From contig JAIPEW010000013.1 of NCBI GenBank assembly GCA_021736985.1, positions 1-64,000 of the forward strand: 64,000 bases of DNA, written 5' to 3'. A program made the translations under genes and the position numbers. This DNA is from Clostridiales bacterium. Its GTDB lineage: Bacteria; Bacillota; Desulfotomaculia; Desulfotomaculales; VENG01. The notes below the pieces were generated by a model that was given only the letters and a program-made list of their open reading frames with translations, did not search any database and was not told the origin of the DNA. This document shows, in pieces, positions 1 to 64,000 of the stretch; positions within the stretch are counted from its first letter, which is position 1, and every line of letters begins with the position of its first letter.

Positions 1-130
1 CAAGCTCCCCCTTCGGCTTCCTTCAGACCCCACCGTTGGCCAGTGGCGCCCTTGCCTACGGGTTGTCTTCCCGCTGGTTAGGTGACATGGGTTTCTTTCA
101 ACCCACCGGCTCGGCAAACATGCCGGGCAA
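1..130 (-). mobile_element. possible 5' part of a group II intron, running off the left edge
   Basis: The first 130 bases are much more GC-rich and hairpin-rich than the neighbouring betaine operon and hold no convincing gene. Read on the minus strand they start near a GCCCGGCATG motif, continue through a GGGTTGAAAGAAACCC hairpin and an ACCTAACCAGCGGGAAG stretch, and end with GGGGTCTGAAGGAAGC. This style of sequence is reminiscent of the 5' domain I of bacterial group II introns. No reverse-transcriptase reading frame is visible because the rest would lie left of the window. Other repeated structured RNAs or an IS end are alternatives. The identification is from memory of such elements and is weak. 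Confidence 0.35.
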
Positions 131-132
131 AC

Positions 133-160
133 AAAAAAAAGAGCAGCACCTGCTGCTCTT
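133..160 (-). terminator. rho-independent terminator of the opuA operon
   Basis: On the minus strand an eight-base GAGCAGCA/TGCTGCTC stem with a very short loop is followed by a run of eight T (positions 140 to 133). It lies about 20 bases beyond the opuAC stop codon and closes the three-gene minus-strand operon. Confidence 0.85.
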
Positions 161-179
161 TAAAAGTTAAATATTATTT

Positions 180-1085
180 TTATTCTACGCTAGTCCACTC
201 GGAAACCAGGTCCTGGTGGTTTTCAATCCAATTTTGTGCTGCTTTAGTAGGTTTCATTCCATCATGCACTTCTAACATAACTTGCTGCATATGCTTGGGC
301 TCCCAGAAGAAGTTGTCCATAATTTGGGCAGCTTCGGGGAAGTCTTCTTTAAAGCCCTGGCGTACTATTGTAGATACGTGTTCTTCATCGCCGTAAACAT
401 TTTTGGGATCCTTGAGGTATTTAAGGTCAAACTTGGCGAATTTCCAGTGCGGAGTCCAACCTGTTACAACTTCCCATTCATCGTTATCAATAGCTCTCTT
501 TAAGGAAGCTGCCATAGCGGCACTACTGCTTGCCTGCAGTGACAAATCAAGGCCGTATTCTTCAATAGCTTCTTCAGTATTCTGCATGACACCGGCACCA
601 GACTCGATACCAGTAATTTTGCCGTCAAACTTGTCTTTTACATCATTCAATTCAGCAATGGAATCGATTTCTACATATTTAGGTACAACCAAACCTATCT
701 TACAGTGTTTAATACTGGGACCCAAGTTTACAACATCGCCCTGGAATTTATCCCAGTAATTTTTTTGTGTAGCTGGCAACCATGCTGAACACATGCCGTC
801 GATATCGCCTTCAGCTACGCCGGTCCAGAGTACGCCTGCATCTACTCCAGTCATTTCAACATCATAACCCTCTTGTTTAAGTACTTCTGCTAAAACATTG
901 GTACTTGCAACTTCAGATTCCCATTCTACATACCCTAACTTAATTGTACCTTTTGCTTCTTGTTGTTCTGTTCCATTTTCTTGCCCTTCATTTTCCTGGG
1001 CATCCTGGCCGCCGCATCCGAATAGAGCGATACTCAGCATGGCCATGATCCCTATAAGGGCAACTACTTTTAGCATCCGCTTCAT
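180..1085 (-). CDS. opuAC: glycine betaine/proline-type ABC transporter substrate-binding lipoprotein
   Basis: Extracellular solute receptor of a quaternary-amine (glycine betaine/carnitine/choline) ABC importer. The N-terminus is a lipoprotein signal peptide: basic start, hydrophobic stretch, then lipobox Leu-Phe-Gly-Cys with Cys24, followed by an acidic/Gln-rich linker. The mature part has the OpuAC/ProX-type fold signatures (GYVEWESEVAST near the start, several Trp residues that normally form the aromatic cage). ATG at 1085 is preferred over the in-frame GTG at 1091 because GGAGGAG lies about 10 bases upstream of the ATG. It is last in a minus-strand operon with the ATPase and permease. 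The substrate is inferred from the family, not proven. Confidence 0.9.
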   Translation of the reverse strand: MKRMLKVVALIGIMAMLSIALFGCGGQDAQENEGQENGTEQQEAKGTIKLGYVEWESEVASTNVLAEVLKQEGYDVEMTGVDAGVLWTGVAEGDIDGMCSAWLPATQKNYWDKFQGDVVNLGPSIKHCKIGLVVPKYVEIDSIAELNDVKDKFDGKITGIESGAGVMQNTEEAIEEYGLDLSLQASSSAAMAASLKRAIDNDEWEVVTGWTPHWKFAKFDLKYLKDPKNVYGDEEHVSTIVRQGFKEDFPEAAQIMDNFFWEPKHMQQVMLEVHDGMKPTKAAQNWIENHQDLVSEWTSVE

Positions 1086-1123
1086 GAGCACATCTCCTCC
1101 TTTTCACTACATACTATAATATA

Positions 1124-1966
1124 TTATATTTTGGCCTTTCGTCTTTCTGTAATACTTTGAGTAATGCGGTCTAAGATCATTGCCGTGATAACGATGGCCA
1201 AACCTCCTTCAAAACCCATACCAACGTCTAGCCGCTGGATACCGCGAAGTACTATTGCACCCAGCCCGCCGGCACCAATCATGGCTGAAATAACAACCAT
1301 GGAAAGTGATAACATTATAACCTGGTTAACGCCAGCCATAATGGTAGGCAAAGCTACGGGTAGCTGAACTTTGACTAATTTCTGTCCAGGTGTTGAACCA
1401 AATGCATCAGCAGCTTCTACCAGTTCTTCCGGTACCTGGCGTATTCCCAAGCCAGTAAGCCTGATAGCCGGGGGCATGGCAAAAATAATAGTAGCAATTA
1501 ACCCGGGTACGTTACCAACGCCAAAGAAGAATACTGCCGGTATTAAATAAACAAAAGGCGGCATGGTCTGCATAAAGTCCATTATTGGCATAACTATCTG
1601 ATGTATAACATCACTGCGAGCAGAGAGTATTCCCAAGGGAATTCCTACTAATAATGCAAGCAGGGTAGCAGATATTACCAGTGAAAATGTTTCTACTGAA
1701 GGAGCCCAGAGTTGTAAGTTATAGGCTAGCAGCAACCCCAGGGCTGTGCCAATAGCAGTCTTTTTGTTGGCAATAAACCAAACCAGGATTAAACTGATAA
1801 TTATTGCAACCAGTGGATGAAAAAACATAATTGATGATACTAAAGCACTGACCAGAAAATCTATAATTACAGATAAGGCATCAAAAATAATGCTTAGATT
1901 TGATGTCGCCCACTCTACAATTGTTTCAATTAAGTCACCAATAGGTATTTTAGGTATTACTGGCAT
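1124..1966 (-). CDS. opuAB: glycine betaine/proline ABC transporter permease
   Basis: Inner-membrane permease of the OpuAB/ProW family, 280 residues. After a short N-terminal segment there are several hydrophobic helices, and the central cytoplasmic loop carries the EAA-type coupling motif (EELVEAADAFGSTPGQ) that docks on the ATPase. The start codon directly abuts the opuAA stop codon, so the two are translationally coupled. The length is typical of the family. It forms the transmembrane channel for the OpuAA/OpuAC proteins encoded on either side. Confidence 0.92.
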   Translation of the reverse strand: MPVIPKIPIGDLIETIVEWATSNLSIIFDALSVIIDFLVSALVSSIMFFHPLVAIIISLILVWFIANKKTAIGTALGLLLAYNLQLWAPSVETFSLVISATLLALLVGIPLGILSARSDVIHQIVMPIMDFMQTMPPFVYLIPAVFFFGVGNVPGLIATIIFAMPPAIRLTGLGIRQVPEELVEAADAFGSTPGQKLVKVQLPVALPTIMAGVNQVIMLSLSMVVISAMIGAGGLGAIVLRGIQRLDVGMGFEGGLAIVITAMILDRITQSITERRKAKI

Positions 1967-3238
1967 TTATTCATTATCCCCCTTTACCATGCCGGCTAGT
2001 ACGGCTCCTCTTACGATAATTCCTCTTAAGACATTGTTTTCGTCAGTTACAACTGCTGGATATTTAGATTCGGCTATAATAGGAATAAGTTCATTTAACG
2101 GGGTGTCCTGAGCAACTTTAGGAATGTCTTTTATAATAATATCTGTAATACTGTCTTTATTATTGTCTGCAGCTGATAATGCGTCTTCAGCTGTAAGCAT
2201 TCCTTCTAGTTTACGATCTTTACTTATTACAAATATGCTTGAAATGCCCTGTTCTCTCATGCGGCGCAGGGCAAGCCGGGGCCCGTCTTTAGGAGTTATG
2301 GTAGCACTGGGCGTTTTCATAACGCCTTCGGCAGTACGTATTCTAGAAATATCTACATCTTCAACAAATTTTTCAACATAGTCGTTTGCCGGGTTAGTCA
2401 ATATTTCTTCGGCAGTACCGGTCTGTACAATTACCCCGTCTTTCATCAGTGCTATGCGATCTCCTACTTTTAAAGATTCGTCAAGATCGTGAGTAACAAA
2501 AACAATAGTTTTGTTCAATTTTGCTTGCAAAGAAAGCAATTCATCCTGCATTTCCTTGCGAATCAGTGGGTCTAATGCACTAAAAGGTTCATCCATCAGA
2601 AGGATGTCGGGGTCGCTGGCGAGGGCGCGGGCAAGTCCCACACGCTGCTGCATACCACCGCTTAATTTAGCCGGGTAGCTGTCTCCCCATCCCTTAAGAC
2701 CTACAACGTCAAGTACTTTAGCTGCAGATTCACGCCTTTCTGATTGCTCAATACCCTGTACTTCTAACCCGTAAGCTACATTATCAAGAACTGTCTTGTG
2801 AGGAAACAGGCCAAACCTCTGGAAAACCATTCCCAGCTTTTTTCTTCTTAGTTCTCTTAGCTGCTCCTGGTTCATGTCTAGCACATTATCGCTATCAATA
2901 AGTACTTGTCCTTTGGTAGGGTCAATTAACCTGTTTAGACAGCGGAGCAAAGTGGATTTCCCACTTCCTGAAAGCCCCATGAGTACAAATGTTTCTCCGG
3001 CTTCAACTTCTAAACTTACTCCGTTAACACCAATAGTCTGCCTTGATTTTTCTAATATTTCTTCTTTGCTATAACCTTGTTCCATCATTTCAAAAGCTTT
3101 TTCAGGATGATCACCGAAAATCTTATATAGTTCTTCTACTTTTAATTTTGACACTTTGCTCTCACTTCTCCCGTTCTTATTGTTATTTACCGAATTATTA
3201 TTTCCTGTCGTTTCATCAGTTATGTTTGATGAATCCAT
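1967..3238 (-). CDS. opuAA: glycine betaine/proline ABC transporter ATP-binding protein with CBS domains
   Basis: ATPase of the importer, 423 residues. Walker [10 protein letters not shown] lies at about 88-96, the ABC signature LSGGMQQRV at about 192-200 and Walker B ILLMDEP at about 212-218. The C-terminal 120 residues form a tandem CBS pair, which in OpuA systems senses ionic strength or nucleotides and gates transport under osmotic stress. The first 30 residues are an Asn/Ser-rich extension absent from the usual family members; an in-frame internal start is possible but has no better RBS. First gene of the operon. Confidence 0.93.
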
Positions 3239-3532
3239 AATAAAATAAAAAGAGTCACTCCTTTCTTTTGCGTCAAAAGTTTAGCCTGCAACTTGGGCAA
3301 AAGAATAGATTTGGCGCAATATGCAAAAAAAAATAATAAACTTAAGAAATGGCAAATGAATTGTAAATTATCATTATCTTTTATTATTTTAGCAAAAGAA
3401 ATATAAGGTTGTCTAGGTAAATTAAAGACTGAAATCTTATTATAACTTGTAATAACACCTTTGTAAACTGCTGTACAGCTTATATTGACACTATTCTTAT
3501 TTATGCATATAATAAATTTAAAATTTAATTAA
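3239..3532. other. divergent AT-rich intergenic region between opuA and the rib operon
   Basis: No gene is visible in these ~290 bases. It contains the opuAA Shine-Dalgarno (GAAAGGAGTGA on the minus strand) and, at its right end, the rib promoter listed separately. The region must also hold the opuA promoter; I could not identify a convincing -35/-10 pair for it. Confidence 0.6.
3485..3513 (+). promoter_or_regulatory. sigma-A-type promoter of the riboflavin operon
   Basis: A perfect -35 TTGACA (3485-3490), a 17-base spacer and a perfect -10 TATAAT (3508-3513) lie just upstream of the FMN riboswitch. Transcription would begin around 3520, immediately before the aptamer. Confidence 0.9.
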
Positions 3533-3656
3533 ACCTTCGGGGATGGGTGAAATTCCTGACCGGCGGTAAGGCTGTAATAAGTCAAGCCCGCGAGCCTGCA
3601 TGGTTGATCCGGTGAAAGTCCGGGGCCGACAGTTAAAGTCTGGAGGGGAGAAGGTT
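3533..3656 (+). promoter_or_regulatory. FMN riboswitch (RFN element)
   Basis: All conserved RFN blocks are present in order: CCTTCGGGGATGGGTGAAATTCC, GACCGGCGGT, AGCCCGCGAGC, TGATCCGGTGAAAGTCCGGGGCCGACAGT, and the closing GAGAAGG that pairs with the opening CCTTC (P1). It controls ribD-ribE-ribBA-ribH downstream and represses on binding FMN. A hairpin at 3703-3723 is the likely expression platform. Confidence 0.97.
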
Positions 3657-3702
3657 TTATACGGGTATACTGTTGTGTGTTGTATGCCTGTGACTAAGTT
3701 TG

Positions 3703-3733
3703 CCCTGAAGGATAGCTTCAGGGTATTAATTAT
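3703..3733 (+). terminator. hairpin downstream of the FMN aptamer (putative expression-platform terminator)
   Basis: CCCTGAAG (3703-3710) pairs with CTTCAGGG (3716-3723) and is followed by a moderately T-rich stretch. Its position between the aptamer and ribD suggests it is the conditional terminator of the FMN riboswitch, though the T-tract is imperfect. Confidence 0.6.
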
Positions 3734-3748
3734 TTTGGTGGGATTATT

Positions 3749-4846
3749 ATGGATAGATATTTTATGCAGTTAGCACTAAAACTTGCATCAAAAGCAATTG
3801 GTAAAACAAGTCCTAACCCGTTAGTTGGAGCGGTTTTAGTACAGAATAAAAAAATTGTTGGTAAAGGTTTTCATGCCCGTGCCGGCACATCACATGCTGA
3901 AATTATTGCTTTGACAGAGGCCGGTGAAAATGCTCGCGGTGCGACTCTTTATGTTACTCTTGAACCGTGCTGCCATCACGGTAAAACAGGACCATGTACA
4001 AAGGCAATTATTAAGGCAGGAGTAGGGCGTGTAGTAGTAGCCGCTAAGGACCCTAATCCTCTTGTTTCTGGCAAGGGAATAAAGGAAATGAGAGATGCAG
4101 GTATTGAAGTTGAAACAGGTATAATGGAAAAAGAATCAATAAAGCTTAATGAAGTGTTTAATAAGTATATTACTTCTAAAATTCCATTTATAGTGGCCAA
4201 AGCTGCCATGAGCCTGGATGGAAAAATAGCTACTTCTAGCGGTCAGTCACAGTGGATTACCGGGGAAGATGCCCGGCAAAATGCTCACTATTTAAGGAAT
4301 TGTTATGATGCCATTTTAGTAGGTATTGGAACTGTTTTAAGTGATAATCCATCTTTAACTGTACGACTGGGCAGTGGTGAAGGACGTGACCCGGTTAGGG
4401 TGGTGCTGGATAGTAAGGCGCGTACTCCACCTTCTTGTAAAATGCTTAACCAGGTATCTTCTGCATCTACATATATAGCAGTAACTGAAAATGCGGACCA
4501 GGAAAACATTAAAAAATTGAGTGATGTAGGTGCCAAAGTGATAACTTTTACCAGCAGTGAAAAGGGTGAGGTTGATTTAAATGCCCTGCTTGCATTTTTA
4601 GGAAAAAAAGAAATAACCAGTGTATTGGTTGAAGGTGGAGCCATGGTTCATGGCTCGTTTATAAAAGAAAAACTAGTGGATAAAGTAGTATGGTATATTG
4701 CTCCGCTGCTTATTGGCGGAGAGAATGCTCCAGGTCCGGTTGGAGGTAGTGGATACCAGGGACTTCAAAATGCATTAAGGCTGTACGACATGAAATTTGA
4801 ACGCTGTGGTATGGATTTTATTGTAAAAGGATATCCCCAGAAATAA
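3749..4846 (+). CDS. ribD: bifunctional diaminohydroxyphosphoribosylaminopyrimidine deaminase / 5-amino-6-(5-phosphoribosylamino)uracil reductase
   Basis: Catalyses the second and third steps of riboflavin synthesis from GTP. The N-terminal cytidine-deaminase-like domain carries the zinc motif His-Ala-Glu at 49-51 and Pro-Cys-Cys...Cys at about 73-83. The C-terminal dihydrofolate-reductase-like domain begins near residue 145 (KAAMSLDGKIAT). Length 365 residues is normal. First gene of the rib operon, 92 bases after the FMN riboswitch, with GGTGGG just upstream of the ATG. Confidence 0.97.
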   Translation: MDRYFMQLALKLASKAIGKTSPNPLVGAVLVQNKKIVGKGFHARAGTSHAEIIALTEAGENARGATLYVTLEPCCHHGKTGPCTKAIIKAGVGRVVVAAKDPNPLVSGKGIKEMRDAGIEVETGIMEKESIKLNEVFNKYITSKIPFIVAKAAMSLDGKIATSSGQSQWITGEDARQNAHYLRNCYDAILVGIGTVLSDNPSLTVRLGSGEGRDPVRVVLDSKARTPPSCKMLNQVSSASTYIAVTENADQENIKKLSDVGAKVITFTSSEKGEVDLNALLAFLGKKEITSVLVEGGAMVHGSFIKEKLVDKVVWYIAPLLIGGENAPGPVGGSGYQGLQNALRLYDMKFERCGMDFIVKGYPQK

Positions 4847-4873
4847 TTCTATAATTGAACCGGGGTGGAAGGA

Positions 4874-5530
4874 ATGTTTACGGGATTAGTTGAAAAACTA
4901 GGTACAGTGCGTTTTATAAGTAAAGGGGCGGACTCTGCCCGTTTAACTATAGAGGCCGGGGAGTTTTTAAAAGATCTTAAAATAGGAGATAGCGTAGCAG
5001 TTAATGGTGTATGCCTTACTGCTTCTGCTTGTGAAAAAGCATTTTTTGATGCTGATGTTATGACTGAAACGTTATCTAAGTCCAACCTGGGAAAATTAAA
5101 GGTTGGAGACCCTGTAAATCTTGAGAAGGCACTCCGTATTGGCGATAGGTTAGGAGGACACCTGGTAAGCGGCCATATTGACGGGGTGGGAAATATTCTA
5201 CAAAAAAAGGAATATGATATATCTATATTGTTAACTATATCTGCCGGTAGTGAAGTGATGAAATATATTATTAGTAAAGGTTCAGTAGCTGTAGATGGGA
5301 CGAGTCTAACTGTAGTGGATTTTGCAGAAAACAATTTTATCATATCCATTATTCCACATACTTCCAGTGCTACTATACTGGGCAAAAAAAGTGAAGGCGA
5401 CTCAGTAAACCTGGAAGGGGACTTAATTGGTAAATATATTGAACGCTTGTTAGGTTACAGGGAAGAAAATAAATACCAGGGTAATTCCGGTGTTACAATG
5501 CAAGCATTACTGGAAAATGGTTTTTTATAA
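4874..5530 (+). CDS. ribE: riboflavin synthase alpha chain
   Basis: Dismutates two 6,7-dimethyl-8-ribityllumazine molecules to riboflavin. Begins with the classic MFTGLVE motif, which is why the ATG at 4874 is chosen over the in-frame GTG at 4865. Two tandem lumazine-binding barrels are visible; the motif GDSVAVNGVCLT in the first repeat is matched by KGSVAVDGTSLTV in the second. 218 residues, typical. Lies 27 bases after ribD in the same operon. Confidence 0.96.
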   Translation: MFTGLVEKLGTVRFISKGADSARLTIEAGEFLKDLKIGDSVAVNGVCLTASACEKAFFDADVMTETLSKSNLGKLKVGDPVNLEKALRIGDRLGGHLVSGHIDGVGNILQKKEYDISILLTISAGSEVMKYIISKGSVAVDGTSLTVVDFAENNFIISIIPHTSSATILGKKSEGDSVNLEGDLIGKYIERLLGYREENKYQGNSGVTMQALLENGFL

Positions 5531-5555
5531 GAAAATCAGAGGGGATGAGTAATGT

Positions 5556-6779
5556 ATGGGCACAGTGAAATTTAATTCAATTAATGAAGCCATAGAAGAT
5601 ATTAAAGAGGGAAAAATGGTAGTTGTTGTTGATGATGAGGACCGCGAAAATGAAGGCGATTTAGTGATGGCTGCCGAGAAGGTGACCCCGGAAGCAGTGA
5701 ATTTTATGGCTACTTACGGGCGGGGGTTAATTTGTGTGCCCATGGTAGGAGATCGCCTTGATGCATTAGAGTTACCGGCAATGGTAAGCAAAAACTCAGA
5801 TTCATATGCTACAGCATTTACAGTGTCTGTTGATCATAAAGATACGACAACGGGTATTTCTGCTTATGAAAGATCCGCTACCGTCAAGGCTTTGCTCGAC
5901 CCGAGTACAACCCCGGAAGATTTAAATCGCCCGGGCCATACGTTTCCTCTGCGGGCCAAGGAAGGCGGAATATTGCGGCGAGCCGGTCATACTGAAGCAG
6001 CGGTAGATCTTGCAAAATTAGCCTGTTCTTATCCGGCAGGTGTTATTTGTGAAATAATGAAGGAAGATGGAACTATGGCCCGGGTTCCTGAACTCCTGGA
6101 GTTTTGCAGTAATCACCAGTTAAAAATAATCACCATAGCTGATCTTATTGAATACAGGCGGCATACGGAAAAGTTAATAAGAAATGTTGATTCTGCTAAC
6201 TTGCCTACAAAGTACGGGGATTTTACTGCAATAGCTTATGAAAGTATTCTTGATAATAAAGGGCATTTAGCCCTGGTCAAAGGCGATCTTTCTTCCTCAG
6301 AAGCTCCGCTTGTCAGGGTGCACTCAGAGTGTTTGACCGGAGATGTACTTGGCTCCCTGCGCTGTGACTGTGGAGATCAGCTCAAAACTGCACTTAAAAT
6401 GATCGAAGAAGATGGTGTGGGCGTACTGCTCTATATGCGCCAGGAAGGCAGGGGGATCGGCCTTTTAAATAAAATAAGAGCATATAAATTGCAAGACGAG
6501 GGTAAAGACACCGTAGAGGCCAATGAATTATTAGGTTTTCCAGAAGATTTGAGGGATTATGGTATTGGTGCCCAGATTCTTGCCGACCTGGGGTTAAAAA
6601 AAATACGTTTAATGACTAATAATCCCCGGAAAATCGCCGGACTTGAAGGGCACGGGCTGGAAGTTGTATGTAGGGTGCCTATAGAAATTCGTCCCGGAGA
6701 GAAAAATCGATTTTATCTAACCACAAAGAAAAAGAAAATGGGACACCTGTTATCTATGGCAGAAAAAAATTCTAAGTAG
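5556..6779 (+). CDS. ribBA: bifunctional 3,4-dihydroxy-2-butanone-4-phosphate synthase / GTP cyclohydrolase II
   Basis: Supplies both precursors of lumazine. The N-terminal DHBP synthase half has the acidic metal-binding motif [10 protein letters not shown] near residues 24-33 and the [10 protein letters not shown] signature. The C-terminal GTP cyclohydrolase II half has the zinc cysteines of [18 protein letters not shown] and the [12 protein letters not shown] motif. 407 residues, both domains intact. Third gene of the rib operon. Confidence 0.97.
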
Positions 6780-6793
6780 GGAGGCATGTAAGT

Positions 6794-7270
6794 TTGCCAA
6801 AAATTTTTGAAGGACACCTGGTAGGAGAAGGGCTTAAATTAGGTATGGTTGTGGGCAGGTTTAATGAATTTATCACGAATAAATTATTAAGTGGTGCTAT
6901 GGATTCTTTAAAGCGTCACGGCGTCGATGAAGAGGGTGTTGAGGTTGCCTGGGTGCCAGGAGGGTTTGAAATTCCCCTGGTGGCTAAAAAAATGGCTCAA
7001 ACTGAGAAATATGATGCAGTTATCTGCCTTGGTGCCGTGATCAGAGGATCAACTCCGCACTTTAATTATGTAGCAGCAGAAGTTTCCAAGGGTGTTGCTA
7101 AGGCAAGTACAGATACTGGTATTCCCGTGGTATTTGGAATTATAACTGCTGATACTATTGAACAAGCAGTGGAAAGGGCCGGGACAAAATCCGGTAATAA
7201 AGGATGGGATGCTGCAGTTACGGCAATTGAGATGGCTAATTTAATGTGCACGATTAATGAGCAAAATTAA
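6794..7270 (+). CDS. ribH: 6,7-dimethyl-8-ribityllumazine synthase
   Basis: Condenses the ribityl pyrimidine and DHBP to lumazine. Signatures include GRFNEFIT, the substrate-binding VPGGFEIPL and [14 protein letters not shown]. It starts with TTG, preceded by a GGGAGG Shine-Dalgarno. 158 residues, normal length. Ends the four-gene rib operon. Confidence 0.96.
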
Positions 7271-7323
7271 TATATTTCTATAAGGCCAGGTTCAGTAAAA
7301 GCCTGGGAGGAAAGGAGATTGTA

Positions 7324-8364
7324 ATGTCTCAATATAAAAATATTCAAAGCATTACTGAAGTAAAAAATTACACTCCTTCTAAAGAGCGACTTTTTTCAGC
7401 TGATAACAGTGAAATAACCAGCGGGTGGACTACAGATATATATTTTATAAAAAGTCGTGAAATATTAAGGAATGAGAATTTAGCGCAAGCCGAAGTTGCG
7501 GCGGAAATTTTTCCAGGCAGGGCCGGTGTTATGGCCGGAACGCAGGAAGTAAAGAACTTACTAGGAGACCTGCCTGTTGATGTCCGGGCCCTGGAAGAAG
7601 GCGAACATTTTGACAGTAAAGAAGTAGTTATGCAGATTAGCGGGTCTTATGATTACTTCAGCATTTATGAGACGGCATTTCTAGGGATTTTAGCCAGTTC
7701 AAGCGGCTGGGCGACTGCAGCAAATCAATGCAAGAATTCAGCTGGAGATAAGTCTGTAGTCTGTTTTGGTGCCCGCCATGTTCATCCTGCTGTTGCTCCA
7801 GTCATGGAGAGGAGTGCTATAATAGGCGGTGCTGATGGTGCTAGCTGTATATTAGGCGCCAAGTTGGCCGGTAGAGAGCCCATGGGAACTATTCCACATG
7901 CCGTTATGCTTGTTGTTGGGGATACCCTGAAGGCGGCAGAAGTCTATTCTGAAATAATGCCCCCGGAATCACCGGTTATTATGCTGGTAGATACTTTTAA
8001 AGATGAAGCAGAAGAATCTTTACGGTTAGGTGAATCGCTAAAAGAAAGGCTTGAAGGAGTAAGGTTGGATACAGCAAGTGAGCGGGGCGGTGTTACCCCG
8101 GGTCTTGTTAAGGAAATAAGGGGACGGTTGGACCTGGCAGGACTTAGTCACGTGCAAATATTTGTATCAGGCGGGGTAAATCCTGAGCGTATGCCGGGAT
8201 TAATAAAAGCCGGTGCTGACTCTTTTGGTGTGGGAAGTTACATATCAGCGGCTTCTCCTATAGATATGACCATGGATTTAAAAGAAGTGAACGGGCGTCC
8301 TGTTGCTAAACGTGGACGTATACCCGGGCAGACAAGAGCGCCCAGGCTTACAAGAATAATTTAA
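7324..8364 (+). CDS. nicotinate phosphoribosyltransferase family protein
   Basis: Type II phosphoribosyltransferase fold protein of the NAPRTase/NadC-like group, 346 residues. Visible family signatures are the GARHVHPAVAPVMERSA and GGADGAS motifs in the middle, DTASERGG with the catalytic Asp, and the phosphate-binding VSGGVNPE and GADSFGVGSY loops near the C-terminus. It probably makes nicotinate mononucleotide from nicotinate and PRPP in NAD salvage. RBS GGAGGAAAGGAG. It follows the rib operon by 53 bases without an obvious terminator, so FMN and NAD precursor genes may be co-transcribed. Confidence 0.88.
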   Translation: MSQYKNIQSITEVKNYTPSKERLFSADNSEITSGWTTDIYFIKSREILRNENLAQAEVAAEIFPGRAGVMAGTQEVKNLLGDLPVDVRALEEGEHFDSKEVVMQISGSYDYFSIYETAFLGILASSSGWATAANQCKNSAGDKSVVCFGARHVHPAVAPVMERSAIIGGADGASCILGAKLAGREPMGTIPHAVMLVVGDTLKAAEVYSEIMPPESPVIMLVDTFKDEAEESLRLGESLKERLEGVRLDTASERGGVTPGLVKEIRGRLDLAGLSHVQIFVSGGVNPERMPGLIKAGADSFGVGSYISAASPIDMTMDLKEVNGRPVAKRGRIPGQTRAPRLTRII

Positions 8365-8409
8365 CTTTGCTTTGTAAAAGTACATAAAATTAACAGTAAA
8401 TATAATACA

Positions 8410-8432
8410 AAAAACGGCTTTTAGCCGTTTTT
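8410..8432. terminator. bidirectional terminator between the phosphoribosyltransferase gene and rpmB
   Basis: AAAACGGCT and AGCCGTTTT pair around a three-base loop and are flanked by A and T runs on both sides, so the hairpin can end transcription of both convergent genes. Confidence 0.88.
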
Positions 8433-8452
8433 TAAACTTCCAGGGTATGTTG

Positions 8453-8644
8453 TTATATTGACCGTTTAACTTTGCCGCTGCGCAGGCAGCGAGTACATAC
8501 CAGAATTCTTTTAGGGGTACCGTTTATTATGGCTTTTACTTTTTGTAGATTAGGATTCCATTTACGCTTGGTGCGAATATGGGAATGGCTATACTGCATC
8601 CCGGTTTGAACACCTTTTCCACAGATAGCGCACTTTTTTGCCAT
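8453..8644 (-). CDS. rpmB: 50S ribosomal protein L28
   Basis: Small basic large-subunit protein, 63 residues, with MAKKCAICGKG at the N-terminus and the paired CxxC elements CAIC and CTRC of the zinc-binding L28 form. The start is placed at 8644 because of the family N-terminus and an AAAGGAGGTGT Shine-Dalgarno; an upstream extension has no support. Stands alone on the minus strand, as L28 often does next to recG-region genes. Confidence 0.97.
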   Translation of the reverse strand: MAKKCAICGKGVQTGMQYSHSHIRTKRKWNPNLQKVKAIINGTPKRILVCTRCLRSGKVKRSI

Positions 8645-9203
8645 TTTCAAACACCTCCTTTGCAATACATGCTAATTTTATCAAAACTCTTGACGTAGTG
8701 CAAGCAGTATATTCTTTAAATTACTTGCCGGGAAGTCCCTGTCTTAAAGAGATAACGAAGGGCGGGGATGAATGGCGGTTTTTATTTACAAAACATTTGT
8801 TCTAGCTTGGATTTATTGGTATAATATAACTATAATGCACTGTAGAAGAAGTCTGAGCGCAAGCTCAAGATTCTGCAGAATAGCCTGTCACGCAAACAGA
8901 AGGGTTTCAGGAACCGGGCCAAGATAAAGATAATCTTGCCCGCTTAGCACTAGAAAGTACGCAACCAGCGCAAGGTCTTCCACCATAAGATGCTGGATTC
9001 ATTGGTGTAGCAATGCGGCATAATTATAGCAGAAGATCTGCAAATACAGGCTTCTTAGTATAAAAAATTGTGCACCGGGACTGTGGTTAAATGCAGGGGA
9101 GTTTGGCTGCAAGAAGGGCCTATTATGAACCGGCGAACTCCTTCCTCAGCGAAGCGAAGAGAGGGGGGAGTCTACTGTATATCCGGTAGCAGGGTGATTA
9201 AAC
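8645..9203. other. intergenic region holding a decayed transposon between rpmB and recG
   Basis: Apart from the rpmB leader this ~560-base gap is occupied mainly by the tnpB relic described separately. A GC-rich block around 8734-8780 (GGGAAGTCCC and GGGCGGGGATGAATGG) looks like further debris of the same element. No intact gene. Confidence 0.6.
8838..9170 (+). pseudogene. remnant of an IS200/IS605-family tnpB (OrfB) gene
   Basis: Conceptual translation gives KLKILQNSLSRKQKGFRNRAK, then after stop codons KVRNQRKVFHHKM. This matches the order of the conserved TnpB helix (LRRLSRKQKGSxNRxKAR ... IxNQRxDFLHK) but is interrupted by several stops and lacks most of the protein, including the RuvC and zinc-finger parts. 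A GC-rich tail with GGCGAACTCCTTCCTCAGCGAAGC near 9140 may be the element's right end. No tnpA. It is a dead relic of RNA-guided nuclease-type transposon sequence. Confidence 0.72.
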
Positions 9204-11282
9204 ATGAATAATAATGAAATCTTTGATAAGCCAGTTCAGTATATAAAGATGGTAGGTCCCAGGCGGGCCCTTACTATGGAAAACTTGAATATTACTACCT
9301 TTGGAGAATTAATTTATCATTTTCCGCGGGATTACCAGGATCGTTCTTTTTTTCAACCGGTACATAAGTACAAGCAAAACGATATTGCTACTGTGAAAGG
9401 TACAGTAACAGGAATCCAGGAATTAAAGCCTCGCAAGAATTTGACTATAATTAAGGCAGCAGTTCACGACGGCGAAGCAGTATTTTATGCTGTATGGTTT
9501 AACCAGCCGTATATAAAAAAGCAGGTACACAAGGGTGTCCAAATAATTGTAACGGGTAAAATGGATAAAAACTTTGGAGCTATGCAGGTACAGGTTAATG
9601 ACTTTGAAATAATCTCCAGCGGGCAGGAATTAATTAATTCAGGCCGTGTTGTTCCAATATACCCTTTGACTGAAAAACTAGGGCAGCGCTCACTGCGGCA
9701 AATTATGTATTATGCATTGGAAGAGTGGAGGCATAAAATAAGTGAATTCCTATCTGCTGCAATTTTAAACAAGTATAACTTGCCCGGGCTGCAGGAAGCA
9801 TTGAGTCAAATACATTTTCCGTCTGATATGCAAAGTGCAAATAATGCCCGCCGGCGATTTATATTCGAGGAATTATTCATATTACAGCTGGTACTTGCGT
9901 TGAGGCGGCAAAAAAATAACTTGCAAAAAAAACAGCATCAATATGATTCAAATGGAAACCTGGTAAACGAATTCTTGAGTAAGCTGTCTTTTCAGCTTAC
10001 TAATGCGCAAAAAAGGGTGTGGCAGGAAATATCAGCTGATATGCTTTATTTGTATCCTATGAACAGGTTGGTCCAGGGAGACGTAGGTTCAGGAAAAACT
10101 ATTTTAAGTACGCTTGCCCTTTTAAAAGCTGCCGAGAGTGGCTATCAAGGGGCGTTGATGGCTCCGACAGAAGTTCTTGCTGAGCAGCATTATTTGAACC
10201 TGTTAGAAGAAACGGAAGGCTTGAATGTTAAGACAGCCCTGGTAAGCGGTTCAATGACAGCTAAAGAGAAAATGCCGGTTTTAGAAAAAATTAAGAGCGG
10301 AGAGATACAGGTAGTAGTAGGAACTCATGCATTAATACAAGAGGCAGTAGAGTTTGCAAATTTGTCCCTGGTAGTGATAGATGAGCAGCACAGGTTCGGT
10401 GTGCGGCAGAGAGCCAGTTTGCAGTATAAAGGTTTTATTCCTGATGTCCTGGTTATGACTGCGACGCCTATTCCACGTACTCTGGCAATGACTTTATATG
10501 GTGATCTTGATATTTCAATCATAGATGAAATGCCGCCGGGAAGGCAGCCGGTACAAACCCATGCAGTTAAGCCTTCCAGCATGGATAAGGTATATATGCT
10601 GCTAAAAAACGAGATTAAAGCCGGGCGGCAAGCATACGTAGTTTGTACGCTGGTGGAAGAATCGGACAAGATTGATGTTCAGCCGGCAGTCGAAACTGCC
10701 GGGTATTTACAGGAAAAGATTTTTATAAATTATAAAGTAGGTTTATTACACGGGCGGATGAAGCAAGACGAAAAAGAAGAAACCATGAAAAGATTTAGAC
10801 AGAAAAAAATAGATATACTGGTATCAACCTCTGTCATAGAAGTTGGTGTTGATGTTCCTAATGCTACAGTTATGGTAATACTGGATGCTCACCGCTTTGG
10901 ACTTGCTCAGTTGCACCAGCTGCGGGGGCGTGTGGGCAGGGGGGATAAGCTTTCCTACTGCGTGCTGGTTTGTGAGCCGACAAGTGAAGAGGCAAAAGAG
11001 CGGCTTTACGCTATGACTGTTATATCTGACGGGTTTAAGCTGGCTGAGAAAGACATGCAAATCCGGGGCCCTGGCGAATTCCTGGGTACACGCCAATCAG
11101 GCATGCCGGAGTTAAAAATAGCTGACCCTGTAAGTCATGTTAAAATTATGGATGCTGCTCGTAAAGAAGCATACCAGTTGATACGTGATGACCCTGCTTT
11201 AAAAGTGTCCGAAAATAAATTATTGAAGGCTGAAATTCACAGGCGTATCAACCGTAAGGGCACTTATATTGATATAAGTTAG
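9204..11282 (+). CDS. recG: ATP-dependent DNA helicase RecG
   Basis: Monomeric branch-migrating helicase that remodels stalled forks and Holliday junctions. 692 residues, full length. An N-terminal OB-fold wedge domain precedes helicase motif I GDVGSGKT (about 293-300), the RecG-typical motif II DEQHRFG, motif III MTATPIPRTL and, at the C-terminus, motif VI QLRGRVGRG. The start has an AGGGTGATT Shine-Dalgarno. Converges with gpr. Confidence 0.97.
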   Translation: MNNNEIFDKPVQYIKMVGPRRALTMENLNITTFGELIYHFPRDYQDRSFFQPVHKYKQNDIATVKGTVTGIQELKPRKNLTIIKAAVHDGEAVFYAVWFNQPYIKKQVHKGVQIIVTGKMDKNFGAMQVQVNDFEIISSGQELINSGRVVPIYPLTEKLGQRSLRQIMYYALEEWRHKISEFLSAAILNKYNLPGLQEALSQIHFPSDMQSANNARRRFIFEELFILQLVLALRRQKNNLQKKQHQYDSNGNLVNEFLSKLSFQLTNAQKRVWQEISADMLYLYPMNRLVQGDVGSGKTILSTLALLKAAESGYQGALMAPTEVLAEQHYLNLLEETEGLNVKTALVSGSMTAKEKMPVLEKIKSGEIQVVVGTHALIQEAVEFANLSLVVIDEQHRFGVRQRASLQYKGFIPDVLVMTATPIPRTLAMTLYGDLDISIIDEMPPGRQPVQTHAVKPSSMDKVYMLLKNEIKAGRQAYVVCTLVEESDKIDVQPAVETAGYLQEKIFINYKVGLLHGRMKQDEKEETMKRFRQKKIDILVSTSVIEVGVDVPNATVMVILDAHRFGLAQLHQLRGRVGRGDKLSYCVLVCEPTSEEAKERLYAMTVISDGFKLAEKDMQIRGPGEFLGTRQSGMPELKIADPVSHVKIMDAARKEAYQLIRDDPALKVSENKLLKAEIHRRINRKGTYIDIS

Positions 11283-11323
11283 TTTTTTAGCTGTAAAAAC
11301 AAAAAAATAAATTTTATACCAAT

Positions 11324-11353
11324 GGGAATATTTTCTATAATGATTATATTCCC
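11324..11353. terminator. hairpin between convergent recG and gpr
   Basis: GGGAATAT pairs with ATATTCCC, followed by TTTTATTTT on the plus strand; A-rich sequence on the other side allows use in both directions. Confidence 0.7.
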
Positions 11354-11368
11354 TTTTATTTTATGGTT

Positions 11369-12337
11369 TTAGTGCATGTAGTAAGCATATTCGTCTGGAT
11401 TTATCCCCGGGTGAAGCGACATGGAGATACCCCCGGCAATTATTTGTGCGGTACTGTCTATCAAGCTGTCAACTTCCTTGGGAGTGACTGTAAGGTTTCC
11501 ACCAAACGGTTTTACTATTTCCTCTAATGTCTGTCTTATTCTGGGATCGTCTTGACCCGGTTGTGCCATGCTGCCTGTCTTCTTTGCGTACGATTCTACG
11601 GCTTCTTTACAAATAAAGGTAGCATTTACAACTGTAGGTACACCAATTGCTACTACCGGGCAACCCAGTGTTTCCTTATTTATACCGGTGCGCTGGTTGT
11701 TTACTCCTGACCCGGGATTAACTCCAGTGTCTGCTATTTGTATTGTAGTAACAACTCGGTTAATATTGCTTGCTGCAAGTGAATCAATAGCTATTACAAG
11801 TTCAGGCTGTACCCTGTCTACTACGCCTTTTATTATTTCTGCTGTTTCTATTCCCGTAATTCCTAGTACTCCAGGTGATAGAGCACTTACCGGGCGCATT
11901 CCTTCTTGCAATTCCTGCGGAGCATAGTTAAAAAGGTGCCGCGTAACCAGACTGCTGCCTATAACCTTGGGCCCCAGCGCATCCGGGGTTGCGTTCCAAT
12001 TTCCCAGCCCTACAACTAAAACATTTGATTTCATAGAGAGATCAAAAAGTTTGCCCAACTGTTTGCTGAGTATCTCCGTTACCTGTTTATGAGCTTCCTT
12101 ATTATTTTCACGAATTACAGGTGCTTCAATGGTAATATACGCGCCAATAGGTTTGCCCATGATAGCAGCTGCGTGCTCGTTTGTAATATTAACAATGTTT
12201 ACCTCTGCGTGATCATATTTTTCAGAATCTACCCGGGCCCCGGGAATCTCTTGCCCCGTTTCACCCTGTACAACTTCCTTGGCTTCAAGAGCTAAGTCTA
12301 AATTTATCCCTAAAGATTTATAAAAGTTTATATCCAT
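11369..12337 (-). CDS. gpr: GPR endopeptidase (spore protease)
   Basis: Germination protease (peptidase family A25) that degrades small acid-soluble spore proteins when the spore germinates. Family signatures include VGLGNWNATPDALGPKV, the ALSPGVLGITGIET stretch, and a C-terminal MSLHPGINPDEYAYYMH. The N-terminal propeptide region is present. ATG at 12337 is chosen because AAAGGAG sits about 8 bases upstream; the GTG at 12346 overlaps the Shine-Dalgarno. Direct evidence that the organism belongs to an endospore-forming lineage. A sigma-G promoter is expected but I could not define one. Confidence 0.96.
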   Translation of the reverse strand: MDINFYKSLGINLDLALEAKEVVQGETGQEIPGARVDSEKYDHAEVNIVNITNEHAAAIMGKPIGAYITIEAPVIRENNKEAHKQVTEILSKQLGKLFDLSMKSNVLVVGLGNWNATPDALGPKVIGSSLVTRHLFNYAPQELQEGMRPVSALSPGVLGITGIETAEIIKGVVDRVQPELVIAIDSLAASNINRVVTTIQIADTGVNPGSGVNNQRTGINKETLGCPVVAIGVPTVVNATFICKEAVESYAKKTGSMAQPGQDDPRIRQTLEEIVKPFGGNLTVTPKEVDSLIDSTAQIIAGGISMSLHPGINPDEYAYYMH

Positions 12338-12843
12338 CAGCAGCACTCCTTTTAAAAAATAGGTTTAGCTGTTAATAGAAAACTTATACTATTAAAATTG
12401 AATGGATAAGAAAGAATGTCCAATGAAGTTGAAAAAGGCTAATGCGGTAAATGTTTGGGTAGTTCGGGTTGCACATGTAAACCACAAAGCAATTATAGAT
12501 TTACAGCAGTCTTTCTGGTTTTTTGTGGTAACTAAAAATAGTATTCTGTTATCAAAATAAAGGTAATGATTGCAGATATTTAGTTAAATAAGAGTGAAGG
12601 TTTTGAACTAATGACGTAAAATATCGGAAAAAGATTATTTGTATTTGACAATTTTTCCAGGACTAGGAGTAATACCTCTGATATATTATTGAAAAGAAGG
12701 ATGCATTGAAGCGCGGAAATATATTCCTGGGCACTGCAGCCGCGTGGAGCAAATGGTGCAACCGGCCTTCATTAAGGGGGGCTTTTATTTATATGTTAAG
12801 CTCTATCACTAATTTAATACAGTAGTATTGGAGGGGCTTAATT
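12338..12843. other. 500-base intergenic region between gpr and the surface-protein island
   Basis: No supported gene. A 52-codon ORF at 12402-12560 has no Shine-Dalgarno. GC-richer sequence around 12700-12790 (GCACTGCAGCCGCGTGG, ACCGGCCTTCATTAAGG) has small hairpins that I cannot assign to a known riboswitch class. Confidence 0.5.
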
Positions 12844-13542
12844 TTGTATAAGATACGCCTGTTGATTGTTAGCGAAGATTCCTCAGCCGGTCAAGGATTA
12901 GAGACAATATTTTCTACGGAAAATGTTTTTGACATAATCGGTTGTTGTTCTTTTGAAGAAGCTAAAGAAAAAGCGATTTCAGTACAGCCTGATGTAGTAT
13001 TATTAAATGTGTATGATAGTTTTCAAAACTGCAATGAAAAAATTAAGGAAATAAAAAATGGGTGTCCATGCAGCCTGTTATTTGCACTGGTAGGTGAGAA
13101 AGTAGAAAGCCTGGCGGAAGCTATAACAAACGGACTGGATTGCTGTTTGCCTAGAAATATTAGAAGGAGATGCATTGTAAAAGCTGTGGAACTAGCATAT
13201 CGTGCGGGTATTTTCTGTATGCCCGGTTCTTTTAAAAGCTTGGTTTCATTCTTGGGGACAAAAACTTCTCAATCAGAAAGTCAGGTTAAAAATAAAATGC
13301 CTGATGCTGCCAGATCCCTTACCCGTAGGGAAATAGAAATACTGCAGCTGATGGCTAAAAATTACCCCAACCGTAAAATAGCAGGGGAGTTGTTTATCAG
13401 CGAGCCCACTGTAAAGGCACATGTAAGCAGTATTTTGCGCAAGCTAAACCAGGAGACAAGGTCCCAGGCCATAATTTATTCTTATAAAATTGGCCTGGTG
13501 GATGAAGCTAAGACTACATCAGACGGTATTAATACTTATTAA
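12844..13542 (+). CDS. LuxR/NarL-family response regulator with degenerate receiver
   Basis: 232 residues: an N-terminal receiver-like domain (1-125) and a C-terminal LuxR helix-turn-helix (about 155-220, LTRREIEILQLMA...NRKIAGELFISEPTVKAHVSSILRKL). The position normally holding the phospho-accepting Asp is Asn55 (DVVLLNVYD), and the conserved Lys of beta-5 appears replaced by Arg (CLPRN). It is therefore probably phosphorylation-independent or ligand/protein regulated. Starts with TTG after GGAGGGG. It precedes the SipW/camelysin genes on the same strand and is the obvious candidate regulator of that island, which is an inference. Confidence 0.88.
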   Translation: MYKIRLLIVSEDSSAGQGLETIFSTENVFDIIGCCSFEEAKEKAISVQPDVVLLNVYDSFQNCNEKIKEIKNGCPCSLLFALVGEKVESLAEAITNGLDCCLPRNIRRRCIVKAVELAYRAGIFCMPGSFKSLVSFLGTKTSQSESQVKNKMPDAARSLTRREIEILQLMAKNYPNRKIAGELFISEPTVKAHVSSILRKLNQETRSQAIIYSYKIGLVDEAKTTSDGINTY

Positions 13543-13543
13543 T
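13529..13543 (+). repeat. 15-base inverted-repeat partner at the end of the regulator gene
   Basis: TTAATACTTATTAAT here is the exact reverse complement of 13817-13831. Both are AT-rich, so chance is possible; they could be binding sites. Confidence 0.4.
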
Positions 13544-13572
13544 TTTCAAGGTTAGTCAGTTGAATAATAATA

Positions 13573-13617
13573 ATGCGTAAAAAGAAAGACCTTCCAAGCC
13601 GGAGGTCTTTCTTTTTA
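13573..13617 (+). terminator. terminator after the LuxR-family regulator
   Basis: A long near-perfect stem, AAAAAGAAAGACCT with AGGTCTTTCTTTTT around a short loop containing CCAAGCCGG. It separates the regulator transcript from the sipW-camelysin genes and is symmetrical enough to work in both directions. Confidence 0.9.
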
Positions 13618-14040
13618 CGCAGCCTTTTAGCAAACAGATAAAGGAATCTTAAAATTATTTTTCTGGAGATCGGAATCTTCTAGTAAACCTCCCTCACGGT
13701 TGTTAATTCACGACCTATACGCCTTTAGAAGGTAATTTAATACTCTGTTTTTTCTGGAAGAAAGAGCAAAAATGGTGTATGACGAAGGATAAAACATTTA
13801 TTTGACTTTTATTCGTATTAATAAGTATTAAGCAAAGTTTTAAATATTTAGTTATTAAGATTATACCAGTGGATGATGTCAGTAAGTATTAGCTTTGGTA
13901 CTATTTTATTTGTGTAATGGCAGAAGCTGATAATTAAAAAATAATCAGAGATTTATTTTGGAGGTGATTATTCCAATAAAATTTACTTCAGTAATTTAAT
14001 TTAGACATAATTGTTAACTAGCTTTAAAGGGGAGTTGCAA
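13618..14040. other. promoter/leader region upstream of the first signal peptidase gene
   Basis: AT-rich, no gene. It contains TTGACT at 13802-13807 followed about 18 bases later by TATTAA, a weak promoter candidate. Two copies of a TAAGTATTA(A)GC motif (13821-13833 and 13882-13893) may be regulator sites; the first overlaps the 15-base inverted repeat partner at 13817-13831. Confidence 0.45.
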
Positions 14041-14622
14041 ATGAGGTTGATTCTGAAGATTTTAAATATTTGCGTAACTACTATATTGATTTTATTTATT
14101 GTAGCGGCAATTAGTTTGGTTGTATCGGCCCGTTTTTCCAATGATGGGGCTCCTACCGTAAAAGGACATAAGCTGCTAACTGTACTAAGCGGTTCCATGG
14201 AACCTAAAATACACACGGGTGACGCAATAATTATTAAGTCTTTAACCGAAGACAAAAAAATAAAAGAAGGAGACATTATTACATTCCATACTAAGGAGAA
14301 GGAAGATATGCTGATTACTCACCGGGTTGTCGGGGTAGTCAGTGTAAACGGGAAGCCCAGTGCTTATGTTACCAAGGGAGATGCTAATGACTCAAAAGAC
14401 ATGTCTACCGTAAAAAGAGAACAAATAACGGGTACCTATGCGTGGCGAATACCATGTTTCGGCTATGTATCAAATTTTTTTCATAAGCCAATTGGTATTA
14501 TCCTGTGTGTTATTTTACCCGCTTTAGCGATCATTGGCCACGAGTTTTACAAGATATACCAGGCGCTTTCTGAAGAAGAGAAGGCCAAAAAAGAGGTAGA
14601 GGCCCAAGGCCCAGAAAGGTGA
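14041..14622 (+). CDS. SipW-type signal peptidase I (first copy)
   Basis: ER/archaeal-type signal peptidase (S26B). An N-terminal membrane helix (about 5-29) is followed by the nucleophile motif SGSMEP with Ser52, the THRVV motif with His94 in place of the bacterial Lys, and the GDANDSKD box. A second hydrophobic helix lies near the C-terminus, followed by a charged tail. ATG at 14041 is chosen because of AAAGGGGAG. In Bacillus, SipW releases TasA/camelysin proteins that carry special signal peptides; the genes that follow encode such proteins, so this is their probable processing enzyme. Confidence 0.93.
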   Translation: MRLILKILNICVTTILILFIVAAISLVVSARFSNDGAPTVKGHKLLTVLSGSMEPKIHTGDAIIIKSLTEDKKIKEGDIITFHTKEKEDMLITHRVVGVVSVNGKPSAYVTKGDANDSKDMSTVKREQITGTYAWRIPCFGYVSNFFHKPIGIILCVILPALAIIGHEFYKIYQALSEEEKAKKEVEAQGPER

Positions 14623-14654
14623 GACCGGAAAGCATAGTGGAGCTTGAGGTTGTT

Positions 14655-14671
14655 TTTCGTGACGCCCTGGC
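14655..14671 (+). repeat. 17-bp inverted repeat, left copy
   Basis: TTTCGTGACGCCCTGGC, the exact reverse complement of 15948-15964. The pair brackets the first two camelysin genes; a 17-base exact match with GC-rich core in an AT-rich background is unlikely to be chance. Confidence 0.85.
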
Positions 14672-14718
14672 GATGTAATTACTTGAAAGTTTTTTAAATT
14701 TTTTGGGAGGAATTAATA

Positions 14719-15246
14719 ATGAAGAAACGTTTAGTTCTCAGTCTGATGACTGTAGCCGTTGTTGCTCTCCTGGCAAGCGGCGCTACTTTTGCACTTTTTA
14801 CAGCAGAAACTTCTAATGCCGAAAATACCTTTACTGCTGGTACTGTTGCAATCAATGATCCTTTGGAAACAAGTGTAGATATTGGCCCGATGGCCCCTGG
14901 CGATTCCGGTGATGTCGGTGATTGGACTGTTACTTACAGCGGCAACTTGGATGCATGGCTTGGTTTGACAGCTAGTACTTCCGGTGATCTCTTCACTGGG
15001 GAATACCCCGTGGAGATTACCATTTCTAATAATAGTGGTGATAGTTATGATGTAGATGGTACAAAGCAAGTGCTTGGTGAATTTACAGAAAACGAGACAA
15101 TTACTTTAGATGTAGATTACAGCTGGAATGTAGATGCTGATAATACTTACAAGAATGCAGATGGTGAACTGCAGTTGCAAGTATTTGCTGTTCAGTCTAA
15201 AAATAACACTAATTCTGATGGAACAGGTCCGAGTAGTTGGAATTAA
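14719..15246 (+). CDS. camelysin/TasA-like secreted protein 1
   Basis: 175 residues. The N-terminus is a SipW-dependent signal peptide: basic start, hydrophobic core, then GATFALFTAETSNAENTFTAGT, the hallmark of the CalY/TasA family (peptidase M73-type). The rest is an acidic, Asn/Thr/Asp-rich beta-sandwich-like domain without cysteines. In Bacillus such proteins form biofilm fibres or spore/surface layers; the precise role here is unknown. RBS GGGAGGA. A GC-rich hairpin follows the stop codon. Confidence 0.9.
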   Translation: MKKRLVLSLMTVAVVALLASGATFALFTAETSNAENTFTAGTVAINDPLETSVDIGPMAPGDSGDVGDWTVTYSGNLDAWLGLTASTSGDLFTGEYPVEITISNNSGDSYDVDGTKQVLGEFTENETITLDVDYSWNVDADNTYKNADGELQLQVFAVQSKNNTNSDGTGPSSWN

Positions 15247-15290
15247 ATTAGAAAAAGTCCTGCCGCAGGCTAACTGTTAAAGCTTGCGGT

Positions 15291-15310
15291 GGGCCTCATG
15301 AAGGAGGCCC
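15291..15310 (+). promoter_or_regulatory. hairpin sequestering the Shine-Dalgarno of the second camelysin gene
   Basis: GGGCCTC (15291-15297) pairs with GAGGCCC (15304-15310), and the latter includes most of the AAGGAGG Shine-Dalgarno. Translation of the downstream gene should be damped unless the stem is opened. Confidence 0.7.
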
Positions 15311-15313
15311 TAT

Positions 15314-15937
15314 ATGATTAAGAAAAAATTTTTCCTGGCTTTAACAATTGTGTTATGCACGGTGGGGTTAGTGGCAGGGGGAACATTTGCGTTGTTCACT
15401 GACAGTACTTCACCTGCTGATGCCAATTTCACGGCTGGAACGCTTGTGATAACAAATGAACGTGATGCAGGTGATATTGTCCCCGGCCCGATGTTTTATG
15501 TTACTGCAGCTCAAGGTGCCACACCAGATGATGATGATGGCATTTATCCAACCGGTGTATGGGCACCTGGAGATTCTCACATGCGAACATTAACTGTTTA
15601 TAATCACACCCCGTCCACCATGGATGCTTGGCTGGTAAGTTCGGAAGCTAGTATTGAGTCGGGAAACGCAGCTATGGCCGATAAGCTGTGGGTAGAGGTT
15701 TTCCATCCTGAAACGTCAGGTGGTGTTATGACGGATGTGAAGGTAGCAGAAGGAGCGCTGTCTACTTTCTTGACAGGCCCGGTATCCTTTAGTAAAAATT
15801 TACCCTGTATGCTCGGAGGTAATAATCAACTTCACTTTAAGGTTACTTTTGATAAATCCGCGGGTAATAATTTGCAAGGGGAAACATTGAAAGTCGCATT
15901 TAAAGTCAATGCTGAGCAGATGAAAAATAACCCTTAA
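15314..15937 (+). CDS. camelysin/TasA-like secreted protein 2
   Basis: 207 residues. SipW-type signal peptide with GGTFALFTDSTSPADANFTAGT. The body contains the PTGVWAPGDS motif, shared with the third paralogue (16062-16701), and a C-terminal beta-rich part with HFKVTFDKSAGNNLQGETLKVAF, which recurs in both later paralogues (LxGKTLKADF, YQGKTADVYF). This repeated element marks the family. Probably exported, processed by one of the adjacent SipW-type peptidases and assembled on the cell surface; that assembly is inferred. Confidence 0.88.
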   Translation: MIKKKFFLALTIVLCTVGLVAGGTFALFTDSTSPADANFTAGTLVITNERDAGDIVPGPMFYVTAAQGATPDDDDGIYPTGVWAPGDSHMRTLTVYNHTPSTMDAWLVSSEASIESGNAAMADKLWVEVFHPETSGGVMTDVKVAEGALSTFLTGPVSFSKNLPCMLGGNNQLHFKVTFDKSAGNNLQGETLKVAFKVNAEQMKNNP

Positions 15938-15947
15938 TTTTATGCAT

Positions 15948-15964
15948 GCCAGGGCGTCACGAAA
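15948..15964 (-). repeat. 17-bp inverted repeat, right copy
   Basis: GCCAGGGCGTCACGAAA, exact reverse complement of 14655-14671, placed 11 bases after the second camelysin stop codon. Confidence 0.85.
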
Positions 15965-15985
15965 GCCAACCCGGGTAACCCGGGC

Positions 15986-16018
15986 AAAAAAGGGTACTCG
16001 TATACGAGTACCCTTTTT
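15986..16018 (+). terminator. terminator after the second camelysin gene
   Basis: AAAAAGGGTACTCG and CGAGTACCCTTTTT form a long uninterrupted stem with a minimal loop and T-run. Just upstream is a short CCCGGGTAACCCGGG palindrome. It ends the first sipW-camelysin transcript. Confidence 0.9.
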
Positions 16019-16061
16019 ATAAATTAAAATTTAGCATTATTGCTGTATTTCTATTGAGGAG

Positions 16062-16701
16062 ATGAAGCCAGTGAGGCTCAAGCTGGTGTTGGTGGGTATA
16101 TCTATATTTTTGATGTTAGCTGTCGGAGTAGCCGGTGGAAGAACAATGGCCCTGTTTACTGCAAACACTTCAACTATTGAAAATACTTTTACGGCTGAAC
16201 GTATTTCCGTTGTATCTTGGCGGGCTCAGGGGGATTATGTGCCCCATCAACCGCCTGTACAGTGGAATGGTTGGCCGGCGCCTATATTCTATACCACAGA
16301 AGAGGAAGGCGCTTACCATGAAGCGCCTGAAGGTAAATACCCCACCGGTGTATGGGCCCCGGGGGACAGCTGTATTACTAGTCAAAAATGTAGACCCGGA
16401 TTTCATAATTCGGCTTGAAGCATTGAGCGCTAAGCTTTATGGTGATGTAGAAATCGCACCGTGGTTTAAGGTCTCTGTAAGTGACCCTATGAAAAAAGTC
16501 TTGTATAGAGGGACATTATCAGAACTGGCAAATAGTCCACAAAATCTTAAAGACTGGTCAAGCAAAAAAAGCTTTTTGCGTATGGAAGGCTACAGTGAGC
16601 AGAAACTTGTATTTAAAGTCACCCTGGACCGGGCGGCAGCAAGCTCACTGCAGGGGAAAACTCTAAAAGCTGATTTTACAGTGCATGTCGGTCAGGACTG
16701 A
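16062..16701 (+). pseudogene. camelysin-like gene 3 with a +1 frameshift
   Basis: The first frame gives a SipW-type signal (GRTMALFTANTSTIENTFTAE) and runs to YPTGVWAPGD, then loses homology and stops at 16418. The next frame restores family sequence (VLLVKNVDPDFIIRLEAL ... LQGKTLKADFTVHVG) and ends at 16701. Removing one base in the CCCCGGGGG run at about 16367-16375 joins the two into one ~210-residue paralogue of the preceding protein. The GTG at 16071 has better Shine-Dalgarno spacing than the ATG at 16062. Either a real pseudogene/slippage site or a base-call error. Confidence 0.85.
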
Positions 16702-16766
16702 AACAGGCCTTAAAGTGAAAGATAAAATTTTACTGCTTATTAACTGCAATGGGTTGGTGATAAAAA

Positions 16767-17431
16767 GTGGTATTTAGGAATAATGTTTTAGTTATAGCAG
16801 CAACTATTTTTATTTCAGTATTGCCGGTACTTTTGCATCCAATTTGGACAGCAGTAATTTTGATAGTGAAGAATCTGGAGCGGGATTAGAACTGGGCACC
16901 CTTGCCCCTGATGAACAGCAGATATATACTTTAACTGTTTATTTCCCCGAAGGCTCAGGAAATGATTACCAGGGAAAAACAGCAGATGTCTACTTTGTTT
17001 TTAATGCCCGGGGACATAATAAAGATGTCGAACCGGGAACAGGTGCTGTATTCGAGCATCCCTTTATTAACAACAACTTCGCCTTGCGGATGAACAGCAC
17101 GGTGCCCATCAAGTTTTACCTGGTAAAGGAAGACGGCACATACGATAATATGCGGCGCGATGTGGACCTGGTGATTACCGGGCCGGACGCTGAAGGCAAC
17201 CCGCAGGAGATTGTTTTTAACCGGTCCAACGAAAATCTTAAATTTCTCGGAGAATTAAATAAACCGTACTACATGGCTTTGCTGTCATCCTTTGATTATT
17301 CACTTAAAGTAGGCGAGGAATACACTGCAGTTGTAAAGTCGGGGGACGAAGTACTGGCTACCAGGGATTTTAATGTAAATGAAGATCTGGTACCAGCAGA
17401 AGCAACAGTCCTTAATAACAGGAAGTATTAA
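16767..17431 (+). pseudogene. camelysin-like gene 4 with a -1 frameshift in the signal peptide
   Basis: From GTG 16767 one frame encodes a signal peptide (VVFRNNVLVIAATIFISVL) and then runs out of frame; the other frame resumes with AGTFASNLDSSNFDSE and continues to 17431. Adding one G at TTGCCGG (about 16821-16827) gives a single protein of about 221 residues. The mature part has a camelysin-like strand region (DYQGKTADVYFVFNA) and then a distinct C-terminal domain, after PGTGAVFEHPF, with VPIKFYLVKEDG, resembling ligand or anchor domains of Firmicute surface proteins. A TTG at 16844 could start a truncated form but would lack a signal peptide. Confidence 0.82.
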
Positions 17432-17540
17432 TACCAGTCGTATTATCCCTTGATACGGGTATTATATACTTTATACCCGCGTCTAATATTACTTGCTGGT
17501 TTGTTTTGTTATATTTAAACCAGTGTTTTGGGTGAGCATT

Positions 17541-18143
17541 ATGAACTTTTTAAAAACAATTAAATGGTTGTTTAACATAATACTCATAATGGTATTTACC
17601 ACTGTGTCCATGGTGTTTATAAATGGCTGGCTGGAAAAAGACAATCCCAGGTATGTACCAGGAATTGGGTGTTATAAAGTAGTTTCTGTTTTGAGCGACA
17701 GCATGAAGCCGGTGATGTATGCGGGGGATGCCATTATAGTAGACCGCAGTAAGCTTACTAACTTGCAAAAAGGAGACATTATTACATACTGGCGGGCCAA
17801 TAATGCTCGTTCTTTGATGACGCACCGCATCGTTGATACTGGGAAAAGGAACGGAGAGGAAGTGTTTTATACCAGGGGCGACGCCAACGATGTTGTGGAC
17901 GGCGACCCTGTTTCTAGGGATAATATCGTGGGGAAGTACGGTTTTTGTATCCCTTATGGTGGTTATTGTATAGGCTTTTTACATACTAAGGCAGGGTTTT
18001 TATTGCTAATAATGTTTCCAGTTTTGCTGGCCCTGGGGTTGGAAGCTAGAAAAATTTACCGAGAATCGAGGGCTGGTTGGTTTAAAAAGAAGCGTAATGA
18101 GCCGGAAATGAATGATAGGAGGTTGGATTATGTTAAAAAGTAA
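17541..18143 (+). CDS. SipW-type signal peptidase I (second copy)
   Basis: 200 residues. N-terminal membrane helix, nucleophile motif SDSMKP with Ser54, THRIV with His95, GDANDVVDGD box, and a second hydrophobic segment near the C-terminus. The SGSMEP of the first copy is changed to SDSMKP here, so the two enzymes are clearly diverged and may prefer different clients. ATG at 17541 is chosen for the GGGTGAG just upstream. Overlaps the start of the following camelysin-like gene, implying coupling. Confidence 0.92.
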   Translation: MNFLKTIKWLFNIILIMVFTTVSMVFINGWLEKDNPRYVPGIGCYKVVSVLSDSMKPVMYAGDAIIVDRSKLTNLQKGDIITYWRANNARSLMTHRIVDTGKRNGEEVFYTRGDANDVVDGDPVSRDNIVGKYGFCIPYGGYCIGFLHTKAGFLLLIMFPVLLALGLEARKIYRESRAGWFKKKRNEPEMNDRRLDYVKK

Positions 18144-19185
18144 ATTGCTATTGTTTATAGGGTTAACAGCGCTAATGTTGTTTAGCTTGTCTGCCGGTTC
18201 ATACGCCTTGTTCAGCAGCGAGGCTATTAGCTCTGGGAATACGGTCAGCGCCGGTACCCTTTATATAGGTGGAGAAAATGGTAATAAAGGTATGCTGGAT
18301 AAAACTATCAAGCTGGAGAATATGCTGCCGGGCGGCGAGCAGGGAGAAGCAGTGTTTAAAATAAAAAATCTGGGGTCTATGAAGGTTTATATAAACGGTA
18401 TTTCCGTGAATATAAAGGAAAGTCGTGAAAAATTCTTGAGCAATGCTCTATCGACCAGGTGTTTTGAAGGTAATAATCTTCTATACCAGGGTTCACTCCT
18501 GGCGCTAGATAGCAATGTGGTGCCGCTTGATAAATATATTGTTTTAGAACCCGGTGAAACAACTGCACTTGATTTCTCTATTCAACTGGATGAAATGGTA
18601 AGCAATTGGTACAAGGGAAAGAATATTGAGTTTTCCCTCACCGTTTACGCGGCGCAGCGCCCGGATCAGGAAGTAGGTAAATGGGCGCTAATACCGGATA
18701 AAGATAAAGTACCTTCTGTAGTAAAAAATGCCGAGCCGGGCGATACTGTGCTGGTTCCGGCTGGAGAGTACGGTCGCCTTAGTGTGAAACCGGGAGTAAC
18801 TGTAAAAGCAAAAGATGTTATTTATAACACTGTAGTAAAAGAATTTATAGTGTCCCCTGGTGCAAGTAAAGTTCAGGCAAGAACAGCAAAAGCAAAAAGG
18901 AACGTTACTTTATTGCAGGGATTTACAATAAACAGTCCGGCCTGTGGTATAAAAGTACAGTCCAGCCAGAATTGTAAGGTTTTGGATAATATTATCAATT
19001 CTTCTGATAATCCTTTAAAAGTTAATGGGGCAGGTAAGGTTTTATTATCCAGGAATGATATGACCGGTTGTTTTGATAAAAACTTTGGTAAGAAAAATAT
19101 CTCAACAAAAAAGGCTGGCAAGAACAAGATACAGTTTGATTATAACCTGGGTGTTGATCTAAAGCCGGAAGATCATGCATTATAA
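18130..19185 (+). CDS. camelysin-like protein with C-terminal beta-helix region
   Basis: 351 residues. SipW-type signal peptide ends with GSYALFSSEAISSGNTVSAGT; a camelysin-like beta domain follows to about residue 180. The remainder starts with AEPGDTVLVPAGEYGRLSVKPGVTVKA and continues with short repeats (GIKVQSSQNCKVLDNIINSSDNP, VLLSRNDMTG) typical of right-handed parallel beta-helix proteins. This suggests a polysaccharide-binding or stalk module fused to a fibre-type domain; there is no visible lyase active site. RBS AGGAGGT lies inside the end of the preceding gene. Translationally coupled to the second signal peptidase. Confidence 0.85.
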   Translation: MLKSKLLLFIGLTALMLFSLSAGSYALFSSEAISSGNTVSAGTLYIGGENGNKGMLDKTIKLENMLPGGEQGEAVFKIKNLGSMKVYINGISVNIKESREKFLSNALSTRCFEGNNLLYQGSLLALDSNVVPLDKYIVLEPGETTALDFSIQLDEMVSNWYKGKNIEFSLTVYAAQRPDQEVGKWALIPDKDKVPSVVKNAEPGDTVLVPAGEYGRLSVKPGVTVKAKDVIYNTVVKEFIVSPGASKVQARTAKAKRNVTLLQGFTINSPACGIKVQSSQNCKVLDNIINSSDNPLKVNGAGKVLLSRNDMTGCFDKNFGKKNISTKKAGKNKIQFDYNLGVDLKPEDHAL

Positions 19186-19217
19186 TTTTTCATTCTACAG
19201 CAAGGGGGGGATAAAAA

Positions 19218-20639
19218 GTGCATGATACCAGGATAAATCGCCTGCAAAAACGACGAAAAAGCAGGAAAAAAAGATTGCTGAGGATAGCGGTAGCAACTAT
19301 ATATGTTTGTATTTTAACTCTGGCCGGGTTTAGTTTAAACGGTACTTATTCCATTTACAATACTCTGGCCCGGGCCCCGACCGGATATGCCGGTACGGTT
19401 GATTCAGAGGACATTATAGATGTAAAAAATGATTTTGATTGTAATAACTGGTTAAACAGCTTGCAAAGTCATGATATTGAAAGTGGTTTAACGATTAAAA
19501 ATCAATCACCTGGTAGTATGTGGGTTTATTTTACAATCAAAGGTTCATTAAGTGAATTTGTACAGCACCTTAATCCCACGTACTTGAAACCTGGAGAAAC
19601 TTATGAACTTCCTGTGCGCCTTTCTAACGTTAGTATGGATGAATTAAATGAACTGGGGTTATTAGGCTGGAAGAATAGGAATAAAACTTTTTCTGGTAAG
19701 GTTGTAGCAAGGGTATTAAACAACTATTCTCATTATGTGGTAGGCAGTATTAAAGTAGACGGGGAAGATATATACGATGTGCTGGTTAATGAAGAATCAA
19801 ATAAGGAGTCTGTAAATAAAATAAGCAGTATAGTGTCGATAGATGATCCAGAAGAACAAATCAGAAGAATTAAGTCAGTTAAAGGTATATTTCAGCTGAT
19901 TGCTGAAAAAAACTTTTTATTTTTAGAACGTAATGAGTTGGAAGAAGAAAATAAACAATTGGTTGAACAAAAAGAAATTTTAATAGACCAGAACAAAGAA
20001 CTTGTTGAAGATAATGAAAGGTTAGAGGACGAAGTTGATCACCTTGAAGGGCATGTTTATTCTCTTCACCAGAGCTTGAACAACACTCAATCAAAACTTA
20101 AAAAGTTAAAAAAGGAGAATAAAAAGGACCCAAAAGGTGAGGCTGCACCTGAAGGTGATGAGAATCAAGAGGATAAACCCAACGATGATAAGCAGCAAAA
20201 GGACTCCAATAATGAAGATAAACAAAGTAAGGAAAAAGATAATGATAAAGATGTAGGTGAAGACAAAGACAAAGACTCAGATAAAACCCGTGATAATAAA
20301 AAAAATGAGGAAGGGCAAGATTCCGGAGAAAGTATATCTAATGCAGGTAATAACAAAGATGGGGAATGTACTACTAAGAAAGAAAATGAAGAGAATTCGG
20401 GAAATGAAATGCAGGATAGCAAAGGAAATAAAGCAGGTGGCGATCAAAATTTAGATGATAATAAAGAAAACAAGGAAGGGCAAGAGGGTAAATCTAATAC
20501 AGGTAATACTGAAGGCGAGGATTGCGGTACGACTAAAAGTAATGATGACAATCCAGACGATGATGCACAGGATAGCAAAGAAAAAGTAAATGATAATAAA
20601 ACTTCGGATGAAGATTCTCAAGATGTCACTTCAGAATAA
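19218..20639 (+). CDS. membrane-anchored coiled-coil protein with long acidic low-complexity tail
   Basis: 473 residues, unknown function. A very basic N-terminus is followed by a hydrophobic segment (about 22-43) and GTYSIYNTL...YAGTVDSEDI, a degenerate SipW-type signal. A globular beta-rich region (to ~190) resembles the camelysin neighbours. Residues about 225-300 are a Glu/Lys/Leu coiled coil. The last ~165 residues are extremely charged (Asp, Glu, Lys, Asn) with two imperfect ~55-residue repeats, each with a single Cys and a QDSK end. Starts with GTG seven bases after a run of seven G. It may be a cell-surface anchor or spacer for the fibres; this is a guess. Confidence 0.8.
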   Translation: MHDTRINRLQKRRKSRKKRLLRIAVATIYVCILTLAGFSLNGTYSIYNTLARAPTGYAGTVDSEDIIDVKNDFDCNNWLNSLQSHDIESGLTIKNQSPGSMWVYFTIKGSLSEFVQHLNPTYLKPGETYELPVRLSNVSMDELNELGLLGWKNRNKTFSGKVVARVLNNYSHYVVGSIKVDGEDIYDVLVNEESNKESVNKISSIVSIDDPEEQIRRIKSVKGIFQLIAEKNFLFLERNELEEENKQLVEQKEILIDQNKELVEDNERLEDEVDHLEGHVYSLHQSLNNTQSKLKKLKKENKKDPKGEAAPEGDENQEDKPNDDKQQKDSNNEDKQSKEKDNDKDVGEDKDKDSDKTRDNKKNEEGQDSGESISNAGNNKDGECTTKKENEENSGNEMQDSKGNKAGGDQNLDDNKENKEGQEGKSNTGNTEGEDCGTTKSNDDNPDDDAQDSKEKVNDNKTSDEDSQDVTSE

Positions 20640-20728
20640 TAGAAATAATGATGATGAAAAAGTGAAAAGCAACTAGGCCATACATTTTATTTTTTAGATA
20701 ATAATTTGTCTGTTCGGGGGGAGTTTAA

Positions 20729-20920
20729 TTGTATCAAAAAACTTGTCCTTACTGTAACGGTAAATCATATTCTGCTTCAGTGCAAGGAGAGTGGCGGTGT
20801 CCTTATTGTTTAGCTGATTTATCCGGTGTGATTCCTTATCCACCTGTTAATGATGAAGAATCAAAAAATGCTGCAGTTAATAAACCTTTAGATACCAGGT
20901 CAAAGATTGTGAATATATAA
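20729..20920 (+). CDS. small zinc-ribbon-like protein
   Basis: 63 residues with two CPYC knuckles (CPYC at 6-9 and again at about 24-27), the pattern of a rubredoxin-like zinc ribbon, followed by a Pro/Asn-rich tail. Start TTG after GGGGGGAG. It is the last gene of the surface-protein island, before a strong terminator. No function can be assigned; a regulatory or assembly role in the island is possible. Confidence 0.7.
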   Translation: MYQKTCPYCNGKSYSASVQGEWRCPYCLADLSGVIPYPPVNDEESKNAAVNKPLDTRSKIVNI

Positions 20921-20937
20921 AGAAGATAAACCGGTTA

Positions 20938-20962
20938 CCCTGCATTATGCAGGGATTTTTTT
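20938..20962 (+). terminator. terminator ending the surface-protein island
   Basis: CCCTGCA (20938-20944) pairs with TGCAGGG (20948-20954) and is followed by a run of seven T. Confidence 0.9.
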
Positions 20963-21133
20963 ATGCCCGGATTTAGCTAATTCGAAATATTTTACATAAT
21001 CATACAAACTTAAATGTGTTATAGTAATTACTGTTGAAAATTCCAATATATTAAATTTTTAGTCAATAAAGCTTGATTTAAAACATTACGCGACAGTATA
21101 ATAAAAATACTTGCTGTTTGAAAGGAAGATTAT

Positions 21134-21700
21134 TTGCGGGTAATTTCTGGTTCTGCGAAAAAAACAATATTAAAAGCACCCGGCACCAATTTAGTCCGGC
21201 CTACTTCGGATCGTGTAAAAGAGGGATTATTCAATATTTTAGGTTCCGTAGCAGATGTAGAGGTATTAGATTTATTTGCAGGCTCCGGTGCGGTTGGTAT
21301 AGAAGCACTGAGCCGTGGAGGTAAAAGCTGTGACTTTGTTGAAAAAAGTCCAAAAGTGGCTAAAGTAATTAAGAGCAATCTTGACAAAACGAGGCTTTCC
21401 AATAATGCAGCCGTGATTATAGGTGATGTAAAAAAAAAGCTCTACTCTTTTTTTAAAAAGGATAGGAGTTTTGACTTGATTTTTATGGACCCGCCGTATG
21501 TGCAGGATACATATGATATATTAAAATTAATTGCTGAAAAAAATTTATTAAAAACTACCGGTGTAGTGGTAGTAGAAAGTCAAAAAAATAAATTAATGTA
21601 TAATAATGTATCAATATTACATGGTTATCGCACTGCAGTTTATGGTAATACCATGTTAACTTTTTACAGCCTCGAAAATGAAGAGGGGGAAATCACTTGA
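21134..21700 (+). CDS. rsmD: 16S rRNA (guanine-966-N2)-methyltransferase
   Basis: SAM-dependent methyltransferase of 188 residues that modifies G966 of 16S rRNA. RPTSDRVKEGLFNIL near the N-terminus, the SAM-binding motif VLDLFAGSGAVGIEALSRG and the catalytic DPPY (FMDPPYV) are all present. Starts with TTG after GAAAGGAAG. Overlaps coaD by four bases, the usual rsmD-coaD pairing. Confidence 0.95.
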   Translation: MRVISGSAKKTILKAPGTNLVRPTSDRVKEGLFNILGSVADVEVLDLFAGSGAVGIEALSRGGKSCDFVEKSPKVAKVIKSNLDKTRLSNNAAVIIGDVKKKLYSFFKKDRSFDLIFMDPPYVQDTYDILKLIAEKNLLKTTGVVVVESQKNKLMYNNVSILHGYRTAVYGNTMLTFYSLENEEGEIT

Positions 21701-22179
21701 GAACAGCTTTGTATCCGGGTAGTTTTGATCCTGTCACAAACGGTCACCTAGATATCATTGAAAGGGCAGCAAAATTATTTGATAGGGTAATTGTTGCCAT
21801 ATCAAAAAACCCTGGCAAGAATCCCGTGTTTTCTATAGAAGAAAGGGAAGAAATGCTCCAGGAGGTCTTAAAGCCTTACAATAATATTGAAGTTGACTTG
21901 TTTTACGGTTTGACAGTAGACTATGCAAAATCACAAGGGGCCCAGGCTATCATAAGAGGACTCAGGGCTATATCTGACTTTGAAAACGAATTAATGATGG
22001 CACTTACTAATAAAAAGCTTACTAATTCACTAGAAACCATTTTTTTAATGACCAGGGCAGAGTATTCTTTTATAAGTTCAAGTGCTGTAAAAGAAGTTGC
22101 ATGTTTTGGTGGGTGTGTTAAAGGAATGGTGCCTCCTGAAGTAGAAAAAAGGATACATAATAAGCCGGTATGCCCTTAA
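21697..22179 (+). CDS. coaD: phosphopantetheine adenylyltransferase
   Basis: Fourth step of coenzyme A synthesis: phosphopantetheine plus ATP to dephospho-CoA. Nucleotidyltransferase motif YPGSFDPVTNGHLDI at the N-terminus, RGLRAISDFENE in the middle and the EYSFISSSAVKEVA stretch before the C-terminus. 160 residues, full length. The TTG start is embedded in the rsmD stop region. Confidence 0.97.
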   Translation: MRTALYPGSFDPVTNGHLDIIERAAKLFDRVIVAISKNPGKNPVFSIEEREEMLQEVLKPYNNIEVDLFYGLTVDYAKSQGAQAIIRGLRAISDFENELMMALTNKKLTNSLETIFLMTRAEYSFISSSAVKEVACFGGCVKGMVPPEVEKRIHNKPVCP

Positions 22180-22197
22180 AACTTTGGAGGGATGATC

Positions 22198-22659
22198 TTG
22201 GAACTTTTTAATATGCTCAATGAGCTGGAAGAGTTGATTGACAACTGCCCCCGGGTACCAATGACTAACAAGGTGTTGGTGGATGAAGAACAACTTTTGG
22301 ATCACTTAGATCGCGTGAGAACCTCTTTGCCTGAAGAAGTGCGCCAGGCCAAGTGGATAGTAGAAGAAAGGGAAAAAATGCTTGCTGATGCAAAAGAAGA
22401 GGCGCAGCGTGTTGTAAAAGATGCAAAAGAAGAAATGCAAAGCCGGGTGGAAGAATCAGAAATTGTTAAACAGGCCCAGGAATTATCTGATGAACAGCAA
22501 AAACAGGCCGAAGAAGTTGCTGCAGAAATTAAACGGGGAGCTCACCAGTATGCGGATGATATTCTTGGTGGACTGGAAGAACAGTTAGTTAGATTTTTAG
22601 AAGAAATAAAGCAGGGAAGAAGCGAGCTTCGGGTTGAAAAAAAACAAAAGGCGGAATAA
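22198..22659 (+). CDS. coiled-coil protein resembling ATP synthase subunit b, conserved in Peptococcaceae
   Basis: About 153 residues, no transmembrane segment. After a short N-terminal domain (ELFNMLNELEELIDNCPRVP) the protein is a long charged helix rich in Glu, Ala, Lys and Gln, with heptad-like spacing, similar to the stalk of ATPase b subunits. Such genes commonly follow coaD in related clostridia, but the function is unknown. TTG at 22198 is preferred because the ATG at 22192 abuts the GGAGGG Shine-Dalgarno. The stop codon sits inside the terminator hairpin. Confidence 0.8.
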   Translation: MELFNMLNELEELIDNCPRVPMTNKVLVDEEQLLDHLDRVRTSLPEEVRQAKWIVEEREKMLADAKEEAQRVVKDAKEEMQSRVEESEIVKQAQELSDEQQKQAEEVAAEIKRGAHQYADDILGGLEEQLVRFLEEIKQGRSELRVEKKQKAE

Positions 22660-22679
22660 ACCGCCTTTTGTTTTTTTTT
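22645..22679 (+). terminator. terminator overlapping the stop codon of the coiled-coil gene
   Basis: AAAAGGCGG and CCGCCTTTT pair around an AATAAA loop containing the stop codon, followed by a long T run. It also serves, in reverse, near the end of the convergent synthetase gene. Confidence 0.9.
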
Positions 22680-24780
22680 ATGATAAAGTAATTTTGATAT
22701 CCAGTGCAGATGCACCATCTGTGTATGCAAAGACCGGATTTATATCCAATTCACTGATCTGTGGAAAATCAGTTACTAATATTGAAACTTGCTTTATTAT
22801 GCTTATAAGAGTTTCTATATCTGCCGGTTCTTCTCCGCGGTACCCGTGCAGCAGGGTATGTGCCTTGGTTTCTTTAATCATGTTTTCTATGTCTGTTTTT
22901 GTAAGGTTGTGAGTCAGCCTGAAGCTGACATCTTTAAGTAAGTTAACATAAATGCCGCCTAATCCAAAGGCTAAAAGAGGTCCAAATTGAGGATCTTTGC
23001 TCATCCCAATTAGTAATTCTCTACCTTCCGGCATCATTTTCTGTACTTCTATCCCATGAATGTTAGCTTCAGGGGCATGTTTTTTAACATTGTCGTTAAT
23101 TTCCTGGAAACCTTCCCGTACTTCTTGTGCATTTGCCAGTTTTATTTTAACTCCACCTACATCAGACTTGTGAATTATTTCTTCGGACGCAATTTTTAAT
23201 ACAAGCGGGTATCCCATTTTTTCAGCCATTGTTACAGCATCATCGGGATTTGCAGCTAATTCTATTGGTGCTGCAGAGATTTGATAGGCTTCTGCAACCC
23301 GGTATGTTTCACTGCCCAGGAGTACTTGCCTTCCATCCTTTTTAACTTCTTTAAAGATAGTTTCTACTTTTTTCTTGTCTACAGGCAAGCCGGGTTCAAC
23401 AGTAGTTTCTGTTACCCTTTGTTTCAAGGTGTTATATATGCTCATTCCTTTAAATGCGTGTATAGCTGTTTCAGGGAAGGTAAAGCATGGTATACCTTCT
23501 TTTTCCAGTAAGTCTGCTCCTTCTTTTAGTATTTCTCCGCCCATGTAAGCTGTTAATACCGGTTTTTCCGGGTATTTTTTATGTATGTCAATTATTTTTT
23601 GTGCAGTTTCTACTGGTTCTGTTACAGCCGTGGGGCAAACTAATACCAGTGCACTGTCTGTATTGTCGTCAGCCAGGGCTTTTTCGAGTGAAAATGCATA
23701 CCTGTCTGCCTTGGCATCACCCATAACATCAATAGGATTATAAATGTTAGCTTCACCGGGCAGGTATTCTTCGAGTTGTTTTAAAGTTTCCTGGCTGAAT
23801 TTGGACATGGTCAGTCCTTCGTTTTCAATAGTGTCTGTGGCAACTATTCCAGGCCCGCCTGCATTAGTTACAACTGCTACCCTTCCTGATTTTGGTACAG
23901 GCTGACGTGAAAATGCCGTCGCAAGGTCGAAAAGCTGCGGCATGCTGTAAGCCCTGATAACGCCGGATTGGTTAAATGCCGTGGTGTAAGCCCTGTCGCT
24001 GCCTGCCAGTGCGCCGGTATGTGAAGATGCTGCCTGGGCCCCGGCCTGGCTTGTCCCGGATTTTAATATTATAACTGGTTTTTTACTGCTGGCCCTGGAT
24101 GCTGCTTCTAGAAAATATTCTCCGTCTGCCACGTCTTCCAGGTAGCAGAGTATTACATTGGTATTGGGATCATCAGCAGCACTTTCAATAAAGTTTGCTT
24201 CTGTCAGGTCTGCTTTATTACCGAGGCTTACGATCTTACTGTAACCTAACCCGATTAATTTGCTCCAATCCAGAATTGCTACCAGCATAGCACCGCTTTG
24301 AGAAATAAAAGTTATATCGCCTTTAGGCGGGTATACACTTGAAAAAGAAGCATTTATACCGGCATGAGTATCCATCATACCTACGCAGTTTGGACCTACT
24401 AACCTCATGCCGTATTCATGACAAATTCTTACGAGATCTTCTTCAAGATCCTTTCCTTCCTGACCAACTTCTTTAAAACCGGAGGATATTACTATTAAAT
24501 GTTTTACTCCGTTTTTACCGCATTCTTCTGCAGCCTTGGGACAATGCTTGGCCGGGATAGAAAGAACAGCTGCGTCAACTTGTTCTTCTATTTCGCTGAC
24601 TGATTTATAAGCCTTTAAGCCTTCAATTTCACTTTCCTTGGGATTGATAGGATATATTTTTTGTTTAAATCCGCTGTCAATCATGTTCGTAACTACAGCA
24701 TTACCAATTTTCCCCTTTTTACCTGATGCACCTATAATAGCTATAGAATTAGGACTAAATAAATTGCTTAGATTTGACAA
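22678..24780 (-). CDS. acetate/acyl-CoA ligase (ADP-forming), fused alpha and beta subunits
   Basis: 700 residues. The N-terminal half has the CoA-binding domain (IAIIGASGKKGKIGNAVV), a succinyl-CoA-synthetase-like domain with the phospho-His loop region (SSHTGALAGSD), and GPNCVGMMDT. The C-terminal half is an ATP-grasp domain (PLVLKIASEEIIHKSDVGGVKIKL). The enzyme interconverts acyl-CoA, ADP and Pi with acid, CoA and ATP, giving substrate-level ATP in fermenters and syntrophs. TTG start with GGAAGGTG upstream. Stands alone on the minus strand. The substrate acid cannot be told from sequence. Confidence 0.92.
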   Translation of the reverse strand: MSNLSNLFSPNSIAIIGASGKKGKIGNAVVTNMIDSGFKQKIYPINPKESEIEGLKAYKSVSEIEEQVDAAVLSIPAKHCPKAAEECGKNGVKHLIVISSGFKEVGQEGKDLEEDLVRICHEYGMRLVGPNCVGMMDTHAGINASFSSVYPPKGDITFISQSGAMLVAILDWSKLIGLGYSKIVSLGNKADLTEANFIESAADDPNTNVILCYLEDVADGEYFLEAASRASSKKPVIILKSGTSQAGAQAASSHTGALAGSDRAYTTAFNQSGVIRAYSMPQLFDLATAFSRQPVPKSGRVAVVTNAGGPGIVATDTIENEGLTMSKFSQETLKQLEEYLPGEANIYNPIDVMGDAKADRYAFSLEKALADDNTDSALVLVCPTAVTEPVETAQKIIDIHKKYPEKPVLTAYMGGEILKEGADLLEKEGIPCFTFPETAIHAFKGMSIYNTLKQRVTETTVEPGLPVDKKKVETIFKEVKKDGRQVLLGSETYRVAEAYQISAAPIELAANPDDAVTMAEKMGYPLVLKIASEEIIHKSDVGGVKIKLANAQEVREGFQEINDNVKKHAPEANIHGIEVQKMMPEGRELLIGMSKDPQFGPLLAFGLGGIYVNLLKDVSFRLTHNLTKTDIENMIKETKAHTLLHGYRGEEPADIETLISIIKQVSILVTDFPQISELDINPVFAYTDGASALDIKITLS

Positions 24781-24944
24781 ATTTATTCACCTTCCGGAAA
24801 ATTATACTTTTTTCTATTGAATATATGTTATCCAGATATTTTTTAATAAATGCACTAGATCTATGTCTATCTAGTAAAAAATATTAATATATTTTTTGCA
24901 AAATATACCAGAAAAGATATGCTTCTGACTGGTATTATAATTAT

Positions 24945-24971
24945 AAAAAAAAGCTTCTTCTTTTAAGAAGC
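24945..24971 (-). terminator. minus-strand terminator in the long AT-rich gap
   Basis: GCTTCTT and AAGAAGC pair around a short loop; on the minus strand the stem is followed by eight T. No annotated gene lies directly upstream, so it implies an unannotated minus-strand transcript. Confidence 0.8.
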
Positions 24972-25060
24972 AGGTAATGAATTAGCAAATAAGATAATAA
25001 CATTGGGGACAGAAGAGTTTGATGATGAATTTATAGTATCTACCACTGAGACCTTAACTT

Positions 25061-25153
25061 TTAGACTTCATATGTAAACCAAATAACCAAAAATAAAGTG
25101 CCTAATTGTGATAAGACCATACTAAAAACAGAAATCAAATTATGAATTGTCAT
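25061..25153 (-). CDS. possible 30-residue hydrophobic membrane peptide
   Basis: ATG follows GGGAGGT almost directly (spacing is unusually tight). The peptide starts MTIHNLISVFSMV and is largely one hydrophobic helix ending with WFTYEV. A -10-like TATAAT lies about 20 bases upstream and a strong minus-strand terminator ends about 90 bases after the stop. This layout resembles small type I toxin or membrane-peptide transcripts, but no family match is recognised and the tight Shine-Dalgarno spacing counts against translation. Confidence 0.35.
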   Translation of the reverse strand: MTIHNLISVFSMVLSQLGTLFLVIWFTYEV

Positions 25154-25461
25154 ACCTCCCTTCTATAAATAATTATAATATGGTATAAATACTGGTTAAA
25201 GCACCTTTTTGTGTGTTTTTTTAAATTTTTTTCTAATAGTAAAAAAGATTGCATAAAAAAAAGTAGAATCTTGTCTCGCTAAGTTGTTTTTCTGGTTAAA
25301 TATTATTAAACGGTAGTTTATCATCTTATAAATTGGACTAGTATTATTAACTAACTATTTCATACTATTTAGTAGTAAAAATAGATATTGTGTTTAACAG
25401 TTCTTATAAAGGTCTTATACGAACTAAAATCCAAATAAATTTACTGTCTAGATATAAATAC

Positions 25462-25489
25462 TCCCCCGCTAAGGGGGGGGATTTTGGTT
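25462..25489 (+). terminator. GC hairpin with T-rich tail in the gap
   Basis: CCCCC and GGGGG pair around GCTAA, followed by ATTTTGGTTT. The plus-strand orientation has no gene to terminate, so its role is unknown. Confidence 0.5.
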
Positions 25490-25712
25490 TGTATAAGTAA
25501 AAGATGAGAATATATGAAATCTCGGATCTTTGGTTAATCACATCCTCTGAATTAACAAGATAATTTAGAACAATGGTTTTGTTTAATTTTTTAATGATGC
25601 GTTTAAATCTTCTGGATATCTAGTGGTAATGGCTGCTGTATTGATTGTATTTTGTACAGTGCACATGTACAATTCGTATGTGTATGGTAATTGAAAATTT
25701 ATTTATGCAATA

Positions 25713-27005
25713 TTAATGATATCTAATAAAAAAATTAAAAATATAGTTTACTAGATATACCAGTAAAGATAAAGTAATAATAAATATTAAAGCAATAAAA
25801 AAAATAAATATCATTGTTTTTACCAGGTTCAGTGTAGTTATCCAATTTAATTGTGTATATGCATTGATCTTAAATACACTTGCTGAGGGCTGCAGCAAGT
25901 AATATAAAATAACAGTGTAAATTCCTGTAAAAATTGCGTGAAAAATACGTGCTATTAAAAATGGTCCGAATCTTATATCAGTATGTGAAATCATACTGGC
26001 CGATTGGGCTAAAATAGACAGGCCGCTCCAGGCGAGTATTATCCCTACTGCTACCAGCTGCTGCAGTAAGGGTGCGGGAGCCTGGCTGGCCAGTTTTGTG
26101 CCCATGGTCATTTCAAATATTCCGCTTGCTGTTGCCTGTAATATGTCCAGGTTAACTCCAAGCGGGTGCAGTATTTTATAAAAAGATTGGGCTAACATTG
26201 TAATAAAACCCAGGTCAGTAAATAATTTAATTATTACAGCGAATAAAATAATAAAACCGCCAATATTTAATAAGTTAATAAGTGAATTTTTAACTGCATC
26301 GCTTAATATTTTTCCAGGAGGGCGTTGTTCTTTTTTAAGAACAGAAACCAGTTCTTGAAAAGCTTTGCGCGGTATATTCTTTCCTACTGTACAGGGAGAA
26401 GGGTTTTTTATATCGTTTCTGCCGTAAAATCTTAAAAGAAGACCCAGGGTAATGTTGCCCAGGTAGTGTGCACCGGCAATTATAATCCCAAGGGCAGGAT
26501 TATTGAACATTCCTACGGCAACAGCAACAAGCATAAAAAGCGGGCTGGAATTGTTTGTAAACGAAATAAGTCTTTCAGCTTCAATTCTTGTGCACAAATT
26601 ATCGCTGCGCAAACGTGCAGTAACCATGGCACCGATAGGGTACCCGGAGGTAAATCCTATGGCCATCACAAAAGAACCTGCCCCCGGAACATTGAAGACA
26701 GGACGCATTATAGGTTCAAGAAGAATACCCATAAAATTTACAATCCCCAAACTCATAAGTAGTTCAGAAATTATATAGAAAGGTAGCAAAGAAGGAAAAA
26801 CTATGTTCCACCAGACACTTATCCCGTTTGAAGAACCCTCAAATACAATTTTAGGGTGGGTTATCATAACGAAAAAAAATATTATTACACCAATACTGAG
26901 TAAAAATTTGGGGAAGATATCTTTGTGGTGGGTATATATAAGTTTTGTTTTATTTTTAAAAAAAAGGCACAGCAAAATGAGCAACACAATAAATATATAT
27001 TTCAA
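25713..27005 (-). CDS. ylbJ: sporulation integral membrane protein YlbJ family
   Basis: 430 residues, polytopic. Nucleoside-recognition/Gate-type domains are visible in both halves; conserved pieces are WWNIVFPSLLPFYIISELL, the GFTSGYPIGAMVTARL motif and a C-terminal ILAWSGLSILAQSASMI. In Bacillus ylbJ is sigma-E dependent and needed for spore cortex/heat resistance. TTG start with AAAGGAGGAT upstream. The length, motifs and proximity to coaD and yceD-rpmF match the usual YlbJ neighbourhood. Confidence 0.88.
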   Translation of the reverse strand: MKYIFIVLLILLCLFFKNKTKLIYTHHKDIFPKFLLSIGVIIFFFVMITHPKIVFEGSSNGISVWWNIVFPSLLPFYIISELLMSLGIVNFMGILLEPIMRPVFNVPGAGSFVMAIGFTSGYPIGAMVTARLRSDNLCTRIEAERLISFTNNSSPLFMLVAVAVGMFNNPALGIIIAGAHYLGNITLGLLLRFYGRNDIKNPSPCTVGKNIPRKAFQELVSVLKKEQRPPGKILSDAVKNSLINLLNIGGFIILFAVIIKLFTDLGFITMLAQSFYKILHPLGVNLDILQATASGIFEMTMGTKLASQAPAPLLQQLVAVGIILAWSGLSILAQSASMISHTDIRFGPFLIARIFHAIFTGIYTVILYYLLQPSASVFKINAYTQLNWITTLNLVKTMIFIFFIALIFIITLSLLVYLVNYIFNFFIRYH

Positions 27006-27059
27006 TAATATCCTCCTTTCTTCATATTAGAATATATGAACTGAAAAGGGTGCAAAATT

Positions 27060-27090
27060 ACCAGCTTTTGAAGTGCGTTTAAAAGCTGGT
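27060..27090. terminator. palindromic hairpin between ylbJ and the yceD promoter
   Basis: ACCAGCTTTT and AAAAGCTGGT form a ten-base perfect stem. It lies between divergent genes, immediately before the yceD -35 box, so it may insulate or regulate rather than terminate. Confidence 0.5.
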
Positions 27091-27093
27091 TCC

Positions 27094-27122
27094 TTGACAA
27101 GATAAAGCACTGTTTATATAAT
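27094..27122 (+). promoter_or_regulatory. sigma-A-type promoter of yceD-rpmF
   Basis: TTGACA (27094-27099), 17-base spacer, TATAAT (27117-27122): a consensus promoter 27 bases upstream of the yceD start codon. Confidence 0.92.
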
Positions 27123-27148
27123 GAAATTTGTTGTACAGGAGGGTTAGT

Positions 27149-27664
27149 ATGCTTAAGTTGGATATTAAAAAGCTGAAAGAGGAAAAGGGTGGGCAAGAGC
27201 ATTTCGATATAAATTCTTATTTGCCTGACTTTGTAGAAGGTGATTACAAAATAACTTTTGCCGGGCCTGCAGGCTTGTCTATAGATATGACTAACAGCAA
27301 TGCAGGTATATTAATGACTGGTAAAGTAACGGTAAAAGTTTATTTGAACTGCGACAGGTGTTTGGCGCCTTTTGAATACCAGGTTAATACTAAATTATTT
27401 GAAACTTATTATGATGAGGAGAATGCTGTTTCTAGGGCGCAAAAAGAAGCAGAAGAATTTATACCTTTTTCTGGTGATGAAATCGATATACAGCCTGAAG
27501 TAATCGAAGCTATCATACTAGCAATGCCAGTAAAAGCTTTATGTAAGGAAGATTGTAAAGGACTTTGTCCTTTATGCGGTACTAACCTGAATTATGAAAC
27601 GTGTGATTGTCAACAGGAGAAAATAGATCCCAGGCTGTCTAAATTAAAAGAATTGCTTAAGTAA
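27149..27664 (+). CDS. yceD: DUF177 protein YceD (23S rRNA accumulation protein)
   Basis: 171 residues with the DUF177 core: VKVYLNCDRCLAPFEYQV, an acidic middle, and a C-terminal zinc-like motif CKEDCKGLCPLCGTNLNYETCDC. The family is nearly always encoded next to rpmF and is linked to 23S rRNA/50S maturation. ATG at 27149 follows AGGAGGG. Co-transcribed with rpmF. Confidence 0.93.
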   Translation: MLKLDIKKLKEEKGGQEHFDINSYLPDFVEGDYKITFAGPAGLSIDMTNSNAGILMTGKVTVKVYLNCDRCLAPFEYQVNTKLFETYYDEENAVSRAQKEAEEFIPFSGDEIDIQPEVIEAIILAMPVKALCKEDCKGLCPLCGTNLNYETCDCQQEKIDPRLSKLKELLK

Positions 27665-27692
27665 CTTTATTTTATTAAAGGGGGTAAAATAA

Positions 27693-27866
27693 ATGGGAGT
27701 ACCCAAGAGTAAAAGATCGAAAAAACGCAACCGCCAGCGCAGGGCTAACCAGAAAATAAACGCACCAAAATTAATAAGTTGTCCACAGTGCCATGCTTTG
27801 ATCGTGCCGCACAGGGTTTGCCCTGAATGTGGTTACTACAATGGGAAAGAAGTAGTAGCCAAGTAA
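27693..27866 (+). CDS. rpmF: 50S ribosomal protein L32
   Basis: 57 residues: MGVPKSKRSKKRNRQRRA at the N-terminus and a zinc ribbon made of CPQC and CPEC, the classic four-Cys L32. Shine-Dalgarno AAAGGGGG. It lies between yceD and the fatty-acid operon, an arrangement conserved across bacteria. Confidence 0.97.
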   Translation: MGVPKSKRSKKRNRQRRANQKINAPKLISCPQCHALIVPHRVCPECGYYNGKEVVAK

Positions 27867-27869
27867 AAA

Positions 27870-27903
27870 AAATAAGTTCCAAATTGGAACTTATTTTTTT
27901 TTA
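27870..27903 (+). terminator. terminator of yceD-rpmF
   Basis: AATAAGTTCC and GGAACTTATT pair around AAATT and are followed by a long T run, ending just before the fapR promoter. Confidence 0.9.
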
Positions 27904-27932
27904 TTGCCTTTTTGGTAGATTTGCTTTATACT
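27904..27932 (+). promoter_or_regulatory. promoter of the fapR-plsX-fab operon
   Basis: TTGCCT (27904-27909), 17-base spacer and TATACT (27927-27932). The FapR operator begins six bases after the -10, where transcription should start. Confidence 0.85.
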
Positions 27933-27937
27933 ACCAT

Positions 27938-27954
27938 TTAGCACCTGGTACTAA
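27938..27954 (+). promoter_or_regulatory. FapR operator
   Basis: TTAGCACCTGGTACTAA is a 17-base near-perfect palindrome very close to the FapR consensus (TTAGTACCTxxTACTAA-like). It covers the likely start point of the operon transcript, the standard arrangement for autorepression by FapR, which malonyl-CoA relieves. Confidence 0.92.
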
Positions 27955-27969
27955 AAAAGGAGAGTAGTT

Positions 27970-28545
27970 TTGAAAAAGGGATTATCAAAAGTGACCAGAC
28001 AAAGACTTTTACAAAAGTATATTTCAGGTAACCCTTTTTTAACTGACGAGGACCTGTCACATGCGCTGGAAGTTAGTATACAGACAGTTCGCCTGGATCG
28101 CACAGAGTTAAAGATTCCTGAAATGCGGAAAAGAATTGACCAGGTAGCTCACAAGGTATACGGGCGCTTGCGTTCCCTGGAAAGGGAAGAATTAGTAGGA
28201 GAATTGGTAGATTTAGAAATAAACAAATATGGCGTGTCTATTCTTAATATAACTGAAGAAATGACTTTAAAGAAAACTCGGATTGCCAGGGGACACCATA
28301 TTTTTGCCCAGGCCAATTCACTTGCTGTTGCTCTTGTGGATACCGAGGTTGCCTTAACTGGTACTGCTAAAATTAGTTATAAACGTCCTGTTTATAAAGA
28401 TGAAAAAGTAGTAGCAAAAGCGATTATTACAAGGAAAAAAGGGAATAAATACATGGTAAGAGTTTCCTCTAAAGTAGAAGAGGAATTGGTTTTTACTGGA
28501 AAATACTTAGTTTTTGCTATTACAGAGGAGGTACAGCATCATTGA
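27970..28545 (+). CDS. fapR: transcription factor FapR, regulator of fatty acid and phospholipid synthesis
   Basis: 191 residues. N-terminal DeoR-like helix-turn-helix (about 5-55: RQRLLQKYI...LTDEDLSHALEVSIQTVRLDR) and a C-terminal hot-dog fold effector domain that binds malonyl-CoA (RGHHIFAQANSLAVAL). TTG start after AAGGAGAG. First gene of the lipid operon and autoregulated through the adjacent operator; it overlaps plsX by four bases. Confidence 0.96.
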   Translation: MKKGLSKVTRQRLLQKYISGNPFLTDEDLSHALEVSIQTVRLDRTELKIPEMRKRIDQVAHKVYGRLRSLEREELVGELVDLEINKYGVSILNITEEMTLKKTRIARGHHIFAQANSLAVALVDTEVALTGTAKISYKRPVYKDEKVVAKAIITRKKGNKYMVRVSSKVEEELVFTGKYLVFAITEEVQHH

Positions 28546-29558
28546 AAATAGCTGTAGATGCTATGGGAGGAGATTTTGCTCCTGGTGAAATTGTCCAGGG
28601 TTCAGTTAAAGCTAGCCGCGACTATGGAATAGATGTAGTGCTGGTAGGTGATAAGGCCCGGGTTAAAAAAGAGCTTCGCAATCAAGCAGCTGAGAAGGAA
28701 CTGTCCGTAGTTAATGCATCTGAAACTATTGGAATGAACGAATCTCCGGTAGAGGCGGTAAGGCAAAAGCGTGATTCTTCTATAGTAAAGTGTACTGAAC
28801 TGGTAAAAGAAGGTACAGCTCAAGCAGTTGTTTCTGCCGGCAGTACCGGTGCAGTAATGACAGCATCACTGCTTACATGGGGCAGGATTAAAAATATAGG
28901 AAGACCTTCTATAGCAACTATCTTACCTAATCGTAAAGGTTCTACTTTGCTCCTGGATGCAGGGGCTAATACAGATTGCAGGCCCAAACATTTATTGCAA
29001 TTCAGTATTATGGGTTCACTTTATGCTAATCTGATGATGGGTAAAGAAACCCCGAGGATAGGGCTTTTAAGTATTGGTGAAGAGGTGACCAAGGGTAATG
29101 AATTGACCCTGTCGGCATATTCACTTATAGAAGGTTCAGGATTAAATTTTGCAGGTAATATTGAAGGAAGAGATATATTTTCTGGTAATGTAGATGTAAT
29201 TATCTGCGATGGGTTTGTAGGTAATGTTGTATTGAAAACCGGTGAAGGGATGGCTAAAAATTTGTTTGGTTTATTGCGGGAAGAGATTCAAAAAAATTTT
29301 ATTGCCCGAATAGGAGCATTAATGACACTCCCTGTTTTAAAAAACTTGAAAAGTAAAATGGATTATGCAGAGTATGGTGGAGCACCTCTCCTCGGTGTTA
29401 ATGGAATCACTATTATAGCTCATGGCAGTTCAAATTCTATGGCTGTTAAAAATGCTATAAAAATGGCACGTGATCTGGCTGAAAATGATATTGTAAATGC
29501 TATTAAAAAAGGTGCCAGCGAAGTTCCCGGCAGGCAGGTGAATAATATAAATGCGTGA
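28542..29558 (+). CDS. plsX: phosphate acyltransferase PlsX
   Basis: Makes acyl-phosphate from acyl-ACP to feed phosphatidic acid synthesis. Signatures are IAVDAMGGDFAP at the N-terminus, VSAGSTGAVM, LLDAGANTDC and the C-terminal GGAPLLGVNGITIIAHG. 338 residues. TTG start overlapping the fapR stop codon. Peripheral membrane enzyme. Confidence 0.97.
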   Translation: MKIAVDAMGGDFAPGEIVQGSVKASRDYGIDVVLVGDKARVKKELRNQAAEKELSVVNASETIGMNESPVEAVRQKRDSSIVKCTELVKEGTAQAVVSAGSTGAVMTASLLTWGRIKNIGRPSIATILPNRKGSTLLLDAGANTDCRPKHLLQFSIMGSLYANLMMGKETPRIGLLSIGEEVTKGNELTLSAYSLIEGSGLNFAGNIEGRDIFSGNVDVIICDGFVGNVVLKTGEGMAKNLFGLLREEIQKNFIARIGALMTLPVLKNLKSKMDYAEYGGAPLLGVNGITIIAHGSSNSMAVKNAIKMARDLAENDIVNAIKKGASEVPGRQVNNINA

Positions 29559-30546
29559 TTATATTTGTAGAGCGGGAATTACCGGCCTGAGTACTTCAAT
29601 ACCCGAAAAGGTACTTACTAATTATGACCTGGAAAAAATGGTAGAAACATCTGATGATTGGATAAATGCTCGTACCGGGATAAAAGAAAGAAGAATAGTT
29701 GAAAATGATAAAACTACCTGTGACCTTGCATGTGAGGCAGGTCAGAATGCGTTGGAGAATGCCGGAATAGGTCCTGAAGAGTTAGATCTCGTTATAGTGG
29801 CTACAAACACGCCTGATATGATTTTTCCGGCGACGGCTTGCCTGGTTCAAGACAGGATAGGTGCTGTTAACGCTGGGGCATTTGATTTGCTTGCAGGATG
29901 TACCGGTTTTATTTATGGTCTTACAGTCGGGCAGCAGTATGTAGCTGCTGGTGCTTATGATAAAGTACTAGTTATTGGTGCTGAGACTCTTTCTAAAATA
30001 ATTAATTGGAAAGATCGCAATACTTGTGTTCTTTTTGGCGACGGTGCAGGTGCTGCTGTAGTGCAACAAGTGCCCCGGGAATATGGTATCATTTCTTCTG
30101 TACTAGGCTCGGATGGTAGCGGGGGGAAATTGTTGAAGTTGCCGGCAGGGGGATCTAAGCTTCCGGCATCAGAAGAGACTGTACGGCAGGGATTGCATTA
30201 TGTAGATATGAGTGGTAGAGAAGTTTTTAAATTTGCTGTTCGTGCCATGGGTGAAGGAACGAGGAAAGCGTTATCAAAGGCAGGAATGGGATCTGAAGAT
30301 CTGGATCTTCTTATTCCTCACCAGGCAAACATTAGAATTATTGATACTGCGGCTAAAAAAGCAGGTATTGATATGGATAGGGTTCTAGTTAATGTAGACA
30401 GGTTTGGTAATACATCTACTGCTTCTGTGCCTATAGCTTTGTGTGAAGCAGTGGAACAGGGAAAAATAAAAAGAGGCGACAATATTGTAATGGTAGGTTT
30501 TGGGGCCGGCTTGACATGGGCCAGCCTGCTTATGACTTGGTATTGA
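29551..30546 (+). CDS. fabH: beta-ketoacyl-ACP synthase III
   Basis: Initiates fatty-acid chains by condensing acyl-CoA with malonyl-ACP. Nucleophile Cys117 in LLAGCTGFIYGL, the PHQAN motif with catalytic His, and a C-terminal Asn/Gly loop (GNTSTASVPIAL) are all present. 331 residues, typical. Starts inside the end of plsX. Confidence 0.97.
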   Translation: MRDYICRAGITGLSTSIPEKVLTNYDLEKMVETSDDWINARTGIKERRIVENDKTTCDLACEAGQNALENAGIGPEELDLVIVATNTPDMIFPATACLVQDRIGAVNAGAFDLLAGCTGFIYGLTVGQQYVAAGAYDKVLVIGAETLSKIINWKDRNTCVLFGDGAGAAVVQQVPREYGIISSVLGSDGSGGKLLKLPAGGSKLPASEETVRQGLHYVDMSGREVFKFAVRAMGEGTRKALSKAGMGSEDLDLLIPHQANIRIIDTAAKKAGIDMDRVLVNVDRFGNTSTASVPIALCEAVEQGKIKRGDNIVMVGFGAGLTWASLLMTWY

Positions 30547-30563
30547 TCAGAAGGAAGGGAGGC

Positions 30564-31520
30564 GTGAATATTTATACCAGGGTATGTGATGCATTAAATA
30601 TTAAGTATCCCGTAATTCAAGGTGGTATGGCCTGGGTATCTACTGCTTCTCTAGCTGCAGCAGTTAGTGAAGGAGGCGGCCTGGGGATTATAGGAGCCGG
30701 GCAGGCGCCGCCTGATTGGGTAAGAGAACAAATAAGAAAAGCTAAAGAGTCAACTTCTAGACCTTTTGGCGTAAACATAATGATGATGTCTCCGTACGTT
30801 GATGATATAATGCAGCTGCTAATTGAAGAAAAGGTTGACGTTGCAACTACAGGTGCTGGAAATCCAGGTAAATACGTAAAAGACTTGCAGGATAGCGGTT
30901 GTAAGGTTATTCCTGTTGTAGCATCTGTAGCCCTTGCACGCCGCTTGGAGCGCAGTAATGTTGATGCTTTTATAGCAGAAGGAAGGGAAGCAGGCGGTCA
31001 TGTTGGAGAATTAGGTACTTTGCCGTTAGTACCACAGATTGTTAATGCAGTTAATGTGCCTGTTATTGCAGCAGGCGGTATATTTAACGGCAAGGGGGTA
31101 GCTGCAGCGTTTGCTTTAGGAGCAGAAGGAGTACAGATGGGTACCAGGTTTATGTCAGCAGAGGAATGTGAAGTTCATTCGAATATAAAACAGTTTTTAA
31201 TAAAATCCCGGGACAGGGATACTGTTGTAACAGGTAATTCTACCGGACATCCTGTTAGAGTGTTAAAAAACAAGTTAAGTAAACAGTTCGAAGAACTGGA
31301 GAAAAATTGTTTTTCCCCGGAAAAATTTGAAGAATTGGGAGTAGGAGCATTGCGAAAAGCCATGGTAGATGGTGATGTAGATTATGGTTCAGTAATGGCC
31401 GGACAGGTGTCTGCCATGGTAAAGGAAGTTGAACCGGCAAGCCAGATTATTCAACAAATAATAGAGGAAACTCAACAAGTTATAATACAGCTTGGAGACG
31501 GGATGGTGAAGAAGGTTTGA
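30564..31520 (+). CDS. fabK: enoyl-ACP reductase FabK (FMN-dependent)
   Basis: Flavin-dependent enoyl-ACP reductase of the 2-nitropropane-dioxygenase-like family, 318 residues. The FMN-binding barrel shows PVIQGGMAWVS near the N-terminus, the catalytic-region EAGGHVGELGTLPLVP and AAGGIFNGKGVAAAFALGAEGVQMGTRF. No FabI is visible, so this should be the final reductase of the elongation cycle, and it would make the cell insensitive to triclosan-type FabI inhibitors. GTG at 30564 is chosen with GGAAGGGAGG upstream. Confidence 0.94.
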   Translation: MNIYTRVCDALNIKYPVIQGGMAWVSTASLAAAVSEGGGLGIIGAGQAPPDWVREQIRKAKESTSRPFGVNIMMMSPYVDDIMQLLIEEKVDVATTGAGNPGKYVKDLQDSGCKVIPVVASVALARRLERSNVDAFIAEGREAGGHVGELGTLPLVPQIVNAVNVPVIAAGGIFNGKGVAAAFALGAEGVQMGTRFMSAEECEVHSNIKQFLIKSRDRDTVVTGNSTGHPVRVLKNKLSKQFEELEKNCFSPEKFEELGVGALRKAMVDGDVDYGSVMAGQVSAMVKEVEPASQIIQQIIEETQQVIIQLGDGMVKKV

Positions 31521-32455
31521 AAACTGCATTCTTATTTCCGGGGCAGGGGTCGCAGTATGTCGGCATGGGTAAAACCCTTTATGAGAATTATGAACAGGCC
31601 AGGAAGATATTCGATGAAGCGAACTCGTGCCTCAGTATAGATTTAATATCCTTATGTTTTGAGGGCCCGGAAGAAGAATTAGCAAAAACAGTAAATTCTC
31701 AACCTGCTATACTTACAACCAGTTTAGCTTACATGGAAGTATTAAAAGAAAACGGTATAATGCCACATGGAGCTGCAGGACATAGCTTAGGGGAGTATTC
31801 AGCACTGGTAAGTGCAGGAAGTATTTCTTTTAAAGATGCTGTAAGTCTTGTACGCAAAAGAGGCGAATTTATGCAGAATGCTGTTCCCCTGGGAAAGGGT
31901 GGTATGGCTGCTGTCATGGGATTGAAAGCTGAAACCATACAAAAAGTGTGCCAGCAGGCTTCATCCCGGGGAGTAGTAGAAGCTGTGAATCTAAATTGCT
32001 CCGGGCAGGTAGTGATTGCCGGTGAATATGATGCACTTGAAGAAGCCTGCCGGCTGGCAGGTGAAAAAGGGGCAAAACGCTGTGTTAGCCTGCCTGTAAG
32101 TGCACCGTTTCATAGCAGCTTGATGCAGCCTGCTGCTGAGAAGCTTGCTGCTGAATTAGAAAAAACAGATATACATGATCCTAAATTACCGGTAGTAAGT
32201 AATGTTAATGCTGATTACCTTGTTTCTGCCGGAGAAGTACGAAAAGCTCTTAAAGACCAGGTTTGCAGTCCTGTGCGCTGGCAAGAGTCAGTAGAGAAAA
32301 TGATAGAAGATGATTATAATGTTTTTCTGGAAGTCGGCCCGGGCAAAGTTTTAACAGGGCTGAATCGCAAGATAAACCGCAAGTTAACTGTACTGAATAT
32401 GGAAATAGAAAGCTGTATGGAAAAAGTGCTTGCACGGGTTAAGGAGGTATTTTAA
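31517..32455 (+). CDS. fabD: malonyl-CoA:ACP transacylase
   Basis: Loads malonyl groups onto ACP. GQGSQ motif at 10-14 (FPGQGSQYVGMG), nucleophile Ser90 in GHSLGEYSAL, and PVSAPFHSSLM with catalytic His. 312 residues. TTG start overlapping the fabK stop. Confidence 0.97.
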   Translation: MKTAFLFPGQGSQYVGMGKTLYENYEQARKIFDEANSCLSIDLISLCFEGPEEELAKTVNSQPAILTTSLAYMEVLKENGIMPHGAAGHSLGEYSALVSAGSISFKDAVSLVRKRGEFMQNAVPLGKGGMAAVMGLKAETIQKVCQQASSRGVVEAVNLNCSGQVVIAGEYDALEEACRLAGEKGAKRCVSLPVSAPFHSSLMQPAAEKLAAELEKTDIHDPKLPVVSNVNADYLVSAGEVRKALKDQVCSPVRWQESVEKMIEDDYNVFLEVGPGKVLTGLNRKINRKLTVLNMEIESCMEKVLARVKEVF

Positions 32456-32456
32456 A

Positions 32457-33200
32457 ATGTTACTGGAAAATAAAGTTGCCGTAGTAACTGGTTCATCCAG
32501 GGGGATTGGGCGAGCGATAGCATTAGAGTTAGCTGGTGCTGGTGCTGATGTAGCAATTAATTGTACTTCTAAAACCTGTGAAGCAGAAAATGTTAAACAA
32601 GAAATTGAAGACATGGGCAGGCGTGCTGCAGTTATCCAGGGAGATATCTCTGATCCCGAGTTTGTAAACAGTATGGTGAAAAAAGTTAATAATGAACTGG
32701 GTAAGGCTAGTATTCTGGTGAATAATGCCGGGATAAACCGGGATAATTTGCTAATGCGTATGAAAGACGAAGAATGGGATGATGTGCTGAGGGTAAACCT
32801 TAAAGGAGCTTTTTTATGTGCCAGGGCTTTTTCCAGGGATATGTTAAAATCTCGTTCTGGACGTATCATTAATGTCTCCTCGGTAGTTGGCCTAACAGGT
32901 AACCCCGGCCAGGCTAATTATTGTTCAGCAAAGGCAGGACTTATTGGTATGAGCAAGTCTATTGCCAGGGAACTGGGATCTAGAAATATTACTGTAAATT
33001 GTGTGGCTCCTGGATTCATTTCTACTGACATGACCCAGGATTTGCCTGAAGATAAAAAAGACGAAATGATGAAGCAGATACCGCTAAGTCAATTAGGTAC
33101 GCCTGGTGATGTAGCATCCCTGGTTGCATTTCTGGCCAGTGATGCAGCAAGATATATAAGTGGGCAGGTTATAGCCGTGGATGGCGGAATGACTATGTAA
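32457..33200 (+). CDS. fabG: 3-oxoacyl-ACP reductase
   Basis: Short-chain dehydrogenase that reduces ketoacyl-ACP with NADPH. Cofactor loop GSSRGIGRAIA, NNAG motif (LVNNAGINRDN), catalytic Ser-Tyr-Lys set ending YCSAK, and the C-terminal SGQVIAVDGGMTM. ATG at 32457 with AAGGAGGT upstream; 247 residues. Confidence 0.97.
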   Translation: MLLENKVAVVTGSSRGIGRAIALELAGAGADVAINCTSKTCEAENVKQEIEDMGRRAAVIQGDISDPEFVNSMVKKVNNELGKASILVNNAGINRDNLLMRMKDEEWDDVLRVNLKGAFLCARAFSRDMLKSRSGRIINVSSVVGLTGNPGQANYCSAKAGLIGMSKSIARELGSRNITVNCVAPGFISTDMTQDLPEDKKDEMMKQIPLSQLGTPGDVASLVAFLASDAARYISGQVIAVDGGMTM

Positions 33201-33242
33201 CCAATTAAGACTATCTAGTAAAATTTTTTAGGGAGGTCTATT

Positions 33243-33473
33243 ATGAGTGAGTTTGAGCGTGTTAAAGAATTAATTGCTGACCAGTTGGGAGTAGAAGATG
33301 CCGAGATTAACATGGAATCTTCTTTTGTAGATGATCTTGGTGCAGATTCTCTGGATATTGTAGAATTAGTAATGGCTTTAGAAGAAGAATTTAGTTTGCA
33401 GATTCCTGATGAAGATGCAGAGAAAATACGCACCGTAGGTGAAGCAGTTCAGTATATAAAAAATAATAAGTAA
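33243..33473 (+). CDS. acpP: acyl carrier protein
   Basis: 76-residue acidic protein with the phosphopantetheine attachment motif GADSLDIVE (Ser36). Shine-Dalgarno GGGAGG. Carries acyl intermediates of the FAS II system encoded around it. Confidence 0.98.
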
Positions 33474-33513
33474 TATTTTCTGTATTATCATAATAGTTGG
33501 TATAAACGGGACA

Positions 33514-33550
33514 GGTGATACCTTATTATTAGAAGGGTATCACCTTTAAA
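33514..33550 (+). terminator. hairpin between acpP and fabF
   Basis: GGTGATACC (33514-33522) and GGTATCACC (33536-33544) form a nine-base stem followed by TTT and an A-run. The weak T-tract suggests partial termination or mRNA processing, giving acpP excess over fabF. Confidence 0.65.
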
Positions 33551-33591
33551 AAAAACTAATCTAATAAGATCTTAAAAAACGGAGTGAGATA

Positions 33592-34833
33592 ATGCTTAAT
33601 CGGGTTGTTATTACCGGTTTAGGTGTAGTTTCCCCTGCAGGTACAGGATTAGAGAATTTCTGGTCAAATCTTCTTTCCGGGGTATCCGGGGTTGGACCGA
33701 TTACCAGGTTTGACGCAGCGGACTTTAATACCCGTATTGCAGCTGAAGTAGGAGATTTTAATGCTGCAGATTTCCTGGATCGCAAGGCAGCGAAACGCAT
33801 GGACCGGTTTACGCAGTTTGCACTGGCATCTACACAAATGGCCTTTGATGATGCAAAATTTGAATTAGACAAAATTAATACAGACCGTACGGCAGTAATA
33901 ATGGGGTCGGGAATTGGCGGCCTGGAGACATTGGAGCACCAAAAAGAGAGGTTGCTAGAGCGCGGGCCATCAAGGGTAAGCCCTTTTTTTATACCGATGA
34001 TGATTTCTAATATGGCATCGGCCCAGATTGCTATAAATTACGGTCTTCATGGTGCCAACTATACAACCACAAGTGCCTGTGCATCGGCAAATAATGCGAT
34101 AGGAGATTCTTTTAAGTTGCTTCAAAGGGGACAGGCTGATATAGCTATTACAGGAGGATCTGAGGCACCAATAACTCCACTTGCTGTTGGTGGATTTTGT
34201 GCTATGAAAGCTATATCTGCTCGTAACGACGAGCCGGAGCTGGCCAGTCGACCTTTTGATAAAGATCGTGATGGTTTTGTTATGGGAGAAGGAGCAGGAG
34301 TTCTGGTACTAGAAACACTTGATCATGCTCTTGAACGTGGGGCAAAAATATACGCAGAGATCTGTGGATACGGAAATACCTGCGATGCGTACCATATTTC
34401 AGCGCCGGATCCTGAGGGCAGTGGTGCGGCTAGGGCCATGGAGGATGTACTTGAGGATGCAGGTGTTTCTGCAGAAGAAGTGGATTATATTAATGCCCAC
34501 GGCACATCCACAGTTATGAATGATGAGTTGGAAACCACGGCAATTCACAAGGTTTTCAAGGAGCATGCTTATAATATGCCTGTCAGCTCTACCAAGTCTA
34601 TGACAGGACATCTCCTGGGAGCTGCAGGGGCGATAGAAGGAATAGCGTGTGCAATGGCTATCGACAGGGGAAAAGTTCCACCTACAGTAAATTTAATAGA
34701 AAATGATCCCCAGTGTGACCTGGATTATGTCCCAAATACCTGCAGGGAGCTTTCTGTCAACGTGGCTTTATCAAATGCTTTTGGTTTTGGAGGACATAAT
34801 GTCTCGCTGTTATTTAAAAAATTTGATTCTTAG
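33592..34833 (+). CDS. fabF: beta-ketoacyl-ACP synthase II
   Basis: Elongating condensing enzyme, 413 residues. Nucleophile Cys163 in TTTSACASAN, catalytic His in NAHGTSTVMND and in KSMTGHLLGAAG. RBS GGAGTGAGATA. Continues the lipid cluster and is followed closely by rnc. Confidence 0.97.
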   Translation: MLNRVVITGLGVVSPAGTGLENFWSNLLSGVSGVGPITRFDAADFNTRIAAEVGDFNAADFLDRKAAKRMDRFTQFALASTQMAFDDAKFELDKINTDRTAVIMGSGIGGLETLEHQKERLLERGPSRVSPFFIPMMISNMASAQIAINYGLHGANYTTTSACASANNAIGDSFKLLQRGQADIAITGGSEAPITPLAVGGFCAMKAISARNDEPELASRPFDKDRDGFVMGEGAGVLVLETLDHALERGAKIYAEICGYGNTCDAYHISAPDPEGSGAARAMEDVLEDAGVSAEEVDYINAHGTSTVMNDELETTAIHKVFKEHAYNMPVSSTKSMTGHLLGAAGAIEGIACAMAIDRGKVPPTVNLIENDPQCDLDYVPNTCRELSVNVALSNAFGFGGHNVSLLFKKFDS

Positions 34834-34850
34834 TATATAAGGTGAAAAAA

Positions 34851-35558
34851 ATGTTTGTGGAAAATAGTATAGAAAATTTAAAGAGGCGTATAGGTGTAGA
34901 ATGGCAAAACCCTTCTTTATTATTAGAGGCATTGACTCATAGTTCTTATGCTTACGAGCACAAGGGTAAGTTTACGACAAAAGACAATGAGCGGCTTGAG
35001 TTTCTTGGTGACGCTGTCTTAGAACTCATAATTAGTGAATACTTGTATGTAGTTTGCCAGGATAAGATGGAAGGGGAATTGACTAAAATAAGGGCTAGGG
35101 TGGTTTGTGAGCCGTCCCTGGCTATGGTTTCAAAAGAAATTAACCTGGGTCAATGCTTGTATATGGGTAAAGGAGAAGAACGTTCCGGGGGAAGGAAGAG
35201 GCCTTCTATTCTGGCAGATGCCTTTGAGGCTTTGCTGGGTGCAATATACCTGGATCAGGGATACTATGTGACAAAAAATTATATTTTGAAAGAATTGACC
35301 CGGATAATTAACAGTGTTTTAAATGGTAACCTGGAAAGGGATTACAAAACAGAATTGCAGGAATATCTGCAGCAGCGAAATGGAAATGCTGCCAGGTATC
35401 ATCTTGTAAAAGAAGAGGGCCCGGATCATAATAAAGTTTTCACGGTAGCAGTTAGCCACCAGGATAAAATTCTGGGGACGGGAAAAGGACGCTCCAAAAA
35501 AGAAGCAGAACAGCAGGCGGCAAGTATGGCACTGGAATACCAGGATAACAGTAAGTGA
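34851..35558 (+). CDS. rnc: ribonuclease III
   Basis: Double-strand-specific RNase for rRNA and mRNA processing, 235 residues. Catalytic signature NERLEFLGDAVLEL, second acidic site ADAFEALLGAIYLD, and a C-terminal double-stranded-RNA-binding domain (DYKTELQEYLQQ...KKEAEQQAASMAL). ATG at 34851 has AAGGTG six bases upstream; the GTG at 34842 overlaps it. Confidence 0.96.
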   Translation: MFVENSIENLKRRIGVEWQNPSLLLEALTHSSYAYEHKGKFTTKDNERLEFLGDAVLELIISEYLYVVCQDKMEGELTKIRARVVCEPSLAMVSKEINLGQCLYMGKGEERSGGRKRPSILADAFEALLGAIYLDQGYYVTKNYILKELTRIINSVLNGNLERDYKTELQEYLQQRNGNAARYHLVKEEGPDHNKVFTVAVSHQDKILGTGKGRSKKEAEQQAASMALEYQDNSK

Positions 35559-35576
35559 GCGGAGGTACGCAAATAA

Positions 35577-36512
35577 ATGGGATTATTCGGTAAGCTCAAG
35601 GAAAGCCTGACAAAGACTCGAAAAGAGTTTGTAGATAAAATGGAAACCCTGGTTGTCGGGCATAAGGATATAGATGAAGATTTATTCGAAGAACTGGAAG
35701 AAATAATGATCGAAGCAGACATGGGTGCAGATGTTGCTTTTGAGCTTGTAGATAAGTTAAGGGAAGAAATAAAAAAGAGAAAAATAAGAGAGGCAAGTAA
35801 AGTTAGACCTTTACTGCAAGAGCTTATACAAGATATTCTGGACCAGGACACTGTTTCTCTAGAGTTGGATACAGGTAAACCTGCAGTAATTATGGTGGCT
35901 GGAGTTAATGGAGTAGGAAAGACAACTACAATAGGTAAGCTGGCGTATATGTTTAAATCCGAGGGAAAGAAAGTTATGCTGGGAGCAGCGGATACTTTTC
36001 GGGCTGCTGCTATAGAGCAGTTGGATATATGGGGGAACCGGGTAGGAGTAGACGTTATAAAACACCAGACGGGTGCCGACCCTGCAGCGGTAGCCTATGA
36101 TTCTATACAGGCAGCAAAGTCGAGGCAGGTCGATGTTCTGATTTTAGATACAGCAGGACGCCTTCATACAAAGAGCAATCTCATGGATGAATTGAAAAAA
36201 GTACGCAAGGTGTTGGGAAAGGAAATACCCCGGGCCCCTCATGAAACCCTCCTGGTGTTGGATGCTACAACGGGACAAAATGCAATAAGCCAGGCAAACC
36301 TTTTTAATGAAGTACTACAGCTTTCAGGGATTGTACTTACCAAGCTTGATGGAACGGCAAAAGGTGGAGTAGTAGTAGGGATACGAAAGACTCTTGACGT
36401 TCCTGTTAAACTTATAGGAATTGGTGAAAGGATAGAAGACCTGCGAATATTTGATTCCGGCGAATTTGCAGCAGCTCTTTTTGACGAAGAAGAAACAGGT
36501 GTTACTGAATAA
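35577..36512 (+). CDS. ftsY: signal recognition particle receptor FtsY
   Basis: SRP GTPase at the membrane, 311 residues. NG domain with GVNGVGKTTTIGKLA, DTFRAAAIEQL, DTAGRLHTKSNLM and TKLDGTAKGG. The N-terminal A domain is very short, as in many Firmicutes. Partner of Ffh encoded at 45878. Confidence 0.97.
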   Translation: MGLFGKLKESLTKTRKEFVDKMETLVVGHKDIDEDLFEELEEIMIEADMGADVAFELVDKLREEIKKRKIREASKVRPLLQELIQDILDQDTVSLELDTGKPAVIMVAGVNGVGKTTTIGKLAYMFKSEGKKVMLGAADTFRAAAIEQLDIWGNRVGVDVIKHQTGADPAAVAYDSIQAAKSRQVDVLILDTAGRLHTKSNLMDELKKVRKVLGKEIPRAPHETLLVLDATTGQNAISQANLFNEVLQLSGIVLTKLDGTAKGGVVVGIRKTLDVPVKLIGIGERIEDLRIFDSGEFAAALFDEEETGVTE

Positions 36513-36515
36513 AAT

Positions 36516-36541
36516 ATGAGCCTACCGGCTCATTATTTTTG
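36516..36541 (+). terminator. terminator after ftsY
   Basis: ATGAGCC and GGCTCAT pair around TACC, followed by TATTTTTG. Ends the fabF-rnc-ftsY run. Confidence 0.85.
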
Positions 36542-36672
36542 TCATAACCAACATCTTTTAAAAAAAATTGAAATTGTCTCTTAGAAAAAGGAAAATATAT
36601 TTATTATGACGAATAGTCCTTGTGATTTGTACTTATGCTAATTGTTAAGATTTGCAAAGTGGAGGTTAAAAC

Positions 36673-37446
36673 ATGACAATAAGTATTGGTATTATAGGTG
36701 GAAGTGGTGTCTATGACCCGAGTATATTAGATGAAGTTGAAGAGAGGGAAGTGGGAACTCAATGGGGTGCAGTTAAAGTAAAAATAGGCAGCTATAAAGG
36801 TAAAAAAATAGCGTTTATGGCCAGGCATGGAGAAGACCATTCTGTTCCTCCTCACCTGGTAAATTACCGTGCAAATATCATGGCTTTAAAACAGCTGGGA
36901 GTAAAGAGTATTTTTGCCACGGCTGCTGTGGGATCTTTAAATAAAGGCATGCAGCCGGGGGACTTTGTGTTTATTGACCAGTTTATAGATTTTACTAAGT
37001 CCAGGCCTCAAACATTTGTAGAGGACGGTGTAGTACATCTTGACTTAACGGAACCTTATTGTCCTGAACTGCGAGCAATTCTAGGAAAATGTGCTCGTAA
37101 GCTAGATTTATCTTATCATGCAAGGGGAAATTATGTGTGTGCAGAAGGGCCCAGGTTTGAGACTCCTGCAGAAGTGAGGATGTTTGCCAAGCTAGGCGGA
37201 GATCTGGCCGGGATGACCAGCGTTCCTGAGGTTATTTTAGCCAGGGAAGCACAGATGTGTTATGCTGCAATAGCCATGGTTACAAATTTTGGCGCAGGTA
37301 TATCTGCAAATAAGTTATCGCACCAGGAGGTCCTGGATATCATGAACGAAAATGTTGAAAAATTGCGCAGCTTAATTATGCTTGCAGTTGAAAGTACCGG
37401 GGATGAAAGGGCTTGCCAGTGCCAGGAACCACCGGAGATATTATAG
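36673..37446 (+). CDS. mtnP: 5'-methylthioadenosine phosphorylase family protein
   Basis: Purine nucleoside phosphorylase of the MTAP family, 257 residues. Phosphate-binding IGGSGVYD at the N-terminus, RHGEDHSVPPHLVNYRAN, and the base-site region AEGPRFETPAEVRMF. Cleaves methylthioadenosine (and probably 5'-deoxyadenosine) to adenine and a ribose-1-phosphate. Start ATG with GTGGAGG. First gene of a five-gene cluster for SAM by-products. Confidence 0.92.
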   Translation: MTISIGIIGGSGVYDPSILDEVEEREVGTQWGAVKVKIGSYKGKKIAFMARHGEDHSVPPHLVNYRANIMALKQLGVKSIFATAAVGSLNKGMQPGDFVFIDQFIDFTKSRPQTFVEDGVVHLDLTEPYCPELRAILGKCARKLDLSYHARGNYVCAEGPRFETPAEVRMFAKLGGDLAGMTSVPEVILAREAQMCYAAIAMVTNFGAGISANKLSHQEVLDIMNENVEKLRSLIMLAVESTGDERACQCQEPPEIL

Positions 37447-37492
37447 TTGTTTGATGGACAAAGAAGGCATATAGATTGGAGCTGAGGATAAA

Positions 37493-38518
37493 GTGGAAGC
37501 CATGATCTGGGAAAATAGCTGTTTGAAATTGCTGGACCAAACGCAGCTTCCGAAGAGAGTTGTTTACCTGTGGTGCGAGAAATATAGCGATGTTATAGAT
37601 GCTGTTAAGAGATTAAGTGTTCGCGGTGCACCGGCAATTGGTGCTGCTGCAGCGTACGGCCTGGTTCTCGGGGCCCAATCTGCAGAGGAAAACGATTTAT
37701 CTGTTTTTAAAAGTAAAGTTAATGAGATTGCTGATGAGCTTGCTGCAGCCAGGCCTACTGCAGTAAATTTAATGTGGGCAATGGAACGCATGCAGTCCTG
37801 TTTACACTCCAGCCGGGCAGCAAATAAGGATGAAATTGTTTCTGAATTGCTGGAAGAAGCACATTGCATTTTACGAGAAAATATGCAGGGAGACAGGCAG
37901 TTGGGGGAATACGGTACCAGGTTTATAAAGAAGGGCGCGCGAATTTTAACTCACTGCAATGCCGGGGCCCTGGCTACTGCTGGTTATGGTACTGCACTGG
38001 GTGTTGTAAGGGCAGCCCGGGAAAATGACTTGGAGATCAGTGTGTATGCCAGTGAAACAAGACCGCTTTTACAAGGGGCCCGGTTAACTACATGGGAGAT
38101 GATGCAAGAAGGGATCCCTGTAACCTTGATTACAGATAATGTGGCCGGATATCTTATGGCAAGGGGCATGGTGGACCTGGTTATAGTAGGTGCTGACCGT
38201 ATTGCTGCTAATGGAGATACGGCTAATAAAATTGGTACATACGGGCTGGCTGTGCTGGCTCGTGAGCATGAAATACCATTTTATGTTGCCGCACCGGTAT
38301 CTACTATTGATTATAAAACTGTATCCGGTGAGAGTATTCCCATTGAAGAAAGAGAGTGGAATGAAGTTACAAGTGTAAGAGATGCAGTAATTGCCCCCGA
38401 AGGTGTTCAAGTATGGAATCCTGCTTTTGATATTACTCCTGCAAACTTGATAAGTGCTATTATAACTGAAAAGGGAATAGCACAACCTGTTAGCAAAGAA
38501 GCCCTGCAGTTTAAATAA
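37493..38518 (+). CDS. mtnA: S-methyl-5-thioribose-1-phosphate isomerase
   Basis: Converts (methylthio)ribose-1-phosphate to the ribulose-1-phosphate. eIF2B-like fold, 341 residues: RGAPAIGAAAAYG, THCNAGALATAGYGTALG with the catalytic Cys, YASETRPLLQGARLT, and GADRIAANGDTANKIGT with the catalytic Asp. GTG start (37493) has GAGG at good distance; ATG 37502 is an alternative. Substrate produced by MtnP upstream. Confidence 0.95.
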   Translation: MEAMIWENSCLKLLDQTQLPKRVVYLWCEKYSDVIDAVKRLSVRGAPAIGAAAAYGLVLGAQSAEENDLSVFKSKVNEIADELAAARPTAVNLMWAMERMQSCLHSSRAANKDEIVSELLEEAHCILRENMQGDRQLGEYGTRFIKKGARILTHCNAGALATAGYGTALGVVRAARENDLEISVYASETRPLLQGARLTTWEMMQEGIPVTLITDNVAGYLMARGMVDLVIVGADRIAANGDTANKIGTYGLAVLAREHEIPFYVAAPVSTIDYKTVSGESIPIEEREWNEVTSVRDAVIAPEGVQVWNPAFDITPANLISAIITEKGIAQPVSKEALQFK

Positions 38519-38572
38519 AAAGTGTTTAGTTATAGTTATTATAAATATATTACAAGTAAGGAGGAAAACTAA

Positions 38573-39823
38573 GTGACTGACTATATTGTACGTGATATTA
38601 ATCTGGCTGGTAACGGCAGACTTAAAATTGATTGGGTAAAAGAGCACATGCCTGTATTGAATGAAATTAGAAATATATTTGAAAAAGAAAAACCTTTTGA
38701 AGGAACCCGGGTAGCTATAAGCGTGCACCTGGAAGCAAAAACGGCTTACCTGGCCGAAGTGCTGAGAGCAGGAGGAGCAGATGTGGCCATTACCGGTTCT
38801 AACCCCCTGTCTACCCAGGATGATGTAGCTGCTGCCCTGGCTGATGAAGGGATTAACGTTTATGCATGGTATAACTCTACTGCAGATGAGTACAAGGATC
38901 ACCTGCGCAAAACACTGGCTACTCATCCCAGGATAGTTATTGATGACGGTGGAGACCTTGTGTATTTGCTGCATACAGAGTTGAAAGAACAGGCTTCCGA
39001 AATCCTCGGCGGCAGTGAAGAAACTACAACTGGTGTATTGAGGTTGAGGGCATGGGAAAGCGAGAATAAATTATTGTTTCCTATGATTGCCGTTAATGAT
39101 GCTTACTGTAAATATCTATTTGACAACCGTTACGGAACAGGTGAATCTACCTGGTCTGGCATTATGCGTACTACAAATCTTATTACAGCCGGCAAAACTG
39201 CTGTCGTTTTAGGTTACGGCTGGTGTGGTAAAGGTGTAGCAATGCGGGCCAAGGGATTAGGAGCAAAAGTAATTGTTTGCGAGATAGATCCAATAAAAGC
39301 AATTGAAGCTTACATGGACGGGTTTGAAGTTATGAATACTGATGAAGCTGCTGCCAGGGGAGATGTTTTTGTAACGGTAAGCGGATGTAAGGATCTGCTG
39401 CGTTCTCGTCATTATGACCGTATGAAAAACGGGGCCATATTGTGCAATGCCGGTCATTTTGATGTAGAAATAAACATTCCCGAACTTGCCGATGCTTCAG
39501 TTTCGCGCCGCGAAGTAAGGCAAAATATAGAGGAATTTCAAATGCCTGATGGCAGAAAAATATACCTGTTAGGCGGAGGGAGGCTGGTTAACCTGGCAGC
39601 CGGAGACGGACACCCTGCAGAAATAATGGATATGTCTTTTGCGCTGCAAGCCCTGTCGGCCCGGTATATATTAAACAGTAATGATTTAGGGAAACAGGTG
39701 TATGTGGTCCCGGAAGATATAGATCGTCGTGTTGCAGATCTTAAGCTCAAGTCTCTGGGTGTAGAGATCGACAGGTTGACTGAAGGCCAGTATGAATACT
39801 TGCATAGTTCTGAACAAGGGTAG
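38573..39823 (+). CDS. ahcY: adenosylhomocysteinase
   Basis: Hydrolyses S-adenosylhomocysteine to homocysteine and adenosine. 416 residues, NAD-binding. Visible: HLEAKTAYLAEVL, NDAYCKYLFDNRYGTGEST, GYGWCGKGVAMRAKGLGAKVIVCE (Rossmann motif), and LLGGGRLVNLAAGDGHPAEIMD. GTG start after AAGGAGG. Sits between mtnA and the aldolase, uniting SAH and MTA recycling. Confidence 0.97.
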   Translation: MTDYIVRDINLAGNGRLKIDWVKEHMPVLNEIRNIFEKEKPFEGTRVAISVHLEAKTAYLAEVLRAGGADVAITGSNPLSTQDDVAAALADEGINVYAWYNSTADEYKDHLRKTLATHPRIVIDDGGDLVYLLHTELKEQASEILGGSEETTTGVLRLRAWESENKLLFPMIAVNDAYCKYLFDNRYGTGESTWSGIMRTTNLITAGKTAVVLGYGWCGKGVAMRAKGLGAKVIVCEIDPIKAIEAYMDGFEVMNTDEAAARGDVFVTVSGCKDLLRSRHYDRMKNGAILCNAGHFDVEINIPELADASVSRREVRQNIEEFQMPDGRKIYLLGGGRLVNLAAGDGHPAEIMDMSFALQALSARYILNSNDLGKQVYVVPEDIDRRVADLKLKSLGVEIDRLTEGQYEYLHSSEQG

Positions 39824-39837
39824 CATAAGGTGATAAT

Positions 39838-40491
39838 ATGAATTATATCCTCGGAACTGTAAGTAAAGAAATTGTTTCAGCGTGCCAGCAAATGGCTTCT
39901 GCAGGGTTAGTATCCGGGACCTGGGGTAATGCATCTTCCCGATTGAAAGACGATAAAATAATAATTACTCCCAGCGGTATACCTTATAATTTATTAACTC
40001 CTGTTGATATGACTGTCCTGGATATTTCATCTGGTCAAGTGATAGAAGGAAAGAGACGCCCTTCCACCGAATATACTATGCACATGGAAATATACCGTCA
40101 GAGGCAGGATGTACATGCAATTATGCATACCCACAGTATTTATGCATCTACCCTGGCTGCTGCACGCAGGGAAATTCCACCATTGCTGGAGGAACAGGCT
40201 CAGCTGGTAGGAGGAAAGATATTAACAGCAGAGTATGCCCCGGCAGGAACTGAGGATTTAGCCTGGAATGCTGTAAAAGCACTGGGAAACAGGAATGCTG
40301 TACTGCTGGCCAATCATGGCCTGGTAGGTGTAGGAAGAGATATTAAGGAAGCTTTCCTGGTATGTCAGGTTGCTGAAAAGGCCTGTATGGTATATCTTGC
40401 CAGTAAGTGTTTAGGGGATGCTGTTGCATTAAGCGAAGAAGAAGTACAAGCATTGAGAAATACTTTTTTGACTGAATACGGTCAAAAGTAA
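39838..40491 (+). CDS. class II aldolase (fuculose-1-phosphate aldolase / MtnB-like)
   Basis: 217 residues. Class II aldolase/adducin fold: GTWGNASSRL, ITPSGIPYNLL, the acid PSTEYTMHMEIY, the zinc pair HTHS, and NHG as third His. Members include L-fuculose-1-P aldolase and methylthioribulose-1-P dehydratase. In this cluster it would act on the ribulose-1-phosphate made by MtnA. Without MtnC/D/K-type partners nearby, aldol cleavage to DHAP plus an aldehyde (DHAP shunt) is the more attractive reading, but a dehydratase role cannot be excluded. Confidence 0.85.
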   Translation: MNYILGTVSKEIVSACQQMASAGLVSGTWGNASSRLKDDKIIITPSGIPYNLLTPVDMTVLDISSGQVIEGKRRPSTEYTMHMEIYRQRQDVHAIMHTHSIYASTLAAARREIPPLLEEQAQLVGGKILTAEYAPAGTEDLAWNAVKALGNRNAVLLANHGLVGVGRDIKEAFLVCQVAEKACMVYLASKCLGDAVALSEEEVQALRNTFLTEYGQK

Positions 40492-40505
40492 TATATCTAA
40501 TAACA

Positions 40506-40531
40506 CCCGCCCCCTTTATTTCAGGGCGGGT
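40506..40531 (+). terminator. hairpin between the aldolase and deaminase genes
   Basis: ACCCGCCC and GGGCGGGT pair across an 11-base loop, followed by GTTCCTTTAATT. The T-tract is interrupted, so it may be only partly efficient; the next gene is still closely linked. Confidence 0.7.
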
Positions 40532-40570
40532 GTTCCTTTAATTATAGTATTAAGAAAGGAGATGACAATT

Positions 40571-41881
40571 ATGAGCAGGCTTTTGATTAAGGCAGATAAT
40601 TTAATAACTATGGACAATGATAATATGATAATTAACGGTGGGGAAATCGCTGTTGAAGGGAACCGCATAATTCATGTTGGACCGCAGGGATCTTCTCCGG
40701 CGGATTTTAAGCCTGAAAAAGTAGTAGGCGGAGATAACATGCTCGCTATGCCCGGGTTTGTTAACTGCCATACCCACGCGTCTATGACGCTGTTGAGAAG
40801 TTATGCTGATGATCTGCCCTTAATGAAATGGCTTCAGGAGAAAATATGGCCTTTTGAAGATAATATGACGGCGGAAGATAATTACTGGGGAGCAATGTTG
40901 TGCTGCCTGGAGATGATTAAGTCTGGTACTACAGCTTTTGCTGACATGTATATGCACATGGAGCGTGCAGCAGAAGCTGTAAAGAAAACCGGCATGCGGG
41001 CGAGTTTGAGCAGGGGATTGATTGGAATAGCTCCCCACGGTGCCCAGGCTTTAGAAGAAAACCGGGATTTTGTCAGGGAGTATAACGGTGCAGCAGGAGG
41101 ACGGATTAACTGCATGTTCGGGCCCCACGCGCCATATACCTGCCCGCCAGAGTATATAAAGCAGGTAATAGAATATGCCGGGGAACTGGGAACTGGTATT
41201 CATATTCATCTTGCAGAGACGCAAACGGAGTATAAAGATATCTATGATGAGTATGGAAAAACCTCAATACAATTAATGGACAGCATAGGTTTATTTGAGC
41301 TGCCGGTAATTGCTGCTCACTGTGTACACCTGGATGATGCTGATATTAAAATATTAGCTGATAAAAAAGCTGGTATAGCACACTGCCCGGAAAGCAACAT
41401 GAAACTGGCCAGCGGTATTGCCCCGGTTAAAAAGATAATGGAATCCGGAGCTGTTGTAGGCCTGGGTACTGATGGAGCATCCAGCAATAATAACCTGGAC
41501 ATGCTGGAAGAATTGCATTGCGCGACCCTGCTGCAGAAAGTAGATACTAAAGATCCTACTGCTTTACCCGCATGTGAAGTATTAACCTCGGCTACAAAGA
41601 AAGGAGCAGAAGTATTGGGCCTGCAGCAGGAAATTGGAATGTTGAAGCCGGGCTATAAAGCTGATTTAATTCTTATTAATATGAATAAACCGCACCTGCG
41701 TCCTCTTCATAATCCTATGGCTCATATTGCTTATGCTGCTTCTTCTTCTGATATCGATACTACCATTGTTGATGGGCAAGTATTGATGGAAAACCGCCGC
41801 GTTTTAACAATTGATGAAGATGAAGTATATGGCAAGATAGACGAATGCACCAGCCGGTTGTTAAGTGAAGCTGCTAAATAA
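40571..41881 (+). CDS. mtaD: 5-methylthioadenosine/S-adenosylhomocysteine deaminase family amidohydrolase
   Basis: Amidohydrolase with the metal motif NCHTHASMTLLR, HIHLAETQTE, AAHCVHLDDAD and GTDGASSNNNLDML: all metal and catalytic residues in place. 436 residues. Deaminates MTA, SAH, 5'-deoxyadenosine or adenosine, depending on the enzyme. ATG at 40571 preferred (AAGGAG nine bases upstream) over the ATG at 40562. Last gene of the SAM by-product cluster. Confidence 0.9.
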   Translation: MSRLLIKADNLITMDNDNMIINGGEIAVEGNRIIHVGPQGSSPADFKPEKVVGGDNMLAMPGFVNCHTHASMTLLRSYADDLPLMKWLQEKIWPFEDNMTAEDNYWGAMLCCLEMIKSGTTAFADMYMHMERAAEAVKKTGMRASLSRGLIGIAPHGAQALEENRDFVREYNGAAGGRINCMFGPHAPYTCPPEYIKQVIEYAGELGTGIHIHLAETQTEYKDIYDEYGKTSIQLMDSIGLFELPVIAAHCVHLDDADIKILADKKAGIAHCPESNMKLASGIAPVKKIMESGAVVGLGTDGASSNNNLDMLEELHCATLLQKVDTKDPTALPACEVLTSATKKGAEVLGLQQEIGMLKPGYKADLILINMNKPHLRPLHNPMAHIAYAASSSDIDTTIVDGQVLMENRRVLTIDEDEVYGKIDECTSRLLSEAAK

Positions 41882-42033
41882 TAAAATGTGCCGGAGCAGG
41901 GGGCGGAAAGTACTATGGTCAGGCAGAAAAACAAATTTTCTGCTTAACATTAGAATATAATTTTTTTTATATAAAATAATAATATCGAAGCACTTTACGT
42001 TACTTAGTTTTATTATTAGTAGGAGTTGAAGTT

Positions 42034-43833
42034 ATGTCCAATAAAGTAGTAATAGTCGGCGGGGTTGCAGGAGGAGCGAGTGCTGCTGCCAGGTTGAGAA
42101 GATTGGATGAAAATGCAGAAATAATTATTCTTGAAAGAGGAAATTATATATCTTTTGCAAGCTGTGGTCTTCCGTATTACCTGAGTGAAACAATAGAAGA
42201 AAGAGATAACCTTTTGGTGCAAACAGTAGATGATATGCAAAAACGTTTTAATATAGAAATAAGAGTGAATAATGAAGTCACTAGAATATTAAAAGAAAAA
42301 AAAGAGATAGAAGTATATTCTAACGGACAAATATATACGGAAAGCTATGATTATTTAATATTATCACCGGGAGCAGAACCTGTTGTTCCTTCAATACCTG
42401 GCATAGATAAACAGGGGATTTATACACTGAAAACCATAGAAGATGTAGATGCAATAAAAAATCATATCAATGCGGGCATAAAAGGACAAGCAGCAGTTAT
42501 TGGCGGCGGTTATATAGGTATAGAAGCTGCTGAAAATTTAAAAAAGGCCGGCATGGATGTTGTTGTAATAGAAAAGGCAAAACAAGTTTTAGGACCGTTA
42601 GATGCAGATATGGCAAGGATCGTTGAGCAGCATATAATGCAAAATGACATAAAACTTATTTTAAATGAAGTTGTTGAAAGAATTGAAGGAGAAGATAATT
42701 TAGATATTATTTTAAGCAGCGGTAATAAAATAAATGTACGGTTAATAATACTTGCCATGGGTGTAAATCCAGAAACTAGAATTGCCAGAGATGCAGGACT
42801 TGAAATAGGTGACAGTGGAGGTATAAGGATAGACCAGTATTTAAAAACAAGCGATCCTTATATTTATGCTGTCGGGGATGCAGTTGAAGAAAAAGACATA
42901 ATAGGAAATAATTATACACTTACTCCCCTGGCCGGTCCTGCCAACAAGCAGGGCAGAACAGCTGCTAATAATATCTGTGGAAGAAATGCTGAATATAAAG
43001 GATCACAGAAATCTTCTATAGTGAAAGTTTTTGATTTACAAGCAGCAGCTACAGGTAATAATGAAAAAAACCTGGTACAAAAAGATATAAAATATTTAAA
43101 ATCTTATACTCATTCCGGGTCACATGCAGGATACTACCCGGGTTCATTAATGATGGCTGTTAAAATGCTTTTTACCCCTGAAAAAGGAAAAATACTGGGG
43201 GCGCAGATTGTCGGTCAAAAAGGTATTGATAAGAGAATCGATGTATTAGCACTGGCAATAAGACACGGGATGACTGTTTTTGACCTGGAAGAGTTTGAAC
43301 AAGCCTATGCACCTCCATATAATTCAGCAAAAGACCCGGTAAACATGGCAGGTTTTACTGCTTCCAATATAATAAAAGGTGATGTGAAAACAGTTTACTG
43401 GGAAGATATACATGAAAAATTTAATGAAAATGAATATGTTCTGCTCGATGTAAGGACTGAAGATGAGTACGAGGAAAGCCATATAGAAGGCTCGGTAAAT
43501 ATTCCAGTTGATAATATAAGAGAAAGAATAAAAGAAATCCCTGCTGATAAAAAATTATTAATTTATTGTAAAATAGGTTTAAGGGCATATATTGCTTACA
43601 GGATATTATCTCAAAGAGGATATGAAGCATATAACTTGAGCGGCGGGTATGATACTTATCTTGCTGAAAAGTATAAATTTGGAGAAGGCCTGGATTTAAA
43701 CGAGCACATGACCAAGTTTGAAAAAAAATATTATAAAGTTGCAGCAGATAAACATATGCCGGAATTATATTTTTACCAGCCGGGACAACCTGGTGAGCTC
43801 ACCGGTAAGATGGATGAAAATTTATTAATTTAG
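42034..43833 (+). CDS. CoA-disulfide reductase / FAD-dependent pyridine nucleotide-disulfide oxidoreductase with rhodanese domain
   Basis: 599 residues. FAD-binding GGVAGGASAAARLRR, single active Cys in SFASCGLPYYL (the CoADR/Npsr-type redox Cys), NAD-binding GGGYIGIEAAENL, and a C-terminal rhodanese module with active Cys in LIYCKIGLRAYIA. Such fusions reduce CoA disulfide, persulfides or polysulfide. This gene is richer in ATA/AAA codons and more AT-rich than its neighbours, which might hint at acquisition. Stands alone, with 150 bases of AT-rich sequence upstream. Confidence 0.92.
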   Translation: MSNKVVIVGGVAGGASAAARLRRLDENAEIIILERGNYISFASCGLPYYLSETIEERDNLLVQTVDDMQKRFNIEIRVNNEVTRILKEKKEIEVYSNGQIYTESYDYLILSPGAEPVVPSIPGIDKQGIYTLKTIEDVDAIKNHINAGIKGQAAVIGGGYIGIEAAENLKKAGMDVVVIEKAKQVLGPLDADMARIVEQHIMQNDIKLILNEVVERIEGEDNLDIILSSGNKINVRLIILAMGVNPETRIARDAGLEIGDSGGIRIDQYLKTSDPYIYAVGDAVEEKDIIGNNYTLTPLAGPANKQGRTAANNICGRNAEYKGSQKSSIVKVFDLQAAATGNNEKNLVQKDIKYLKSYTHSGSHAGYYPGSLMMAVKMLFTPEKGKILGAQIVGQKGIDKRIDVLALAIRHGMTVFDLEEFEQAYAPPYNSAKDPVNMAGFTASNIIKGDVKTVYWEDIHEKFNENEYVLLDVRTEDEYEESHIEGSVNIPVDNIRERIKEIPADKKLLIYCKIGLRAYIAYRILSQRGYEAYNLSGGYDTYLAEKYKFGEGLDLNEHMTKFEKKYYKVAADKHMPELYFYQPGQPGELTGKMDENLLI

Positions 43834-43914
43834 ATTACACGTCCATGGGTTTTGCCTGCAGTGGAGCATGAAAACTCTTTCAGCAGCCTTATTAACTAGA
43901 ATTTTTGAATCAAA

Positions 43915-43939
43915 GAACTCCTGTTTTTCTCAGGAGTTC
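43915..43939. terminator. bidirectional terminator between the convergent reductase and aminotransferase genes
   Basis: GAACTCCTG and CAGGAGTTC form a nine-base stem; the aminotransferase stop codon lies inside it. T-rich loop and A/T flanks on both sides. Confidence 0.75.
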
Positions 43940-45324
43940 TTTGATGTAAATGTTTTTAAAAAAGTTTTAGCACCTGAAGCTGCAATACTGAAAAAACCAC
44001 GGTGTTGAGACAATATTTTTTCCAGTGAAGAACAAACGTATTCAATTTGTTCTCTTGAAACAGTAAGAGGTGGTTCCATACGTATGACATTGGGATTATT
44101 TAACGTGTAGGCTGTTATTATTTTATAGTTGTTGAGAAGTTCAGCTGCAATTAAGCTGGCCATGTATTTTTGAGACAATTTTTGAGTAACGCCGATATTG
44201 GCAAGGTTCCCGGTTTCTTCAAACTCAATACCTATCATAAGACCCCTGCCTCGTACTTGTTTAATCAAATCATACTTTTCTTCCAACTTCTTAAGTTTAT
44301 CTAGAAAATAATTGCCGTTTTCCTGTGCCTTTGTTATTAAATCTCCTTGTAATAATATTTCCAGTGTAGCCAGCCCGGCTGCTGCTGCTCTGGAGTTGCC
44401 GCCAAAAGTACTGGTATGCAAGGTTGCCTTATCAGGACTGCCAAAGGCTTTTTTCCATATCACGTCTGTTGTCATAAATGCTCCTGCCGGTATTATACCG
44501 CCGCCCAGTGATTTTGCCAGGCATAGTATATCAGGTTCGATGTTTTCATGTTCACAAGCAAACATCATGCCGGTACGTCCCAGGCCAGTTTGTATTTCAT
44601 CAACGATTAAAAGTACTTCGTATTTACTGCAGAGATCCCGAACCTTTGAAAGATAGCCGTCAGGCGGGAATAATATGCCTCCTTCACCCTGTACAGGCTC
44701 TACTATAAAAGCAGCAGGGGTAATGGTTTTAAAAATTTTTTCAAGAGCAGAAGAATCACCGAAAGGTACTTTATAGCATTCTGGTACAAGGGGAGCAAAT
44801 GGTTGTTGATATTTTTCTCTGCCAGTTACGGATAACGAGCCCAGGGTTTTACCGTGAAAAGAGTTTTCGCAATATACCAGGCCTTTTTTTCCCGCAGCAG
44901 CTCTGGCTAATTTTAAGGCCCCTTCGACAGCTTCAGTACCACTGTTGCAGAAAAAAGTTCTTTCTAACTGTCCCGGGGTAATACAGGCAAGATTATGAGC
45001 TAATGCCCCTGCTAAAGGTGGTAAGGATGCTTGCAGTATACCAGGGTATTTTTTAATTTTTTCCGCGGCTTCAAGTACCCTGGGATGATTATGACCTACA
45101 TTCAGGGCCCCGTATCCCCCCAAAAAGTCCACATATTCATTCCCTTCAATGTCCCATATACTTGTCCCCTCTGCCTCAACAAAATGTTTATCAAAATCCA
45201 GCATGCCCATAAGAGTAGTTAACCCGGAATTAACGTATTGTTTATGAAGATTATGTATTTCTTTTCTGGAGAGAGCAATTGTATCTTCCAGGGAAAAAAG
45301 ATTGTTTATGGTTTTGGAATTCAT
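43930..45324 (-). CDS. class III pyridoxal-phosphate aminotransferase (putrescine/ornithine aminotransferase-like)
   Basis: 464 residues. PLP-dependent class III signatures: NSGTEAVEGALKLAR, SFHGKTLGSLSVTG, the cofactor Asp in LIVDEIQTGLGRTG and the Lys region CLAKSLGGGIIPAGA. The N-terminal extension before the fold and the overall pattern resemble putrescine aminotransferase and related acyl/ornithine enzymes. Substrate not certain. The stop codon sits in the terminator shared with the reductase. ATG preceded by an AGGTGAACC-type Shine-Dalgarno on the minus strand. Confidence 0.88.
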   Translation of the reverse strand: MNSKTINNLFSLEDTIALSRKEIHNLHKQYVNSGLTTLMGMLDFDKHFVEAEGTSIWDIEGNEYVDFLGGYGALNVGHNHPRVLEAAEKIKKYPGILQASLPPLAGALAHNLACITPGQLERTFFCNSGTEAVEGALKLARAAAGKKGLVYCENSFHGKTLGSLSVTGREKYQQPFAPLVPECYKVPFGDSSALEKIFKTITPAAFIVEPVQGEGGILFPPDGYLSKVRDLCSKYEVLLIVDEIQTGLGRTGMMFACEHENIEPDILCLAKSLGGGIIPAGAFMTTDVIWKKAFGSPDKATLHTSTFGGNSRAAAAGLATLEILLQGDLITKAQENGNYFLDKLKKLEEKYDLIKQVRGRGLMIGIEFEETGNLANIGVTQKLSQKYMASLIAAELLNNYKIITAYTLNNPNVIRMEPPLTVSREQIEYVCSSLEKILSQHRGFFSIAASGAKTFLKTFTSKNS

Positions 45325-45419
45325 AGAGGTTCACCTCATTTTACGATTTGTTTTAAAAATTTATCATGATACTCTATTTTCTGTCAAATTTTGCTTTTGT
45401 GGTTGTACAGTAATATGCC

Positions 45420-45448
45420 TTGACAAAGGCAGTTGATTTGTATAGAAT
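45420..45448 (+). promoter_or_regulatory. sigma-A-type promoter of the ylxM-ffh operon
   Basis: TTGACA (45420-45425), 17-base spacer, TAGAAT (45443-45448), about 45 bases upstream of ylxM. Confidence 0.85.
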
Positions 45449-45492
45449 TTTAATGTTAATTATTTTTGCTATAAGTATCGTGAGGACATTGT

Positions 45493-45843
45493 ATGGAAAA
45501 AGTCGCCTGGATTACACTGCTTTATGATTTTTACGGGCAGCTGCTTACTGATAGGCAGAGAAAATTTATTGATTTATATTACGGAAACGATTTTTCTCTT
45601 GGAGAAATATCTGAGAATCTGAGTGTCAGCCGCCAGGCTGTACATGATGGATTAAAGAGAGCAGAAAGCATCTTACAGGGGTATGAAGACAAATTGGGGC
45701 TTGTAGCACGCTTTTTGCAACAAAGACGAAAATTATCAGAGGTAGTTGGACTGTTAGAAAACATTGATAATACTATTCAGACTGACTCAATAATGAAAGC
45801 CAGGAAACTTTTGGAGGAAATGCTCGAAATAGAGAGAACATAA
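45493..45843 (+). CDS. ylxM: YlxM/p13-like helix-turn-helix protein
   Basis: 116 residues, sigma-70 region 4-like HTH: LLYDFYGQLLTDRQRKFIDLYY followed by SLGEISENLSVSRQAVHDGLKRAE. YlxM genes regularly precede ffh and modulate the SRP pathway in Gram-positives. Co-transcribed with ffh. Confidence 0.93.
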   Translation: MEKVAWITLLYDFYGQLLTDRQRKFIDLYYGNDFSLGEISENLSVSRQAVHDGLKRAESILQGYEDKLGLVARFLQQRRKLSEVVGLLENIDNTIQTDSIMKARKLLEEMLEIERT

Positions 45844-45877
45844 CAAGAGTTTTATGTATATTAGGGGGTAACAAACT

Positions 45878-47242
45878 GTGTTTTCCAGCTTGGCTGAAAA
45901 GCTTCAAGAAACATTTAAAAAATTAAAAGGCAAAGGAAAACTTAATGAATCTGATGTGGATGAGGCTTTAAAAGAAGTTCGCCGGGCACTTTTAGCTGCT
46001 GATGTGAATTTTAAAGTAGTTAAAGATTTTATAAAAAAAGTTAGAGAAAGAGCAATAGGTCAAGAAGTATTGGAGAGCTTGACTCCCGGTCAGCATGTTA
46101 TAAAAGTGGTCCATGAAGAACTCATAGAATTAATGGGGGGAAGCGAAAGCAAGATAAATATAGCATCCAAACCCCCTACGGTTATTATGCTGGTGGGGCT
46201 GCAGGGATCAGGTAAGACTACTACAATAGCTAAGCTGGGTAAATACCTGCACAAACAGGGACGTAGGCCACTTCTGGCAGCTGCGGATATTTATCGACCC
46301 GCAGCTATTGACCAGCTGCAGGTTTTAGGCGAGCAAACCGGTCTTCCTGTTTTTTCTATGGGGGACAAAAACAGTCCCGTGGCGATATCCCGGGCAGCCA
46401 GGGAAAGTGCTAGTAATAACGGTCAGGACGTGGTTCTTATAGATACGGCTGGCAGGCTGCATATTGATGAAGAACTGATGAATGAGCTGGATTCAATTAA
46501 GTCTGAGGTGCAGCCTCATGAAGTGCTGCTGGTAGTAGATGCCATGACCGGGCAGGACGCGGTTAAAGTATCCAAGACGTTTAATGAGCAGTTGGAATTA
46601 AACGGGGTTATTTTAACCAAGATGGACGGTGACGCTCGTGGTGGAGCTGCTTTATCTGTTAAAGCTGTTACTGGCTGTCCTATTAAGTTCGTGGGGATAG
46701 GGGAGAAACTGGATGCGCTGGAATCCTTTCATCCTAACAGGATGGCTGACCGTATCCTGGGTATGGGAGATGTAATGAGTCTTATAGAAAAAGCCCAGGA
46801 TAATTTTGACCAGGAGCAGGTAGCCAAGCTGAATAAGCGCATTAAGAAGATGGAATTTACTCTTGATGACTTTTTAGAGCAGCTGCAGCAGGTGAAAAAA
46901 TTGGGCCCTATAGACCAATTAATGGGCATGATACCAGGTATAGGAAATAACAAAAAATTAAAAGATATGGATATTGATGAAAAGGAACTGGTATATGTTG
47001 AAGCAATAATTAATTCTATGACCCCCTGGGAACGGCATAATCCTACAGAATTAAACGGGAGCCGCAAGCGCCGTATTGCTAAAGGCAGTGGTACCAGGGT
47101 TCAAGAAGTGAATAAGTTGTTAAAACAATTCCAGCAAACCAGAAAAATGATGAAGCAGTTTATGGGAGCAGAAAAATCAATGAAAAAAGGGAAAATGGCC
47201 AAGAATCCTTTCATGATGGGAAAAGGTGATGGTTTGTTTTAG
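45878..47242 (+). CDS. ffh: signal recognition particle protein Ffh
   Basis: 454 residues: NG GTPase domain with [48 protein letters not shown] and a methionine-rich C-terminal M domain ending with MGKGDGLF. Binds 4.5S RNA and signal peptides and pairs with FtsY (35577). GTG start preceded by AGGGGGTAAC. Confidence 0.97.
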
Positions 47243-47287
47243 TTTTTTTGATTGTTAAGTTTTTTAATCTTAAAAGGAGGTGACTAC

Positions 47288-47548
47288 ATGGCTGTTAAAA
47301 TAAGGCTTAAAAGAATGGGAGCTAAAAAGAATCCTTTTTATAGGATTGTAGTGTCTGATTCACGCTCTCCACGTGATGGGCGTTTTATTGAAGAATTGGG
47401 ATATTATGATCCGCTCAGTGAACCGTCGAATGTTAAAATCGATGATGAAAAAGCACTAAGCTGGCTCAGCAAAGGAGCACAACTCTCCGGCACAGTCAGG
47501 GATTTATTTACCAAGGCGGGTATATTAAATAAACCTGCAGGGAAGTAG
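47288..47548 (+). CDS. rpsP: 30S ribosomal protein S16
   Basis: 86 residues. [26 protein letters not shown] is family-typical, and the ATG at 47288 has AAAGGAGGTGA upstream; a longer in-frame extension lacks support. Second part of the conserved ffh-rpsP-KH-rimM-trmD-rplS operon. Confidence 0.97.
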
Positions 47549-47567
47549 TTTAGGAGGTCTTTCTTCT

Positions 47568-47813
47568 ATGAAAGAATTGGTAGAGATTTTAGCTAAGGCC
47601 CTGGTAAATCAGCCCGAGCAAGTAACAGTTGATATGATAGAGAAAGAAAAGGCCAGCGTTATTCAATTGAGGGTAGCCCCCGAGGATATGGGGAAAGTCA
47701 TAGGTAAACACGGTAAAATTGCCAAGGCTGTACGCTCTGTTGTAAAAGCAGCTGCTACCAGGGAGCGTAGAAAAGTAGTAGTGGAGATCGACAGTATTAC
47801 GACTTCCCGGTGA
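47568..47813 (+). CDS. khpA: KH-domain RNA-binding protein (YlqC/KhpA)
   Basis: 81 residues with the KH core VAPEDMGKVIGKHGKIAKAVRSVVKAAA containing the GxxG loop. KhpA-type proteins bind RNA, often with KhpB, and affect cell elongation and rRNA handling. Normal position between rpsP and rimM. Confidence 0.95.
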   Translation: MKELVEILAKALVNQPEQVTVDMIEKEKASVIQLRVAPEDMGKVIGKHGKIAKAVRSVVKAAATRERRKVVVEIDSITTSR

Positions 47814-47867
47814 TGTTTATGTTTTTGACTGTATTTTGTTGGAATATATGAAGGGGATTTATGTTGA

Positions 47868-48386
47868 ATGCAGGATGAAATTAAATATGTAATAATAGGA
47901 AAGATATCAAGTACTCATGGAAACAAGGGAATGCTTAAAGTAAAACCGTTAACTGATTTTCCTGAACGTTTTCAGAAAATGGGTAAAGTACTCTTGTTTA
48001 AAAATAGTACAAAAAAGTGCCTGCATGTTCGACACGTGTTTTATCATAAAAATTCTGTTATACTGCAGTTCAGTGAAATCAATAACATGAATGAAGCTGA
48101 AGAAATCTGCGGCGGCTTGTTAAAGGTTTGCAGAGAGGACCTGGTGGAATTACCAGAAGGCAGATATTATGTTTTCGATATAGTAGGATGTAATGTGTAT
48201 GATATCCATGGAGAATCCCTGGGCAAAATAAAAGACATTATAAAGACAGGTTCGAATGATGTATACGTTGTGGATAAAAAAGAGAAAAAACCCCTTTTGA
48301 TTCCTGCATTAAAATCAGTTGTTAAAAGTATTGAATTGCAACAAAAAAAAGTGGAAGTTGATTTACCCGAGGGACTTGAGGATTAA
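47868..48386 (+). CDS. rimM: 16S rRNA processing protein RimM
   Basis: 172 residues. N-terminal RimM domain with IIGKISSTHGNKGMLKVKPLTDFPERF and C-terminal PRC-barrel (YYVFDIVGCNVYD, DVYVVDKKEKKPLLIPAL). Assists 30S 3'-domain assembly with S19. Precedes trmD as usual. Confidence 0.96.
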   Translation: MQDEIKYVIIGKISSTHGNKGMLKVKPLTDFPERFQKMGKVLLFKNSTKKCLHVRHVFYHKNSVILQFSEINNMNEAEEICGGLLKVCREDLVELPEGRYYVFDIVGCNVYDIHGESLGKIKDIIKTGSNDVYVVDKKEKKPLLIPALKSVVKSIELQQKKVEVDLPEGLED

Positions 48387-48400
48387 AATGGAGTGTAAGC

Positions 48401-49144
48401 ATGAACATTGATATCCTTACTCTTTTCCCGGAAATGTTTCAAGGCCCACTTGACTATAGTATTATTAAACGGGCCCGGGACAAGGGAATATTAAATATTG
48501 ACTTAATAAACATAAGGGATTTTGCCAGCGATAAACACCGTACTGCTGATGATATACCCTACGGTGGTGGTGCGGGAATGGTTATGCGTCCCGGGCCCGT
48601 TTTTGAGGCTGTTGAGCATATTCGCAATAACAGTGTTTCCGTGAAAGTCGTTTTAATGTGCCCCACGGGAACTCCTTTTAACCAGGACCTGGCCAGGGAA
48701 TTATCGGCGGAAGAACACATTGTTTTATTATGCGGGCATTATGAAGGTCTGGACGAACGTGTCAGGGAAAACATCGTAGATTATGAAATATCAGTTGGAG
48801 ATTTTGTTCTAACAGGTGGAGAACTTCCTGCCATGATGGTAGTTGATTCCGTATCACGTTTTATACCGGGAGTCCTGGGGGGAGAAAAGTCTGCACTGGA
48901 GGATTCTTTTTGTGATGGTCTTCTGGAGTACCCTCATTATACGCGACCTGCAGTTTTTAAAGGTTTAGAAATTCCGGGAGTTCTGGCCAGCGGTCATCAT
49001 GAAAAAATACGTAAATGGCGAAGAAAGCAGTCTTTAATACGCACGCTTGTAAGAAGACCGGATCTCCTATTAACTGAATCCTTAACAGCAGAAGATAGAA
49101 CATTATTGAGCGAAATAAAGCGAGAGCTCGATAAACTGGTTTGA
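48401..49144 (+). CDS. trmD: tRNA (guanine-37-N1)-methyltransferase
   Basis: 247 residues with MNIDILTLFPEMF, the knot signatures YGGGAGMVMRPGP, LLCGHYEGLDERV, and SVGDFVLTGGELPAMMVVD. Methylates G37 to prevent frameshifting. Fourteen bases after rimM. Confidence 0.97.
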   Translation: MNIDILTLFPEMFQGPLDYSIIKRARDKGILNIDLINIRDFASDKHRTADDIPYGGGAGMVMRPGPVFEAVEHIRNNSVSVKVVLMCPTGTPFNQDLARELSAEEHIVLLCGHYEGLDERVRENIVDYEISVGDFVLTGGELPAMMVVDSVSRFIPGVLGGEKSALEDSFCDGLLEYPHYTRPAVFKGLEIPGVLASGHHEKIRKWRRKQSLIRTLVRRPDLLLTESLTAEDRTLLSEIKRELDKLV

Positions 49145-49157
49145 AAAAGGTAAAATC

Positions 49158-49186
49158 TTGCACCAAAAATAACTTTATGCTATAAT
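49158..49186 (+). promoter_or_regulatory. promoter of rplS
   Basis: TTGCAC (49158-49163), 17-base spacer, TATAAT (49181-49186). Gives rplS a transcript of its own besides read-through from the ffh operon. Confidence 0.88.
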
Positions 49187-49230
49187 TGCTTTTATTAAAG
49201 AGGTTTTTCGCGTTTTGATAAAGAGCAATT

Positions 49231-49255
49231 AGTACCTTGTTAGAAAGGGGGTACA
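49231..49255 (+). promoter_or_regulatory. rplS leader hairpin enclosing the Shine-Dalgarno
   Basis: GTACC (49232-49236) pairs with GGTAC (49250-49254), placing the AGAAAGGGGG Shine-Dalgarno in the hairpin. This looks like the leader of L19 genes in low-GC Gram-positives, which is used for autogenous control. Inference from layout. Confidence 0.5.
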
Positions 49256-49259
49256 TAAT

Positions 49260-49601
49260 TTGAACTTGGTTGATAGCTTAGAAAAAGAGCAATTTAAAGG
49301 AGATATACCTGCATTTCGTCCTGGCGATACAGTTAAAGTGCATGTTAAGGTTATTGAGGGTACCAGAGAACGTATACAGGTTTTCCAGGGAGTTATAATT
49401 CGGCGCAAAGGATCAGGTATGGGTGAAACTTTTACTGTTAGAAGGGTTTCATACGGTGTAGGCGTAGAGCGTATATTCCCGCTGCATTCACCCAAGATTG
49501 CTAGTATAGAAGTTGTCCGGCGCGGCAAAGTAAGGCGCGGCAAACTTTATTATATACGCAACCGCAGGGGTAAAGCTGCTCGTATTAAAGATAGGCGATA
49601 A
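49260..49601 (+). CDS. rplS: 50S ribosomal protein L19
   Basis: 113 residues, family signature [33 protein letters not shown] and the C-terminal [25 protein letters not shown] start after AAAGGGGGT. Sits at the subunit interface of the ribosome. Confidence 0.97.
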
Positions 49602-49603
49602 AA

Positions 49604-49636
49604 AAGGGGGACTGCTTAAAGACAGTCCCTTTTTTA
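49604..49636 (+). terminator. terminator after rplS
   Basis: GGGACTG (49608-49614) and CAGTCCC (49623-49629) with a T-run of six; A-run before. Confidence 0.9.
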
Positions 49637-49789
49637 GATTTATCGCTTGTGAGTTTTTGCTAGAATACTACCGGCCCGGTGAAAGAATAGAGCTTTCTGA
49701 ACTAACCACTATGCCTGGCGGACATAACCAATAATGAAAATAGGGATTACTTATTTTCGTGTTAATATTTTACACGGGGAGACTATAAA

Positions 49790-50308
49790 ATGACACAACA
49801 AAAATCCAGTGTAATTGAATTACTGGAGTCAGTGGTTATTGCTGTGGTTTTGGCAGCTTTAATACGCATATTTATATTCAGTCCTTTTTACATACCATCA
49901 GGTTCTATGGAACCAACCCTGCAGGTTGGTGATCGTATAATTGTCAGTAAAATTAATTATCGCTTTACCGAACCGGAAAGGGGAGACGTAATGGTATTTA
50001 AGTTCCCCGAGGATCCGAACAAGGATTTTGTTAAGCGTGTTATTGGTCTTGAGGGGGAAACTCTCTTTTTTAGAGACAGCCAGCTTTACGTTGATGAGGA
50101 ACCCGTAGAAGAAGATTACTTGCCCGAGGATATGCAGTTTCATGACTTTGGTCCATATGAGGTTCCGGAAGATAGTTATTTTATGATGGGAGATAACCGC
50201 AATAACAGTGATGACAGCAGAAGATGGGGACCGATGCCGGAAGAAAACATAGTTGGCGAAGCTGTATTAATTTACTGGCCGCCGGGAAGAGTAAACTTGC
50301 TTAATTAA
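49790..50308 (+). CDS. lepB: signal peptidase I (bacterial type)
   Basis: 172 residues. One N-terminal membrane helix (about 10-31), nucleophile Ser39 in PSGSMEPTL, catalytic Lys82 in DFVKRVIGLEGE and the MMGDNRNNSDDSR box. Unlike the two SipW-type enzymes at 14041 and 17541 it has the Ser-Lys dyad, so it is the housekeeping signal peptidase. Confidence 0.97.
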   Translation: MTQQKSSVIELLESVVIAVVLAALIRIFIFSPFYIPSGSMEPTLQVGDRIIVSKINYRFTEPERGDVMVFKFPEDPNKDFVKRVIGLEGETLFFRDSQLYVDEEPVEEDYLPEDMQFHDFGPYEVPEDSYFMMGDNRNNSDDSRRWGPMPEENIVGEAVLIYWPPGRVNLLN

Positions 50309-50335
50309 TTTTTGAAAACCTGTGGGTGTTAATTT

Positions 50336-51145
50336 ATGAATATACAGTGGTATCCTGGCCATATGGAAAAAGCACGGCGAACGGCAGAGCAGAATTTAAA
50401 GCTTGTAGATGTGGTAATTGAATTACTGGATGCTCGTGCTCCTTTGAGCAGCCATAACCCGGTATTAGACAAAATAGCTAGTAAAAAACCTCGGCTAGTT
50501 GTTTTTAACAAAGCCGATCTTGCAGATGAAAAATTAACGTCTTATTGGTTAAAAAAGTTTAGCCAGGATAGCCCTGCTCTGGCAGTTGACTCTAAAAGCC
50601 GCAAGGGATTGCCATATATTCCGGGTGTCGTAGAAAAGATGGCCAGGGTTAGAACTGGTAGACCGGTAAAATGTATGGTGCTTGGAATACCGAATGTGGG
50701 CAAGTCTTTATTTATTAATGCCCTGGCTAAGCGCAAAGTTGCTCGTACAGGGAATAAACCGGGGGTTACCAGGGGACAACAGTGGATAAAAGTGGGCAAA
50801 AAGGTGCAGTTATTAGATACGCCGGGGATTCTGTGGCCAAAATTTGAGGACCCGGAAGTAGGTTTTCGCCTGGCTGTGATAGCAGCAATAAAAGAAGAAA
50901 TATATTCGGTTGAAGATATAGTTTTTGGCTTAATAGAGTGGTTAAACAAATACTCTCCATGTGTATGGGAAAAAAGATATGGTCTTTATTCTAGCGATAC
51001 ACCGGTAGAAATAATGGAACAGGTAGGACGCAAGAGAGGATTTTTTCTTGCAGGCGGGAAAGTTGATCTTAACAGGGCAGCTGTACATATTTTAAAAGAA
51101 TTTCGCGAAGGTAAACTAGGCTTTTTTACACTTGATGATTCGTGA
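50336..51145 (+). CDS. rbgA: ribosome biogenesis GTPase YlqF/RbgA
   Basis: Circularly permuted GTPase that completes 50S assembly, 269 residues. G4 NKADLAD precedes G1 GIPNVGKSLFIN and G3 DTPGILWPKF, the diagnostic order. N-terminal MNIQWYPGHMEKARR is typical. In the usual place between lepB and rnhB. Confidence 0.96.
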   Translation: MNIQWYPGHMEKARRTAEQNLKLVDVVIELLDARAPLSSHNPVLDKIASKKPRLVVFNKADLADEKLTSYWLKKFSQDSPALAVDSKSRKGLPYIPGVVEKMARVRTGRPVKCMVLGIPNVGKSLFINALAKRKVARTGNKPGVTRGQQWIKVGKKVQLLDTPGILWPKFEDPEVGFRLAVIAAIKEEIYSVEDIVFGLIEWLNKYSPCVWEKRYGLYSSDTPVEIMEQVGRKRGFFLAGGKVDLNRAAVHILKEFREGKLGFFTLDDS

Positions 51146-51223
51146 TAATATAGAAAAAATTAATTTATTTTGAAGGGATTTAAATTTTTACCGAGAAAAT
51201 TTATTAATTAAATTTAAAATTAT

Positions 51224-52018
51224 ATGGTTTTTATGATAAAAAATAAATATAACATAAGACAATTAAATATAAAAGAGATCGAACAAATTTGTGATAATCA
51301 TACTTGTTTCGATGAAAGTTTTCTTGAACAAATGGCCGGGGATTCAAGAGAAGGTGTAAAAAAACTTTACAAGAAGTTAAAGAGAAAGAATGATGAACAC
51401 AGCCATTTAGAAGGCTTATATGTAACGGAAAAAGAATTGTGGTCGCAAAATTATTTACATGTAGCTGGTGTTGATGAAGCCGGCAGGGGCCCGCTGGCGG
51501 GCCCTGTTGTAGCTGCTGCCGTAGTATTGCCGGGATTTGTTGAGCTAACCGGCTTAAAAGATTCAAAAAAAATCACATCTTCTTTGCGCAAAAAAATATG
51601 CATAGAAATAAAACGTACTGCATTAGACTGGTCAGTAGGTACATCTACCGTAAATGAGATACTAACATATAATATTCACTGGGCTTCATTGCTGGCCATG
51701 AAAAGGGCTGTTTGTAATCTTAGCGCGTTGCCTGATTATGTATTAATTGACGGGTATAATTTAAAAAACTTGAATATACCGCAAAAACGCATGGTTGGTG
51801 GTGATGGGCTGTCCGCATCTATTGCTGCAGCTTCTGTTATTGCCAAAGTCACCAGGGATGAATTAATGAAAGTGTTGCATCAAATTTATCCCCAGTACGG
51901 CTTCGATAAACATAAAGGCTATGGTACCAGGGAACACATCCAGGCTCTTGAAAAGTACGGAGCAGCTCCTATACACCGTACTGATTTTTCTCCCGTAAAA
52001 AAAGTGTTAAGTAAATAA
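51224..52018 (+). CDS. rnhB: ribonuclease HII
   Basis: 264 residues. Catalytic motifs AGVDEAGRGPLAGPVVAAAVV, DGYNLKN and the C-terminal KHKGYGTREHIQAL. An extended N-terminus of about 80 residues before the fold is common in Firmicutes. No strong Shine-Dalgarno is visible near the ATG at 51224 or the in-frame ATG at 51233, so the exact start is uncertain. Confidence 0.93.
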   Translation: MVFMIKNKYNIRQLNIKEIEQICDNHTCFDESFLEQMAGDSREGVKKLYKKLKRKNDEHSHLEGLYVTEKELWSQNYLHVAGVDEAGRGPLAGPVVAAAVVLPGFVELTGLKDSKKITSSLRKKICIEIKRTALDWSVGTSTVNEILTYNIHWASLLAMKRAVCNLSALPDYVLIDGYNLKNLNIPQKRMVGGDGLSASIAAASVIAKVTRDELMKVLHQIYPQYGFDKHKGYGTREHIQALEKYGAAPIHRTDFSPVKKVLSK

Positions 52019-52109
52019 ATAATTAATAAATATATAAATAAAGCTTCTATAAAAAATTTTTACAAGGTTTGTTAATAACTTCACTAGATAGGTGTAATTA
52101 CCTGTATAT

Positions 52110-52223
52110 ATATAATTGTAAAGTTGGCCACAAAGTCTTAAAATTATATAAAGGACTTTAATAATAAAAGCTTTTTAAAGCTCATGCTTTGTGGTGTTAA
52201 ATTTAACGAAAGGAGGGGGAGAT
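52110..52223 (+). promoter_or_regulatory. structured leader of the nuo operon
   Basis: Upstream of nuoA, CCACAAAG (52128-52135) can pair with CTTTGTGG (52187-52194), with a nested AAAGTC/GACTTT pairing. A TATAAT at 52111-52116 may be the -10 but lacks a good -35. The stem may be a regulatory leader; no known class. Confidence 0.4.
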
Positions 52224-52577
52224 TTGTCCGACTGGGCGGGAGTTTTAATGTTTTTAGTAGTAGCAGCAATATTCGGGGCTGGAGGAATTATTGCTAGTTT
52301 TGTAATTCATCCTAGAAGTAAGGCTAAGCAAAAATTAGAAGCTTATGAATGTGGGGTTCCTTCTATTGGTAATACCTGGATTCAATTCAGGTCAAGTTAT
52401 TTTTTGTATGCTTTAATGTTTGTAATATTTGACGTAGAAACAATTTTTCTTTATCCCTGGGCAATTAAGTTTCAAAGCTTAGGATCTTTTGCTTTTATTG
52501 AAATGATTATATTTTTGTTTATTCTTATTGTTGGCTTGTGGTACGCCTGGAAGGAAGGTGCTATGGAATGGATTTAA
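52224..52577 (+). CDS. nuoA: NADH-quinone oxidoreductase-type subunit A
   Basis: 117 residues, three membrane helices, with [10 protein letters not shown] and [12 protein letters not shown] as family hallmarks. TTG at 52224 with AAAGGAGGGGGA upstream is better than a longer start. First of eleven contiguous complex I genes. Confidence 0.95.
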
Positions 52578-53068
52578 AAAATAACGAGCCTGCTCCAAGC
52601 GAGTTAAACCGACTAGTACACCTTGCCCCTTTGGAAAAGGTACTCAATATAGCTAGGGCACATTCCCTTTGGCCTATGCAATTTGGTCTGGCCTGCTGTG
52701 CCATTGAAGCCTTGATGGGTACCAACGGACCTCGATATGATTTATCACGTTTTGGTTATGAAGTAATGCGTACTTCACCAAGACAGGCTGATGTGATGGT
52801 TGTAGCCGGTACTATAACTTATAAGGCTGCTCCTTTTATTCTTCGCTTGTGGGAACAAATGTCAGAACCCAAGTGGTGTATTGCAGTTGGAAGTTGTGCT
52901 ATTTCCGGAGGTCCATTTGTAGATTCCTATTACGTAGTGCCTGGAGCAAAAGAATTAATACCAGTTGATGTGTATGTGCCAGGATGCCCACCACGTCCAG
53001 ATGCCGTCATCGATGGTTTTTTACGCCTTAAAAACAAAGTTCTAAATCCCAAGGTGGTGGAAGGGTAG
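52568..53068 (+). CDS. nuoB: NADH-quinone oxidoreductase-type subunit B
   Basis: 166 residues. Cluster N2 ligands: tandem Cys43-Cys44 ([10 protein letters not shown]), Cys110 (VGSCAISGG) and Cys140 ([10 protein letters not shown]). Start overlaps nuoA by ten bases. Carries the terminal Fe-S cluster that passes electrons to quinone. Confidence 0.97.
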
Positions 53069-53069
53069 A

Positions 53070-53555
53070 ATGGATAACAAGTTGGATTCCGTAATAAAGG
53101 AATTGCAGGAGAAATTTTCTGAGATAAAAGTGTCTGAACAGCAGGTTGTTACAGTACCTGTGGAACAATTAACGAGCTTTATGCAAATGTTAAAAGATGA
53201 ATATTATATGGACTTCTTAACTAATGTTACTGCAGTAGATTACCCTTCGGACAAGAACCAAAATGGTGAAGAAGATGATGAAGAAGACAAAGGTACAATG
53301 GAAGTCATATATAATGTTAATTCGATAACGGAAGGCTATACTTTAATGGTCAAAACCAGTGTTGCTCGCCAAAATCCGAAACTCCCTTCGATGTTTTCTG
53401 TTTGGGGCGGTGCCCATTTTCAAGAACGCGAAGTTTTTGACCTTTTGGGTATTATCTTTACCGACCACCCTGATCTAAAGCGGATATTACTGGATGATAG
53501 TTTCAAAGGATATCCTCTCCGCAAGGATTTTCAGTGGGTTGGTGGTAGAAAGTAA
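53070..53555 (+). CDS. nuoC: NADH-quinone oxidoreductase-type subunit C
   Basis: 161 residues. C-terminal 30-kDa subunit signature HFQEREVFDLLGIIFTDHPDLKRILLDD and RKDF. An acidic insertion (EEDDEEDKG) sits in the N-terminal half. Peripheral arm subunit adjoining NuoD. Confidence 0.95.
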   Translation: MDNKLDSVIKELQEKFSEIKVSEQQVVTVPVEQLTSFMQMLKDEYYMDFLTNVTAVDYPSDKNQNGEEDDEEDKGTMEVIYNVNSITEGYTLMVKTSVARQNPKLPSMFSVWGGAHFQEREVFDLLGIIFTDHPDLKRILLDDSFKGYPLRKDFQWVGGRK

Positions 53556-53585
53556 GCCTTGATATTAGATTAAGAGGTGTAGTGA

Positions 53586-54689
53586 ATGTTAAGGACAGAA
53601 ACTTATACAGTAAACTTTGGCCCACAACACCCCGCTACTCATGGTGTATTCCGGGTAATGCTTAACTTGGACGGAGAAAGGATAGTTAAGGCTGAACCGG
53701 TTTGTGGATATTTGCACCGGGGAGTAGAAAAACTGGCTGAAAACCGTACTTACCAACAAGTGATTCCTTATACAGACCGTCTGGATTATCTGGCTGCGGG
53801 TCTGCAAAACCAGGGCTATGTTGAGACTATAGAAAAATTAATGGAAATCGAAGTACCGGATAGAGCTGAATACTTGCGCATAATAACTGCAGAGTTGTCT
53901 CGTATAGCCAGCCACGTGTTATTTGTTGGTGTATATGCACTTGATATAGGGGCGTTTACAGGTTTTCTCTTATGCTTTAGAGAACGCGAGAGAATATTAG
54001 ATTTAATGGAAGAATTAACTGGCTCGCGGATGACATACAGTTATGCCCGTATCGGGGGTGTTGCTGCTGATGCGCCTGAAGGCTGGTTGGACAGGGTTGA
54101 AAAAGTTGTTAATGACTTACCTTATTATTTTGACATATATGATGATTTAATCTCTGGCAATGAAATATTTCAAGCCAGGACAAAGTATGTAGGTTACCTG
54201 TCTGCTGAGTCAGCTGTTGATTATTCTCTGAGCGGCCCGACGCTACGCGGATCAGGTATTGATTATGATCTTCGAAAAGCCAAACCGTACAGCATTTATG
54301 ACCGTTTTAACTTTGAGGTACCGCTGGGAGAAAACGGTGATTGTTTTGATAGATACTTTTGCAGAATCTTGGAAATGCGGCAGTCTGTATATATATTGCA
54401 GCAAGCCATAGAACAAATAAGAGAGACAGACGGTCCTATAATGGCCAAGGTACCTAAAGTTCTTAAGCCGCCAAAAGGCGAAGCATATCATGAAATAGAA
54501 AGCTCCAAGGGAATACTTGGCTATTATGTTGTCAGCGACGGAAGTAACAAACCGTACCGTGTCCACGTAAGGCGCCCGTCCTTTGTGAATTTGGGCTTTT
54601 TGGATGAGATGTGTCGGGGTGGATTAGTTGCCGATTTAGTGGCAATTCTCGGTAGCATTGATATTGTGTTGGGCGAAGTGGACTGTTAA
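53586..54689 (+). CDS. nuoD: NADH-quinone oxidoreductase-type subunit D
   Basis: 367 residues. [22 protein letters not shown] at the N-terminus, [13 protein letters not shown], and DIVLGEVDC at the C-terminus; lacks the four Cys ligands of [NiFe] hydrogenases, so it is the complex I/quinone version. Forms the quinone site with NuoB. Confidence 0.96.
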
Positions 54690-54715
54690 AAACAGTACAA
54701 TAGGGGAGAAGAGGC

Positions 54716-55768
54716 ATGTTGGAAACTATTTTTATAGACATTGCCAACTGGATTAGAAACCTGTTGGGTAGTGCCGGAGTCCCTGCGCTTTGGAATGATA
54801 CTGTAATGATGCTGGTAAAACTAACAGCTATTATAGTATTTATTCTTATAAATGCACTGTGGCTAGTCTACATGGAACGTAAAGTTGCAGGTTATATGCA
54901 GGCGCGCATTGGTCCTAACAGGGTTGGACCAAAAGGGTTACTGCAGACAACTGCTGATATTGGCAAATTAATTAGCAAAGAAATAATAATTCCTAAAAAC
55001 GTGGATAAAATTTTGTTCCTCTTAGCTCCAGTTTTAATTTTTGTACCACCATTAACTATATTTTCTGTAATACCTTTTGGAAAAAATATGATGGCAATAG
55101 ATTTGAATATTGGACTCTTTTTTGTTTTTGCTATAGCATCCTTAAGCACTTTAATTTTTTGGATCGGCGGTTGGTCATCTTATAATAAGTATTCTCTGTT
55201 GGGAAGTATGCGTGTAATATCTCAAATGGTTAGTTATGAGCTTCCTATGATGCTGGCATTGCTGGGGGTAATCATGATAGTAGGAAGCTTAAATTTAAGC
55301 GAAATTATATTGGCCCAGGAAAGTGCGTGGTTTATTATATCTCAACCTATAGCATTTCTGATATTTTTTATTGCGGCCGTGGCAGAGTGCAATCGCGTTC
55401 CTTTCGACTTAATGGAAGGGGAGTCAGAAATTATTGCCGGCCCTTATACAGAATATTCAGGAATGGGTTTTGCCATGTTCTTTCTTGCTGAGTATGCAAA
55501 TATAATGATTGCTTCAGCTATGACCACCGTTCTGTTTTTAGGTGGGTGGCTTGCACCCTTCGGATTGACTTTTATACCTTCCTGGTTGTGGTTTTTTGTC
55601 AAGATGTATGTTGTAATCTTTGTTTTCATGTGGCTGCGCTGGACATACCCGCGTGTGCGCATAGACCAGCTTTTAGGGTTCGGCTGGAAAGTGCTGGTAC
55701 CCCTTTCCCTGGCCAATATATTTGTTACCGGTATCGGAATGTATATTTACCGGGCGTTAGGGTGGTGA
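54716..55768 (+). CDS. nuoH: NADH-quinone oxidoreductase-type subunit H
   Basis: 350 residues, about eight helices. MERKVAGYMQARIGPNRVGP and EVPFDLMEGESEI-type loop (RVPFDLMEGESEIIAG) are conserved; WTYPRVRIDQL near the end. Membrane subunit at the quinone chamber. Confidence 0.96.
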   Translation: MLETIFIDIANWIRNLLGSAGVPALWNDTVMMLVKLTAIIVFILINALWLVYMERKVAGYMQARIGPNRVGPKGLLQTTADIGKLISKEIIIPKNVDKILFLLAPVLIFVPPLTIFSVIPFGKNMMAIDLNIGLFFVFAIASLSTLIFWIGGWSSYNKYSLLGSMRVISQMVSYELPMMLALLGVIMIVGSLNLSEIILAQESAWFIISQPIAFLIFFIAAVAECNRVPFDLMEGESEIIAGPYTEYSGMGFAMFFLAEYANIMIASAMTTVLFLGGWLAPFGLTFIPSWLWFFVKMYVVIFVFMWLRWTYPRVRIDQLLGFGWKVLVPLSLANIFVTGIGMYIYRALGW

Positions 55769-55772
55769 TGGC

Positions 55773-56240
55773 ATGTTTGGAAAAGGGCTTGTAAAAGGTT
55801 TAAATGTTACCTGGAAGGAATTTTGGTCTAAGAAGTTTACTGTGCAGTATCCAGATGAGCAGCACACGAAACCACCGCGTTTTCATGGTAAATTCCAGCT
55901 GAATTCGGATGCTTGTATTGCATGCGGCCTTTGTGCAAATGCATGTCCCAACGGCGTAATTAAAATAGAAAGTGAAAAAGTTAATAAGAAAAAATACTTG
56001 ACTAAATATGTTATGAATATACAATACTGTTTGTTCTGCGGTATGTGTGTAGAGGCTTGCAACAAAGGGGCCTTAAGATTTACCCAGGAACATGATATGT
56101 CGCAGTACTTTTATAAAGATATACCACTGGTTTTTGTTGACCGGGAGGCACCTAAACCTGATCCGGAAACTGAAAATAAGGAAAAAGATGATGATAAGAG
56201 TAAAAAAGCCGGTAAGGCCCCGGAGAAGGAGGGTCAGTAA
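55773..56240 (+). CDS. nuoI: NADH-quinone oxidoreductase-type subunit I
   Basis: 155 residues. Two [4Fe-4S] motifs: C48xxC51xxC54xxxC58 (CIACGLCANACP) and C86xxC89xxC92xxxC96 (CLFCGMCVEAC). Charged C-terminal tail (EKDDDKSKK). In complexes without NuoEFG this subunit is the likely entry point for electrons from ferredoxin. Confidence 0.96.
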   Translation: MFGKGLVKGLNVTWKEFWSKKFTVQYPDEQHTKPPRFHGKFQLNSDACIACGLCANACPNGVIKIESEKVNKKKYLTKYVMNIQYCLFCGMCVEACNKGALRFTQEHDMSQYFYKDIPLVFVDREAPKPDPETENKEKDDDKSKKAGKAPEKEGQ

Positions 56241-56764
56241 TGGAAACATGTATATATAACGTGATTGCTTTTTATATGCTGGCCGCCGTTATTCTGGGTT
56301 CGGCTGTTATGATAGTAGCTGTGCGGAATATTGTACACTCGGTGTTGTTCCTTGCCGCTTGTTTTATATCCATGGCAGGTATTTATCTTTTGCTTGATGC
56401 AGTGTACCTGGCGATTATTCAGGTATTGATTTATGCCGGGGCAGTATGCATAATGATAATTTTTGGTATTATGCTTATCCGGCGGGCTGATATGAAAGAA
56501 TCAAATTTATTTAACAAACAGACCAAGTTGGCTGCAGGAGTAGTAGCAATGACACTGGCTGTCTACGGGATTCTAGCTGGTAAAACTGCTTGGACTGATG
56601 TAACGTCGAATGTGCCTGTACCTGCTGATTCACTAGATAAGATAGGTGGATTACTGTTAAGTCAATATGTTATTCCTTTTGAGGTTGCTGCACTGCTTTT
56701 GACAGTAGCATTAATAGGAGCAATTATGTTGGCCAGGGAGGTGAAGGCTGATGGTGACAATTAG
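56240..56764 (+). CDS. nuoJ: NADH-quinone oxidoreductase-type subunit J
   Basis: 174 residues, five hydrophobic helices including VHSVLFLAACFISMAGIYLLLDA and the IQVLIYAGAVCIMIIFGIML region typical of subunit J. Start overlaps the nuoI stop. Confidence 0.93.
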   Translation: METCIYNVIAFYMLAAVILGSAVMIVAVRNIVHSVLFLAACFISMAGIYLLLDAVYLAIIQVLIYAGAVCIMIIFGIMLIRRADMKESNLFNKQTKLAAGVVAMTLAVYGILAGKTAWTDVTSNVPVPADSLDKIGGLLLSQYVIPFEVAALLLTVALIGAIMLAREVKADGDN

Positions 56765-57065
56765 CCTAACCCATTATGTAATGTTGTCTGCTATACTTTT
56801 TAGTATAGGTCTTTTCGGTGTCTTAGCTAAGAAAAATGCTGTTTCCGTGCTTATTTGCATAGAGTTAATGTTAAATGCTGTTAATATAAACTTTATTGCT
56901 TTTAGCAAGTATATTACACCGGCAGACTTTATGGGCCAGATATTTGCTATTTTTGTAATTACTGTTGCTGCTGCAGAAGTTGGTGTAGGGTTGGCGATTA
57001 TTATAGCCATCTACCGTAATAATTTGCCTGTCGATTTGGATGAAATTGACTGGTTAAAGTGGTAG
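56751..57065 (+). CDS. nuoK: NADH-quinone oxidoreductase-type subunit K
   Basis: 104 residues, three helices, with the Glu-containing CIELMLNAVNINFIAFS motif and VAAAEVGVGLAIIIAIYR. Overlaps nuoJ by 14 bases. Confidence 0.96.
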   Translation: MVTISLTHYVMLSAILFSIGLFGVLAKKNAVSVLICIELMLNAVNINFIAFSKYITPADFMGQIFAIFVITVAAAEVGVGLAIIIAIYRNNLPVDLDEIDWLKW

Positions 57066-57094
57066 TATTCTACAGAAATGAAGGTAGGTGCTAA

Positions 57095-59038
57095 TTGATA
57101 ATGCTTGTAGAATTTGCAATGCATCATGCCTGGTTGGTACCGTTAATCCCCGCCCTGTCATTTTTAATTATAGTGTTTTTAACAAGGCCGTTTGAAAAAC
57201 TTACAGCCTTTTTATCCGTGTCATTTATGGCAATTTCATGTTTTTTTGCCAGTCTGGCAGCCTACGGGGTTTTTAACAATCATGAGTTAGCCGAGCACCC
57301 GCTCGTCTATAATTTCTTTAACTGGCTTTCTATTGGCATTCCGGGAGCAAATGAATTGCAGATAAACCTGGGTGTTCAATTGGATCCAACTTCGGCAATG
57401 ATGCTATTTATGGTGAGTTTTGTTGCGACTTTTATACAGTTGTATTCAGTTGGTTATATGAAGGGAGATCCCGGTTTCTCGACATTCTTTTCCTATGTTT
57501 CTCTGTTTGCAGCATCGATGCTTCTGCTGGTTATTTCCAGCAATTTGTTAGAGATGTTTGTAGCATGGGAAGGTGTAGGATTATGTTCTTACCTGTTAAT
57601 CGGGTTTTACTCTCATAAGATATCTGCGAGAGAAGCAGCTAAAAAGGCATTTGTTACTTGCCGTGTAGCTGATTTTGGACTTCTGCTCGGGATTCTTGGT
57701 TTAGTAATTACTTTTGGTACTCTTGATATAATGGAATTAAACGACAAAATAAATAATTTTAAAGAATATACTTCATATGGAACATTAACATTACTGGCGG
57801 TACTGGTCTTTATAGGGCCTATCGCCAAGTCAGGCCAATTTCCTTTGCACGTATGGTTGCCTGATGCAATGGAAGGTCCAACGCCTGTTAGTGCGCTGAT
57901 TCACGCTGCTACCATGGTTGTAGCTGGTGTTTACCTGGTTGCCCGCATGATGTTCTTGTTTGATGCAGTGCCCGCGGCCATGAATATGGTTGCTATAACC
58001 GGGGGATTCACTGCATTGTTTGCAGCGTTGATTGCTATTACACAAACGGAAATAAAGCGAATACTGGCTTATTCTACAGTAAGCCAGCTGGGCTATATGA
58101 TGCTGGCTCTTGGAGTGGGTAGTTTAACTGCAAGCATGTTTCACATGTGGACGCACGCGTTTTTCAAGGCACTGATGTTTTTAGCGGCAGGCAGTGTTAT
58201 ACACGCGGTGCATACACCTAATGTGTGGAAAATGGGCGGCATAGTCAAAAAAATGCCTGTAACAAGCTGGACGTTTGTTGTAGGAGGACTTGCTATTTCT
58301 GGAATACCGCCTTTTGCAGGTTTCTGGAGTAAAGATGAAATTTTGGTAGCTACCATGAACAGCGGTCATTATGTCTTATATGCTATGGGAGCATTTACTG
58401 CTTTTCTCACGGCGTTTTACATGTGGCGCTTGATATTTTTGGCGTTCTATGGTAAAGAGAAGCCGGAGAATCATCCTCACGAGTCCCCGTGGACTATGTG
58501 TGTACCGCTGGTGGTACTTGCAGTTGGCGCAACAGTAGGTGGTTTCTTTGGAATGCCGTGGAATAACATGTGGGCTCACTGGATTTTCTTTGGAGAGCCG
58601 CACCATGCCGGGCATGTTGCCTGGGGAGCCATGATAAGTTCTGTTGCTTTAGCAGTTGCGGGAATATATCTCGCATATCGGTTGTATTTGAAAGATACAG
58701 AGAAAGTCAAGGCGCGGCAGCTTGCGGAAAAATATCAATTCTGGTACCAGCTTTCTTTTAACAAGTTTTATATAGATGAAATATTTCTATGGTTCAATCA
58801 TACTGTAGTAGATGGATCTGCTAAGCTGATGTATCTCTTTGATATTTATGTGGTTGACGGTATTGTTAACGGGCTTGGCGGGTTTGCCAGACTTACCGGT
58901 GACGGCTTGAGAGTTTTGCAGACTGGAAGTATGCAAAATTATGCCCTTGTATTTTTCCTGGGAGTTTTAGCTGTTACCATATTAATGGCATTTACCGGTC
59001 CATCCGCTGCCGGCCTGGTCCTGGGAGGTGTAATGTAG
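57095..59038 (+). CDS. nuoL: NADH-quinone oxidoreductase-type subunit L
   Basis: 647 residues, antiporter-like subunit. LEMFVAWEGVGLCSYLLIGFY, KSGQFPLHVWLPDAMEGPTPVSALIHAATMVVAGVYL and TQTEIKRILAYSTVSQLGYM are family landmarks; a C-terminal lateral-helix extension is present. One of three antiporter-like proton channels here. Confidence 0.96.
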   Translation: MIMLVEFAMHHAWLVPLIPALSFLIIVFLTRPFEKLTAFLSVSFMAISCFFASLAAYGVFNNHELAEHPLVYNFFNWLSIGIPGANELQINLGVQLDPTSAMMLFMVSFVATFIQLYSVGYMKGDPGFSTFFSYVSLFAASMLLLVISSNLLEMFVAWEGVGLCSYLLIGFYSHKISAREAAKKAFVTCRVADFGLLLGILGLVITFGTLDIMELNDKINNFKEYTSYGTLTLLAVLVFIGPIAKSGQFPLHVWLPDAMEGPTPVSALIHAATMVVAGVYLVARMMFLFDAVPAAMNMVAITGGFTALFAALIAITQTEIKRILAYSTVSQLGYMMLALGVGSLTASMFHMWTHAFFKALMFLAAGSVIHAVHTPNVWKMGGIVKKMPVTSWTFVVGGLAISGIPPFAGFWSKDEILVATMNSGHYVLYAMGAFTAFLTAFYMWRLIFLAFYGKEKPENHPHESPWTMCVPLVVLAVGATVGGFFGMPWNNMWAHWIFFGEPHHAGHVAWGAMISSVALAVAGIYLAYRLYLKDTEKVKARQLAEKYQFWYQLSFNKFYIDEIFLWFNHTVVDGSAKLMYLFDIYVVDGIVNGLGGFARLTGDGLRVLQTGSMQNYALVFFLGVLAVTILMAFTGPSAAGLVLGGVM

Positions 59039-60553
59039 ATGAGTTTTCCAGTACTCCCTGTGATTTTATTGGCCCCGGTGGCAGCTGCTGTTGTTCTTCT
59101 TTTTATTCCCAAGGAAGAACACCGGTTGATTAAAAGCGTGGCAGCACTTGGTACTTTTGTATCGTTGTTTTTAACCCTGGTTATATATTTTAATTACAAC
59201 CAGGATGTCGGTGGTTTGCAGTTTGTTACACAACGAGATTGGATTAAAGACCTGGGAGTTACACTTTTCTTTGCAGTAGATGGTATAAGTCTTCCCATGG
59301 TTCTATTGACAAATTTAATTGGTTTTTGTGCAATTTTTGCGTCCTGGAATATATCCAACCGTCCCCGGGAGTTCTTTATCCTGCTTTTAATATTGATTAC
59401 CGGGGTAATGGGTACGTTTATTGCACATGACCTGTTTATATTCTTACTTTTTTACGAAGTTGTGGTTATACCAATTTACATTATGGTTGTTATCTGGGGA
59501 AGTTCAAAAAGGGTTACTAAAGAATATGCAGGTATGAAATTAACTATATACCTGTTAATCGGTAGCGGTTTCTTATTAGTAGGTGTAATAGCCCTGTTTG
59601 TTAAGAGTGTGGGAGTTTTAGGTGCACCGGACATGAGTTTTTCTGCGCTTGCCGAGGCAGGGGCCCAGCTATCCAATTTTGATCAGATCTGGTTGTTTGC
59701 CTTAATGCTTTTTGGGTTTGGGTCACTAATTTCCATGTGGCCGTTCCATTCCTGGTCACCGGATGGGTATGCGGGTGCTCCTACTGCCGTTAGTATGATT
59801 CACGCCGGTGTGCTGAAAAAAATAGGTGGTTATGGTTTGATTAAGATTGCCGTTGTAATGCTGCCCCTGGGGGCGCAATTCTGGGCCCCGTGGATGGCTG
59901 TTTTAGGAATTGCCGGTGTTGCTTATGCGGCTTTCGGTGCACTTGCGCAAAAAGATTTAAAATATGTTGTCGGTTACTCTTCGGTTAGCCATATGGGATA
60001 TGTGATAATTGCAGTAGCCTGTCTTGATGTAATCGGCTTAAACGGTGCAGTAGCTAACATGTTTGCTCATGGCATAATGGCAGCACTGTTCTTCTCCATG
60101 ATTGGGTTTTTATATGAAAAAACTCATACTCGCTGGATGCCGGATATGGGTGGACTGGGTCGGCAGACTCCAAAGCTTGCCGCAGGTTTTATGCTGGCAG
60201 CGCTGGCTTCGCTCGGTTTGCCCGGGCTGGTAACTTTTGTCCCAGAGTTCACCATTTTCGTAGGGATATTTAGTAAATATGGCGGTCTTGCCGTAATAGG
60301 TATTGCAGGTATTATTATAACTGCCCTTTATGCCCTGAGGGCCGGTGCACATACATTGTTTGGTCCTCCCAGGCCGGAATATGATCACCTGGAAGATATA
60401 AAAGGACCGGAACTTGTACCCCTGGTCGTACTGGGTTTTGTACTTGTAGTGGGCGGTGTGCTTCCCTCACTGTTATTTGATATGATTAACAGCGGCGTTG
60501 TTCCTCTTCATGCTGAGATTAGCAACGTGCTGCAGTTAGGGGGGAACCTTTAA
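59039..60553 (+). CDS. nuoM: NADH-quinone oxidoreductase-type subunit M
   Basis: 504 residues, antiporter-like. FFAVDGISLPMVLLTNLIG, FYEVVVIPIYIMVVIWG, SMIHAGVLKKIGGYGLI and KYVVGYSSVSHMGYV. Start immediately follows the nuoL stop. Confidence 0.96.
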   Translation: MSFPVLPVILLAPVAAAVVLLFIPKEEHRLIKSVAALGTFVSLFLTLVIYFNYNQDVGGLQFVTQRDWIKDLGVTLFFAVDGISLPMVLLTNLIGFCAIFASWNISNRPREFFILLLILITGVMGTFIAHDLFIFLLFYEVVVIPIYIMVVIWGSSKRVTKEYAGMKLTIYLLIGSGFLLVGVIALFVKSVGVLGAPDMSFSALAEAGAQLSNFDQIWLFALMLFGFGSLISMWPFHSWSPDGYAGAPTAVSMIHAGVLKKIGGYGLIKIAVVMLPLGAQFWAPWMAVLGIAGVAYAAFGALAQKDLKYVVGYSSVSHMGYVIIAVACLDVIGLNGAVANMFAHGIMAALFFSMIGFLYEKTHTRWMPDMGGLGRQTPKLAAGFMLAALASLGLPGLVTFVPEFTIFVGIFSKYGGLAVIGIAGIIITALYALRAGAHTLFGPPRPEYDHLEDIKGPELVPLVVLGFVLVVGGVLPSLLFDMINSGVVPLHAEISNVLQLGGNL

Positions 60554-61992
60554 TGCCCTTTGATGCATCGTCTTTATCGTTAATTACAGTGGAAATCCTT
60601 ACTGCTGCCCTGGGGTTGGCAGTGCTTGTACTTGGAGTTATAGCTCCTGGTAGGGGTAGGTACGGGCTGGCTGGTGTTACTGTGCTGGGCCTGATAGGTA
60701 TTACAGGTGTAGCCATTTCGAACTGGGGTGCCAATGGTAGCCTAATATCTGGTATGTACCTGGTTGATAATTACGCAGCCTTCTGGAAGATTACTTTCTT
60801 AGTTTCAGCAGCACTGGTTGTATTAGGTTCTATGCGTTATGTGGATAACCTGGGTAGTACCCAAAAAGAATATTACGGTATTCTTACCCTGGCTACTCTG
60901 GGCATGATGGTCATGGCATCTGCCGGTGATTTTATTACTCTTTATATGGGTCTTGAATTAATGACCATTTCCTTTGTAATACTTGTGTGCTTGCCTTCAA
61001 CAAATCCCAGGCCAGTAGAGGCAGGAATAAAATATATTCTTCTGGCCGGCATGAGCTCAGCTGTTTTATTATACGGGTTAAGCTTAATATATGGTCTTAC
61101 AGGGGAAATTAAAATCTATGAAGTTGCCCGGGCTGTTGCCAGCGGGGACGTGAGTCCTGCGTTGATACTTGGTACAGTTTTACTGGTTGCCGGGCTTGGA
61201 TTTAAAATCTCAGCAGTTCCTTTCCATATGTGGTCACCGGACGTATACGAAGGTGCTCCTACGCCTATAACTGCATTTTTGGCAGTTGGGTCTAAGGCAG
61301 CCTCTTTTGCGCTGGTAATACGAATATTTATAGGAGCACTTCCGGGGATATGGCAACACTGGGCTCTAGTAGTGGCGATATTATCAGCTGTTACCATAAT
61401 AGTAGGTAACCTTGTAGCCATTCCTCAGGATAATATAAAACGACTTCTGGCATATTCCAGCATTGCCCAGGCCGGATACATTATGGTTGGCTTGGTTACT
61501 GCAACTGAAGCAGGTGTAAAAGGCATAATGTTTTATGTTTTCCTGTACATTTTTGCTACAGTTGGTGCTTTTACAGTTGCCGGGTATTTTTATAACAAGA
61601 CCGGCAGCGATAAAATTAAGGATTATGCTGGACTCAGCCAGCGCTCGCCGTTAATGGCTGCAGTAATGCTTGTTTCAATGCTGAGTATGGCTGGAATTCC
61701 ACCTTTGGCAGGGTTTGTAGGCAAATTTTATCTTTTCAGTACAATTGTAAGTGATTATCTATGGCTTGCTTTTGTAGGCTTGATAATGAGCATGGTTTCA
61801 GTTTACTACTACTTGAGAGTTGCCCTGGTAATGTACAGGGATGAGCCTAACGACCCGAGCCCAATAAAATTAACTAGCCCGGTAGCAATTACATTGATTG
61901 TAACCCTGGTTGCAACATTGTTTATAGGAATTTCTCCCGGGCCGTTGTCCGAAGTAATAAATTCGGCTGCACATTCATTTTTCATACAATAA
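60553..61992 (+). CDS. nuoN: NADH-quinone oxidoreductase-type subunit N
   Basis: 479 residues, antiporter-like. LYMGLELMTISFVIL, FKISAVPFHMWSPDVYEGAPTPITAFLAVGSKAASFA, and NIKRLLAYSSIAQAGYI. Last subunit gene; followed by a strong terminator, so no nuoEFG belong to this operon. Confidence 0.96.
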   Translation: MPFDASSLSLITVEILTAALGLAVLVLGVIAPGRGRYGLAGVTVLGLIGITGVAISNWGANGSLISGMYLVDNYAAFWKITFLVSAALVVLGSMRYVDNLGSTQKEYYGILTLATLGMMVMASAGDFITLYMGLELMTISFVILVCLPSTNPRPVEAGIKYILLAGMSSAVLLYGLSLIYGLTGEIKIYEVARAVASGDVSPALILGTVLLVAGLGFKISAVPFHMWSPDVYEGAPTPITAFLAVGSKAASFALVIRIFIGALPGIWQHWALVVAILSAVTIIVGNLVAIPQDNIKRLLAYSSIAQAGYIMVGLVTATEAGVKGIMFYVFLYIFATVGAFTVAGYFYNKTGSDKIKDYAGLSQRSPLMAAVMLVSMLSMAGIPPLAGFVGKFYLFSTIVSDYLWLAFVGLIMSMVSVYYYLRVALVMYRDEPNDPSPIKLTSPVAITLIVTLVATLFIGISPGPLSEVINSAAHSFFIQ

Positions 61993-61998
61993 GTAAAA

Positions 61999-62035
61999 AA
62001 AAGCCGGGTCTTAAACTTAAGACCCGGCTTTTTTT
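61999..62035 (+). terminator. terminator of the nuo operon
   Basis: AAGCCGGGTCTTAA pairs with TTAAGACCCGGCTT around a two-base loop, followed by seven T; A-run before the stem makes it symmetrical. Confidence 0.95.
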
Positions 62036-62105
62036 AGTGCGCCCGGCATGGGCGCAGTCTAATAAGTTGGTGCCTGTGATATGCTTATTAACTTTTTATT
62101 GATTC

Positions 62106-62133
62106 TTTACAAATAATAATATTATATTATAAT
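62106..62133 (+). promoter_or_regulatory. promoter of the C_GCAxxG_C_C gene
   Basis: TTTACA (62106-62111), 16-base spacer, TATAAT (62128-62133). Confidence 0.75.
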
Positions 62134-62174
62134 TGTACGTAATAATTTTTGCATTTAAACAGGAGGTATGTGCG

Positions 62175-62609
62175 TTGGCAGATAAAAGTACTGAAATGCG
62201 AAATACTGCAGGCAATTATTTTAAGGAAGGGTATAATTGTGCAGAATCTATTATAAAAACATTTCGCCCGCTAGTAGCACCTGAATTCGATGAATCTATA
62301 TTGCGCATGTTTAGCGGTTATGGTGGAGGTTACGGCCATGCAGGATGTTCCTGCGGGGCCCTGGCATCATCAATTGCAGTAATAGGTATGCTGAAAGGCA
62401 GAGAAAGCGCACAGGGAGACAGGGATACCATATATGACCTTGCACGGCAGTTTCACGACCGATTTGAGGACAGGTTCGGTGCTACGTGCTGCAGAATATT
62501 GAATCCACATCCATATGATTCAATTGAACACTTAAAAAACTGCTTAAAGATAACAGGAAATACTGCGAAAATGCTATATGATTATTTAACAGATAAAAAA
62601 CTAATATAA
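62175..62609 (+). CDS. C_GCAxxG_C_C family protein
   Basis: 144 residues, cysteine-rich, with GYNCAESI (Cys22), GHAGCSCGALASSIAVIG (Cys58, Cys60), CC at about 105-106 and Cys123. The pattern of widely spaced conserved cysteines is the family definition and suggests a redox or metal role; similar domains accompany oxidoreductases in anaerobes. TTG start at 62175 because of AGGAGGT; an upstream extension has no Shine-Dalgarno. Function unknown. Confidence 0.85.
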   Translation: MADKSTEMRNTAGNYFKEGYNCAESIIKTFRPLVAPEFDESILRMFSGYGGGYGHAGCSCGALASSIAVIGMLKGRESAQGDRDTIYDLARQFHDRFEDRFGATCCRILNPHPYDSIEHLKNCLKITGNTAKMLYDYLTDKKLI

Positions 62610-62618
62610 ACTATCTGT

Positions 62619-62846
62619 TCAATCATCTTTATTTTTATTTCTTTTATCTAATTTATCTTTAATATGTGTTACCTTACAATGATTGTTTTGAGTACTATCT
62701 CGATCTAGTTCCATATTTATATTTAAAACTTGTCCTTCTTTTACATCCTGGGGTAAAAGGTGCACGGGCATTATGATTTTATACCTGCTTACTCCTATTT
62801 CTATTATAGCAAAACCGCCTTCTATAGTTTTTACATCACCTTTCAT
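62619..62846 (-). CDS. DUF3006-like small protein
   Basis: 75 residues, starting with an OB/SH3-like stretch (VKTIEGGFAIIEIG, MPVHLLPQDVKEGQVLNINMELD) and ending in a Lys/Asp-rich tail. DUF3006 proteins in Firmicutes have this size and pattern; function unknown. Shine-Dalgarno AAAGGTGGGA. Convergent with the preceding gene. Confidence 0.78.
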   Translation of the reverse strand: MKGDVKTIEGGFAIIEIGVSRYKIIMPVHLLPQDVKEGQVLNINMELDRDSTQNNHCKVTHIKDKLDKRNKNKDD

Positions 62847-62976
62847 GTTATCCCACCTTTTAAATGGTAGTTTTATTAATATATATATTATAAGAGATTT
62901 TATAAAAATTGTAATAATCTATTTTAAAATTCTATGGTAAAATAAGCATATCCTTTTTAAAGGAATGGTAAATTAA

Positions 62977-63336
62977 TTGATTAAAAAAATGGTCCTTGGC
63001 AGTAAAGGAGAAAAAAAGGCTGCTAAGTATTTAAAAGAACAGGGTTATAAAATAATAAAAAAAAATTATCGGTGTCACCTTGGAGAACTGGATATTATAG
63101 CAAATGAAAACAATACACTTGTTTTTATTGAAGTGCGTTCTCGCAGTTCTACGCGGTTTGGTCTTCCAGAGGAAAGTGTGACAAAAGCCAAGCAGGATAA
63201 AATTAAGTCGCTTGCTCTGTATTATTTACAGTCTATAAACAGCCCGGTACCTAAAATACGTTTTGATGTTATTGCATTAAAATTTTCAAAGTACGGAGAT
63301 TTATTGAACTTGAATCACATAAAAAATGCTTTTTGA
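62977..63336 (+). CDS. yraN: UPF0102 protein YraN (putative endonuclease fold)
   Basis: 119 residues. GSKGEKKAAKYLKEQGYKII, the nuclease-like acidic/core motif LGELDIIANENNTLVFIEVRSRSS (D-ExK type) and KIRFDVIALKF. YraN family, cellular role uncertain. TTG start after AAAGGAATGG. Confidence 0.92.
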   Translation: MIKKMVLGSKGEKKAAKYLKEQGYKIIKKNYRCHLGELDIIANENNTLVFIEVRSRSSTRFGLPEESVTKAKQDKIKSLALYYLQSINSPVPKIRFDVIALKFSKYGDLLNLNHIKNAF

Positions 63337-63341
63337 TATAG

Positions 63342-63375
63342 AAACCCTTCCTGTATAAATACAGGAAGGGTTTTA
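63342..63375. terminator. bidirectional terminator between yraN and the small minus-strand gene
   Basis: AACCCTTCCTGTAT and ATACAGGAAGGGTT pair almost perfectly, followed by TTTT on the plus strand and A-rich sequence on the other. Confidence 0.92.
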
Positions 63376-63378
63376 AAG

Positions 63379-63522
63379 TTACGGAATATCTGATATTTCC
63401 GGTGCAGTATTATTTTCTATTACACTATTGTATGAATTATTTACCTGTGCTTGATCTTTTTCTGCAACATTTTTGTAGATGGTATAAGATGATCCATCTT
63501 CAAATATTATTTTACCTCTCAA
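63379..63522 (-). CDS. small hypothetical protein
   Basis: 47 residues, TTG start five bases after GGGGAG (minus strand), stop just before a bidirectional terminator. It begins RGKIIFEDGSSYTIYKNVAEKD and is acidic with several Asn. The good Shine-Dalgarno, the terminator and the gene-like composition support it; no family recognised. Confidence 0.55.
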   Translation of the reverse strand: MRGKIIFEDGSSYTIYKNVAEKDQAQVNNSYNSVIENNTAPEISDIP

Positions 63523-63669
63523 ATAATCTCCCCTTTCTAGCAAGTTTGTTTATATTATTAACCTTGATAGAGTATTTATGTACTCCCTCAATAAGATTTA
63601 TAAAAAGCAGCACACATAATAATGTTAGTTAATAAAATAAAACAAAATTTTTAAAGGCGGGAGTTATTT

Positions 63670-64000
63670 ATGTCCACTATTGTTTCCGGTGAGTGTTTTG
63701 TGTCAGAAGAAATAGTTTTAGATCAGCCTGCACCTGATTTTTCTGCGGAAGCTTATTACAAAGGTGATAAAAGAAACATTAAATTAAGTGACTTTAGAAA
63801 TAAGTGGGTTGTATTATTTTTTTACAAGGCAGATTTTACTTTTGTATGACCTACTGAACTGGCAGCCGTGGCTGACCGTTATGACAAGTTCAGGGAATTA
63901 GGAGCAGTAGTACTGGGTATAAGCACTGACAGCATATATGCTCATAAAATTTTTGCTAATATATCACCGTCGGCAAGTAAGGTACAGTATCCTCTTTTAT
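63670..64000 (+). CDS. prxU: selenocysteine-containing peroxiredoxin (partial, runs off the right edge)
   Basis: Thiol/selenol peroxidase of the AhpC/Prx1 2-Cys type; reduces peroxides. Translation from ATG 63670 is a clean peroxiredoxin: [49 protein letters not shown]. The in-frame TGA at 63847-63849 (residue 60) falls exactly at the peroxidatic Cys of the TFVCPTE motif and the frame continues perfectly afterwards, so TGA should encode selenocysteine. A hairpin follows directly (see SECIS). Such Sec peroxiredoxins (e.g. PrxU of Eubacterium acidaminophilum) are known. The resolving Cys would lie beyond the window. Shine-Dalgarno GGCGGGAG. Confidence 0.92.
63847..63893 (+). promoter_or_regulatory. 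bacterial SECIS-like element after the UGA codon
   Basis: Four bases after TGA, CTGAACT (63854-63860) pairs with AGTTCAG (63887-63893). Inside, GGC AGC pairs with GCU GACC (one bulged A), leaving a CGUG apical loop (63867-63870) with the GU pair typical of SelB recognition. The loop G is 18 bases after the UGA, within the usual bacterial range. Confidence 0.85.

Follow-up and report, generated by a model that had tools for sequence, protein, structure and literature searches.

The window analysed here, a stretch of 64,000 nucleotides from a Clostridiales bacterium, probably carries a c-di-GMP-gated island for TasA-type fibres, in which two conserved partner proteins go beyond the tapA-sipW-tasA set; we put the chance of this at about two in three. 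A sequence-only reading had described, from position 14041, a one-strand set of peptidase, camelysin-type, beta-helix, coiled-coil and zinc-ribbon genes with a terminator closing the tract. All of these genes were present, with the tasA copies partly decayed, and the terminator was located at 20938-20954. The island itself was found to start 1.3 kb farther upstream, with a c-di-GMP-II riboswitch and a LuxR/NarL-type regulator. Its features are as follows.

12690-12776, + strand: c-di-GMP-II riboswitch aptamer (RF01786; 54.9 bits, gathering threshold 53.5)
12764-12790, + strand: intrinsic terminator using the 3' strand of aptamer P1 as its 5' arm; predicted c-di-GMP ON switch
12844-13542, + strand: LuxR/NarL-type DNA-binding regulator, TTG start (GerE PF00196, 66.6 bits)
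13572-13622, unstranded: bidirectional hairpin terminator at the end of the regulator transcript (from the sequence)
14041-14622, + strand: sipW1, S26B signal peptidase with Ser/His pair (TIGR02228, 118.5 bits)
14719-15246, + strand: tasA1, TasA/camelysin-family secreted protein (PF12389 and TIGR04088 above cut-off; profile matches to TasA, 8aur/5of1)
15314-15937, + strand: tasA2, TasA/camelysin-family secreted protein (PF12389 and TIGR04088 above cut-off; hhalign 99.6% to tasA1)
15992-16019, + strand: intrinsic terminator 3' of tasA2, GGGTACTCGTATACGAGTACCC TTTTT (from the sequence)
16062-16701, + strand: tasA3, decayed, with intact signal (TIGR04088, 19.5-19.8 bits) and a frameshift after PGDS near 16371
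about 16765-17431, + strand: fourth tasA-like remnant fused to an unrelated C-terminal domain (no Pfam or NCBIfam match)
17541-18143, + strand: sipW2, second S26B signal peptidase (TIGR02228, 110.2 bits), with a 14-bp overlap into the following gene
18130-19185, + strand: camelysin-domain plus beta-helix protein (N-terminal domain homologous to tasA1, hhalign 99%)
19218-20639, + strand: secreted or anchored coiled-coil acidic-tail protein (from sequence features)
20729-20920, + strand: small zinc-ribbon protein, CPYC...CPYC (relatives beside LuxR/SipW genes in genomes G187, G031 and G066)
20938-20954, + strand: final intrinsic terminator (from the sequence)

The sequence between tasA2 and tasA3 forms a perfect hairpin followed by a T-run. 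As this internal terminator splits the tract, the island genes do not form one transcription unit, and a single operon ending at 20938 was ruled out by the terminators at 13572-13622 and 15992-16019. An Rfam match to mir-2058 corresponded to nothing but the terminator hairpin. All of the TIGR04088 signals (3/3) and SipW peptidases (2/2) found in the genome were located within the island. No island protein matched a Pfam or NCBIfam model of the TapA family, so that no TapA orthologue was recognised, and no remnant of the receiver-only gene known from genomes G015 and G019 was present in the window.

The two diverged S26B peptidases named in the sequence-only reading were borne out by family scores, motifs and phylogeny. 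Both scored well above the TIGR02228 cut-off of 51.85 bits and carried the Ser/His pair of the SipW or ER-type (S26B) group, in the motifs SGSMEP/THR and SDSMKP/THR, respectively; SM...THR was shared by all nine aligned sequences. Neither reached the Bacillus SipW equivalog NF046067 (>190 bits), the scores being 159.8 and 103.5 bits. The orthologues of sipW1 in G015 and G019 showed 68% identity. In the tree, sipW1 and sipW2 fell into separate, well-supported clades, and sipW2 grouped with the second G015 peptidase, G015_2 (support 100/100), which ruled out a recent duplication. The presence of both raises the question of why a single island needs two signal peptidases.

The camelysin model PF12389 (gathering threshold 22.5 bits) scored 32.7 bits for tasA1 and 34.8 bits for tasA2, and the SipW-substrate signal TIGR04088 (cut-off 19 bits) scored 22.7 and 23.8 bits. 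The family profile of tasA1 retrieved Bacillus subtilis TasA in the PDB with an E-value of 1e-8. The structural model of tasA2 (pLDDT 62) gave the TasA fibre as its best PDB fold match, a weak one (E 1.1e-3, TM 0.44). The B. subtilis TasA equivalog NF046066 (>450 bits) was not reached, with scores of 13.7 and 15.5 bits. The AbpA/AbpX bundling pili are archaeal and lie in other gene neighbourhoods; both tasA1 and tasA2 resembled them through distant profile or fold matches (PDB 7ueg, 9sj2, 9rhp). TasA1 and TasA2 may polymerise into extracellular fibres. The ALFT...NTFTAGT signal had been attributed to four camelysin-like genes; tasA1 and tasA2 proved intact, whereas tasA3 was frameshifted and the fourth was a remnant with a broken signal region and most of the camelysin domain (its middle) gone. 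A single unit with four working paralogues was thus excluded by these two decayed copies and by the internal terminator. Judged from the assembled sequence rather than raw reads, a simple homopolymer sequencing error is an unlikely source of the tasA3 frameshift, because alignment to tasA2 implies about eight missing bases.

Both of the partner proteins named in the sequence-only reading were confirmed, as was the zinc-ribbon protein. The beta-helix protein remained below the cut-offs of PF12389 (16.4 bits) and TIGR04088 (12.0 bits). The coiled-coil protein consists of a basic N-terminus, a hydrophobic segment, a conserved N-terminal domain, the coiled coil and an acidic disordered tail with a net charge of -28. 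It did not match TIGR04088, and its assignment as a TasA-fold paralogue gave an hhalign value of 4.9% with a poor single-sequence model, in which the N-terminal domain yielded no usable structure. LPxTG was absent from every homologue checked, ruling out sortase anchoring.

The riboswitch and regulator at the head of the island, its main regulatory feature, had been missed by the sequence-only reading. The covariance score of the aptamer lay above the gathering threshold, though barely, and its expression platform overlapped the aptamer, as expected of a c-di-GMP-II riboswitch. Within the class II set this terminator ranked as the weakest, and its score was reached by 4 of 200 shuffled sequences. 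Of the leaders examined, all nine of class II and most of class I showed the same overlap of the aptamer 3' strand with the terminator 5' arm. Since this strand doubles as the terminator arm, a c-di-GMP ON switch is predicted, and the window riboswitch presumably binds c-di-GMP. The genome contains six convincing and two weaker GGDEF matches. The regulator has the LuxR-type HTH of NarL/FixJ response regulators; its receiver domain gave no Pfam match and lacked their phospho-acceptor Asp. In an alignment of 19 relatives, this position was Asn in the window protein and Asp in 17 of the 18 others. The regulator's transcript ends at its own terminator, and any action on the island must therefore be in trans. 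When the sequences preceding sipW1 in the window and in G015 and G019 were searched for a shared regulator-binding site, no motif included the window. The island genes are putative targets of this regulator.

Nothing but isolated, unlinked camelysin genes in related genomes would have told against the sequence-only reading; syntenic clusters were found instead. At least five other genomes, representing several families, carried relatives of the island at different chromosomal sites, with synteny in G015, G019, G187 and G140 and partial synteny in G348. The beta-helix and coiled-coil partners were retained at 40-55% identity in the first four. As the tasA1 profile finds TasA, the beta-helix protein has a tasA1-like N-terminal domain and the two partners are kept in the clusters, the claim of a TasA-type surface assembly larger than tapA-sipW-tasA was supported; the possibly undescribed assembly is a variation on an established type rather than something entirely new. 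In G187, the riboswitch, zinc-ribbon, LuxR, sipW, tasA1, tasA2 and beta-helix elements follow one another contiguously. Class II riboswitches stood directly upstream of sipW in G139, G284 and G480, and class I riboswitches lay 108-237 bp from sipW in G107, G098, G104, G090 and G105. A riboswitch of either class thus recurred in related SipW clusters, either ahead of the regulator or immediately in front of sipW. Among the 33 SipW genomes of the order, 12 had a same-strand c-di-GMP riboswitch at most 5 kb upstream, against 0.18 expected. No riboswitch above threshold was shown in G019 and G140, and SipW was absent altogether from the sister genus.

The island could be a real TasA-type one that adjoins the riboswitch and regulator only by chance, the latter mainly controlling other genes (S-layer, pili, motility). 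Indeed, riboswitch-bearing LuxR orthologues without nearby SipW occurred in the sister genus and elsewhere (G001, G025, G011 and G038), so the regulator has other targets, and the terminator behind the regulator and the missing common upstream motif fit this explanation. The contiguous run in G187 and the class I and class II riboswitches beside sipW in eight other genomes argue against it, and we consider it unlikely. Less likely again is that the structure belongs to the spore surface or exosporium and is not a fibre of biofilms or vegetative cells. In favour of this, annotations of TasA include that of a spore coat-associated protein, and the upstream neighbour at 11369-12346 resembles, by eye, the germination protease gene gpr. 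The island, however, lies in unrelated contexts elsewhere, next to what we presume to be a PHP-type phosphatase gene (G015/G019), proAB/obg (G140) and pyrG (G284), and a c-di-GMP ON switch would better suit a sessile-cell matrix.

Slightly less probable still is a decaying island that no longer yields a working fibre in this organism. The broken tasA3 and fourth copy, the lost phospho-acceptor and the SipW-free sister genus point that way; yet no truncation was seen in either peptidase gene, tasA1, tasA2 or the genes for the beta-helix and coiled-coil proteins, all of which show good conservation with relatives, and G015 also has an apparent broken extra tasA beside intact copies. The Pfam name Peptidase_M73 of the family matched by tasA1 and tasA2 would make the camelysin-like proteins secreted metalloproteases. 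This is very improbable and was rejected, as HExxH is absent from tasA1, tasA2 and the beta-helix protein and the PDB relatives are fibre subunits.

Under the preferred reading of a c-di-GMP-gated fibre island, high c-di-GMP would bind the class II riboswitch and stabilise P1, the overlapping terminator would be prevented from forming, and the regulator would be made. It may then turn on a sipW1-tasA1-tasA2 unit and a sipW2-beta-helix-coiled-coil unit. By family analogy, SipW1 and SipW2 would cleave signal peptides of the camelysin type on the outer side of the membrane. TasA1 and TasA2 would build fibres outside the cell, probably through strand exchange of the kind used by TasA. For the beta-helix protein, the likeliest role is that of an adhesin or tip associated with the fibre, SipW2 being the peptidase coupled to it; the coiled-coil protein is most likely an anchor or assembly factor standing in for TapA or CapP.

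The island shares with B. subtilis tapA-sipW-tasA a SipW-type peptidase adjoining TasA-family proteins with the same signal type, but differs in having two SipW lineages, two intact TasA paralogues, the beta-helix fusion and the coiled-coil partner, and no TapA model match; a riboswitch and LuxR regulator stand in place of the SinR circuit that controls TasA there (PMC9674648, PMC10151520). Another multi-gene SipW fibre locus from an anaerobic Firmicute is sipW-bsaABCRSD of Clostridium perfringens; it likewise encodes a response regulator of its own, and its first fibre gene is followed by a terminator. That locus requires the two-component pair BsaS/BsaR, and its expression varies with temperature (PMC7395162). 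In contrast to it, the island has no adjacent kinase, and its regulator, which is preceded by a c-di-GMP riboswitch, has no Asp to be phosphorylated at the acceptor position. The sipW-tasA, calY and CapP region of B. cereus also combines two TasA paralogues with a separate assembly factor, but with one SipW, SinR control and no beta-helix fusion described (PMC13082335, PMC4292775). Riboswitches for c-di-GMP are known upstream of surface-structure genes, controlling a collagen adhesin of B. thuringiensis (PMC4933901) and, as tandem class II elements, preceding surface-anchor genes (PMC9481103); those targets are adhesins and anchor proteins, whereas the targets here comprise fibre loci of the SipW/TasA type together with a transcriptional regulator. 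No published link of c-di-GMP riboswitches to SipW, TasA or camelysin was found in the open-access literature.

We tentatively propose, at somewhat below even odds, that two unrelated c-di-GMP riboswitch classes were repeatedly recruited to turn on TasA/SipW fibres in this anaerobic Firmicutes branch. The loci would then encode a distinct fibre type in which a camelysin-beta-helix adhesin is conserved, has a signal peptidase coupled to it alone and is joined by a coiled-coil anchor. The two partner proteins are now defined, and their roles as adhesin or tip and as anchor or assembly factor are directly testable. The recurrence of related clusters behind a c-di-GMP riboswitch points to a direct route by which this 'settle down' signal would lead to surface fibres in one group of anaerobes. 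If true, an RNA-level c-di-GMP ON switch would join Gram-negative biofilm logic to the main Gram-positive protein matrix, and would do so in many anaerobes, using either riboswitch class.

The island (12690-20954) lies on contig C47 of a 2.84 Mb genome and contains the following elements, with comparison genomes and loci designated below by G- and L-numbers, respectively.

Elements of the island
12690 (island start), + strand: c-di-GMP-II riboswitch, 54.9 bits against a gathering score of 53.5
12844-13542, + strand: LuxR/NarL-type regulator with a GerE match
13572-13622: bidirectional terminator hairpin after the regulator gene
14041-14622, 14719-15246 and 15314-15937, + strand: sipW1, tasA1 and tasA2, between the terminators at 13572-13622 and 15992-16019
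15992-16019, + strand: perfect terminator hairpin between tasA2 and the broken tasA3
16062-16701 and 16765-17431, + strand: broken tasA3, then the fourth tasA-like remnant, both 3' of the hairpin at 15992-16019
17541-18143 and 18130-19185, + strand: sipW2 and the overlapping camelysin-beta-helix gene, 3' of the remnant
19218-20639 and 20729-20920, + strand: coiled-coil acidic-tail gene, then zinc ribbon, 3' of the beta-helix gene
20938-20954, + strand: terminator, island end

The tract following the regulator comprised at least two transcription units. Elsewhere in the window, an ordinary FMN riboswitch (3529-3659) preceded the riboflavin operon (ribD, ribE, ribBA, ribH).

The only two SipW-type peptidases of the genome were both located inside the island. 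Both scored above the TIGR02228 cut-off and retained the Ser and His motifs, confirming the two diverged peptidases proposed in the sequence-only reading; as they fell into separate supported clades in the tree, a recent duplication was ruled out. The same reading counted four camelysin-like genes, of which tasA1 and tasA2 passed PF12389 and TIGR04088, but the other two did not hold up as intact genes. The alignment of tasA3 with tasA2 followed one frame until PGDS and a different frame beyond, where about eight bases appeared by eye to be missing. In the fourth copy, only fragments of the signal region remained, together with the final strands of the domain, which were joined to an unrelated C-terminal domain. 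The intact plain paralogues are therefore two, plus the beta-helix fusion. Apart from tasA1, tasA2 and the broken tasA3, no TIGR04088 SipW-substrate signal was detected in the genome. sipW2 and the beta-helix gene overlap by 14 bp, an arrangement suggesting that a dedicated peptidase is translationally coupled to its substrate.

A profile built from seven tasA1 homologues and searched against the PDB matched Bacillus subtilis TasA (8aur, 5of1; E 1e-8) and archaeal AbpX (E 0.003-0.006). Homology to tasA1 was indicated by hhalign for tasA2 (99.6%) and for the N-terminal domain of the beta-helix protein (99.1%). For tasA2, AlphaFold gave a moderate-quality model (mean pLDDT 62; region 80-204 mostly 70-93) whose top PDB match was the TasA fibre (E 1.1e-3, TM 0.44), a result consistent with a TasA fold, not proof of it. 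The beta-helix part matched inulin fructotransferases (E 0.003), which are beta-helix enzymes, and gave a weak match to Pfam Beta_helix; the family carries a near-invariant C-terminal tail of the YNLGVDLDPEEHAL type. The acidic protein combines a conserved N-terminal domain, for which comparison with the TasA family established no tie, with a coiled coil seen by both PDB profiles and the model; its tail has a net charge of -28 and lacks LPxTG. The small zinc-ribbon family adjoined the regulator or SipW in four genomes (the window; L182 2603-2755; L112 9827-10030; L130 5936-6160).

Parts of the cluster recurred in other genomes. G015 carried LuxR, a receiver-only gene, sipW1 (68%), tasA1 (74%), tasA2, sipW2 (55%) and beta-helix (55%) up to the contig end, and G019 carried LuxR, a receiver-only gene, sipW1, tasA1, tasA2 (79%) and the beta-helix and coiled-coil genes without sipW2. 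In G015, a gene for a 1188-aa papain-like secreted protein (L044 2326-5892) lay on the opposite strand between tasA2 and sipW2, where G019 had a different insertion. Outside the order, G187 had the arrangement riboswitch, zinc ribbon, LuxR, sipW, tasA1, tasA2 and beta-helix, with beta-helix and coiled-coil genes also at the edge of a second contig, and G140 and G348 had parts of the cluster. The more distant G284, G139 and G480 had sipW, tasA and a camelysin fusion, and a coiled-coil protein was additionally present in G284 and G480. The genes flanking the island differed from family to family, which suggests its horizontal movement or relocation. Another SipW-island type (L047, L048 and L050 in G107, G098 and G093), resembled by the fragments L049/L146, combined two SipW genes with several "FAKYTSEY" SipW-signal proteins, and c-di-GMP-I riboswitches were found in L047 and L048. 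Long proteins (about 390-410 aa) with an S26B peptidase domain (L111, L122, L124, L126, L129-L131, L138, L143) often adjoined LuxR-type genes as well as small proteins bearing WSD-type signals.

Class II c-di-GMP riboswitches stood ahead of the regulator in G001 and G187 as in the window, and ahead of sipW itself in G139, in G284 as a tandem and in G480 with a score below threshold. Class I elements preceded sipW in further clusters, among them G107, G098, G104, G090 and G105. The class I elements just upstream of the orthologous regulator (genomes G015, G021, G025, G011, G038 and G073; loci L044, L111, L113, L119, L120 and L123) scored only 36-42 bits and may represent a diverged form of the class; as the window has class II at this position, the riboswitch class before the same gene appears to have been swapped. 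At L179 (6265-6536) and L181 (11985-12257), tandem c-di-GMP-I-GGC elements lay about 1-1.5 kb before sipW, on top of tandem c-di-GMP-II elements. A same-strand c-di-GMP riboswitch was present within 5 kb upstream in 12 of the 33 SipW genomes of the order against 0.18 expected from genome-wide counts, a comparison that is descriptive rather than an exact probability, as related genomes are non-independent and c-di-GMP riboswitches tend in any case to accompany surface genes.

In all nine class II leaders and most class I leaders examined, the 5' arm of the terminator was the aptamer's own 3' strand, so that ligand binding is predicted to permit transcription, as in an ON switch. The observed score was reached by at most 4 of 200 shuffles in 14 of the 16 leaders, the exceptions being G021 and G025. 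Six strong GGDEF matches were detected in the host genome.

The phospho-acceptor position of the regulator is Asn in the window and Asp in 17 of 18 relatives, making it plausible that the regulator is controlled through its amount, via the riboswitch, rather than by phosphorylation. As no shared binding site including the window was found and many orthologues sit away from SipW, the evidence linking the regulator to the window's fibre genes is their proximity and the arrangement in G187. The sister genus G001 retained the riboswitch and regulator (L046 5300-6144), with no SipW or TasA found; this regulator must have other targets. Near this unit lay an exosortase-like gene and one for an S-layer-homology protein.

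The nearest known systems are tapA-sipW-tasA of B. subtilis (PMC9674648, PMC10151520), tasA/calY/CapP of B. cereus (PMC13082335) and sipW-bsaABCRSD of Clostridium perfringens, controlled by a two-component pair (PMC7395162). c-di-GMP riboswitches upstream of adhesins or surface anchors are also known (PMC4933901, PMC9481103). No paper joining SipW/TasA to a c-di-GMP riboswitch was found in the open-access literature, and on this ground the island was classed as a variation on known systems. At the level of sequence, the riboswitch, its overlapping terminator, the protein families and the synteny were demonstrated. In the proposed mechanism, the riboswitch would bind its ligand and turn transcription on, the regulator would activate the sipW1 and sipW2 units, SipW1 and SipW2 would cleave the signal peptides, and fibres would assemble, with the beta-helix and coiled-coil partners possibly having roles in the fibre system.
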